Positions 1 through 38,511 of a DNA stretch of 38,511 nt are shown one piece after another; position 1 is the stretch's first letter; every line of letters starts with the position of its first letter. The position numbers were made by a program, and so were the translations under genes. The stretch is from assembly GCA_029259725.1 (NCBI GenBank), contig JAJDER010000150.1, forward strand, positions 1-38,511. The letters run 5' to 3'. The notes under the pieces are model-generated. The model did no database searches. It was not told the DNA's origin and saw nothing but the letters and a program-made list of their open reading frames with translations. This stretch comes from Planctomycetota bacterium. GTDB lineage: Bacteria > Planctomycetota > B15-G4.

Positions 1-1686
1 CAGGTCCCGGATGCTGACGACGCCGCGAGCGATCTCCACGCTCCTCCGGGCCCCTCCGGAGCGCCGCTGCTCCCGAGCCAGGCGGCCCTCGACATCTTCC
101 GCGAGTCCATCTGGTTGCTCGTCGATCCCGACCTGCAGCGCATCGATGGCATGGCGACGATCGAGGCGGATGTCCTCGACCCCATCGCCGAGGCGGTGCT
201 GCACCTGGACGGACACTTCGAAGTCCGCCGCGTCGCCACGTGGACGGGACCTGTGCTCACGGAGGCGGAGCTGGCGCGTGCGCGGGGGGGCTGGCCCTTC
301 ACGCACGTCGACGGACTGCTGCGCATCCCGCTGCTCGAGCCGGGCCAGCCCGGCGAGCGGCTCAACGTGAAGGTGGAGTACGGCGGCAAGCCGCGCGTCG
401 CGCCGAACCCTCCCTGGGACGGCGGCTTCACCTGGGCCACGACCGCGGACGGCCGGCCGTGGATCGCCACGTCGTGTCAGGGCGAGGGCGCGGATCTCTG
501 GTGGCCCTGCAAGGACCACCCCTCCGACAAGCCCGCCGAGCTGGCGCTGTTCATCACCGTGCCGCCGGGGCTGGTCGTCGCCGCCAACGGCACCCTGGAT
601 CGGGTCAGGGAGGTGAAGGACGGCTGGAACGAGTACTCCTGGTTCGTGCACAACCCGATCAGCAACTACGCCGTGGCGCTGAACATCGCGCCCTACGTGG
701 AGCTGCGCGAGGACTACACCAGCGTCGACGGCACCGAGTTCCCGGTGCAGCTCTGGGTGCTGCCCGAGGACGAGGAGGCCGGCCGCGCGTTCATGCCGGA
801 GATCCTCGACCACCTGCGCTTCTTCGAGGAGACGCTGGGTCCGTACCCGTGGCGCTCCGAAAAGTACGGCGTGGCGCAGACGCCGCACCTGGGGATGGAG
901 CACCAGTCGATCATCGCCTACGGCTACGGGTTCCAGCAGAAGCCGCCGGGCTACGACTGGCTGCACCATCACGAGCTGTCGCACGAGTGGTGGGGCAACC
1001 TGGTGACATGCGCGGACTGGAAGGACATGTGGATCCACGAGGGCTTCGGGACCTACATGCAGGCGCTGTACCTGGAGCAGCGCTTCGGAACCGGGGCCTA
1101 CCGCGACGAGATCACCGCGCGCCGGGCCAGCCTCCGCAACCGCCGGGCCGTGGCGCCGCGCGAGACCCGCGACAGCAAGCAGATCTACTTCGACGCCGAC
1201 GGCGGCTTCGACAACGACATCTACGACAAGGGCGCCTGCGTGCTGCACGCCCTGCGCTGGGAGATCGGTGAGGAGGCCTTCTTCGAGAGCCTGCGCCGCT
1301 TCGCCTACCCGACCGAGGCGCACCTCACGGCCACCGACGGGTCGCAGGCGCGGCTGGTGGACACCGACGACTACGTGCAGCTCGTGAGCGAGATCGGCGG
1401 GCGTGACCTGGCCCCGTTCTTCGAGGTGTACCTGCGCCAGCCGGTGCTACCGGCGTTGCAGGTCGAGCGTGACGCCTCCGGGTTGACCCTGTGGTGGGAC
1501 CTGCCCATGAACGCGCCGCTCGAGGTGGCGGTGCCGCTGACCGTGGACGGCGAGACCGTGGTGGTGGAGATGACCGGCGGGCGTGGCCGGGTCGAGCTGG
1601 GCCCGCGGGCCGCGGTGGTCGTGGATCCCGACGGCTGGTTGTTGCGTGCCGAGCCGAGCGCCGCGGAGCTCGACCTGGCGCGTTGA
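1..1686 (+). CDS. M1 family zinc metallopeptidase (aminopeptidase), 5'-truncated
   Basis: The frame is open from the first base, so the start lies outside the window and the TTG at 115 is not the real start. Counting from base 1, the protein shows the gluzincin signature: HELSH at about residues 324-328, then 18 residues, then Glu347 in HEGFGTY. This gives the two His and one Glu zinc ligands and the catalytic Glu325. A GMEH sequence at about 298-301 stands where the family's GAMEN substrate motif is expected. M1 enzymes remove N-terminal residues from peptides. The C-terminal third (about 440-560) looks like the beta-sandwich that follows the catalytic domain. It converges with the LmbE-like gene, leaving a 53-bp gap. 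Family assignment is firm; the exact peptide specificity is unknown. Confidence 0.93.
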   Translation, partial: QVPDADDAASDLHAPPGPSGAPLLPSQAALDIFRESIWLLVDPDLQRIDGMATIEADVLDPIAEAVLHLDGHFEVRRVATWTGPVLTEAELARARGGWPFTHVDGLLRIPLLEPGQPGERLNVKVEYGGKPRVAPNPPWDGGFTWATTADGRPWIATSCQGEGADLWWPCKDHPSDKPAELALFITVPPGLVVAANGTLDRVREVKDGWNEYSWFVHNPISNYAVALNIAPYVELREDYTSVDGTEFPVQLWVLPEDEEAGRAFMPEILDHLRFFEETLGPYPWRSEKYGVAQTPHLGMEHQSIIAYGYGFQQKPPGYDWLHHHELSHEWWGNLVTCADWKDMWIHEGFGTYMQALYLEQRFGTGAYRDEITARRASLRNRRAVAPRETRDSKQIYFDADGGFDNDIYDKGACVLHALRWEIGEEAFFESLRRFAYPTEAHLTATDGSQARLVDTDDYVQLVSEIGGRDLAPFFEVYLRQPVLPALQVERDASGLTLWWDLPMNAPLEVAVPLTVDGETVVVEMTGGRGRVELGPRAAVVVDPDGWLLRAEPSAAELDLAR

Positions 1687-1739
1687 GCGCGAGCCCGCCG
1701 GGGCAGCTCCGGGGGGGGCGTCGGGGTCCCGCGGCGCGC

Positions 1740-2561
1740 TCAGCCCGCGAAGGGCAGCAAGCGCGCGCAGGCCTCGGTGGTGAGCGGCGCGCCGTACTCG
1801 CTGATCTCGAAGACCTCGACGCGTTGCATCTCGATGCCGTCGACGCCGAAGTTGGCCACGATGTCCTCGCGGTGCCGATCAGCCAGGGCCGCGTAGCGCT
1901 CGAGGGTCTGCGCGCGCAGCCAGTCGCGACGCGCGTCGGCGTCGCGGGGTACCTGGTCCTCGATGCACTGGTTGAACGGGAGCCACTGGTAGAACTGCGA
2001 CGCGTGAGCATCGAGCATGGCCACGATGTCGTCGAAGACCTCCGACACGTCCACGAGCAGGTCGGCGCGCAGGGGCGCGGGGCGCTCGAACTCGTCGGCG
2101 AGGTAGGCGACCACCGGCGGCCTGCGCTGCACCGGCAGCTCGGGGAGCAGCGCGGGGACGGTGACCAGGTAGGCCGCGTCGCGCACGGCGTGGGCCAGGG
2201 CGCGGTGGTCGGGGTGGTAGTCGTCGAGGCGGTGAGTGAGGACCAGGTCGGGCCGCCAGCGGCGCAGCTCGGCCAGGACCTGCTCGCGCAGGGCGAGGTC
2301 GGGGACCAGGAAACCGTCGGCGTGGTCCCAGATGGCATGCTCGGCGCCGATGACGGAGGCGGAGGCGGCGGCCTCGGTGGCGCGTCGGGCGGCGAGGGCG
2401 GCGCCGAACTCCGTCGGGTGTCCGGCGTCGCCGTTGGTGGCCGAGACGAAGCGCACGTCGCCACCGGCCCGGGACCAGAGCGAGGCCAGGCCGGCGGCGC
2501 GGTACTCGGCGTCGTCCGGGTGCGCGCCGAGGACGAGCAGACGTGGGGCGGGCGTGGTCAC
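1740..2561 (-). CDS. LmbE/PIG-L family deacetylase
   Basis: The N-terminus carries the family's AHPDDAE zinc-binding motif (about residues 13-19 from the chosen start), and a second motif HPDH lies in the middle. PIG-L/LmbE enzymes are Zn-dependent N-deacetylases acting on N-acetylglucosaminyl conjugates such as mycothiol or bacillithiol precursors, but many members have no known substrate. The length of 273 aa is normal. The frame could start at an ATG at 2582, but a TANNNT hexamer (TAGAGT, minus strand, 2574-2569) lies downstream of it and exactly 7 nt before GTG 2561. GTG 2561 is therefore preferred and the mRNA is probably leaderless. The gene is divergent from the PSCyt operon. Confidence 0.88.
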   Translation of the reverse strand: MTTPAPRLLVLGAHPDDAEYRAAGLASLWSRAGGDVRFVSATNGDAGHPTEFGAALAARRATEAAASASVIGAEHAIWDHADGFLVPDLALREQVLAELRRWRPDLVLTHRLDDYHPDHRALAHAVRDAAYLVTVPALLPELPVQRRPPVVAYLADEFERPAPLRADLLVDVSEVFDDIVAMLDAHASQFYQWLPFNQCIEDQVPRDADARRDWLRAQTLERYAALADRHREDIVANFGVDGIEMQRVEVFEISEYGAPLTTEACARLLPFAG

Positions 2562-2568
2562 CGCCCGC

Positions 2569-2574
2569 ACTCTA
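2569..2574 (-). promoter_or_regulatory. -10-like element of the LmbE-like gene
   Basis: TAGAGT on the minus strand is followed by 7 nt and then GTG at 2561. The same spacing recurs at several other genes here. No convincing -35 box is visible. Confidence 0.4.
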
Positions 2575-2592
2575 CCGCCCACGGGTCCCGGT

Positions 2593-2598
2593 TATCAT
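2593..2598 (+). promoter_or_regulatory. -10-like element upstream of the PSCyt/DUF1501 operon
   Basis: TATCAT is followed by exactly 7 nt and ATG 2606. The predicted transcript would begin at or next to that ATG, which opens an 8-codon ORF coupled to the PSCyt gene. Confidence 0.4.
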
Positions 2599-2605
2599 CG
2601 ATCGC

Positions 2606-2632
2606 ATGTCCGCGGGTCTCCCCAGGTGTTGA
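2606..2632 (+). CDS. possible 8-codon leader ORF (MSAGLPRC)
   Basis: This tiny ORF has an ATG 7 nt behind a TANNNT hexamer. Its TGA (2630-2632) overlaps TTG 2629, in frame with the PSCyt protein, as TTGA. It could act as a leaderless loading site that hands ribosomes to the large gene. It could equally be the true N-terminus of that gene displaced by an indel. No function is claimed for the peptide. Confidence 0.25.
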   Translation: MSAGLPRC

Positions 2633-5600
2633 CGGCGAAGAACCCTGACGGTCCCGGCGAGGGTGCTGCCGGCGGTCCTGCCGGCGGTCCTGCCGGCTGT
2701 GCTGCCGGCCGCCGGGGGCTGCGTTCACCGTGGCGGCTCCTGGCCGGCGCCTGTCTCGCGTTGCTGGCGCCCTGGTGGCCGGCCGGTGCGTCCGCGGCGA
2801 GGCCCGGCGACGACGAGGCCGGCCTGGCGTTCTTCGAGAACGAAGTCCGGCCGCTGCTCGCCGAGCACTGTGTCGCCTGCCACGGGCCGGAGCAGCAGAA
2901 GTCGGCGCTCCGGCTCGACGGCCGGCAGGCCTTCCTGGCCGGCGGCGCGCGCGGCGCCGCGGTGGTGCCCGGTGACGCCGACGGCAGCCTGCTGCTGCAT
3001 GCCGTGAGCTATCTCGATCCCGACCTGCAGATGCCGCCACGCGGACTGCTTTCCGAGACGCAGCGCGCGACGCTCCGCGCGTGGGTCGAGCGCGGGGCGC
3101 CCGCGCCGGATGCGCCCCTGCCGCCGCCGGTCGGCGACGTCTTCGACCTCGAGCAGCGCGCGCGGCACTGGTCGTTCCAACCCGTGACCGATCCGCCGGT
3201 TCCCGCCGTGTCCGACGCCGAGTGGCCGCGTCACCCGCTCGACGCGTTCATCCTGAGTCGCCTGGACGACGCGGAGCTGTCGCCGGCCGCCGACGCGGAC
3301 CGGGCCACGCTCGCGCGACGCCTGTCCTTCGACCTGCGCGGTCTGCCGCCCACGCCCGCCGAGGTCGACGCCTTCCTCGCCGATCCGGCCGACGACGCCA
3401 CGGCGCTCGCGGCCCTGGCCGACCGCTGGCTGGCCTCACCGCGGTTCGGCGAGACCTGGGGGCGACACTGGCTCGATCTGCAGCGCTACGCCGAGAGCAA
3501 GGGGCACGAGTTCGACTTCACCATCGCCAACGCCTGGCAGTACCGCGACTACGTGATCCGCGCGCTGAACGCCGACGTGCCCTTCGACCAGTTCGTGATC
3601 GAGCACGTGGCGGGTGACCTGCTGGCCGAGCCGCGGCGCCATCCCGAGCTGGGTTCCGACGAGTCCGTGCTGGGCACCGGCTCCTGGTTCCTGGGTGAGG
3701 AGGTGCACTCGCCGGTGGACACGCTGCTCGATCAGGCCGACCGCACGGCCAACAAGGTCGACGTGTTCGGCAAGGCGTTCCTCGGGCTCACCGTCGCCTG
3801 CGCCCGCTGCCACGACCACAAGTTCGACGCGATCCGGGCCACCGACTACGCCGCCCTGTCGGGCTTCGTGGTGAGTTCGCGCTACCGGCAGGTGCGGTTC
3901 GAGACCGATCGGGACAACGCGGCCGTGGGTGCTGGGCTCGCGGCCCTGTCGAAGCTGGCCGGACCCGGCGCGACGCGCGAGGTGGCGGCCGCCATGCGCC
4001 GGGCCTTCGGCGTTCCGGGCGGAACCTCCCTGGCGCCCGAACTCGTGGACGCCGATCGTGAGGGGGGCTCGCTCGCGGCGGACCGCCGGCTGTCGTCCTG
4101 GCGCGCCGCGCCCACCACCACGACGCGCTGGCACCCCGACCACGGTGCCTTGCGGCAGGACGGCGTGGCCTTCCTCCAGGGTCGCCCCGGCGACGTGCTG
4201 CTCGGCCCCGCGGATCTCACGGAGGCCGGGGAGGCTCGCGAGAGGGTGATCGGCGTGCTCGATCGACCGGCCGCGGTGGCCGACCCGGTGTGGCGCGTGC
4301 TGCGGCCGGCGCCGGGCACCGAGCCGGATCCGGGCGCCGTCTCCTGGGACCAGCCCGGACGCACGCTGCACACCGAGACCTTCACGCTGGAGACCGGGCG
4401 CGTCTTCGCCCTCGTGCGCGGCGGCGGTCACGTGTACGTGGCCGTGGACGGACACCGCATGATCCACGGTCCGCTGCACGGGGCCCACGCGCGGACGTTC
4501 GAGCCTGCGGAGGACGGGGGCTGGCACTGGGTCGAGGTCGACTTGACCAACGACCTCGGACATCGCGCCCATGTCGAGTTCACGCCAGGAGCCGACGGGG
4601 TGCTGGCCGTGGCCGAGGTCGTCGAGGCCGCCGAGGCCCCGCCGTCGACGGGCGAGCCGCGGACGGCCTGGACGGACCGCCTCGCCGCTATCGCAGCCGT
4701 CGGGGCCGGTCCGGGTGCCGACGTCGGCGTCCCGGCGGTGGTCTCCCACGAGATCGCCGCGGTGTCGGTGCGTGTGGCGGCCGGCCCCGCCGACGAAGTC
4801 GACGCCATCGACGCCTGGGTGCTCGATGTGTGGGCGCGCTCCTCGGACGCGCCGGCGCAGGGGGGCGCGCAGACGGCCGGGCTGTTGCTCGAGCGGAAGG
4901 CCCTCGCCGCGCGTATCCGCCCCGAGTCGCACACGGCGCCGGCGCTCATGGACGGCAGCGGCATCGACGAGTTCCTCTTCGTGCGCGGCAACACGGCCAC
5001 GCCCGGGGCGCCGACCCCGCGTCGATTCCTCGAAGCGCTCGGCGGCCATGCGGGACGCTGGGACGCCCGTGGCTCCGGGCGGCTGGAGCTGGCGCGCCGC
5101 CTCGTGGACCCGGCCAACCCGCTCACCGCCCGGGTCTTCGTCAATCGCGTCTGGCACCACCTGTTCGGGCGCGGACTGGTGCCGACGGTCGACGACTTCG
5201 GCCACATGGGCGAGGCGCCCAGCCACCCGGCGTTGCTCGATCACCTCGCGGTCCGGTTCATGCGCGAGGGCTGGTCGGTCAAGCGGTTGCTGCGGGAACT
5301 CGTCACCTCGCGCACGTACTCCCTGGACAGCGAGGCCTCGCCGCGCGCGGTGGAGATCGACCCGACCAACGTGCTGCTCCAGCACCACTCCGTGAGGCGA
5401 CTCCCTGCCGAGGCCGTGCGCGACGCGGTGCTCGCCGTCTCGGGAACGCTGGACACGACGGTCGGCGGGCCGCCCGTGCCGCTGCACCTGTCGGAGTTCC
5501 AGCAGGGGCGCGGTCGCCCGCCGAGCGGATCGCTGGACGGGGAGGGCCGTCGCACGGTCTACCTGTCGGTGCGGCGGAACTTCCTCTCGGCGCTGCTGCT

Positions 5601-6015
5601 CGTGCACGACTTCCCGATCCCGTTCACCGCGATGGGGCGGCGCGCCCGGTCGAACGTGCCGGCGCAGGCGCTGGCCCTGCTCAACGATCCGTTCGTCGTG
5701 CAGGAGTCGCGCCGCTGGGCCGAGCGCTTGCTGGCCGAGGGGCCGGCGGGCACCGACGCGCGCCTCGAGTGGCTCTACCGCGAGGCCTTCGCGCGCGGGC
5801 CGAGCGCGGCCGAGCGGGCGGCGGCGCGGACCTTCGTCGCGGACGTCGCGCCGGAGGACGTCGCGCCGGGTGCCGTCGCGCCGGGTGCCGTCGCGCCGGG
5901 TGCCGTCGCGCCGGGTGCCGTCGCGCCTGAGGGCGTCGCGCCGGGTGACATCGAGGCGTGGGCCGATCTGTGCCACGTGCTCCTCAACGTCAAGGAGTTC
6001 GTCTTCCTGCGATGA
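2629..6015 (+). CDS. PSCyt1/DUF1549/DUF1553 (PSD1) planctomycete cytochrome-type protein
   Basis: This is a large secreted protein of about 1128 aa. A hydrophobic segment at about residues 37-57 acts as a signal or anchor. A c-type heme motif CVACH (residues 81-85) follows, in the PSCyt1 context. Next come DUF1549 (PSCyt2), with a second CxxCH-type site in TVACARCHDHKFD, a beta-rich central insert, and C-terminal DUF1553 (PSD1) with typical segments such as NRVWHHLFGRGLV and RRNFLSALLLVHDFP. In Planctomycetota these proteins are almost always paired with a DUF1501 protein, as here; their biochemical role is still unresolved. The start is uncertain: TTG 2629 overlaps the leader stop, and GTG 2626 is the alternative. 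Tandem repeats sit near both ends. The stop overlaps the next ATG as ATGA. Confidence 0.9.
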   Translation: MTAKNPDGPGEGAAGGPAGGPAGCAAGRRGLRSPWRLLAGACLALLAPWWPAGASAARPGDDEAGLAFFENEVRPLLAEHCVACHGPEQQKSALRLDGRQAFLAGGARGAAVVPGDADGSLLLHAVSYLDPDLQMPPRGLLSETQRATLRAWVERGAPAPDAPLPPPVGDVFDLEQRARHWSFQPVTDPPVPAVSDAEWPRHPLDAFILSRLDDAELSPAADADRATLARRLSFDLRGLPPTPAEVDAFLADPADDATALAALADRWLASPRFGETWGRHWLDLQRYAESKGHEFDFTIANAWQYRDYVIRALNADVPFDQFVIEHVAGDLLAEPRRHPELGSDESVLGTGSWFLGEEVHSPVDTLLDQADRTANKVDVFGKAFLGLTVACARCHDHKFDAIRATDYAALSGFVVSSRYRQVRFETDRDNAAVGAGLAALSKLAGPGATREVAAAMRRAFGVPGGTSLAPELVDADREGGSLAADRRLSSWRAAPTTTTRWHPDHGALRQDGVAFLQGRPGDVLLGPADLTEAGEARERVIGVLDRPAAVADPVWRVLRPAPGTEPDPGAVSWDQPGRTLHTETFTLETGRVFALVRGGGHVYVAVDGHRMIHGPLHGAHARTFEPAEDGGWHWVEVDLTNDLGHRAHVEFTPGADGVLAVAEVVEAAEAPPSTGEPRTAWTDRLAAIAAVGAGPGADVGVPAVVSHEIAAVSVRVAAGPADEVDAIDAWVLDVWARSSDAPAQGGAQTAGLLLERKALAARIRPESHTAPALMDGSGIDEFLFVRGNTATPGAPTPRRFLEALGGHAGRWDARGSGRLELARRLVDPANPLTARVFVNRVWHHLFGRGLVPTVDDFGHMGEAPSHPALLDHLAVRFMREGWSVKRLLRELVTSRTYSLDSEASPRAVEIDPTNVLLQHHSVRRLPAEAVRDAVLAVSGTLDTTVGGPPVPLHLSEFQQGRGRPPSGSLDGEGRRTVYLSVRRNFLSALLLVHDFPIPFTAMGRRARSNVPAQALALLNDPFVVQESRRWAERLLAEGPAGTDARLEWLYREAFARGPSAAERAAARTFVADVAPEDVAPGAVAPGAVAPGAVAPGAVAPEGVAPGDIEAWADLCHVLLNVKEFVFLR
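2667..2714 (+). repeat. four 12-bp tandem units in the PSCyt N-terminus
   Basis: The unit TGCCGGCGGTCC occurs twice perfectly, then twice with changes. It encodes a Gly/Pro/Ala-rich stretch just before the signal-anchor segment, which may explain the long N-terminus. Confidence 0.7.
5845..5949 (+). repeat. seven 15-bp tandem units encoding VAPGA-type pentapeptides
   Basis: The unit GTCGCGCCGGGTGCC is perfect in copies 2-5 (5860-5919); copies 1, 6 and 7 vary in the last six bases. The protein reads VAPED, four VAPGA, VAPEG, VAPGD. It lies inside the C-terminal DUF1553 region, about 20 codons before the stop. The four identical copies suggest recent slippage, always in frame. Confidence 0.92.
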
Positions 6016-7490
6016 GCGGACACGGACGACATCTCACCGGGCACCTCGGCTGCGCGCGTCCGTCGCGACGTGAGCTGCTGCTGTCCGGGGCGCACGGCTT
6101 CGCGGCCCTCGCGGCGACGGCGCTGTTCGGCGCGCCGGCGCGGGGCGGGGCGTCGGCGGCCGGGGCGCCGGGTGCCGCGGCCTTCGCCGCCGCGTCCGGG
6201 GACCGTCCGCTGCCGGTGCCGCACCACGTGCCGCGCGCGCGCAACGTGATCTTCCTGTACATGGACGGGGCGCCTTCGCAGGTCGACACCTTCGATCCCA
6301 AGCCACGGCTGGCGCGGGAGCACGGGCAGCCGATCGGCATGGCCATCCCGCGCACGCAGTTCGACGACGTGGGCACCGTGCTGCAGAGTCCCTGGGCCTT
6401 CAAGCCGCATGGCGAGTGCGGTCTCCCGGTCTCGGCGCTGTTCCCGCACGTCGGCGGCTGCGCGGACGAACTCTGCGTCGTGCGCTCGATGACCAGCCGC
6501 TTCCCCGAGCACACCTCGGCCAACTACTTCCTGCACACCGGTTCGGGGTTGCAGGGCCGACCCAGCATGGGCAGCTGGATCAGCTACGGCCTGGGCACCG
6601 AGAGCGACGACCTGCCGGGCTTCGTCGTGCTCGACGGCGGCCTGATCCCGCCCGGCGGCCTCGACAACTTCAACAGCGGCTTCCTGCCGGCCACGTTCCA
6701 GGGTTCGATCTTCAAGGCCGGTGACGAGCCGGTCGCCAACCTCGCGCCGGCGCACGGGGATCTGGGGCGGCAGCGCCGCAAGCTCGACCTGCTCGCCGCC
6801 CTCGATGCCGAGGTGTCGGCGGCGACGGGGCATATCGATCCGGTGGAGTCGGCCATCCGCAACTACGAGCTGGCCTTCCGCATGCAGGCGGCGGTGCCGG
6901 CCCTGATGGACCTGTCGGGCGAGACGGCGACCACGCGGCGGCTCTACGGCCTGGATCACGAGTACGGGCACACGCGCACCTACGGCACGTTGTGCCTGCT
7001 CGCGAGGCGACTGGTCGAGCGCGGCGTGCGTTTCATCGAACTGACCTGCCCCCACGTCGGGCACGACCGTTGGGACCAGCACCAGAACCTGAAGGCCGGG
7101 CACGAGGACAACGCGCGCGCGGTGGACCAACCCATCGCGGGGCTGCTCAAGGACCTGCGCTCGCGCGGCTTGCTGGACGAGACGCTCGTGATCTGGGCCG
7201 GCGAGTTCGGGCGCACGCCCATGGCCCAGGGCACCGACGGCCGCGACCACAACCCGCACGGCTTCACGATCTGGATGGCCGGCGGCGGCACGCGGGCCGG
7301 TTGCGTCCACGGTGCCACCGACGACTACGGGTACTTCGCCGTGCAGGACAAGCTCGAGGTCCACGACCTGCACGCGACGATGCTGCATCTGCTGGGCATG
7401 GACCACACGCGCATGACGATGCGCTTCGGCGGGCGTGACATGCGCCTGACCGACGTGCACGGTCACGTCGTCGAGGCCCTGCTGGCCTGA
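6012..7490 (+). CDS. DUF1501 domain protein
   Basis: This 492-aa protein has a twin-arginine-type leader (SRRELLLSGAHGFAALAATALFG, about residues 18-40) and the sulfatase-like DUF1501 fold. Visible motifs include VIFLYMDGAPSQVDTFDPKP near the N-terminus, GRPSMGSWISYGLG and TSANYFLHTGSG in the middle, and IWAGEFGRTPMAQGTDGRDHNP near the C-terminus. DUF1501 proteins resemble the alkaline phosphatase/arylsulfatase superfamily, but their substrate is unknown. The ATG overlaps the PSCyt stop as ATGA, so the two are translationally coupled. The reading frame extends upstream, but the coupled ATG is the natural start. Confidence 0.93.
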   Translation: MSGHGRHLTGHLGCARPSRRELLLSGAHGFAALAATALFGAPARGGASAAGAPGAAAFAAASGDRPLPVPHHVPRARNVIFLYMDGAPSQVDTFDPKPRLAREHGQPIGMAIPRTQFDDVGTVLQSPWAFKPHGECGLPVSALFPHVGGCADELCVVRSMTSRFPEHTSANYFLHTGSGLQGRPSMGSWISYGLGTESDDLPGFVVLDGGLIPPGGLDNFNSGFLPATFQGSIFKAGDEPVANLAPAHGDLGRQRRKLDLLAALDAEVSAATGHIDPVESAIRNYELAFRMQAAVPALMDLSGETATTRRLYGLDHEYGHTRTYGTLCLLARRLVERGVRFIELTCPHVGHDRWDQHQNLKAGHEDNARAVDQPIAGLLKDLRSRGLLDETLVIWAGEFGRTPMAQGTDGRDHNPHGFTIWMAGGGTRAGCVHGATDDYGYFAVQDKLEVHDLHATMLHLLGMDHTRMTMRFGGRDMRLTDVHGHVVEALLA

Positions 7491-7491
7491 C

Positions 7492-7543
7492 GCGGTGGGT
7501 GATGGCGGTGGGTGACGGCGGCGGGTGACGGCGGCGGGTGACG
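7492..7543 (+). repeat. four 13-bp tandem units, intergenic
   Basis: Four units of the type GCGGYGGGTGAYG run directly after the DUF1501 stop, with a degenerate fifth following. Because 13 is not a multiple of 3 and the site is non-coding, slippage here would be silent. Confidence 0.75.
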
Positions 7544-7609
7544 GCGCGGGACGACGAACGGCGCGGGGTCGCGGCCTCGGGGTCTTGGCACGGGCGCTCC
7601 TGATCGGGC

Positions 7610-8425
7610 ATGGTGCGCGACGTGAAGGCCGCCAAGACCACCCTCGACCCTTCGATCCGGATCACGGTGTGCGACACCGCCGAGGGGGCGCAGGCCCTGG
7701 TCGCCGACCGGATCGCCGCGACTCTCGTCAGCGGCGGGGTCACCGGGCACGGCGCGGTGCTGGGCCTGGCCACGGGGCGCACGCCGCGGGGCGTCTACGC
7801 CGAGTTGGTCCGCCGGTACGAGCGGCGCGAGCTCTCCTTCGGCGAGGCGTGGGCCTTCAACCTGGACGAGTACTGGCCCCTGCCCCCCGAGCATCCGGCG
7901 AGTTTCACGGCGGCCATGCGACGGGATCTGGTCGACCGTGTCGACCTGGACCCGGAGCACTGGTGGATCCCCGACGGGGGCTGTCCGGAGGACCGGCTGG
8001 CCGAGCACGCCCGTGAGTTCGAGGCGCGCGTCGTCGCGACGGGAGGGCTCGACCTGCAGTTGCTCGGCATCGGGCGCAACGGGCACGTGGCCTTCAACGA
8101 GCCCGGCTCGCCGGCCGACGGGAGGACCCGCAAGGTGGAGTTGCAGGCGGAGACGCTCGAGGATGCGGCGGCGGCGTTCGGCGGGGTGGAGTGGGTGCCG
8201 CGGTCGGCGATCACGATGGGGCTGGGCACGATCGCCAGGGCGCGTCGGTTGCTGCTCGTGGCACTCGGAAGCCACAAGGCCGGCATCGTCGGGCGCGCGC
8301 TGGCCGGGTCGGCGACACCGGACGTGCCGGCCAGCCTGTTGCGGGGGCATCCGGGGTTGGAGGTGATCCTCGATCGTGCCGCCGCGGCCGAGTTGCCCGC
8401 CCAGGAGGGAGCCCTTCCCGCATGA
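7610..8425 (+). CDS. nagB: glucosamine-6-phosphate deaminase
   Basis: NagB converts glucosamine-6-phosphate to fructose-6-phosphate and ammonia, the last committed step of amino-sugar catabolism. The 271-aa length is normal. Family motifs are present: GLATGRTPRGVY for the phosphate-binding loop, FNLDEYWPL with the catalytic Asp at about residue 86, and GIGRNGHVAFNEPGS containing the active-site His and Glu. ATG 7610 is the chosen start; there is no clear ribosome binding site. The downstream thioesterase gene overlaps it by ATGA. No nagA or transporter lies beside it. Related 6-phosphogluconolactonases lack the complete GRNGHVAFNEPGS pattern, so NagB is preferred. Confidence 0.9.
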   Translation: MVRDVKAAKTTLDPSIRITVCDTAEGAQALVADRIAATLVSGGVTGHGAVLGLATGRTPRGVYAELVRRYERRELSFGEAWAFNLDEYWPLPPEHPASFTAAMRRDLVDRVDLDPEHWWIPDGGCPEDRLAEHAREFEARVVATGGLDLQLLGIGRNGHVAFNEPGSPADGRTRKVELQAETLEDAAAAFGGVEWVPRSAITMGLGTIARARRLLLVALGSHKAGIVGRALAGSATPDVPASLLRGHPGLEVILDRAAAAELPAQEGALPA

Positions 8426-8838
8426 GCACTCCCGGCTTCATCCCGAACTTCGAGGACGTGCCCTACAACCGCTTCCTCGGCGTGGAGCCCGGCCCCTGCG
8501 ACGAGCACGCCGCCGAGCTGCGCCTGGCGCCGCGAGAGGACTTCCGGCAGGAGGTCGGCATCGTCCACGGCGGCGTGATCGCGGGGCTCGCGGACAGCGC
8601 CTGCGTGTACGCGCTGCGCCAGACCGTGGAGGACGGCTCCGAGACGTTCACCTCGATCGAGTTCAAGCTCAACTTCCTGCGCGCCGCGCGCGTCGAGGGC
8701 GGGGTGTTGATCGCGCGCGCGAGGATCCTGCGGCGCGGGCGCAAGGTGGCCGTGTGCAGCGCCGACGTGTCACAGGACGGCCGGGACCTGGCCACCGGGC
8801 TCTTCACCTACATGTTCGTGCCGGTGTCCGCCGACTGA
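8422..8838 (+). CDS. PaaI-type hotdog-fold thioesterase
   Basis: This 138-aa single-domain hotdog protein carries the PaaI/YdiI-type signature VHGGVIAGLADSA (about residues 51-63), followed by the strands EFKLNFLRAARV and VCSADVSQDGRDLATG. Family members hydrolyse acyl-CoA thioesters, often aromatic or medium-chain; the substrate here cannot be read. A strong Shine-Dalgarno sequence (GGAGGGA, about 8403-8409) precedes ATG 8422, which overlaps the nagB stop as ATGA. It therefore has both its own ribosome site and coupling. Confidence 0.87.
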   Translation: MSTPGFIPNFEDVPYNRFLGVEPGPCDEHAAELRLAPREDFRQEVGIVHGGVIAGLADSACVYALRQTVEDGSETFTSIEFKLNFLRAARVEGGVLIARARILRRGRKVAVCSADVSQDGRDLATGLFTYMFVPVSAD

Positions 8839-8843
8839 CGGCC

Positions 8844-8857
8844 GCCCGGCGCCGGGC
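8844..8857. terminator. GC palindrome between convergent genes
   Basis: A perfect 14-bp palindrome, GCCCGGCGCCGGGC, sits between the convergent thioesterase and prmA stops. It has no T-tract, so intrinsic termination is only a possibility. Confidence 0.3.
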
Positions 8858-8879
8858 AGCTCCGCAACGCGCCAAGCAG

Positions 8880-9809
8880 CTACACGCCGTCCGGCGCGAG
8901 ACGTCCGGCGCAGGTGGCCCAGCGGAAGGAGGCGTCCACGCGGTCGGCGATCAGTCCCGAGGCGGCGAGGGTCGCCACGAGTTCGTCCCGCCGCTCGCTG
9001 CGACAACCGCTGACCACGAACCACCCGCCGGGGGCGAGCAGCGCGGCCAGGTGGGGTGCCTGGGCGCGGATCACGTCGTCCTCGATGTTGGCCAGCACGC
9101 CGTCGAACGGGGCCTCCGGCAGCGCGTGGTCGCCGAGCGCTTCGTGGCGGAACGTACAGCGGTCGGCGACGTCGTGCGACAAGGCAAGGTCACGGGCCAC
9201 CTCGACCGAGACCTCCTCGATGTCGATTCCCAGGACGGCGCCCGCGCCCAGCCGCGCCGCGGCCACGGCCAGGATGCCGCTGCCGCAGCCGGCGTCGAGC
9301 ACGCGCTGACCCGGGGCCAGCCGGCGTTGCAGCGCGCGCAGGCAGGCGCGCGTGGTGGCGTGGCGTCCGGTGCCGAAGGCGCCGCCGGGCTGCAGGTGCA
9401 GCGCGATGTCGTCGGGTCGCCGCGAGGGGTGGCGGTCGCCGGTGGGAACGATGGCCACGCGGCCGACCCGGAACGGCCGGTGCGCGTGGCGCCAGGCGTC
9501 GGCGTCGGGCGGGCGCAGGCCGACGGTGAAGCGCAGGTCCGGCGCCTCGCTCCAGGCCGCGACCGCCTCGGCCACGGCGTCGCGCCAGGCCGCCGTGTCG
9601 TTCCGCGTGGGGACCCAGAAGCAGAGGGCGGGCGACACGATCGCGCGCGGCGACGGAGCGGGCGCGGGCTGCTCGATCCAGACCCACGGGGTGCCGCCCG
9701 CGGGGGCGACGAGATCGGCGTGCAGGGACGCGAGTCGCGCGTCGGTCTCGCCGGCGTCCGCGGCGGACAGCGTGAGCCGGGCCTCGGTGTAGGTGTCGTC
9801 CGGGATCAT
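8880..9809 (-). CDS. prmA: ribosomal protein L11 methyltransferase-like SAM methyltransferase
   Basis: PrmA trimethylates ribosomal protein L11. The C-terminal half has the PrmA pattern: GTGRHATTRACLRAL, then the SAM-binding motif I VLDAGCGSGILAVAAARLGA and motif II GIDIEEVSVE, then ANIEDD and LLAPGGWFVVSG. The N-terminal 120 residues form a divergent substrate-recognition region, and the 309-aa length is slightly long. ATG 9809 overlaps the stop of the upstream sialidase-like gene as ATGA, an unusual coupling partner. Another protein methyltransferase of the same branch remains possible. Confidence 0.82.
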   Translation of the reverse strand: MIPDDTYTEARLTLSAADAGETDARLASLHADLVAPAGGTPWVWIEQPAPAPSPRAIVSPALCFWVPTRNDTAAWRDAVAEAVAAWSEAPDLRFTVGLRPPDADAWRHAHRPFRVGRVAIVPTGDRHPSRRPDDIALHLQPGGAFGTGRHATTRACLRALQRRLAPGQRVLDAGCGSGILAVAAARLGAGAVLGIDIEEVSVEVARDLALSHDVADRCTFRHEALGDHALPEAPFDGVLANIEDDVIRAQAPHLAALLAPGGWFVVSGCRSERRDELVATLAASGLIADRVDASFRWATCAGRLAPDGV

Positions 9810-11116
9810 CCGCCGCGCCCGAGATCCGCGGCGCGCTGGTCCAACTCCTCGATGCGGAAGCGCACGCTGGCGATCCAGGGCTCCTCGCCCTCGTCCCAGT
9901 GGCCGTAGGTGGTGGTGACGAAGGTCCCGTCGGGGAGCCGTTCCAGTCCCGGGTAGGCGCAGTCCCAGCGGTGCTTGTTGTCCATGATCCGCACGCGGTA
10001 CTCGCCCTCGGTGCCGTGCACGATGACGTCCCAGGTGCCGACCCAGCCGACCCAGTCGCCCTGCGTCTCGGATTCCCGCGTGGTGTCGCGAAACGTCAGG
10101 AACAGGCGGCCGTCGGGTGTGTAGCGGCCGATGTGACGGTCGCCGGTGAGGGCCGCCGGGAGCGGGCGCGGCTCGGTCCAGCTCTCGCCCTCGTCGTTGC
10201 TGAAGATGACGTGCGCGTTGTGCTGACGGCTGTTCTCGCGCAGCAGCACAGCCAGCGTGCCACCGTCGGGAGAGCGGATGAGGCCGGGCTCGCAGAGCTG
10301 CGCGGATGCGTGCGTGGCGATGATCGTCGGTTGGCTCCAGGTCAGGCCGCCGTCGTCGGAGATGATCTTGTAGACCTCGAAGGCGCCGCGCTTTCCGGCG
10401 TTGCGCAGGAAGCGACCGTCGTCGTGGAACAGGGCCATGGAGCGACCGTCGGCGAGGCGTGCGACGGCACCCATGGCGACGATGCCGCCGTAGTCACCGA
10501 TGGGCTCCAGGTCGGACCAGCTGTCACCGTCGTCCTCCGAGACCGCCATGCGGATCGGGTAGAGACCGGAGAACACGATCAGGCGGCGTGTGCCGTCCGC
10601 GTCGACGAGGCGGTGGATGGTGGGGACCTCCTGGCTGGTGGCCCAGCTCTCGGGTACCGGGAGGGGGCCGCCCCAGGTCAGCCCACCGTCGGTGCTGCGC
10701 TGGTAGCGGATCGCGCCGCGGCCGTGACCCTCGGGGTAGACGCAGAGGATCGTGGCACCGTCCTCGAGCAGGACCGTCGTGGGGTGGCCGAGGTACTGCC
10801 CCGGGACGCGGTCGACGACCACGCGGCGGATGGCCTCGTGGGCCAGGTCCACGATCGGGATCGTGTAGCCGGGCCTCGGCGGTGGGACGTCGTCCGCACC
10901 GGGGATGCACGCGATCGTGGCGCGCGGCGCGACGGGCGTGACCGGGGCGACCGACGCGACCGACGCGACCGTGGCCGACGCGCCCGGGCCGTCGGTGGCC
11001 GCAGCGGAGCCGGTGCCCGTTCTGGGCCCGGCGGCCCCGATGCCGGGCGCGGCACATGCGCCGGCGCCCAGCACGAGGGCGCCGGCGAGCAGCAGCGGAA
11101 GGGGGGACGGGGTCAT
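9806..11116 (-). CDS. sialidase-like BNR-repeat lipoprotein
   Basis: The N-terminus is a lipoprotein signal with a lipobox-like LGAGACAA (about residues 16-23). A low-complexity Ala/Val/Thr linker follows, then a six-bladed-propeller type domain. Four Asp boxes are visible: RSTDGGLTWG, SEDDGDSWSD, SDDGGLTWSQ and SNDEGESWTE. This places it in the exo-alpha-sialidase/BNR superfamily. I cannot confirm the arginine triad and Tyr/Glu pair of true sialidases, so substrate cleavage is inferred only from the fold. ATG 11116 has a GGAG-type ribosome site, and a TAGGCT hexamer lies about 26 nt upstream. It is divergent from the DUF819 gene. Confidence 0.82.
   Translation of the reverse strand: MTPSPLPLLLAGALVLGAGACAAPGIGAAGPRTGTGSAAATDGPGASATVASVASVAPVTPVAPRATIACIPGADDVPPPRPGYTIPIVDLAHEAIRRVVVDRVPGQYLGHPTTVLLEDGATILCVYPEGHGRGAIRYQRSTDGGLTWGGPLPVPESWATSQEVPTIHRLVDADGTRRLIVFSGLYPIRMAVSEDDGDSWSDLEPIGDYGGIVAMGAVARLADGRSMALFHDDGRFLRNAGKRGAFEVYKIISDDGGLTWSQPTIIATHASAQLCEPGLIRSPDGGTLAVLLRENSRQHNAHVIFSNDEGESWTEPRPLPAALTGDRHIGRYTPDGRLFLTFRDTTRESETQGDWVGWVGTWDVIVHGTEGEYRVRIMDNKHRWDCAYPGLERLPDGTFVTTTYGHWDEGEEPWIASVRFRIEELDQRAADLGRGG
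10947..10973 (+). repeat. three 9-bp units in the sialidase linker
   Basis: GCGACCGAC occurs twice, then GCGACCGTG. On the coding minus strand it encodes a Val/Ala/Ser linker between the lipobox and the propeller. Confidence 0.5.
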
Positions 11117-11195
11117 GGCGACACTCCGGGCGCGGGGACCGGGAGCCTAGCAAGCCTGTGGGCCCGGCTCCCCGGTGTGTCATCCTCCGGTCCCC

Positions 11196-12434
11196 ATGAC
11201 CCGCGATCCGATCTTCGTCCTGGCCGTCCTCGGCCTCTGCACGGTCCTCTCCGAGTGGCTCGTGCGGCGGACGTTCTGCCGACACCTGGGCACGGCCCTG
11301 CTGGTCATCGTGATCACGGCGATCGTCGCCAACCTGGGTGTGATCCCGGCGGGCGGCGACCCGATCCCGCTCTACGACGGCATCTTCGGGGTGGTCGCGC
11401 CGCTGTCGATCTTCCTGCTGCTTCTCGCGGTGAACCTGCGCGACGTGCTGCGAGCCGGGCCGGTCATGCTGCTGCTCTTCGCGGTCGGGTCGGTCGGCAC
11501 GATGGTGGGCGTGGTGGCGGGGATGGCGGCGGTGGGCGGCGACGAGGCCTTCGGTGAGTTGTACGCGGCGTTGGGTGGGATGTTCGCGGCGACGTACATC
11601 GGTGGCAGCTTGAACTTCAACCTGCTCGCGCTGCACTACGGCGTGAACGAGCAGGCTGCGTTCTACGCCGGCGCGGTCGCGGTCGACAGCATCATGACCA
11701 CGATCTGGATGGTGTTGTCCATCGTGTTGCCACGCTGGGTCGGGGGGCGGCGGAAGGGCTCGGTGCTCGCGACGGTCGACGCGGCCGACGCGGCCGATGT
11801 TGCCGACGTTGGTGACGGTGTTGACGACGTTGCGGCCGCGGCCCGGCCCGGCGGCGAGGTGCTCGACGGGATCGAGGAGGACAGCGACACGCTGCACCCG
11901 CTGGACCTGGCGCTGCTGCTCGCGTTGTCGGCCGGCGCGCTGTGGTTGTCGCGCGCGGCCGTCACCTGGCTCGCGGCGGACGGTGGGCCGGCCATCCCCG
12001 ACGTGCTCGTGCTCACGACCCTGGCCCTGATCCTGGCGCAGCTGCCCGGGTTCTCACGCCTGCGCGGCGCGCGCACCCTGGGGATGCTCGGCGTGTACCT
12101 GTTCCTGGCCGTGATCGGCGCCTACTGCGACCTCGCCGCGCTGTCGGAGGTGGGGCGGTTGGGGCCGATCCTGTTCCTCTTCGCCTCGGTGCTCATCGTC
12201 GTGCACGGAGCGATCGTGTTCGGCTTCGCGCGCCTGTTCCGGCTGGACCCCGACACGGCGGCCGTGGCCAGCCAGGCCAACATCGGCGGGGGCACCTCGG
12301 CGCTCGCGTTGGCGCGGAGCCTCGGTCGCGGCGACCTCGTGCTCCCGGCCATCCTGGTGGGTTCGCTCGGCACCGCGCTGGGGACCTACCTCGGGTTCCT
12401 GACGGTCGGCTGGCTCGGAGGCGTGACCCCATGA
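11196..12434 (+). CDS. DUF819 family integral membrane protein
   Basis: This protein of about 412 aa has about ten hydrophobic segments and the DUF819 features GGMFAATYIGGSLNFNLLAL and the mirrored NIGGGTSALALARSLG near the C-terminus. The two related halves suggest a transporter-like inverted repeat. The function of the family is unknown, although it resembles 2-hydroxycarboxylate/sodium symporters. A hydrophilic Ala/Asp/Val-rich insert at about residues 192-225 separates the halves and is encoded by degenerate 9-bp repeats (about 11776-11834). ATG 11196 is chosen over the in-frame GTG 11175. The stop overlaps the helicase ATG as ATGA. Confidence 0.88.
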   Translation: MTRDPIFVLAVLGLCTVLSEWLVRRTFCRHLGTALLVIVITAIVANLGVIPAGGDPIPLYDGIFGVVAPLSIFLLLLAVNLRDVLRAGPVMLLLFAVGSVGTMVGVVAGMAAVGGDEAFGELYAALGGMFAATYIGGSLNFNLLALHYGVNEQAAFYAGAVAVDSIMTTIWMVLSIVLPRWVGGRRKGSVLATVDAADAADVADVGDGVDDVAAAARPGGEVLDGIEEDSDTLHPLDLALLLALSAGALWLSRAAVTWLAADGGPAIPDVLVLTTLALILAQLPGFSRLRGARTLGMLGVYLFLAVIGAYCDLAALSEVGRLGPILFLFASVLIVVHGAIVFGFARLFRLDPDTAAVASQANIGGGTSALALARSLGRGDLVLPAILVGSLGTALGTYLGFLTVGWLGGVTP

Positions 12435-14590
12435 CCGTCGACCGCGACGCCATCTGCGAGGCCTTCATCGAGGCCGTGCCCTTCGAGATGTACCCCTTCC
12501 AGGAGGAGGCGATCCTGGGCTGGTTCGAGGCCGAGGGCGGGCTGCTCGTGTCGGCGCCGACGGGCATGGGGAAGACGCTGATCGCCGAGACGGCGGTGTT
12601 CGAGGCGCTCGAGTCCGGCCGGACGCTGTACTACACGACGCCGCTGATCGCGCTCACCGACCAGAAGCTCAACGACCTGCAGGACAAGGCGGAGAGCTGG
12701 GGCTTCCCGCGCGAGTCGATCGGCCTGCTGACCGGCAACCGCAAGGTGAACCCCGACGCGCCGATCAAGGTCGTGGTCGCCGAGATCCTGCTCAACCACC
12801 TGCTCGAGCCGGCGCGCGACTTCTCCGACGTGTCGGCCGTGGTCATGGACGAGTTCCACTACTTCAACGACCACGAGCGCGGCGTGGTCTGGGAACTCTC
12901 GCTGGTGCTGCTGCCGCCGGAGGTGCGCTTGTTGCTGCTCTCGGCGACGGTCGGAAACGCGGTGGACTTCATCCTGTGGGTGCGCGAGCAGCACGGGCGC
13001 AAGCTCCGCCTGGTGCAGACCCACGAGCGCAAGATTCCGCTCGAGCACCATTGGGTGGACGACAAGCTGCTGACCGAGCTGCTGGTGGACATGGTCAACG
13101 GTGAGTCGGTCCACGCGCCGGCGCTGGTCTTCTGCTTCTCGCGCGACGAGTGCTGGGAGATGGCCGAGCGCCTCAAGGGCCTGCCGCTGATCGCGAAGGA
13201 GACGCGCACCGAGATCGAGAAGGTGCTCGAGGAGTTCGATCTGGGCAAGGGCATCGGACCCAAGCTGAAGCAGATGCTGATCCGTGGTGTCGGCGTCCAC
13301 CACGCCGGTGTGCTGCCGAGCCACAAGCAGGTGGTCGAGAGGCTCTTCCTCGAGCGCTTGATCCCGTACGTGGTCTGCACCGAGACCCTGGCCGCGGGCA
13401 TCAACCTGCCGGCGCGCTCGGTCGTGCTCAAGACCCTGCTCAAGGGCAAGCCGGGCGAGCGCAAGCTGATCCCGGCCTCGGACGCGCACCAGATGTTCGG
13501 TCGCGCCGGCCGGCCGCAGTTCGACACCGAGGGGCACGTCTACGCCGTCGCGCACGACGACGACGTCAAGCTCAACCGCTGGAAGGAGAAGATCGAGAAG
13601 CTCGAGGCCACCGGCAGCAAGGACCCCGGCGTGCTCAACGCGCGCAAGCAGCTCGAGCGCAAGAAGCCCAAGCGCCGCACCACGGAGCAGTACTGGGTCG
13701 AGGCGCAGTTCGACAAGCTGCTCGGCTCGGGGCCCGCGGACCTGCGCAGCCGCTCGATGATCCCGTACCCGTTCCTGCTGCACCTGCTCGAGCACGACCA
13801 GGACGTCCCGGCCATGCGCAGGTTCCTGGCCAAGCGCTTCGGCAGCTCGAAGAAGCTCGCCGGCTTCGAGAAGCAGCTCGAGCACATGCTCGACAACCTG
13901 GTCGCCGGTGGCTACCTGCTGCGCGAGGAGGACAGCGACGACGTCGAGCTGACCGGGACCGCGACGCAACTGCACGGCTTCCGCAGCATCGACCCGATGT
14001 TCGGCGCGTTCCTGGCCGAGAACCTCAACGGCGCCGACCGCACCGAGAAGCTGCTCGCGCTGGAGGGCTCGCTGTTCCTGCCCTGGCGCGTGGTCAAGAG
14101 CTGCGGCGTGCCCTGGGAACTGGAGCCGGGTCCGCTGCGCACGGGACTGCTCGAGCCGCTCATGATCCAGATGGGCATCAACGTCGCCCTGCCGGAGAAG
14201 GACCCCGACGACGACGGCTTCAACCCGTGGAAGGAAGAGCAGGAGCGGCCGCCGACCTTCGTGGACATGCTGAAGATCGCCTTCGAGTCGGACCTGCCCT
14301 GGCCCGAGGACGTGCTGGTCCAGGAGAAGTGGGTGGCGGGCGGGATCTTCGAGGCGGGCGGCGACTTCCACACCTTCGTCGGCTCGCGCACGCTCTCCAA
14401 GAACGAGGGCCTGGTCCTGCGCCACCTGCTGCGGCTGGTGATCCTGGGCAGCGAGTTCCTGGCCAAGACCGGCGACCCCGACTACGAGTCGATCGTGGAG
14501 CAGACCACGGCGGCCTGCGAGTCGGTGGACCCGGCGTACACCGAACGCTTCCTGAGCAACGTCGAGGAGGCCAAGGGCCTCTTCGGCTGA
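12431..14590 (+). CDS. Ski2-like DEAD/DEAH-box helicase
   Basis: This 719-aa superfamily 2 helicase is ordered as follows: YPFQEEAI, Walker A APTGMGKT (residues 42-49), DEFHYF (motif II, DExH type), LLLSATVGN (motif III), HHAGVLPSHKQVVERLF, CTETLAAGINLPARSV (motif V) and QMFGRAGRPQFDTEG (motif VI). The combined V/VI pattern is that of the Ski2/Mtr4/Hel308 group, which unwinds RNA or branched DNA using ATP. The C-terminal 280 residues are rich in Lys, Glu and Leu and match no domain I can name. ATG 12431 overlaps the DUF819 stop. The longer upstream open frame is antisense-like and rejected. Confidence 0.9.
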   Translation: MTVDRDAICEAFIEAVPFEMYPFQEEAILGWFEAEGGLLVSAPTGMGKTLIAETAVFEALESGRTLYYTTPLIALTDQKLNDLQDKAESWGFPRESIGLLTGNRKVNPDAPIKVVVAEILLNHLLEPARDFSDVSAVVMDEFHYFNDHERGVVWELSLVLLPPEVRLLLLSATVGNAVDFILWVREQHGRKLRLVQTHERKIPLEHHWVDDKLLTELLVDMVNGESVHAPALVFCFSRDECWEMAERLKGLPLIAKETRTEIEKVLEEFDLGKGIGPKLKQMLIRGVGVHHAGVLPSHKQVVERLFLERLIPYVVCTETLAAGINLPARSVVLKTLLKGKPGERKLIPASDAHQMFGRAGRPQFDTEGHVYAVAHDDDVKLNRWKEKIEKLEATGSKDPGVLNARKQLERKKPKRRTTEQYWVEAQFDKLLGSGPADLRSRSMIPYPFLLHLLEHDQDVPAMRRFLAKRFGSSKKLAGFEKQLEHMLDNLVAGGYLLREEDSDDVELTGTATQLHGFRSIDPMFGAFLAENLNGADRTEKLLALEGSLFLPWRVVKSCGVPWELEPGPLRTGLLEPLMIQMGINVALPEKDPDDDGFNPWKEEQERPPTFVDMLKIAFESDLPWPEDVLVQEKWVAGGIFEAGGDFHTFVGSRTLSKNEGLVLRHLLRLVILGSEFLAKTGDPDYESIVEQTTAACESVDPAYTERFLSNVEEAKGLFG

Positions 14591-14621
14591 GACGCCGGAG
14601 CGCGGCGGGCCCGGGACCGAG

Positions 14622-15560
14622 CTACTCCTCGCGGCGGTAGACGCGGGAATCCAGCGCCTCTCCGAAGACCACCACGTCCTCGCGCAGCGCAAGGTAGTCG
14701 GCGACTTCGGAGACCTCCGCCGGTGGGACGTGCACCGGCACCAACCAACGCCCGCGCAGGTGTTCGGCCACGATGGCGCGACCCTCGGTGCTGAAGAAGA
14801 ACCAGTAGGGCACGAAGATCACGTCGATGTCACGGCTGGCCAGCTCGAAGGGCTCGAACAGCGACGCTTCCACGTCGACGTCGCCGAGGTGCAGGAAGCT
14901 CACGCCGTCGATCGTGATCAGGTGGCCCAGGTTGTGGGTCTGCTCCCAGGTCAGGCCGCCGTGGCGCAGGCGCAGGAACTCGACGGTGATGTTGCCGAAG
15001 GTGGCCGTCTCGGATTCGCCCGGGGCCGGGAGCACCGAGGGGAAGCGCGGGTCGTCGACGTCGGCGTCCAGGGGGCGCAGCAACGCGGTCACCTGGGGCG
15101 TGCCCGGCAGGAGCGTGGCCGGGCTGGCGGCCAGGAAGGCGCGGGCCGTGTCGAGCTGATGGTGGTCGGGGTGATCGTGGCTCACGAGCACGAGGTCCAC
15201 GGCGTCGAAGGGCGCCGCGGCCTTCACCAACGCCGCATGGGTCTCGGGCGGCAGGGCGCCATACGCGCCCAGAGGCTTCTCCACGAAGGCGTCGAGCAGC
15301 ACGACGTCGTGCTGCCCACGGAGCAGGAAGCCCTCGTTGGCGAGGAAGACGAGTTCCACGCCGGCGGGGCCGCCAGGCTCGCCGGGATCGGTGGGCTCGG
15401 TGGGCTCGGTGGGTTTGGTGGGCTCGGTTTGCTTCGCGGCCGCACGCGACGCGAGGGAGGGGAGCGACGTGACGGCCTCATGCGCTTCGCGTCCACAACC
15501 GAGCAGCAGGGCGAGCGACAGCGGAACCGCGAGCCGGCGCGGAAGCCGTCGCCCGTTCAT
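14622..15560 (-). CDS. MBL-fold metallo-hydrolase lipoprotein
   Basis: This 312-aa protein starts with a lipoprotein signal ending in LLLGC (Cys22). A Thr/Glu/Pro repeat linker at about 45-62 follows, then a metallo-beta-lactamase fold. The metal motif SHDHPDHH (HxHxDH) is clear, with further ligand candidates in HLGDVDVE and PVHVPP. It resembles the UlaG/YtnP-like 'L-ascorbate lactonase' branch, but the substrate is not readable. The start is decided by overlap: ATG 15560 shares bases with the PhoX stop (ATGA), and the 66 extra upstream codons lie within the neighbour. Confidence 0.85.
   Translation of the reverse strand: MNGRRLPRRLAVPLSLALLLGCGREAHEAVTSLPSLASRAAAKQTEPTKPTEPTEPTDPGEPGGPAGVELVFLANEGFLLRGQHDVVLLDAFVEKPLGAYGALPPETHAALVKAAAPFDAVDLVLVSHDHPDHHQLDTARAFLAASPATLLPGTPQVTALLRPLDADVDDPRFPSVLPAPGESETATFGNITVEFLRLRHGGLTWEQTHNLGHLITIDGVSFLHLGDVDVEASLFEPFELASRDIDVIFVPYWFFFSTEGRAIVAEHLRGRWLVPVHVPPAEVSEVADYLALREDVVVFGEALDSRVYRREE
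15390..15431 (+). repeat. 9-bp tandem repeat encoding the Thr-Glu-Pro linker
   Basis: Four units of GGTGGGCTC type (one is GGTGGGTTT) and a partial fifth encode TEPT/KPT repeats on the minus strand, just behind the lipidated Cys of the MBL-fold protein. They are probably a surface spacer. Confidence 0.75.
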
Positions 15561-16906
15561 CCCGTGGCCCGCGCCCAGGGACCGGTGATCGCGACGGTGT
15601 GCCCGGTCCACTGCAGGTTCACGAAGAGCGTCGTCCCGTCGGGCGAGAAGCAGGCGCCGGCGAACTCGCCCCGCGAGGCCAGGTTGCGCGCGATGACGTA
15701 GACGCGGCCCGCGGGCGTGACGCCGAGCAGGCGGTTGCCGTCGGGCCCGTCCTCGCACGCGATCAGGTGTCCGAACGGGGCGACGGTGATGTTGTCGCAG
15801 TTCTCCATGATGGCGGCGTCGTCAGGCTGGATGTGCAGCTGCAGGCCGGCGGGCCGCTCGCGCTCGCCGGGGCGGCCCTCGACGGGGCTCGGCGTGTAGC
15901 GCCAGATCTGTCCCTTGGCCTTCCGGCCGCCGAGGGTGCACGCGAACCAGATCGCGCCGAGGCCGCTCCACAGGCCTTCCCCGCGGGCGAAGCGTGCCGC
16001 GCCCCGCGCCGCGCCGCGGTGACGCAGGTCGTCCCCCAGGGACTCGACGTCGTCCAGGTCGATCCACTCCACGGGCAGGGTCTCGCCGACATCGATGCGC
16101 GGGTGGCCCTCCCAGTTGTGGGTCCAGAGCCCGGGGCGATCCCGCACGACCAGCGCCTGGAGCCGGCCGGCGGACAGGTCGCGCCGCGTGTCGGGGACGA
16201 AGCGGTAGAGCAGGCTGTCGGGTTGGTCTTCCGAGAGGTACACCACCTCGCTGCTCGGCTCGACGGCGGCCGCCTCGTGGTTGAAGCGACCGAGGGCGCG
16301 CAGGGGGGCGGCGGGCACGCGCTGCCGGGCGGCGGCGGGGACCTCGAAGACCCAGCCGTGGTCACGCCCGCAGCTCTCGCCGGCCATGCGCACGGTCTCC
16401 TCGCAGGTCAGCCACGAGTTCCACGGCGTGGGGCCGCCGGCGCAGTTGCGCAAGGTGCCGCCCAGGCTCAGGTGGTGACGCAGCAGTGCACGCCGGGCGG
16501 TGTCGTACACGACCGTGGTGGTTCCGCCGGGGCAGGGTGCCGACGTCGTCAGGTCGAAGACGCCGTCGGGTTTGTCGCCCCACGGGAACGCGCCGCGCAT
16601 GCCGATGTCGAGTTCGTGGTTGCGCACCAGGATGGTGGTGCCGTCGGCGCCCGGAAAGGCCGCCATGCCGTCGTGCAGGCCGGGGACCCGGAGTCCGTCG
16701 TCCATGGTCTCGCCCACGGTGGAGAAGGCGTGGGCGGTGAAGCCCTCGGGCAACTCGAGCAGCCCGGTCGCGTCGGGGCGCCGTGGGCCGAGGGCGCCGT
16801 CATCGAGGTGCGGGTACAGGCCGCCGGCCAGGGCGAGGCGCTGCAGGCCGGTGAAGGCCAGGCCCGTGGCGGCGGCCGTGCGGAGGAAGTGCCGGCGGGT
16901 CAGCAT
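15557..16906 (-). CDS. PhoX-like (DUF839) exported protein
   Basis: This 449-aa protein has a classic Tat signal (TRRHFLRTAAATGLAF). DUF839/PhoX motifs follow: VRNHEL, LRNCAGGPTPWNSWLTCEE, DHGWVFEV, RFNHEAAAV and VVYLSEDQPDSLLYRFVP. PhoX enzymes are Ca/Fe-dependent alkaline phosphatases active in the periplasm, and Tat export fits a cofactor loaded in the cytoplasm. Many DUF839 proteins lack proven phosphatase activity. A strong Shine-Dalgarno AAGGAGG (16917-16923) lies 10 nt before ATG 16906, and a TACGCT hexamer lies upstream. The MBL-fold gene is coupled downstream. Confidence 0.88.
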   Translation of the reverse strand: MLTRRHFLRTAAATGLAFTGLQRLALAGGLYPHLDDGALGPRRPDATGLLELPEGFTAHAFSTVGETMDDGLRVPGLHDGMAAFPGADGTTILVRNHELDIGMRGAFPWGDKPDGVFDLTTSAPCPGGTTTVVYDTARRALLRHHLSLGGTLRNCAGGPTPWNSWLTCEETVRMAGESCGRDHGWVFEVPAAARQRVPAAPLRALGRFNHEAAAVEPSSEVVYLSEDQPDSLLYRFVPDTRRDLSAGRLQALVVRDRPGLWTHNWEGHPRIDVGETLPVEWIDLDDVESLGDDLRHRGAARGAARFARGEGLWSGLGAIWFACTLGGRKAKGQIWRYTPSPVEGRPGERERPAGLQLHIQPDDAAIMENCDNITVAPFGHLIACEDGPDGNRLLGVTPAGRVYVIARNLASRGEFAGACFSPDGTTLFVNLQWTGHTVAITGPWARATG

Positions 16907-16944
16907 CGGTGGGGGGCCTCCTTGCGATCGAGCGTCGGCCGGCG

Positions 16945-16950
16945 AGCGTA
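16945..16950 (-). promoter_or_regulatory. -10-like element of the PhoX-like operon
   Basis: TACGCT on the minus strand stands 38 nt upstream of ATG 16906. The predicted leader contains the AAGGAGG ribosome site at 16917-16923. No clear -35 is seen. Confidence 0.35.
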
Positions 16951-17008
16951 GCAGGAGCGCGCGGCCGCGGGGTGTGCGAGGCTGGGGGCCACGTGTTGGA
17001 GCTGCCCC

Positions 17009-19021
17009 ATGTCCGTCGCCTCGCCTCGTGTGCTCGGGATCCTGTCGGCCTGCGTGCTGCCGCTGCTGACCGGACCGCTGGCCGGATCACTCGCCGCACA
17101 GTCGGTGGACACCGCCGTCCATCGCGGGGACGGCCGTGCGGTCGTGGAACTGCGCCACATCGTGACCGATCGGGACAGCCCCGCGGACCTGCCGCTGCCC
17201 GACGAGGAGGACGCCTTCCTGATCGCGGTCTTCGGTGACCGCACCGGCGGCCCGGCCGATGGCGTCAAGATCCTGGCCGAGGCCGTGGCCGACGTGAACC
17301 TGCTCGAGCCCGACCTGGTCATGACCGTCGGCGATCTGATCCAGGGCTACAACACCACCGTGCCGTGGCTCGCGCAGATGCTGCAGTTCCGGCTGATCAT
17401 GGATCAGCTGCTGTGCCCGTGGTTCCCCGTCGCCGGCAACCACGACGTCTACTGGCGCGGGGACGCGCGGCCGGTGGGCGAGCACGAGGCCAACTACGAG
17501 ACCCACTTCGGCCCGCTCTGGTACGCGTTCGAGCACAAGCACACCTGGTTCGTCGTGCTCTACACCGACGAAGGCGATCCCGAGACCGGCGAGAAGAACT
17601 TCAGCAAGCCGGCGAGCCAACGCATGAGTCCCGAGCAGTTCGCGTGGCTCGACTCGGTGTTGGAGCGGGCCTCGGACGCCGACCACGTGCTGGTCTTCCT
17701 GCACCATCCGCGCTGGCTCGGGGGTGGTTACGGCGACGACTGGGATCGCGTGCACGCGCGTCTCCTGGCGGCCGGCAACGTGAGCGCGGTGTTCGCCGGG
17801 CACATCCACCACATGCGCTACGACCCGATCGACGGCCTCGAGTACTTCACCCTGGCCACGGTCGGCGGTGGGCAGGCCGGGGACCTGCCCGAGGCCGGAT
17901 ACCTGCACCAGTACCACCTGGTCACCGTGCGCCCCGATCGACTGAGCGTGGCGGCGTACCCGGTGGGCACGGCCATCGATCCGCGCGAGGTCACCGGCGA
18001 CGTCGCCGAGGACGCGCGCACGCTGGCGAGTTCGTGGAAGCCCGAGCTGTCCACCCTGGCGATGGAGAGTGACCTCTCGGTGGACGGCACGCTGGAGGTC
18101 ACGGTCACCAATCCCGCACGCCGCGCGATCGAGGTCGGGCTCGGCCCGGAGGGCGGCGATGTCGCCTGGACCTTCGATCCCGATCACGTCCACGCCCGGC
18201 TGGATCCGGGCGCGTCGGAGACGTTGCGGTTTCGGAGCTGGCGCAGCAAGGGACTCGCCGAGAGCCTGGCCGTGCCCGACCTCGTGCTCGACTGCGACTA
18301 CCTGGGCGACGGCCTGCGCGTGCCGATTCCGCAGAAGCGCCTCGGCCTGCGACTCGCGGTGGACAGCCTTCCGCGGGCGCGCGGTGACGTCCCGGACACG
18401 GCTTTGCGGCTCGATGGAAGCGGCGACTGGGTCGACGTGGATCACGCGCTGCTGGACCTGCCCGACGGCCCCTTCACGGTCGAGGGCTGGGTCCACGCGA
18501 ACACCTTCCGCTCGCGCCAGGGCTTCCTGAACAAGACGCAGCAGGCGGAGTTCGGGGTGTTCCTCGACGGCGGGCGCCCGGCGTTCCTCGTGCACCTCGA
18601 CGGCCGCTACGCCGAGGCCGTGGCGCCCGAGCCGATGCTGGAGACGGGGCGCTGGCATCACGTCGCCGGGGTCTTCGACGGGGAGCAGGTGCGGCTCTAC
18701 GTCGACGGCCAGCGCGTGGCCAGCCACGCGGCGTCGGGCGCACGGCGCATCAGCCCGCTGCCGTTCCTGATCGGCGCGGACCCGGACGGTGCGGGCGGGG
18801 GCGTGGATGCGCTCGACGGTGCCATCGACGAGGTGCGCATCTCCAGCACGGCGCGCTACGACGGTCCGTCGTTCCGGCTGACCGCGCGCCACCTGCCGGA
18901 CCGGGACACGGTGCTCTTGCTGCACATGGACGAGGGCCTCGGGCCGTGGGTGCTCGACGCCTCTCCGCGGCAGATCCACGGCACGCGGGTGGGCGAGGCG
19001 CGGCTGGGTGAGCGCCCCTGA
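17009..19021 (+). CDS. secreted metallophosphoesterase with C-terminal LamG domain
   Basis: This 670-aa protein has a cleavable signal peptide (ending about ALSLAAQ, residue 31). The calcineurin-type phosphoesterase domain shows FGDRTGG, VGDLIQGY, VAGNHDVYW, LHHPRWLGGGYGDD and GHIHHMRY. These supply the dimetal-site Asp, His and Asn residues. A linker of about 150 residues follows. The last 200 residues form a LamG/concanavalin-like domain: LDGSGDWVDVDH, FTVEGWVHANTF, GRWHHVAGVFDG, LYVDGQ and AIDEVRIS. LamG domains often bind glycans, so the enzyme may be held on a polysaccharide surface. It is divergent from the PhoX-like gene, and both may serve extracytoplasmic phosphate release (inference). 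Confidence 0.9.
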   Translation: MSVASPRVLGILSACVLPLLTGPLAGSLAAQSVDTAVHRGDGRAVVELRHIVTDRDSPADLPLPDEEDAFLIAVFGDRTGGPADGVKILAEAVADVNLLEPDLVMTVGDLIQGYNTTVPWLAQMLQFRLIMDQLLCPWFPVAGNHDVYWRGDARPVGEHEANYETHFGPLWYAFEHKHTWFVVLYTDEGDPETGEKNFSKPASQRMSPEQFAWLDSVLERASDADHVLVFLHHPRWLGGGYGDDWDRVHARLLAAGNVSAVFAGHIHHMRYDPIDGLEYFTLATVGGGQAGDLPEAGYLHQYHLVTVRPDRLSVAAYPVGTAIDPREVTGDVAEDARTLASSWKPELSTLAMESDLSVDGTLEVTVTNPARRAIEVGLGPEGGDVAWTFDPDHVHARLDPGASETLRFRSWRSKGLAESLAVPDLVLDCDYLGDGLRVPIPQKRLGLRLAVDSLPRARGDVPDTALRLDGSGDWVDVDHALLDLPDGPFTVEGWVHANTFRSRQGFLNKTQQAEFGVFLDGGRPAFLVHLDGRYAEAVAPEPMLETGRWHHVAGVFDGEQVRLYVDGQRVASHAASGARRISPLPFLIGADPDGAGGGVDALDGAIDEVRISSTARYDGPSFRLTARHLPDRDTVLLLHMDEGLGPWVLDASPRQIHGTRVGEARLGERP

Positions 19022-19087
19022 CCCCGTCCGTCCCGGGCGCGCGCGGCCGGGCGGTCCCGGGCGCGGCCGTCGCCGCCCACTCCGCCA

Positions 19088-20554
19088 TCAGGGCAGGCGG
19101 CGTGGATCGACCAGGATCCGCAGGGCGCAGGCCCGGGGCGGTGTGCCGAAGCGGTGGCGCGCGGACGACACGGCCGCGTAGAGCCGGTCCGCCACGATGG
19201 GCAGGCCGGGCACGGCGGCCAGGGCGGCCAGCAGCGCGAGCGGCATCGGCAGCACCCCGGTCACCCGCAGCACGGCGCGACTGGACCGGCTGACCAGCGC
19301 GGGCGCGCCGCCGGGCGTGGCGGGTTCGTACAGGATCACGCTGCGCGCGTCGCCACCGCCGACGGCGTCGTCGCCGAGCAGGGCGCGCGCCGTCTCCCCG
19401 CCCAGGGGCGCGAGGCGCAGCACGCTCCTACGATCCAGATGCAGCAGGGCGGAGACCCAGCGACTGCACAGGCCGCAGCCGTCGTCGAAGAAGAGGATCG
19501 GCGCGCCGCGGCGGGGCAGCGCGGGGTCGGCGCGCATGCGCCACAGCGGGACCGCGCGCCGCCAGCCGCGCCAGGTGGCGCCGAAGCGCGACTCGAGGTC
19601 GCCACGCTCGACGACCAGCAGCACGAGGCTCACGACCAGGGCCACGTCGACCAGGTAGACGACGCAGAGCCACGAGAGCCGCTGCAGCAGCGCCGCGGTC
19701 ATCAGGGCACCGACCGCGAGCTGGATCGGGTTGGCGACGAAGGCGTAGGGGCCGGTCACCACGAGGCGTCGCGGTGGATCCCAGGGCACCGGTGTGCCGT
19801 CGCCGCGGCGGGCGAACTCATCGACGGACCAGACGCCGAGGGCCAGCCCGAGCGTGGCGAGCACCGCCGGCAGCACCGGCACCGACGTCGTGGGCACCGG
19901 GAGCTCGAGCCACGCCGCGGCGCCGTACAGGGCCTCCGGGACCGCGACGACGAAGAGCAGGGCGAAGCCGCTCGCGTAGAGCCAGGCGCGCAGGCGCGGA
20001 GAGGCGGGCGGGATGACGGGCGCCGCGCGTGAGAATGCGCCTCCCGGTGGCGAGTGGTGCACCCAGAGCGTCAGGCCGAGGACCACGGTCAGGAACCCCA
20101 GGTCCGCGAGCAGCCACCAGGCCGACGTCCGCTCGATGAACAGCAGCCAGTCGGCGATGGTCACGTCGAAGGCGACCGTGAGCAGCACGGCGCCGGCGAG
20201 CAGGATCCCGAAGTCGCGCCGGGAACCGCGCCGTCCCGGCCAGCGCTCGGAGAGCCAGGCCAGCGCGAGCCCCCAGAGCAGGGCCCAGTCCAGGTGCAGG
20301 TCCACGGGGACGCCGGCGAGGGCCAGGGGCAGGTCGCGATAGGTCCAGGCGCCCGACTCGACGAGAGCGATGTCGGCCACCAGCCCGACCCAGAACTGGA
20401 CGAAGGCGGCGAGCAGCGAGCGACGCACGACGCGCCGGCCGGGCCGCAGCCAGCGATAGGCCACGCTCACGTAGCCGAGGCAGCACACCAGCAGGAGCAC
20501 CCGGACGGTCTCGGTGTGGGCGAACATCCAGGCCTGCACGACCGAGGTGTCCAT
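19088..20554 (-). CDS. ICMT-like membrane protein fused to DCC (DUF393) domain
   Basis: This 488-aa protein combines about ten hydrophobic segments with a soluble C-terminus. The middle resembles isoprenylcysteine carboxyl/phospholipid methyltransferases: RRLVVTGPYAFVANPIQL and LESRFGATWRGWRRAVPLW. The C-terminal 140 residues are a DCC domain with FFDDGCGLCSRWVSALLHLDRR, the DxxCxxC signature of the DUF393 thiol-disulfide family. ATG 20554 overlaps the upstream stop as TGATG, which fixes the start; the long upstream open frame is a shadow. The same fusion is familiar to me only vaguely, and its substrate is unknown. Confidence 0.82.
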   Translation of the reverse strand: MDTSVVQAWMFAHTETVRVLLLVCCLGYVSVAYRWLRPGRRVVRRSLLAAFVQFWVGLVADIALVESGAWTYRDLPLALAGVPVDLHLDWALLWGLALAWLSERWPGRRGSRRDFGILLAGAVLLTVAFDVTIADWLLFIERTSAWWLLADLGFLTVVLGLTLWVHHSPPGGAFSRAAPVIPPASPRLRAWLYASGFALLFVVAVPEALYGAAAWLELPVPTTSVPVLPAVLATLGLALGVWSVDEFARRGDGTPVPWDPPRRLVVTGPYAFVANPIQLAVGALMTAALLQRLSWLCVVYLVDVALVVSLVLLVVERGDLESRFGATWRGWRRAVPLWRMRADPALPRRGAPILFFDDGCGLCSRWVSALLHLDRRSVLRLAPLGGETARALLGDDAVGGGDARSVILYEPATPGGAPALVSRSSRAVLRVTGVLPMPLALLAALAAVPGLPIVADRLYAAVSSARHRFGTPPRACALRILVDPRRLP

Positions 20555-22500
20555 CACGGGTCCGTCGTGTGTGGCGTGGGGGCGGGGAGCGGGCGGGCGG
20601 CGTCCGGCGGTGCGGCGGCGGACCAGCAGTTCGCGGCGAGGGCGTGGGCTTCTTCCAGCACCGCGCGCATGACCGGCACGAAGTACCAGCGCGGCGAGAG
20701 CAGGCTGCGGAAGCGCGTCGTGTGCACGAGCCGCGCGTGGCCGTCCGGCCCGGGCTCGACGTCGATGGAGCTGTCGAGCAGCTGGAGCCAGCGACCGATC
20801 TTGGAGTCGTCGCGCTGCAACTCGAAGCGCACGCCGGCGTCGGTGCCGACGCGCGTGAGGGTCCAGGCGCCCTCGATGCCCTCCACCTCGGTGAAGGGGA
20901 TCAGCACGCGGTCCCCGTCGCGCGAGTAGCCGGTGGGGACCGGGAACCCGAGGCCGAGCAGCGCGGAGTCGTGGGCGACGACCGGGGCGACCTCGCGCAC
21001 CCGGGAGCGCCAGAGCGCGGCCGAGCCCTGCACGAGCGTCTCGGTGCGCACGCTCTCGATCGGCGGGGCGAGCACGTCGCCGTGGGTCTCGAGCACTCCC
21101 AGGGCGAACGGCAGCAGGACCACGAGGGACCGCGGCGCGCGGCGCGCGCGGCGCCAGGCGCGCGTCTCGACGGCCAGGGCGGTGACGGTCATCGAGACGC
21201 CCAGGAAGAGCGGCGCCGCCATGAGCACGCAGATGGAACCTTCGCCGAGCAGCGGGGCGACCACCGCGAGGAAGAGCAGGTTGGACTGCAGCACGCGCCC
21301 GTAGGCCGTGCGGGTGCGGGTCAGGTGCGCGACCATCAGCCCGAGCGTGAGCGGCAGGCCGACGAAGAGTGCGGTGCTGGCCTGCAGCCCCTGGTCGTGG
21401 AGGACGTTGTAGACCAGGCTGCCCCCGCAGGCGGTCAGCAGCAGGACCGTCCAGGTGGAGAGGGGGCCCGGGGGGAGCCGGCGAGCGGGCGGCGGGGCGC
21501 GCGTGGTGTCGTGGGCGTCTCCGCTTGGCGGGGCGTGAGCGTCCTCGCGTGTGCCGCCGCGGTCGTCGCCGGGCGTCTTGGCGGGCGTTTCGTCGGCCGC
21601 GTCGCCGGGCGCTTCGTCGCGCGCTTCGTCGGGCGACCACCACGGTGACTGGGTAGGCGCCGCGTCACGTCGGCCGGAGGGCCGCGGGGCGGGAGGCCCG
21701 AGACGCGGCAGCGGCGTGGTCGCGCCGGGACGGCAGGCGCCGACGACTTCGTGGCTCACGACGGCGAGCGCCCAGAGCGCCACGGCGAAGAGGCCCCAGA
21801 TGGAGATGGCACCCACGCACCAGGCTGCGCCCGAGAGCATCGCCGGGGCAGCGCCTGCCCAGGAGGGCGAGGACCGTCCGAGGCCGACGGCCATGCCGAA
21901 CAGGGCCACGCCGACGTACATCGTCAGCAGGGCCGTGAAGCAGCGCGCGACGGCGGACCAGCGGTAGGCCGGCAGGGAGAGCCAGCCGATGATCACGCCG
22001 ATCAGGGGCGCGGCGAGCATGCCCGCGAAGAGCCCCCCGCGATCGGGGGAGGGCAGCACGGCCGCGGCGAGCGCCCATCCGCACCCTGCGGCGGCGCACA
22101 CCAGCGCGTACCGGACCCGTGGCCCGCAGCCCCCGAAGGCCACGCCGATCAGCAGCACCTGCGCGGTCTGCAGCCCGGGCAACCAGAAGAAACCGAGCGA
22201 GCGGAAGGGATCGGGGATGCCGGCCCGGATGGCCACGGCGAGGGCCATCGACTCCACCGCGAGCACCCAACCCAGGACGAGCGGCCAGCGCTGTCCGCGA
22301 CCGAGGACCGCCGCGCCGCTGAACATCAGGTACGGCGCCACCGTCAGCAGCCGCAGCGTGCCGAGGTGGCTCGCCATCGCGGAGGCGTCCCCCCGGTCGA
22401 CGCGGGCCGAGATCAGGAACGCGGTGGCGGCGAGTCCCGCGACCAGGGCGGGAAGCCAGTCGAACAGCGGGACCCGGCCGGGTTCTCGGCGTCGGTGCAT
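20554..22500 (-). CDS. multi-spanning membrane protein with C-terminal SRPBCC-like domain
   Basis: This 648-aa protein has three parts. Residues 15-245 hold about seven hydrophobic segments. A hydrophilic Pro/Asp/Thr-rich linker runs from about 250 to 320, and a second hydrophobic bundle follows to about 460. The last 160 residues (ALWRSRVREVAPVVAHDS to EEAHALAANCW) look like an SRPBCC/polyketide-cyclase-type ligand-binding fold, judged by strand pattern rather than motif. ATG 22500 is fixed by an excellent ribosome site, GAGGAGGA, about 7 nt upstream. It is coupled to the ICMT/DCC gene and divergent from the GbsR-type regulator, which probably controls it. I recognise no named family for the full length. 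Confidence 0.72.
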   Translation of the reverse strand: MHRRREPGRVPLFDWLPALVAGLAATAFLISARVDRGDASAMASHLGTLRLLTVAPYLMFSGAAVLGRGQRWPLVLGWVLAVESMALAVAIRAGIPDPFRSLGFFWLPGLQTAQVLLIGVAFGGCGPRVRYALVCAAAGCGWALAAAVLPSPDRGGLFAGMLAAPLIGVIIGWLSLPAYRWSAVARCFTALLTMYVGVALFGMAVGLGRSSPSWAGAAPAMLSGAAWCVGAISIWGLFAVALWALAVVSHEVVGACRPGATTPLPRLGPPAPRPSGRRDAAPTQSPWWSPDEARDEAPGDAADETPAKTPGDDRGGTREDAHAPPSGDAHDTTRAPPPARRLPPGPLSTWTVLLLTACGGSLVYNVLHDQGLQASTALFVGLPLTLGLMVAHLTRTRTAYGRVLQSNLLFLAVVAPLLGEGSICVLMAAPLFLGVSMTVTALAVETRAWRRARRAPRSLVVLLPFALGVLETHGDVLAPPIESVRTETLVQGSAALWRSRVREVAPVVAHDSALLGLGFPVPTGYSRDGDRVLIPFTEVEGIEGAWTLTRVGTDAGVRFELQRDDSKIGRWLQLLDSSIDVEPGPDGHARLVHTTRFRSLLSPRWYFVPVMRAVLEEAHALAANCWSAAAPPDAARPLPAPTPHTTDP

Positions 22501-22564
22501 GCCTGCTCCTCCTCGGTCCAGGACGGACACGATGCCCCGCTCTTCGGATCCTGACAATCGAAGA

Positions 22565-22588
22565 TTCAGGAAATACTGAAAGTTCAGG
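22565..22588. promoter_or_regulatory. candidate operator: TTCAG-N6-CTGAA inverted repeat
   Basis: A perfect 5-bp inverted repeat (22565-22569 and 22576-22580) is followed by a second TTCAGG at 22583, 18 bp after the first. It lies in the only AT-rich stretch of this divergent intergenic region, 65 bp before the GbsR-type start and on the far side of the membrane gene's start. It is a plausible binding site for the adjacent winged-helix regulator. Confidence 0.5.
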
Positions 22589-22617
22589 CGATCCGTGGAT
22601 CTCCGAACACGGCGGGG

Positions 22618-22623
22618 TAGGCT
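22618..22623 (+). promoter_or_regulatory. -10-like element of the GbsR-type regulator
   Basis: TAGGCT is followed by 6 nt and ATG 22630. No Shine-Dalgarno is present, so the mRNA may be leaderless. Confidence 0.4.
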
Positions 22624-22629
22624 GGGCGC

Positions 22630-23163
22630 ATGACACGCATCGACGAGATCCGCAGCGAGTTCATCGAGATGTGGGGGCGCATGTCCTCGCTCTGGGGCAT
22701 CACGCCCGCCACCGGCCGGGTCTACGGCTGGCTGATCACCCAGCCCGACCCGGTCGACGCCGACACGATCATGGCAGGGCTGTCCATGAGCCGCGGCGCC
22801 GTGAGCATGGCCTGCCGCGAGCTCGTGGACTGGGGACTGGTGCACCCCGAGCGCGTGGGTGGGTCCCGGCGGGTGGCCTACCGTGCCGAGACGGATCTGG
22901 AGAAGGTCGTCCGCGCGGTGGTGACCACCCGCAAGCGCCGCGAGTGGGATCCCGTCCTGGAGCGGCTCGACGAGTGGATCCCGGGGCTCAAGGGCGAGCG
23001 CAGCCGGGAGGCCAAGGTGCTGCGCGAGCGCCTCGAGGACATCGCCGCCCTGGTGGGGGTTGCGGACGAAGCGGCCCGGCAGTTCCTCTCCGGGGGCATC
23101 GTGCAGAAGCTGGGCATGCAGATGCTCATGGCCAAGGCCTCCAAGGCGCGGCGGAAGCACTGA
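22630..23163 (+). CDS. GbsR/MarR-type transcriptional regulator
   Basis: This 177-aa protein has an N-terminal winged helix-turn-helix: MWGRMSSLWGITPATGRVYGWLI, then DADTIMAGLSMSRGAVSMACRELVDWGLVHPERVGGSRRVAYRA, which gives the recognition helix and wing. The C-terminus is a charged helix rich in Arg, Lys and Glu, as in GbsR relatives that respond to osmolytes or other small ligands. It is divergent from the membrane/DCC operon, with a palindromic AT-rich candidate operator between them, so autoregulation plus control of that operon is the simplest reading. The ligand is unknown. Confidence 0.88.
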   Translation: MTRIDEIRSEFIEMWGRMSSLWGITPATGRVYGWLITQPDPVDADTIMAGLSMSRGAVSMACRELVDWGLVHPERVGGSRRVAYRAETDLEKVVRAVVTTRKRREWDPVLERLDEWIPGLKGERSREAKVLRERLEDIAALVGVADEAARQFLSGGIVQKLGMQMLMAKASKARRKH

Positions 23164-23243
23164 ACGCCGCTCGGGCGCCGCGTGGGGCTGATCCTTCGGG
23201 TCGGGCAGGCCCGGCGGTCCGGACGGGACTCAGGGCGACGGAG

Positions 23244-23249
23244 TAGAAT
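23244..23249 (+). promoter_or_regulatory. -10-like element of the FG-GAP gene
   Basis: TAGAAT is the best TATAAT match in the gap. It is followed by 5 nt and ATG 23255, which is out of frame with the FG-GAP gene, whose ATG lies at 23340. Either the leader is about 85 nt or the start is misjudged. Confidence 0.4.
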
Positions 23250-23339
23250 GTCCGATGCTGATCCCGGGGCACCCGATGCCTCCGCGGTCGGCCGGCATCC
23301 GGCCTCCCTCCCCCGGCTCCCCATCCCGGTTCCTCCCCC

Positions 23340-24980
23340 ATGCTCTGTGCCCTGATCCTGGCCGCGCTCACGGCGCCGGCCTTGCCCGACGACACGATCC
23401 CCACCACGCTCGAGGCGCTCCTGGCCCAGCCCGAGGATGCGTTCCTCGCCGCGCCGGAGACGAACGCGCCGGCGACGGTGCTGTTCTCCGATCAGGACGC
23501 CGGCGAGACCCGCTGCCTGGCCGACCTCGGTGACGTGACCGGTGACGACGTACCCGACCTGCTGCTCGGTCACGCGCCCGGCACCGTGGGCCCCACGCTG
23601 GAGGCCCGCGACGGCGCCACCGGCGCGGTGCTCTGGTCGGCCACGCCCGATGGCGGCAGCTTCCGCACCCTGCGCGGACTCGACGCGCGCAACGGCCGCG
23701 TGGCCCTGGGCGTGACCTCGCTCTCCGGTCGCGTGCAGCTGCGTGATGCGGCCACCGGCGCCACGCTCTGGACCAAGGACCTGCAGAGCGCCGGCCTGGA
23801 GGAGGCCAGCATCAACGCCGTGCACCTGTGCGACGACGTGGACGGCGACGGCATCGACGAGGTGCTGATCGGCGCCGGACAGGGTGTCAACGGCGTGCTG
23901 CTCGTGCGCGGCGCGACGGGCGCCAACGTCTTCAAGCGTGTCATCGGCGACGTGGTCTACGACTGCCTGCTCACCGAGGATCTCGACGGGAACGGCAGCC
24001 GCGACGTCTACGCCCTCGGTGGCGACGGCATGGGTTTCATCTGCGCCATGTCCGGCGACGACGGCAGCGACGTGTGGGTGGCCTTCCTCGACGGTCCGGG
24101 TTCGTGCGTGGCCGAGGTGCAGGACCTCGACGGCGACGGCATCGTGGACATGCTGGCCGGGCAGTTCGCCGCGCCGCTGGGCGGTGTGCGCGCCTTCTCC
24201 GGCGCCGACGGCAGCGACATCTGGACGGCGACGGGCGTGAACGCCGACGTGACCTCGCTCGAGCCGCTGGGCGACGTGTCCGGCGACGCCATCACCGACT
24301 TCGTGGTGGGCAGCCTGTCCCCGCGCGTGATCGTCGTCTCCGGCGCGACCGGCGAAACACTCTGGCGCCACGTGGTGCCCGGCAGCAACGGCGGCGACGT
24401 GCTCTCGGTCTGCGCGGCGGGGGACCTCGATGGGGACGGCATCACCGACGTGGCGGCCGCCTCGGTCGACCACTTCGTCTCCCTCTTCCACGGCGCCACG
24501 GGCCTGCCCTTCGCGCAGTCCGACCTGCGCGCCAAGGGCACCTGCGTGGCGCGCCTGGCCGATCCCACCGGCGAGGGCGTCGGCCGGGTGGCGGCCACGG
24601 GGCAAGGCGTGCTCACGATCCTGGACGGCAACTCGGGCCTGGCCTCGGGGCCGGTGCTGGTGGGCCCGGCCGAGGTCGGCCTGAACACGAACCTGAAGAT
24701 CCAGCTCTGGGCCGACCCGGGGGCGCCGGTGTTCCTGCTCGGCGCACTCGGCACGGGGCACTGGGCAGCGCCCGGCTTCGATCAGCCGCTGGAGCTGGAC
24801 CTGGGCACGCTGCTGGTCATCGCGGCGGGGGCGCCGCCCACCGAGCAGCCCGGGAACTTCGGCATCGGGCCGCTGCCGCGGGGGCTGGTCGGTGCGGCGC
24901 TGCACCTGCAGGCGGCGACGGTCGCCGGGCCGGGCACGGGCACCCTCAGCGACCCGCTGGTGATCGCCGTCACCCACTGA
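23340..24980 (+). CDS. secreted FG-GAP/VCBS-type beta-propeller protein
   Basis: This 546-aa protein has a short hydrophobic leader (MLCALILAALTAPALPDD), unusual in lacking early basic residues. Repeats of FG-GAP type follow, with Ca-binding loops such as DLGDVTGDDVPD, DDVDGDGIDE, DLDGNGSRD, DLDGDGIVD and DLDGDGITD. Some blades instead read like PQQ/WD repeats (DGATGAVLWS, SGATGETLWR). The last 110 residues form a beta-rich C-terminal domain of a type I associate with exported proteins of deep planctomycete lineages. FG-GAP propellers mediate adhesion or ligand binding; no enzyme motif is seen. The start is uncertain, since no ribosome site is visible. Confidence 0.83.
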   Translation: MLCALILAALTAPALPDDTIPTTLEALLAQPEDAFLAAPETNAPATVLFSDQDAGETRCLADLGDVTGDDVPDLLLGHAPGTVGPTLEARDGATGAVLWSATPDGGSFRTLRGLDARNGRVALGVTSLSGRVQLRDAATGATLWTKDLQSAGLEEASINAVHLCDDVDGDGIDEVLIGAGQGVNGVLLVRGATGANVFKRVIGDVVYDCLLTEDLDGNGSRDVYALGGDGMGFICAMSGDDGSDVWVAFLDGPGSCVAEVQDLDGDGIVDMLAGQFAAPLGGVRAFSGADGSDIWTATGVNADVTSLEPLGDVSGDAITDFVVGSLSPRVIVVSGATGETLWRHVVPGSNGGDVLSVCAAGDLDGDGITDVAAASVDHFVSLFHGATGLPFAQSDLRAKGTCVARLADPTGEGVGRVAATGQGVLTILDGNSGLASGPVLVGPAEVGLNTNLKIQLWADPGAPVFLLGALGTGHWAAPGFDQPLELDLGTLLVIAAGAPPTEQPGNFGIGPLPRGLVGAALHLQAATVAGPGTGTLSDPLVIAVTH

Positions 24981-25003
24981 CCCGTGGCGGAACGCGGGGT
25001 CCG

Positions 25004-25048
25004 GATCCGGGCGCGCGATCCGGGCGCGGGATCCGGGCGCGGGATCCA
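25004..25048 (+). repeat. three 13-bp units, intergenic
   Basis: GATCCGGGCGCGG repeats three times (first copy one change) and decays into a fourth. It lies between the FG-GAP stop and the ABC importer promoter. Confidence 0.7.
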
Positions 25049-25062
25049 CGGGCGCCGATTGG

Positions 25063-25068
25063 TACATT
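25063..25068 (+). promoter_or_regulatory. -10-like element of the ABC importer operon
   Basis: TACATT sits in a short AT-richer stretch. It would give a leader of about 110 nt before ATG 25186. No -35 is convincing. Confidence 0.35.
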
Positions 25069-25185
25069 CGCCATCGAGTCCGGGGCGGGCGCCTCAGGCC
25101 GCGCACGGCGCACGGTCGATGACGCCTCGGGGTGCGAGCGGCGCCCGACCCGAAGCGAACCCTGGAACGTGAGACGAGAAGCGAG

Positions 25186-26256
25186 ATGAAGGCCAAGGTC
25201 GCGTTCGTCGCCCTGATCTGGACGCTGCTCCTCAGCGGGCTGCACTTCCACCTGAACGTCGGGTGGAGTGAGCTCGGTGACGAGATCCGCGTCCTGCTCG
25301 GGCAGCAGCGCAAGACCATGCTGGTCGGTTTCCTGCCCGTGACGTGACACCTCACCTGTCCCGTCACCAGTTGGGTGACCGAGCACGGCGAGGGTGGTTC
25401 CTTCTTCCGCAGCCAGAAGTTCACGGACTGGCCGACGGTGAAGGAGTCGCTCATCGCCCGCGAGATCGAGGCGGTCTTCATCCTGGCCCCGATGGCGATG
25501 CAGCTGCGCGCCGACGGCGTCCCGATCAAGGTCGTGTATCTCGGGCACCGCGACGGCACGGCGATCATGGTCGGCACCGACAGCGACATCCATGAGTTCG
25601 GCGACCTGCGCGGCAAGCGCATCGCGATCCCCAGCCGTTTCGCCAACCAGAACATCCTGATGCACAAGATGATGCGCGAGTGGGACATGCCCTTCGGCAG
25701 CATCGACCTGGTGGAGATGCCACCGCCCGACCATCCGTCCGCGCTGGCCGCCGGGGCCATCGACGGATACATCGTGGGCGAGCCCTTCGCGGCGCAATCC
25801 GAGGTCGACGGCTACGGGCGTGTGCTCTACCACACCAAGGACATCTGGCCCGAGTTCATCAGCTGCGTGCTGGTCGTGCGCGAGGAGCTGATCCGGGACA
25901 ACCCGTCCGTGGTCCAGGAGCTGGTGGACGGCATCGCCAGCTCGGGCAAGTGGCTGGACGAGGACATGGCCCATCGCATGGACGCGGCCGAGGTCGCCGG
26001 CAAGTACTACTACCGGCAGGACCCCGAGCTGCTCAAGTTCGTGCTCAGCAAGCCGCCCGACCGCGTGAAGTACACGCACCTCAAGCCGGCCAAGGACGAC
26101 TTCGACGAGATCATGGAGCTGGCCGTGGACATGGGCGTGCTGAAACAACGCATCGAGTTCGAGGAGTACGCCGACGACCGCTTCGCGCGGCCGCTGGACG
26201 AGCTCGGCCTGGACATGGACAAGCTCCCGGCGCCGCGCATCGGAGAAGGACGATGA
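25186..26256 (+). CDS. NrtA/SsuA-type ABC substrate-binding protein with in-frame TGA (candidate selenoprotein)
   Basis: This 356-aa product is given if TGA 25345-25347 is read through at codon 54. Residues 5-19 form a membrane anchor or signal. Before the TGA the frame reads MLVGFLPVT, and after it, without any frame change, HLTCPVTSWVTEHG and then a typical NMT1/THI5/NrtA fold. That fold includes IAREIEAVFILAPMAMQL, DLRGKRIAIPSRFANQN, MPPPDHPSALAAGAIDGYIVGEPF and KDIWPEFISCVLVV. The product would hold U54-H-L-T-C58. My recollection is that relatives have a Cys at position 54 (VTCHLTCPVT). A SECIS-like hairpin follows. The permease and ATPase are intact and coupled. Alternatives are a nonsense mutation, a sequencing error, or two split ORFs. 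The transported substrate is unknown. Confidence 0.72.
25345..25397 (+). promoter_or_regulatory. candidate bacterial SECIS element
   Basis: A perfect 6-bp stem, GTCACC (25363-25368) with GGTGAC (25374-25379), closes a 5-nt loop AGTTG. The loop begins 21 nt after the TGA and has G as its second base. Bacterial SECIS elements are described as short hairpins just after the UGA with a G among the first two loop bases, so this fits. A weaker lower stem pairs CACCTC (25348-25353) with GAG-GGTG (about 25390-25396) around one bulged base. Hairpins are common in GC-rich DNA, so the fit supports but does not prove the role. Confidence 0.55.
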
Positions 26257-26297
26257 GCGTGGCGGCGGACGCCGGACCCGAGGCGGACCGGTCGTGA
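26253..26297 (+). CDS. 14-codon coupling ORF between substrate-binding protein and permease
   Basis: ATG 26253 overlaps the substrate-binding stop as ATGA. The ORF reads MSVAADAGPEADRS, and its TGA overlaps the permease ATG 26297 as TGATG. Terminating ribosomes could pass through this mini-ORF to the permease. No peptide function is claimed; chance is possible. Confidence 0.35.
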   Translation: MSVAADAGPEADRS

Positions 26298-27121
26298 TGA
26301 CCTGGCCCTGGATCGCCATCGCCCTGGCGCTGGTCATCTGGCGCGCGTCGCGCGGGCTGGGCGCGCGCGCCCAGTCGGTGCTGCTTCCGACGGCGGTGGG
26401 CGTGCTCATCATCGCCGTGTGGCGCCTGCTGTGTCTGGTCCAGAACGAGCCGATCTTTCCCACGCCGGAAGAGACCTACGGGGGCATCCGCGAACTCGTC
26501 GTCGACAACACGCTGCGCGACTACGTCATCGCGAGCCTGTTCCGCGTGACCTGGGGTTTCTTCCTGGCCGCGCTGGTGGGCATCCCGCTGGGCCTCGTGG
26601 TGGGCTGGTCGCTGCGCGCGTACCGCGCGCTCAACCCGATCATCCAGGGGCTGCGGCCGATCTCGCCGATCGCCTGGATCCCGATCTCGATCCTCTGGTT
26701 CGGCGTGGGCGACCGCGCGGCGATCTACCTGATCTTCCTGGCCGCGTTCTTCCCGATCGTGGTCGGGACCATGGCCGCGGTGCGCAACATCTCGCTCGTC
26801 TACGTGCGCTCGGCGCGCAACTTCGGCGTCGAAGGCGTCGAGCTGTTCCGACGCGTCGTGCTGCCCGCGGCCATGCCGCAGATCATCACCAGCCTGCGGA
26901 TCGCACTGGGTGTGGCCTGGCTGGTGGTGGTGGCGGCCGAGATGATCGCGGTGGACTCGGGCCTCGGCTACCTGATCAACGACGCGCGCAACATGGGCCG
27001 CCGCTACGACCTGGTCGTGGCCGGCATGCTCGCCATCGGCGCCATCGGGATCCTGCTGGACCTGCTGATCCGGCGGCTGGAGCGCTTCGACGAGGTGCGC
27101 TGGGGCTACGCAGGACGATGA
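26297..27121 (+). CDS. ABC transporter permease (NrtB/SsuC/TauC type)
   Basis: This 274-aa inner-membrane protein has about six hydrophobic segments. The binding-protein-dependent permease (BPD) domain carries LRPISPIAWIPISILWFGVGDRAAIYLIFLAAFFPIV and the EAA-like loop ARNFGVEGVELFRRVVLPAAMPQIITSLRIALGVAW, which contacts the ATPase. ATG 26297 is preferred over GTG 26294 because it overlaps the mini-ORF stop. The stop overlaps the ATPase ATG as ATGA. It forms the translocation channel of the importer; the family includes nitrate, taurine, sulfonate and thiamine-precursor systems, so the substrate is undecided. Confidence 0.9.
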   Translation: MTWPWIAIALALVIWRASRGLGARAQSVLLPTAVGVLIIAVWRLLCLVQNEPIFPTPEETYGGIRELVVDNTLRDYVIASLFRVTWGFFLAALVGIPLGLVVGWSLRAYRALNPIIQGLRPISPIAWIPISILWFGVGDRAAIYLIFLAAFFPIVVGTMAAVRNISLVYVRSARNFGVEGVELFRRVVLPAAMPQIITSLRIALGVAWLVVVAAEMIAVDSGLGYLINDARNMGRRYDLVVAGMLAIGAIGILLDLLIRRLERFDEVRWGYAGR

Positions 27122-27891
27122 CGACGTCCAGCGAATCCGCGCGCCCGAAGGTGGTCATCTCCGGCGTGGACAAGTCCTTCGACACGCGGGCCGGACCCCT
27201 GGAGGTCCTGACCGACGTCAACCTGACCGTGCACGAAGGCGAGTTCGTCTGCCTCCTGGGCCCCAGTGGTTGCGGCAAGTCCACGCTGCTCAACATCGTC
27301 GGCGGCTTCGAACGGCCCACCTCGGGCACGGTGACCATCGAGGGCGAGGCGGTCACCGCGCCGGACAAGCGCCGCGTGTTCGTGTTCCAGGAGTACGGGA
27401 TCTTCCCGTGGGCGAGCGTGTGGGACAACGTCGCCCTGGGCCTGGGTGGCCAGCCCAGGGACAAGGTCATCGAGACCGTGCAGTACTACATCGATCTCGT
27501 CGGGCTGAGCGGCTTCGAGAAGACCTACCCGATGGAACTCTCAGGCGGCATGAAGCAACGCGTCGAGGTGGCGCGCGCGCTGGCCGTGGACCCCGACGTG
27601 ATCTACATGGACGAGCCCTTCGGCGCGCTGGACAGCCTCACGCGCCTGCAGATGCGGGCCGAGCTGATCAAGATCTGGAAGCAGGAGCAGAAGACGATCC
27701 TGTTCGTGACCCACGACGTCGACGAGTCGGTGCAGCTCGCCGATCGCGTCGTCGTGTTCAGCGAGCGGCCGGGGCGCATCAAGGAGGTGGTCGAGGTCGG
27801 ACTCGAGCATCCGCGCGACCTGGGCTCGCCCGAGTACGGCGTCGCGAAGAACCGGCTCTACGAGCTGCTGGGCGTGCTGCACACGATCTGA
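27118..27891 (+). CDS. ABC transporter ATP-binding protein (NrtD/SsuB/TauB type)
   Basis: This 257-aa ATPase has Walker A GPSGCGKS, Q-loop FQEYGIFPW, signature LSGGMKQR, Walker B VIYMDEPFGALD and switch His in TILFVTHDVDESVQLADRVVVFS. All elements needed for activity are present. It energises the importer formed with the preceding permease and the lipid-anchored or membrane-anchored binding protein. The presence of an intact ATPase argues against the operon being dead, and hence against the TGA in the binding protein being a plain null mutation. Confidence 0.93.
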   Translation: MTTSSESARPKVVISGVDKSFDTRAGPLEVLTDVNLTVHEGEFVCLLGPSGCGKSTLLNIVGGFERPTSGTVTIEGEAVTAPDKRRVFVFQEYGIFPWASVWDNVALGLGGQPRDKVIETVQYYIDLVGLSGFEKTYPMELSGGMKQRVEVARALAVDPDVIYMDEPFGALDSLTRLQMRAELIKIWKQEQKTILFVTHDVDESVQLADRVVVFSERPGRIKEVVEVGLEHPRDLGSPEYGVAKNRLYELLGVLHTI

Positions 27892-27948
27892 GTGGACGTC
27901 CGTCCGTGCCGCGGATCCGCGAGCGCCCGGGTCGCTCCAGCCTGGACC

Positions 27949-28353
27949 TCACGCGTCCTGCTTGTGCTTGTCCGACACGAGGAAGAAGCGCCCGACCTGC
28001 GCCTTGAACCGGCTGCCGTCGGCGCGCTCGAAGGTGTAGTCGCCTTCCATCGTGCCCCACGAGGTGGTCAGCGGGCAGGCGCTCACGTACTCGAAGCTCT
28101 CGCCCGGAGCGAGGTCGGGGAACTCACCCACGACGCCCGGACCCTCGACGTCCTCGCGGTCGTTGTCCGCGTCGAGGATGATCCACTTGCGCGTGAGCAG
28201 CTTGGCGGAGGCGTCGCCCTCGTTGCTGATCACGATGCGGTAGGCGAACAGGTACTGGTTCGCGAGGGGATCGGACTGGTCGGGCACGAAGCGGGCCGAG
28301 GCCCGGACGCGGATGCCCTCGGAGAGCGTGTCGGAGTCGGGAGAGCTGGGCAT
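27949..28353 (-). CDS. apaG: ApaG (DUF525) family protein
   Basis: This 134-aa protein consists of a single ApaG/DUF525 immunoglobulin-like domain: VRASARFVPDQSDPLANQYLFAYRIVISNEG, LLTRKWIILDADNDREDVEGPGVVGEFPDLAPGESFEYVSACPL and MEGDYTF. It is small, soluble and linked in other bacteria to divalent-metal homeostasis, though the mechanism is unknown. The start is set by a TATCCT hexamer (minus strand, 28366-28361) exactly 7 nt before ATG 28353. The longer open frame upstream crosses this promoter and is rejected. It converges with the ABC operon and lies close to the RsgA leader. Confidence 0.92.
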   Translation of the reverse strand: MPSSPDSDTLSEGIRVRASARFVPDQSDPLANQYLFAYRIVISNEGDASAKLLTRKWIILDADNDREDVEGPGVVGEFPDLAPGESFEYVSACPLTTSWGTMEGDYTFERADGSRFKAQVGRFFLVSDKHKQDA

Positions 28354-28360
28354 GGCGCGC

Positions 28361-28366
28361 AGGATA
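28361..28366 (-). promoter_or_regulatory. -10-like element of apaG
   Basis: TATCCT on the minus strand is followed by 7 nt and ATG 28353; no Shine-Dalgarno is seen. This is one of the clearest leaderless arrangements in the window. Confidence 0.45.
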
Positions 28367-28394
28367 CAGGCTGGCGCGCCCGGATCCGCGCCCC

Positions 28395-28400
28395 TACCAT
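28395..28400 (+). promoter_or_regulatory. -10-like element of the rsgA leader region
   Basis: TACCAT would start transcription near 28408, with the AAGGAGG ribosome site at 28444 and ATG 28459 downstream. Confidence 0.35.
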
Positions 28401-28458
28401 GGCGCTCGTCGACGGGGCCGCCGGCCCCGCCCACGATTCCTGCAAGGAGGCCTCCCCG

Positions 28459-28506
28459 ATGACTGCTGCCACTGTCCTCGCCGCGGGCGCCTCCGTCCTC
28501 GGCTAG
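28459..28506 (+). CDS. 15-codon small ORF with near-perfect Shine-Dalgarno
   Basis: AAGGAGG (28444-28450) stands 8 nt before ATG 28459. The ORF reads MTAATVLAAGASVLG and ends at TAG 28504-28506. A ribosome site of this quality is rare in this window, so translation is likely. The peptide is hydrophobic and Ala-rich, and no homologue is recognised. It could be a leader peptide for rsgA, 224 nt downstream, or the start of a broken gene. The whole gap 28354-28730 holds two divergent promoters, this ORF, a 10-bp palindrome GGCTCGAGCC (28542) and the hairpins below. Confidence 0.4.
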   Translation: MTAATVLAAGASVLG

Positions 28507-28656
28507 CGTCGCCTCGCGCGGTCGCCGTCCCTGCGGGGATCGGCTCGAGCCTCGCGACTGCAGCCCTGGCGGACGGAGCGACACGTCGTCGCTCCCGATG
28601 CGTCCCGACACGTCCGCGCCCAGGCTCCCGTTCCGGGACCGCGCGGCCGCACCGCT

Positions 28657-28700
28657 CGTGGGCCGTCGTCCTCGCCGGCTCACGACGAGCGAGGACCACG
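28657..28700 (+). promoter_or_regulatory. two mutually exclusive hairpins before rsgA
   Basis: GTCCTCGC (28668-28675) pairs perfectly with GCGAGGAC (28689-28696), extended outward by CGTGG/CCACG with a shift. Alternatively CGTCGT (28664-28669) pairs with ACGACG (28682-28687). The two use the same bases and cannot coexist. This could be an attenuator or a translation switch, or a by-product of GC-rich sequence. Confidence 0.35.
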
Positions 28701-28730
28701 TGAGGACAGCAGGAATCAGGGAATCCCACC

Positions 28731-29984
28731 GTGGACGAGTACCAGAAGCGCGCCGCCAGGAAGGCGCGAAACGTGAAGCACCATCTGAAGCACTTCGAGA
28801 ATCGCCGTGGACCGGAGGAGCACAAGCGACTGAAGGAGCGCGCGCGGCAGCGCCAGCAGCAGACCGGCAAGGGGTCACGTCGGCGGCGGCGTGAGTGGGA
28901 TGCGGACGCCGAGGACCTGCCGGCCACCGAGCGCATGAGCGCCTGGCGCGACGAGACCGGAGCTGCCGGCGCGAAGGGCCGCGCCGGGGCGGGCCGCGCA
29001 GGAGCGGGCGGAGCCGGAACGGTTGCGGAGTCCGGGGATGGTGAGCCGGGAGTTGCAGCGACGTCCGACGAGGCCGCCGCCCACGCACCGATCGTCGTGG
29101 GCGTGGCCCGCGGCCGCGTGCGCCTGCGGGACACCGAGGGCCGTGAGGTGGACGTGCCTCTCGCTGCACACCTCGCGGCGGTGCAGTCCAGCGCCGTGGC
29201 CGTCGGCGATCGTGTGGTGCTCGAGGGGGCCGAGACCGAAGGCGTGCGCGTGGGGGAGGTCCTGCCGCGGCACTCGGTGCTGGCCCGTCCCGACCCGTCG
29301 CATCGCGGCCGCGAACGCGCGCTCGCCGCGAACGTCGACGTGGGCGTGGTCGTGGTCACGGCGCGCCCGCTCCCCAAGACCGGACTCGTCGACCGGTTGC
29401 TCGTGGCCCTGCAGCGGGGCGGCGTGCAGCCGGTGATCGCGCTCAACAAGGTGGACCTGCTCGAGCCGGCCGAGCGGGCCGACGTGTTGGAACGGCTGCA
29501 GCCGTACCGGGACCTGGGCCTCGACTGCCCGGCCGTCTCGGCCACCACCGGTGCAGGCATCGGCGTGCTGGCGGCGTGCCTGGCGGGGCGCACGGCGGTG
29601 CTGGTCGGGCACAGCGGCGTGGGCAAGTCGTCGCTGCTCAATGCGCTGGTGCCGGGAACCGACCTTCCCACCGGCGCGGTGCGCGCAGGAGACGGGAAGG
29701 GTCGGCACACGACCACGTCCAGCAGCCTGCTGGACCTGGGCGACGGCACGCGGCTGATCGACACACCCGGCGTGCGGGCCTTCGGGCTCTTCCGCTGGGA
29801 CCTGCCGCTCCTGCGCGAGGCGTTCCCCGAGGTGGAGGAGCGTGCCGCGGCGTGCCGCTTCTCCAACTGTCGGCACCGGGCCGAGCCGGGCTGCGCCGTG
29901 CGGGCCGCGGTGGAGCTGGGCGAGCTGTCCGCGGCGCGGTTCGCGTCGTGGCTGCGCCTGCTGGCGAGCTTCGAAGCGGACTAG
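28731..29984 (+). CDS. rsgA: ribosome small subunit-dependent GTPase RsgA
   Basis: This 417-aa, circularly permuted GTPase assists 30S subunit maturation. Motif order is G4 NKVDLL, G5-like SATTG, G1 GHSGVGKSSLLNAL, G2 GRHTTT, G3 DTPGVRAFGL, followed by the zinc finger CRFSNCRHRAEPGC. The N-terminal 115 residues are a basic, low-complexity extension (RRRRREW, then Ala/Gly repeats) before the OB-fold (about 120-180). The GTG start at 28731 is the only start in the extension and has a modest AGGGA. A leader with competing hairpins precedes it. RsgA is usually constitutive; the leader is unusual. Confidence 0.93.
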   Translation: MDEYQKRAARKARNVKHHLKHFENRRGPEEHKRLKERARQRQQQTGKGSRRRRREWDADAEDLPATERMSAWRDETGAAGAKGRAGAGRAGAGGAGTVAESGDGEPGVAATSDEAAAHAPIVVGVARGRVRLRDTEGREVDVPLAAHLAAVQSSAVAVGDRVVLEGAETEGVRVGEVLPRHSVLARPDPSHRGRERALAANVDVGVVVVTARPLPKTGLVDRLLVALQRGGVQPVIALNKVDLLEPAERADVLERLQPYRDLGLDCPAVSATTGAGIGVLAACLAGRTAVLVGHSGVGKSSLLNALVPGTDLPTGAVRAGDGKGRHTTTSSSLLDLGDGTRLIDTPGVRAFGLFRWDLPLLREAFPEVEERAAACRFSNCRHRAEPGCAVRAAVELGELSAARFASWLRLLASFEAD

Positions 29985-30085
29985 TCGTTCGAGGCGTCGC
30001 CGCCGCGTGGCGGCGGCGCCCCGGCGCGCACGCGCTCGGCGCGCATCAACGTGATGATCTGGAACAGGCGATCGGCGCGCCTCAC
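29981..30085 (-). pseudogene. small ORF resembling the truncated N-terminus of a YafY/WYL-type regulator
   Basis: GTG 30085 overlaps the FHA-EAL stop as GTGA. The ORF encodes 34 aa beginning VRRADRLFQIITLMRAERV, the familiar first helix of HTH_11/WYL (YafY-like) regulators. It then turns into unrelated Pro/Gly/Arg residues and a stop. The helix-turn-helix and WYL domain are missing. It is most likely a decayed or truncated gene cut by the convergent rsgA end; a functional micro-ORF is less likely. Resemblance is based on pattern memory. Confidence 0.4.
29998..30015. terminator. GC hairpin between rsgA and the FHA-EAL gene
   Basis: CGCCGCC and GGCGGCG form a perfect 7-bp stem around GCGT, 13 bp after the rsgA stop. 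There is no T-tract, so termination is possible but unproven. Confidence 0.4.
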
Positions 30086-31251
30086 GCCGGGTCGTCCGAC
30101 CCCGGTCCGGGGGCATCGGCGGTGTCGCCCGTGCCGTTCTCGTCGCCGTGGAACGCTTCGGCCGGGACGGGCCGGCCATAGTGCCAGCCCTGGGCCATGG
30201 CGAACCCGAGTTCGCGGCAGACCTCGGCCTCCTCGACTTCCTCGACGCCCTCGGCCAGGCAGGGGATGCCCAGGTCGCGCACCATGTTGACCAGCGAGGA
30301 CAGCAGCCGGCGCTTCCCGGGCGGGGCGTGGTGGATGTCGCGGATCAGCGAGATGTCGAACTTGAGCAGGTCGGGGGGGACCTCGATCAGCTCGACCAGC
30401 CGCGCCTGGCCGGCGCCGAAGTCGTCGTAGGCCAGGCGCACGTCGAGGTCGGCGAGGGCGTCGCGCAGCGAGCGCATGCGCGCGGGCTCGGCGACGGCGC
30501 CTTCGTGGACCTCGAGCGTGACGGGCAGGCCGGGCCAGCGCCCACGCGCCGCGCGCATCGATTCGAGCAGCCGATCGTCGTCCATCTCGCGCGGGTGCGT
30601 GTTGACCAGCAGGTGCGGTCCGCCCGGCAGGCTCGCACCCACGTCGAGGCCGATGTCGCGCATGAGCCGTGAGAGTTCCGCTTCGACGTGGATCGCGGCG
30701 GCCACGCGGAAGAGTTCGTAGGGCGAGGTGCCCAGACCCTCCTGCGCGCCGCGGGCCAGGACCTCATGGGCGACCACCGCCTCGTCCGACAGGCGCGCGA
30801 TGGGCTGGAAGTACGGCGTCACCGCGCGGTGCGCGAGCAGCTCCCGGAGTTCGCCGGTGCCGGTCACCATGCGGCGCGGCAGCTGCGCGGTGTCGACGGT
30901 CATCTCCATGGTGACCATCGGATCCACCTCGGCGCGGGGGCGACCGACGCGCAGCTCGTGGCGGCCGACGTGGACGATGTCGCCCTCGCCGAGGGTGGCG
31001 GCGTCGGTCACCCGCGCCCCGTTGACGAAGGTGCCGTTGCGGCTGCCGAGATCGCGGATCGTCAGGAAGCCGTCCTGGACGCAGATCTCGGCGTGGCGAC
31101 CGGAGACGGAGGCGAAGGGCAGGGCCAGCTCGGCGTCCAGCCGCCGGCCGATCCGGAAGGGCATCGGCCGCAGCGGCGTGCGCTGGAGCACCGAGGACTC
31201 ATCGACGTAGCCCTCGACGTACCAGTCGGTGAAGGTCGGCTCGGCGGACAT
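30082..31251 (-). CDS. FHA-EAL fusion: phosphothreonine-binding domain with c-di-GMP phosphodiesterase domain
   Basis: This 389-aa cytoplasmic protein has no signal or membrane segment. The FHA domain (about 25-105) carries GRR, SGRHAEI and SRNGTFVNG, the phosphothreonine-binding residues. The EAL domain (about 135-370) retains HEVLAR, LLVNTHP, TLEVHE, YDDFGAG, LKFDISLIRDI, AEGVEE and QGWHYGRP. The metal and catalytic Glu, Asn, Asp-Asp, Lys and Gln residues thus appear intact and phosphodiesterase activity is likely. ATG 31251 has a GGAG ribosome site, and TAGACT lies upstream. It is divergent from a sensor Ser/Thr kinase, whose phosphorylated partners are natural FHA ligands (inference). Confidence 0.88.
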   Translation of the reverse strand: MSAEPTFTDWYVEGYVDESSVLQRTPLRPMPFRIGRRLDAELALPFASVSGRHAEICVQDGFLTIRDLGSRNGTFVNGARVTDAATLGEGDIVHVGRHELRVGRPRAEVDPMVTMEMTVDTAQLPRRMVTGTGELRELLAHRAVTPYFQPIARLSDEAVVAHEVLARGAQEGLGTSPYELFRVAAAIHVEAELSRLMRDIGLDVGASLPGGPHLLVNTHPREMDDDRLLESMRAARGRWPGLPVTLEVHEGAVAEPARMRSLRDALADLDVRLAYDDFGAGQARLVELIEVPPDLLKFDISLIRDIHHAPPGKRRLLSSLVNMVRDLGIPCLAEGVEEVEEAEVCRELGFAMAQGWHYGRPVPAEAFHGDENGTGDTADAPGPGSDDPA

Positions 31252-31292
31252 CGGGTCTCCGGGTCCCCGGCCTTGCGGCGGGGGAGGCGCAG

Positions 31293-31298
31293 AGTCTA
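31293..31298 (-). promoter_or_regulatory. -10-like element of the FHA-EAL gene
   Basis: TAGACT on the minus strand lies about 41 nt before ATG 31251. The leader includes the GGAG ribosome site. Confidence 0.35.
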
Positions 31299-31347
31299 CC
31301 GGACCCCGGGTGCGGCGCCGACGCTCCGGCCGATCACGCGGCCTTGC

Positions 31348-31353
31348 TATCGT
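31348..31353 (+). promoter_or_regulatory. -10-like element of the sensor kinase gene
   Basis: TATCGT lies 26 nt before GTG 31380. Because transcription should begin near 31360, the earlier TTG 31344 cannot be the start. Confidence 0.38.
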
Positions 31354-31379
31354 GGGCTCTCTCCTCTCGCAGAAGACCC

Positions 31380-33575
31380 GTGGCCAGCCGACCGTCCCCC
31401 AGCCCGAGCTCGTACCCGACCGCGGCGGGCGGCGCGGCCGGCCTGCCCCTGCTCTGGCGCGCCGCCCCGCTGGTGCTCGTGTTGCTGCTCGCCCTGCTGG
31501 GCCTGGTGGGGCACCGGTGGATCGAGGAAGCCGGCCGTTCGAAGACGGCCGAGGTGCTCCGGACCGTCCTGCAAGCCGACATCGAAGCGCTCGAGATGTG
31601 GATCGAGGGTCGCCGCGCGGCCGCCGAGGCGTTGGCCCGGCGCAGCATGGTCCGGTCGGCCGCGCAGGCGTTGGCCGAGCAGGCCGAGACGTCCGCAGCG
31701 GGCGCCAGCCGGGCGGCGTTGCTCGTCGACCCGCAGGCCGCGGCGCTGCGCGAGTACCTGGCCATGCCGCTCGAGGCCATGGGGTTCGAGGGCTTCGTGC
31801 TCGTGCACCGCGGGGCCACGACCCTGGCCAGTGATCGGGACGAGCTGGTGGGCTTCGCCAACGCGGGCAGCAGTTGCCCCTGCGCCGAGAAGGCGCTGGC
31901 GGGCGAGACGGCCCTGGGCCTCCCGTATCCGTCCAACGTGCCGCTGCCCGACGAGACCGGCACGCTGCGACAGGGCCGCCCGACGATGTTCGTGTGGGCG
32001 CCGGTGCGCGGGGACGACGACACGGTGGTGGCCGCCCTCGGGCTGCGCATCCAGCCGGAGGACGACTTCACGCGCATCCTCTCGATCGCGCGTCCGGGGG
32101 ACACCGGAGAGACCTACGCCTTCGACCGGGCCGGGCGCATGATCTCCGACAGCCGCTTCGACGTGCAGCTCCAGGAGCTGCGCCTGCTGCCTCGCGGGGA
32201 CGGCGTGCAGTCGATCCTGCAGCTGGTGCTGCATGACCCCGGCGTGGACCTGACCATGAACGAGCGGCCGGCGCTGGAACGCAACCGGCAACCGCTCACG
32301 TCCATGGCGCAACAGGCCATCGACAGCGGCGGCGGTCCGGTGCGCGTGGACGTGGAGGGCTATCGGGACTACCGCGGCGTGCGCGTCGTGGGGGCCTGGC
32401 GATGGCTCGAGGAGTACTCCTTCGGGGTGGCCACCGAGATCGACGAGACCGAGGCCTTCCGGGGCCTGTTCCTCCTGCGCGTGATGTTCTTCGTGCTGTT
32501 CGGGTTGCTGGCGCTGGCAGCGCTGGGCGTCGTGTTCTCGGGCCGCCTGCTGGTGCTGTTGCGGCGACGCATGCGCGGGCAGGAGCGGGAGCTCAAGCGC
32601 CTGGGCCAGTACACCCTGGAGGAGAAGATCGGCGAGGGCGGCATGGGCGAGGTCTACCGCGCCAGCCACGAGCTGCTGCGGCGCCCGACGGCGGTCAAAC
32701 TGCTGTCGCCGGGCAAGACCAGCGACGTCACGATCAAGCGTTTCGAGCGCGAGGTGCAGCTGACCTCCACGCTGACGCACCCCAACACGATCCAGATCTA
32801 CGACTACGGCTACACACCCGACGGCGTCTTCTACTACGCCATGGAGCTGCTGCCCGGCATCACGCTGAGCCGACTGGTGATGCGGCTCGGGCCGCTCAAG
32901 CCGGGGCGCGTGATCCACCTCCTGCGGCAGGCCTGCGGGTCGCTGGCCGAGGCCCATCGCAAGGGGCTCGTGCACCGCGACATCAAGCCGGCCAACATCA
33001 TGGTGACCGAGCGGGGCGGCATCCGGGACTTCGTCAAGGTGCTCGACTTCGGGCTGGTCAAGGACGTGACCGGTTCCTCGGGCGACGCCTCGGTGACCGC
33101 GCCGAACCTGATCGCCGGCACGCCCAACTACATCTCGCCCGAGGCGGTGGACGGCAAGCGCCCGCTGGACGGCCGCAGTGATCTCTACGCGTTGGGCCTG
33201 GTGGCCTACCACCTGCTCACGGGCGAGGACGTCTTCACCGCCGACACGCCGATGAAGCTGCTGAGCATGCACCTCAAGCAGGACCCGGTGCGGCCCGGGG
33301 AGCGTCTCGGCAAGGAGCTGCCGCGGGATCTCGAGGACCTGGTCATGGCCTGCCTGGCCAAGGACCCGGACGATCGCCCCCAGGACGCCGAGGAGCTGTC
33401 CGAGCGCCTGGGTGCCTGCGCCGATGCCGTGAACTGGAACGCCGCCCTGGCGAAGGCGTGGTGGGAGGCCCGCGAGAGTGCCGAGCTCGAGCGTCCGCAG
33501 GAGCCGACGCGGGAGCAGGACGGCTCGACCTCGATGCCGACCCTGGCCATCCGCCTCGACGGCCGCGGCGACTGA
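31380..33575 (+). CDS. membrane sensor Ser/Thr protein kinase (Hanks type)
   Basis: This protein of about 731 aa has two membrane segments, LPLLWRAAPLVLVLLLALLGLVGH (about 24-47) and LFLLRVMFFVLFGLLALAALGVVF (about 362-385). They flank an extracytoplasmic sensor of about 310 residues with a dCache-like strand pattern. The cytoplasmic kinase has the Gly loop GEGGMGEVY, Lys in TAVKLL, HRDIKPAN, DFGLVKD and GTPNYISPE, so it looks active. A short tail follows without PASTA or TPR repeats. GTG 31380 is chosen because the TANNNT element precludes TTG 31344. It is divergent from the FHA-EAL gene and near an FHA protease; both are candidate readers of its phosphorylation. Confidence 0.88.
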   Translation: MASRPSPSPSSYPTAAGGAAGLPLLWRAAPLVLVLLLALLGLVGHRWIEEAGRSKTAEVLRTVLQADIEALEMWIEGRRAAAEALARRSMVRSAAQALAEQAETSAAGASRAALLVDPQAAALREYLAMPLEAMGFEGFVLVHRGATTLASDRDELVGFANAGSSCPCAEKALAGETALGLPYPSNVPLPDETGTLRQGRPTMFVWAPVRGDDDTVVAALGLRIQPEDDFTRILSIARPGDTGETYAFDRAGRMISDSRFDVQLQELRLLPRGDGVQSILQLVLHDPGVDLTMNERPALERNRQPLTSMAQQAIDSGGGPVRVDVEGYRDYRGVRVVGAWRWLEEYSFGVATEIDETEAFRGLFLLRVMFFVLFGLLALAALGVVFSGRLLVLLRRRMRGQERELKRLGQYTLEEKIGEGGMGEVYRASHELLRRPTAVKLLSPGKTSDVTIKRFEREVQLTSTLTHPNTIQIYDYGYTPDGVFYYAMELLPGITLSRLVMRLGPLKPGRVIHLLRQACGSLAEAHRKGLVHRDIKPANIMVTERGGIRDFVKVLDFGLVKDVTGSSGDASVTAPNLIAGTPNYISPEAVDGKRPLDGRSDLYALGLVAYHLLTGEDVFTADTPMKLLSMHLKQDPVRPGERLGKELPRDLEDLVMACLAKDPDDRPQDAEELSERLGACADAVNWNAALAKAWWEARESAELERPQEPTREQDGSTSMPTLAIRLDGRGD

Positions 33576-33581
33576 CGCGCC

Positions 33582-33629
33582 GCCGGCGACCGAGCGCGCC
33601 GGCGACCGAGCGCGTCGGCGACCGAGCGC
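33582..33629. repeat. three 16-bp tandem units between convergent genes
   Basis: Unit GCCGGCGACCGAGCGC occurs three times (third copy one change), followed by a truncated unit at 33630. It fills almost the whole gap between the kinase and protease stops. Confidence 0.8.
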
Positions 33630-33636
33630 GCCGGCG

Positions 33637-35199
33637 TCAGCCGTCGTCCCGGGGCGGCCAGAGCCGGCTGGTCTCGGCCACCGGGATCACGTAGCCGATG
33701 CTGGCCGTCGCCCCGCCGTCGCGCAGGGGTTGCCGGCCCGTGACCACGCCGACCACGCGGCCGCGCCCGTCGATCACCGGGCCGCCGCTGTTGCCGGGGT
33801 GGACCGCCGCGTCGACCTGCAGGTAGTAGCCGACCTGCCGGCTGACGATGCCGCGGAAGGTGGAGGCGATGACGCGGTCGCCCTCCTGCAACGCCTCGGT
33901 GCCGAGGGGGAAGCCGATCAGGAAGACGTCGCTGCCCCGGGACGGAAGCGAGTGGGCCGGGTCGAAGTCGTCCAGGTGGGAGATGCCCTCGAACGGCTCG
34001 ATCTTCAGCAGCGCCAGGTCCTGGTCGTCCTCGGCCACGAAGTCGACCAGCCGCGCGGGACGCCGGAGCTCCTCGCCCGAGAAGACCACGAACAGTTCGG
34101 TCTCCGCGGCCAGTTCGAAGGCCGGCCCGAGATCGAGGTCCAGCCCGCGCCCCTTCTCCATGACGACGTGGGCGTTGGTCAGGATCCAGCCGTCCGGCGA
34201 CACGCAGAAGCCCGACCCGCTGCCCTGCGCGGCGACGACCTCGCCACGCCCTTCGAGATTGAGCGAAGTGAAGCGCGTGTCCCGCCGGTCCAGGAACAGG
34301 AGCTTGCCGCTGCGGGTGTCGCGCAGCGTCTGCGTGGCCTCGATCATCACGACGGCGGCCTCGACGCGGCTGACCTCGGCCAGGCGGGTCTGCTCCAGGT
34401 TGACCGGATCGAAGAGCGCCAGCGAGGTGCGCGTCTGGTCGAGTTGCTGGCGCAGCTGTTCGACGCGCTCATCGTCGGCGGCATCGCCGGCGAGCTGCTC
34501 GGCCAGACTGCTCTCGAGCCGATCGCGTTGGTCCTCGAGCAGTCGTTTCTCGTCGTCCCAGGCGTGGATGGCCTTGTCGAGCGAGGCGCGGCTGGCTTCC
34601 CACTGGCTGCTCAGCACGGCGAGGGCGGCGTCGCGGGAGGCGCGCTCGGTGCGCTTGAACTCCTCCAACGCCCACCAGGTCCCGAGCAACCCGACCACCA
34701 CCAGCGCCAGCGCGATCAGGAACGAGCGACGCTGCCGGCGCTCGAGCATCTGCTCGAGATCCTGCTCGGGCAGGCCCAGGCGATCGCGCAGCACGGCCAC
34801 GGTCCGCGTGCCGGGGCCGTCGAGTCCCCTCGCGGGCGCCTCGCCGTCGCGCGCGATCACGAGCGTCTGGTCCACGCCCGAGGTGTGCGTGATCACGAAG
34901 CGCGGGCCGCCGGTGCCGAGTTCCACCAGGTCGCCGCTGGCCAGGGCCTGTTGCGTGGCGCGCCGACCGTTGACCAGCAGGCCGTTGCGGCTGTCGAGGT
35001 CTGCGATGCTCAGCACGTCGTCGGCGAGGAACAGGCGCGCGTGGGTGCCGGACACGCCGGGATAGGCGTCGCCGGGCACGACCACATCGCAGGCCGGGTC
35101 GCGACCGAGGGTCAGTCCGCGCTCGGGGACCGGCAAGGGCACCGAGAGGCCCGGAACCGCGAGCGGTCTGAGCACCCAGCCGTGGCGAGCCGTGGTCAA
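33637..35199 (-). CDS. FHA-transmembrane-coiled coil-HtrA-type serine protease
   Basis: This protein of about 520 aa starts at TTG 35199, which overlaps the upstream stop as TTGA. The N-terminal FHA domain (about 28-105) shows LGRDPACDVVV, SGTHARL and DSRNGLLVNG. One membrane segment follows (about 159-177), then a charged coiled coil (about 178-260). The trypsin-like domain carries His in TNAHVV, Asp in DDQDLALLKI and Ser in GNSGGPV, a full triad. There is no PDZ domain after it. The topology would put FHA in the cytoplasm and the protease outside, so a phosphopeptide signal could be relayed to proteolysis (inference). Confidence 0.85.
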   Translation of the reverse strand: MTTARHGWVLRPLAVPGLSVPLPVPERGLTLGRDPACDVVVPGDAYPGVSGTHARLFLADDVLSIADLDSRNGLLVNGRRATQQALASGDLVELGTGGPRFVITHTSGVDQTLVIARDGEAPARGLDGPGTRTVAVLRDRLGLPEQDLEQMLERRQRRSFLIALALVVVGLLGTWWALEEFKRTERASRDAALAVLSSQWEASRASLDKAIHAWDDEKRLLEDQRDRLESSLAEQLAGDAADDERVEQLRQQLDQTRTSLALFDPVNLEQTRLAEVSRVEAAVVMIEATQTLRDTRSGKLLFLDRRDTRFTSLNLEGRGEVVAAQGSGSGFCVSPDGWILTNAHVVMEKGRGLDLDLGPAFELAAETELFVVFSGEELRRPARLVDFVAEDDQDLALLKIEPFEGISHLDDFDPAHSLPSRGSDVFLIGFPLGTEALQEGDRVIASTFRGIVSRQVGYYLQVDAAVHPGNSGGPVIDGRGRVVGVVTGRQPLRDGGATASIGYVIPVAETSRLWPPRDDG

Positions 35200-35807
35200 C
35201 GCGCGCCGATTCCGACGACGCCGCGATACTGCGTCCACCCGAACCAGCAGTACTGCGCGGTGCTGAGCACCACCAGAACGGCCGTCAGGACCATCGCCGG
35301 GGGGAGCGCGGCGCGGCCGAAGTCGCCCGTGATCCAGATCAGGATGGCGAAGACCAGCACGCTGGCCGCCTTGCCGTGCCAGCGGTGGATCACGGCCACG
35401 TGCCCGCGGCGCCTGCGCACGCTCAACCAGCCCGCGGCGAGCGCCAGGTCGCGACCGAGCAGCAGGCCCAGGAACCAGGCCGGCACCGGGGCGAAGGCCG
35501 GTCCCGACGCGAGCGTGAAGTACAGCAGCAGGCCGACCTGGGCGAGCTTGTCGGCGACGGCGTCCAACGTGGCCCCGAGTGTCGTCGCCAGGCCGTAGCG
35601 ACGCGCCAGGTATCCGTCGAGCAGATCCGAGATGCCGATGACCGCGAGGACCGCCAGGGTCCGCGTGCGCAGGTCCCCCACGGCCCCGTCGGCCCGCGCG
35701 GCCTCCTGGCAGGCCTCCGCGAGCAGGATGCACGCCGGCACCAGCACCATGCGCAGCACCGAGATGGCGTTGGGCAGCCAGGCGGGGATGGGGGGCGGCG
35801 TGGGCAT
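35196..35807 (-). CDS. CDP-alcohol phosphatidyltransferase (PgsA/Cls type)
   Basis: This 203-aa membrane enzyme has about five hydrophobic segments and the CDP-OH-P motif DLLDGYLARRYGLATTLGATLDAVADK, that is D-x2-D-G-x2-A-R-x8-9-G-x3-D-x3-D. It joins a CDP-activated lipid to an alcohol; phosphatidylglycerophosphate or cardiolipin synthesis is most likely but the acceptor is not readable. ATG 35807 lies 7 nt behind TACGAT (35820-35815, minus strand), so it is preferred over ATG 35816, which overlaps that element. The FHA protease is coupled downstream (TTGA). Confidence 0.88.
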   Translation of the reverse strand: MPTPPPIPAWLPNAISVLRMVLVPACILLAEACQEAARADGAVGDLRTRTLAVLAVIGISDLLDGYLARRYGLATTLGATLDAVADKLAQVGLLLYFTLASGPAFAPVPAWFLGLLLGRDLALAAGWLSVRRRRGHVAVIHRWHGKAASVLVFAILIWITGDFGRAALPPAMVLTAVLVVLSTAQYCWFGWTQYRGVVGIGAR

Positions 35808-35814
35808 GTCGGGC

Positions 35815-35820
35815 ATCGTA
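35815..35820 (-). promoter_or_regulatory. -10-like element of the CDP-alcohol phosphatidyltransferase gene
   Basis: TACGAT on the minus strand is followed by 7 nt and ATG 35807, a leaderless-type arrangement. A 100-bp inverted-repeat element begins 26 bp upstream. Confidence 0.42.
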
Positions 35821-35845
35821 GCGCAGACGTCATGGCGTCGGCGGG

Positions 35846-35945
35846 GTGAGGAGGGAGGGCGACACCTTGCTCGCCGCCCTGATTCGGGGCGGCGAAGCCG
35901 TCCCTGCATACGGTCGCTGCGCAAGGTGTCGCCCTCCCTCCTCAC
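35846..35945. repeat. 100-bp element with 25-bp perfect inverted repeats
   Basis: Arms 35846-35870 and 35921-35945 are perfectly complementary over 25 bp. The 50-bp interior holds a 9-bp hairpin (35871-35879 with 35887-35895, 7-nt loop) and a small CCGT/ACGG hairpin (35898-35913). The whole would fold as a three-way junction. It could be a miniature mobile element, a structured RNA or a bidirectional terminator. No transposase is nearby. It lies in the 500-bp gap 35821-36321, which otherwise holds only the features listed here and a run of nine C (36010-36018). Confidence 0.85.
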
Positions 35946-35979
35946 GTGCATCGGTGTGGAGATCGGCGGATGATGCACG
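35945..35979. repeat. 8-bp inverted repeat beside the 100-bp element
   Basis: CGTGCATC (35945-35952) and GATGCACG (35972-35979) are perfect complements spaced by 19 bp, abutting the larger element. Confidence 0.55.
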
Positions 35980-36178
35980 CCCCCGGGCCGCGGAGGTGAG
36001 GACAGCGCACCCCCCCCCGGCCGCGGAGTGGAGGACTGCGCGCGCTCCCGACGGTCGAGGTGGAGTGCAGGCCGCCCGCCCGAGCGCGGTGTCCTCGACA
36101 TGCCTCCCGCCAGCGCCCCCCGGGCACTCCTCACCACGCGAGGCGACAAGGCCCCCGCCCCGGTCGTCGAGGAGGGGA

Positions 36179-36234
36179 GGTGGAGACCATGGCGGCAGCG
36201 ACCGTCCCCCGGTCGCCCAGCCCAGGTCTCCACC
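36179..36234. repeat. nested hairpin upstream of the TMTC-like gene
   Basis: GGTGGAGACC (36179-36188) pairs with GGTCTCCACC (36225-36234). Inside, GCGACCG (36198-36204) pairs with CGGTCGC (36210-36216) around TCCCC. Both stems are perfect. It lies 88 bp before ATG 36322 and may be part of that leader. Confidence 0.55.
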
Positions 36235-36321
36235 ACCCCGGCTCCCAACCCGCCGCCCCGGGCACCTTTCAGCCGAGCCCCCGCGCTGACCGATGAAGAC
36301 CCGTTCCCATCCGGAGTGGTC

Positions 36322-38151
36322 ATGCGTCCGCGGTGTCTCTTCAGCCTGGTGTCGATCGTGCTGCTCGTGGGCGCGGTCTTCTCGGTGGGTCTCGAAGCGC
36401 CGTTCATCTTCGACGACACCCACAGCATCCCGGAGAACCCCTTCATCCGGGCGATCAACTGGGACACCCTGGTCTCGGCGCCCGAACAGGGCACGACGGC
36501 GGGGCGCCCGGTGGTCCAGCTGAGCCTGGCGCTGAACTACGCGTTGCACGGGCTCGACGTGCGTGGCTACCACGCCTTCAACATCCTGCTGCATGTCGGG
36601 GCGTGCCTGCTGCTGTTCGATCTCGTGCGACGCGTGCTGTCGACGCCGCGCTACGCCAGGCACTTCGGCTCGGCGGCGACGGGGATCGCCACGGCCACCG
36701 CGCTGATCTGGGGGCTGCACCCACTGCAGACCGAGGCGGTGACCTACATCATCCAGCGCACCGAACTGCTCAAGGGCGTGTTCCTGCTGGCGACCATGGA
36801 CCTGGCGTTGATGGGCTTCGCGGCCGAGAGGCGGCCCGGCGGTGAGCGCGCCGCGCGCGGCCTGCTGATCGGCGCCGTGGCGACCTGCCTGCTGGGCATG
36901 GGCAGCAAGGAGTCCATGGTCGGCGCGCCGTTGCTGGTGCTGCTGGCCGACCGCGCCTTCGCCAGCGGCTCGTTCCGGGAGGCCTGGCGGCGACACCGCG
37001 CGTTCTATCTCGCCCTGGCCCTGACCTGGACGGTCGTGGTCTGGGCGGTGGCGCGGGGTTCGCGTACCGGGTCGGTGGGCTTCGGCCTCGGGGTCGGGGC
37101 GTTCGAGAATCTGCTGACCCAGGCCGGCGTGCTGGTCTGGTACCTGCGGTTGTCGATCTGGCCCGAGCCCTTGTCGATCACCTACGACTGGCCCGTGGCG
37201 CAGGGACTCGGCGACGCGTGGCTCACCGTCTCGATCATGACGTTGTTGTTCGCGGTGACCGTCGCGGCGATCGTGCGGCGCCCAGGCCTCGGCCTGCTCG
37301 GCGCGTGGTTCTTCGTGATCCTGGGGCCGACGAGCAGCTTCGTGCCGATCACCAGCGAGATGGTGGCCGAGCGACGCATGTACCTGCCCCTGGCCGCTGT
37401 CGTGCTGCTGGTGGTCTGCGTCGTCTGGCAGGTGCTGTCGGCTCTCGCCAGCTGGCGTCGCGATGCCCGGGCCGAGGCCGCGCTCCAGGCCCAGGGCGTC
37501 CCGCCGGACGAGGTGCGCGCGACGATGCTCGCGCGCGCGGACGATCCTGCGCCTGCGGGCTGGCCGCGCGTCGTGGCCGCCGTGCTCGTGGGGGCGGTGG
37601 TGATCGTCGCCTCGCTCGGGACCACGTCACGCATCGCGGTCTTCAACGATGACCTCACGCTCTGGACCGACACGCTCTCCAAGCAGCCGCGCAGCTACTA
37701 CGCGCTGACCAACACGGCGAGCGTGCTGCGGGAGCATGCGCGCCGCGACGAGGCCCTGGCGCTCTATCAACGCGCCCTCGAACTCGAGCCCGACAACCCG
37801 GACAACCACATCGGCGTGGGCAACACGCTGATGGAGTTGCACGCCTACGAGGCGGCGATCGCGGCGTACGATCGGGCGGTGCGCCTGGCGCCGCGGATCG
37901 CCTCGGCGCATCACAACCGCGCGCTGGCCCTGGCCCACCTGGCTCGGTTCGACGAGGCCATCGTCGGGTTGCGCCGGGCCGTCGAGCTGGATCCGGACTA
38001 CGCCGACGCCCACGCCAACCTGGCCGTGCTGCTCGTGCGGACCGACGGCGATGGCGATGCGGCGGCGTTCCACCTGTCCGAGGCGCTGCGCTTGGTGCCG
38101 GGTCACGGCGCGGCCACGCAGCTGTTGGCCAGCCTGCGGGCCGGCGCCTGA
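36322..38151 (+). CDS. TMTC-like multi-spanning glycosyltransferase-type protein with C-terminal TPRs
   Basis: This 609-aa protein starts with a hydrophobic segment and FIFDDTHSIPENP, the Asp-Asp motif typical of GT-C mannosyltransferase-like and TMTC/DUF1736 proteins. About ten hydrophobic segments follow to about residue 435 (WGLHPLQTEAVTYIIQRTELL, GMGSKESM and PLSITYDWP are family-like). The last 170 residues contain about four TPRs (RDEALALYQRALELEPDNPDNHIGVGNTL, YEAAIAAYDRAVRLAPRIASAHHNRA, FDEAIVGLRRAVELDPDYADAHANLA). Such proteins may transfer sugars from lipid carriers to exported proteins. GGAG lies 8 nt before ATG 36322. The open frame extends further upstream without coding character. 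Confidence 0.85.
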   Translation: MRPRCLFSLVSIVLLVGAVFSVGLEAPFIFDDTHSIPENPFIRAINWDTLVSAPEQGTTAGRPVVQLSLALNYALHGLDVRGYHAFNILLHVGACLLLFDLVRRVLSTPRYARHFGSAATGIATATALIWGLHPLQTEAVTYIIQRTELLKGVFLLATMDLALMGFAAERRPGGERAARGLLIGAVATCLLGMGSKESMVGAPLLVLLADRAFASGSFREAWRRHRAFYLALALTWTVVVWAVARGSRTGSVGFGLGVGAFENLLTQAGVLVWYLRLSIWPEPLSITYDWPVAQGLGDAWLTVSIMTLLFAVTVAAIVRRPGLGLLGAWFFVILGPTSSFVPITSEMVAERRMYLPLAAVVLLVVCVVWQVLSALASWRRDARAEAALQAQGVPPDEVRATMLARADDPAPAGWPRVVAAVLVGAVVIVASLGTTSRIAVFNDDLTLWTDTLSKQPRSYYALTNTASVLREHARRDEALALYQRALELEPDNPDNHIGVGNTLMELHAYEAAIAAYDRAVRLAPRIASAHHNRALALAHLARFDEAIVGLRRAVELDPDYADAHANLAVLLVRTDGDGDAAAFHLSEALRLVPGHGAATQLLASLRAGA

Positions 38152-38301
38152 GTCTCGAGCCGGCGGCCTGATCCGGCTGCGCGGCCGCGCGGCTTGGCGC
38201 GGGTCAGGTCCTCGGAGCCCGGCTGGCTGGCGAGGATCACGTCGCCGAGCTGGTGCGCGCGCTGCTCGAGCGCACTGCCGGCCACGTTCATCGTCAGCTT
38301 C

Positions 38302-38511
38302 CTAGAGTTCGGCGAGATACCTGGGCAGCATCGCGCGCCAGGTGGGCCAGTCGTGATCGTAGCCCTCGCCCCAGGGCTCGACGTGGTTGGGGACGCCCTT
38401 GCCGCCGAGGAGCTTGGCCATGCGCCAGTCCTGATCGGGGTCCTCCCAGCGACCCCCGCCGTGGCACATCTGCACGAAGCGCGTGCGCAGCGCGGCGAGT
38501 TGCGGGCCGTC
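38302..38511 (-). CDS. 3' part of a putative alpha/beta-hydrolase esterase
   Basis: The frame is open to the end of the window and ends at TAG 38302-38304, giving 69 residues. It reads RTRFVQMCHGGG, EDPDQDWRMAKLL and GEGYDHDWPTWRAMLPRYLAEL. The C-terminal GYDHDWPTW pattern resembles the catalytic-His region of esterase D/enterochelin-esterase-like hydrolases, with His in DHDW as the candidate. The nucleophile and oxyanion regions lie outside the window. The 150-bp gap before it (38152-38301) holds nothing else convincing. Confidence 0.6.
   Translation of the reverse strand, partial: DGPQLAALRTRFVQMCHGGGRWEDPDQDWRMAKLLGGKGVPNHVEPWGEGYDHDWPTWRAMLPRYLAEL

Follow-up and report, generated by a model that had tools for sequence, protein, structure and literature searches.

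The window, that is, the whole analysed stretch of 38,511 nucleotides (contig JAJDER010000150.1 of the Planctomycetota assembly GCA_029259725.1), carries a three-gene operon of a substrate-binding protein, a permease and an ATPase, as judged from open reading frames and Pfam matches. The features of the operon, all on the forward strand, are as follows.

25186..26256, + strand: predicted substrate-binding selenoprotein of NMT1_2 type, 356 aa with Sec54 (translation, Pfam, AF2)
25189..25260, + strand: N-terminal helix, residues 2-25 (helix in AF2 model)
25345..25347, + strand: in-frame TGA, codon 54, predicted to be Sec54 (homologues with TGA or Cys codon)
25357..25359, + strand: Cys58 of the UHLTC motif (the same residue in all 64 aligned members)
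25363..25379, + strand: SECIS-like hairpin, 6 bp stem GTCACC/GGTGAC, loop AGTTG (bSECIS model, co-variation)
25864..25866, + strand: Cys227, the family's third conserved Cys (invariant in 64 members)
26294..27121, + strand: ABC permease, BPD_transp_1 (Pfam; best NCBIfam match SaoP)
27118..27891, + strand: ABC ATPase (Pfam; best NCBIfam match SaoA)

A single frame runs from the ATG at 25186 to the TGA at 26254-26256, and translation finds one internal TGA in it, at 25345-25347, within the peptide GFLPVT-U-HLTCPVTSW. Under the standard code the open reading frame list holds only a GTG-initiated frame of 293 aa downstream of this TGA (25375-26256), and a gene finder using that code would thus be expected to begin the gene past the Sec codon, so that the N-terminal helix is missed. 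The first-pass annotation had proposed one gene split by nothing but the TGA, and this is confirmed: we regard both halves as one protein because the Pfam NMT1_2 match (110.7 bits, cut-off 24.7) spans residues 43-270 across codon 54, with C put for U, and because the upstream residues R42 and L50-T53 are invariant in 10 close homologues, including that of the window. Its statement that the permease and ATPase are intact and coupled also holds, as their frames are unbroken and overlap by 4 nt. Frame clusters, which merge overlapping frames, recover the binding protein and permease together in 81 of 81 loci and the ATPase in 77. Residues 2-25 probably serve as a membrane anchor or an uncleaved export signal, going by their composition. 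Upstream of the binding-protein gene, at 25003-25047, lie 3.5 tandem copies of the 13-bp repeat GGATCCGGGCGCG, with 93% matches; elsewhere in the window (5844-5947), about seven 15-bp repeats in a coding frame yield recurring APGAV units in the peptide, close to where a long ORF ends.

Across its six frames the window holds 51 TGAs, including 25345-25347, that lie between stretches of more than 50 and more than 200 open codons, and therefore sequence alone proves little. What argues for a real Sec codon is the conservation of codon 54 among homologues, beyond chance. A homologue search over 58 genomes, including the window's own, gave a match in 18, and the 10 close ones that were read (E 7.2e-78 or better) have TGA at codon 54 in nine cases and TGC in one. 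A wider scan of genome contigs yielded 226 relatives; in the best 80 of these, codon 54 is TGA in 41 and a Cys codon in 39, thus one or the other in all 80, with a possible lean to Cys from one of the two search patterns, which demanded a Cys codon at 54. Together, these 90 loci (10 close and the best 80 of 226) include two repeats and represent 88 distinct genes with that of the window, 48 with TGA and 40 with Cys. Among the cultured carriers, Planctomycetes bacterium Pla163 (L074) has the TGA. The Cys that the first-pass annotation expected at this position in relatives is borne out, and the proposed alignment at residue 54 finds Cys or TGA at every locus and nothing else. In a phylum sample of 392 genomes, 33 matches reached E 1e-20 or better, and 25 scored above 450 bits; of the latter, 19 contain one TGA, with codon 54 itself checked in nine of the 19, and the six without TGA all have Cys. 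A quick tree of the 88 proteins implies 12 switches between Sec and Cys, at least 11 of them forced by starred branches. By the taxa named in the records of the relatives read, Sec forms are confined to two phyla, Planctomycetota and Acidobacteriota, and Cys forms come from these two as well as from Verrucomicrobiota, Ignavibacteriota and Myxococcota. A search of plasmids returned 46 records, all below 60% identity, and the UHLTC/CHLTC motif was absent from the three that were read.

The hairpin in the window begins 15 nt past the TGA, with its loop beginning 21 nt past it, and passes a bSECIS model built on published constraints (PMC13188914, legend to Fig. 2) with a loop of 5 nt, a stem of 6 bp, a spacing of 21 nt and -7.9 kcal/mol. 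The window-type (SW) subtype, defined by the peptide TSW after the motif, comprises 42 of the 88 genes, 38 Sec and 4 Cys. The model is passed by 37 of these 38 Sec genes and two of the four Cys genes, by one of 10 Sec genes and two of 36 Cys genes of other subtypes, and by about 9% of control codons of the same genes (5-10% by group). Sec hairpins of the window type take the form GTCACC-AGTTG-GGTGAC or the flipped form GTGACC-AGTTG-GGTCAC, apart from one with GTGACC/GGCCAC and one with T for C. The third bases of codons 61 and 64 are complementary in all 38 window-type Sec genes (32 GTC/GTG, 5 GTG/GTC, 1 GTG/GCC) and mismatched in two of the four Cys genes, and the loop codon is AGT in 38/38 Sec genes versus AGC in 4/4 Cys genes. 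The hairpin arms change together in all four independent pairs on starred tree branches, which are too few for significance (p 0.125), as are the four independent Sec/Cys contrasts within the window subtype (p 0.125). Folding energy of 48 nt showed no gain over synonymous shuffles (mean z -0.51, 38 Sec genes), and an Rfam scan of 25150-25600 gave just one chance microRNA match. Nine TGA genes do not fit the model (L110, L112, L116, L118, L119, L121, L130, L131 and L134) and perhaps use another SECIS class; by eye, TGA genes outside the SW subtype could form hairpins that have a bulge or a longer loop.

The genome-wide search for sel genes that the first-pass annotation had called for was answered in part by the window's own MAG, which is 84% complete: SelB is found (334 bits when scored together with its neighbours, against a cut-off of 242; a 664 aa ORF in L153), SelA has no match, SelD has only matches below the cut-off, and no tRNA-Sec was found among the 150 of about 1000 candidates that were scored. 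Of ten Rfam tRNA-Sec matches in this MAG, ARAGORN types eight of the loci as Ser (4), Leu (2), Tyr and Gly, the ninth lies on a Thr tRNA in L042, and the tenth has 30.5 bits. SelA is present in the other 14 of the 15 genomes tested, including eight of eight TGA-bearing relatives, and a tRNA-Sec with anticodon TCA was found in nine of nine relatives, eight of them TGA-bearing. In three relatives selA lies beside the same neighbour gene, which we take to be RecJ-like, and this gene also gave no match in the window's MAG, in an empty search run without a positive control. The first-pass annotation had held that a genome lacking selAB or tRNA-Sec would refute the proposal, and on this MAG that objection applies by half. 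An assembly gap is the simplest and likelier reading of the missing selA, selC and selD, because the selA-adjacent gene of relatives is likewise not found in a MAG of 84% completeness. A broader SelA survey reached 49 genomes through 50 of the best 80 loci, chosen non-randomly: 17 of 19 further Sec genomes have matches (16 over the cut-off and one a fragment at a contig end), two have none, and the 30 Cys genomes, whose completeness is not given, divide into 16 with a match and 14 without.

Cys or TGA at codon 54 in 88 of 88 genes, the co-varying SECIS-like hairpin, and SelA and tRNA-Sec in relatives uphold the earlier proposal of a selenoprotein, and in our judgement Sec is almost certainly inserted at codon 54 (TGA 25345). 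Decoding as selenocysteine would proceed through SelB, tRNA-Sec and the hairpin at 25363-25379.

Among known systems, SaoX (NF040735), reportedly from Haft and Gwadz in 2023, is a Sec-containing ABC substrate-binding subunit, as is proposed for the window protein. It matches residues 84-328 with 62 bits, far from its cut-off of 300; its Sec motif is UxP versus UHLTC here, and the match begins past residue 54, leaving the Sec positions unaligned. The partner permease and ATPase have SaoP (183 bits, cut-off 295) and SaoA (250 bits, cut-off 360) as their best NCBIfam matches, both below cut-off. The view of the first-pass annotation that transport binding proteins are not among the bacterial selenoprotein families is out of date, since Table 1 of a 2026 review (PMC13188914) lists SaoX, SaoB and BtuF as Sec-containing binding proteins; its interpretation as a whole is partly supported. 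SaoB (NF040727) has the motif CUxxT rather than UHLTC and no profile match to the window protein at E 0.01 in NCBIfam; its Sec may bind metal or unknown substrates (PMC13188914). BtuF (cobalamin-binding, cd01144) has the motif CxxU and gave no match in the Pfam and NCBIfam scans. Because SaoX is below cut-off, SaoB is unmatched and no NMT1_2 binding protein with UHLTC appears among the 119 families of the review, as far as its accessible text goes (PMC13188914), we read the window protein as a putative Sec-containing binding protein distinct from SaoX and SaoB, a variant so far unlisted. The accessible parts of the literature searched, including PMC4807772, PMC9312934 and PMC12013277, likewise hold no such family, with the qualification that the Haft papers of 2023 and 2025 could hold one and that the planctomycete candidate table S9 of PMC4807772 could list that of the window; otherwise no earlier description was found.

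An AF2 model built from the window protein and 63 relatives has a mean pLDDT of 87, with residues 51-60 less sure (average 70), and places residue 54 in the loop that joins strand 44-49 to helix 57-67. This loop follows the first strand, and in the binding-protein fold it lines the ligand cleft. Invariant among the 64 aligned members are, among others, residue 54 (U/C), H55, C58, H121, E199 and C227. Both the closest solved sequence (5e-39) and the best fold match (TM 0.84 by target) are 3un6, an S. aureus ABC binding protein whose title gives zinc bound, which differs both at position 54 (His) and at 58 (Leu). Four more distant loci from three genera (L159-L162) have Asp at position 54, and the Ruminococcus albus homologue has His after the same T (LPIT), although the alignment places a gap before this His. 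Two other distant relatives, L163 and L164, have Cys at 54 without Cys58, and therefore Cys at 54 need not mean metal. Cys227 is matched by an aligned Cys in 3un6, as it is in L159-L164 and L170-L172, all of them distant relatives.

Taken together, we propose that the product is exported, is probably anchored in the membrane, and serves as the substrate-binding protein of an ABC importer encoded by three genes, an importer that we take to be of the NitT/TauT kind. Selenocysteine is expensive to make and occurs mostly in enzymes, and U, C, D and H are all metal-coordinating residues. Sec54 and Cys58, perhaps with Cys227 and conserved His, could form a soft, chalcogen-rich site, whose likeliest role would be catching a thiophilic cargo (a soft metal, an organometal, or a sulfur or selenium compound) and passing it to the permease; lineages that do not make Sec would use Cys to the same end. 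We consider this reading as a whole, a Sec54 importer binding protein that catches thiophilic cargo, reasonably likely, and give even chances to residue 54 being the cargo ligand; naming the cargo as a thiophilic metal or chalcogen compound is a guess. The ligand role is preferred because metal binding is common to every residue seen at 54 (U, C, D and H). The broader proposal is that these ABC-importer binding proteins make up a selenoprotein family outside the 119 of the review, distributed across Planctomycetota and Acidobacteriota and extending as Cys forms into Verrucomicrobiota, Ignavibacteriota and Myxococcota, and that selenium acts in it as a cargo-catching ligand for uptake of soft metals or chalcogens; it is offered tentatively, at a little under even odds. 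If so, the repeated Sec/Cys swaps at a ligand loop would make a natural test of what selenium contributes to transport, and knowing the cargo would reveal what soft element or compound is taken up by these bacteria.

Sec54 and Cys58 could instead form a redox pair, as the first-pass annotation considered, either in a binding protein switched by oxidants or in one whose substrate is bound covalently as a selenosulfide. This alternative is less likely. In its favour, U/C54 and C58 are both invariant in the 64 members, and most uncharacterised selenoproteins are expected to be redox proteins (PMC13188914, section 7). The U-to-C spacing of UHLTC equals that of the listed selenoprotein TsoA (LULAxC), the sole such motif noticed in the accessible part of the review's list; however, the TsoA model in NCBIfam is not matched by the window protein, and distant relatives have Asp or His at 54 without Cys58, which suits a ligand better than a redox pair.

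Less probable still is an importer for nitrate, sulfonate or a similar anion in which Sec or Cys at 54 replaces the usual residue with no special chemistry. The best broad family for the binding protein is SsuA_fam (TIGR01728), at 109.6 bits under a cut-off of 163.5, and SsuA, TauA, NrtA and CmpA share its fold at 14-17% identity in the fold search; the taurine model in NCBIfam is also below cut-off. Against such a role, position 54 is only ever Sec or Cys in the 88 genes despite repeated switching, a pattern indicative of chalcogen chemistry.

An importer for selenium itself, with Sec in its own binding protein, is a rather remote prospect. In its favour, PMC13188914 notes that prokaryotes have no identified uptake system that is both specific for Se and of high affinity, and many carriers have SelA; yet the 14 of 30 Cys-bearing genomes without a SelA match, their completeness not given, suggest that the cargo is useful without Sec synthesis. 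Finally, a pseudogene or sequencing error, with the TGA a true stop or a wrong base, might draw on the negative searches for selA and tRNA-Sec in the MAG of the window and on the many TGA-split frames of the window, but we reject it as barely credible given the recurrence of TGA at codon 54 in 48 of 88 distinct genes from many assemblies and the co-varying hairpin.

Gene neighbours were examined as clues to the cargo. Across 81 loci the permease and ATPase are the only general companions. Nine loci (L077, L088, L089, L090, L091, L094, L095, L096 and L098) have a common frame upstream on the other strand, identified as FeS/NrfD by scanning in L095 and L077, and a PhsA-like molybdoenzyme adjoins it in L095, the sole locus scanned for it. 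The Ruminococcus albus plasmid homologue (L171, 3920-8658) is lined up with genes for a permease and an ATPase and with cooS, a CO dehydrogenase gene. We treat these neighbours, and the formate dehydrogenase described next, as leads to the cargo rather than proof. Another frame, downstream of the transporter, is common to L068, L069, L072 and L075, and in L075, the only one scanned, it encodes formate dehydrogenase alpha. The L075 match starts at about profile position 130, as if truncated past the Sec codon of this enzyme, suggesting that a second selenoprotein, formate dehydrogenase, likely lies beside the transporter in these four loci.
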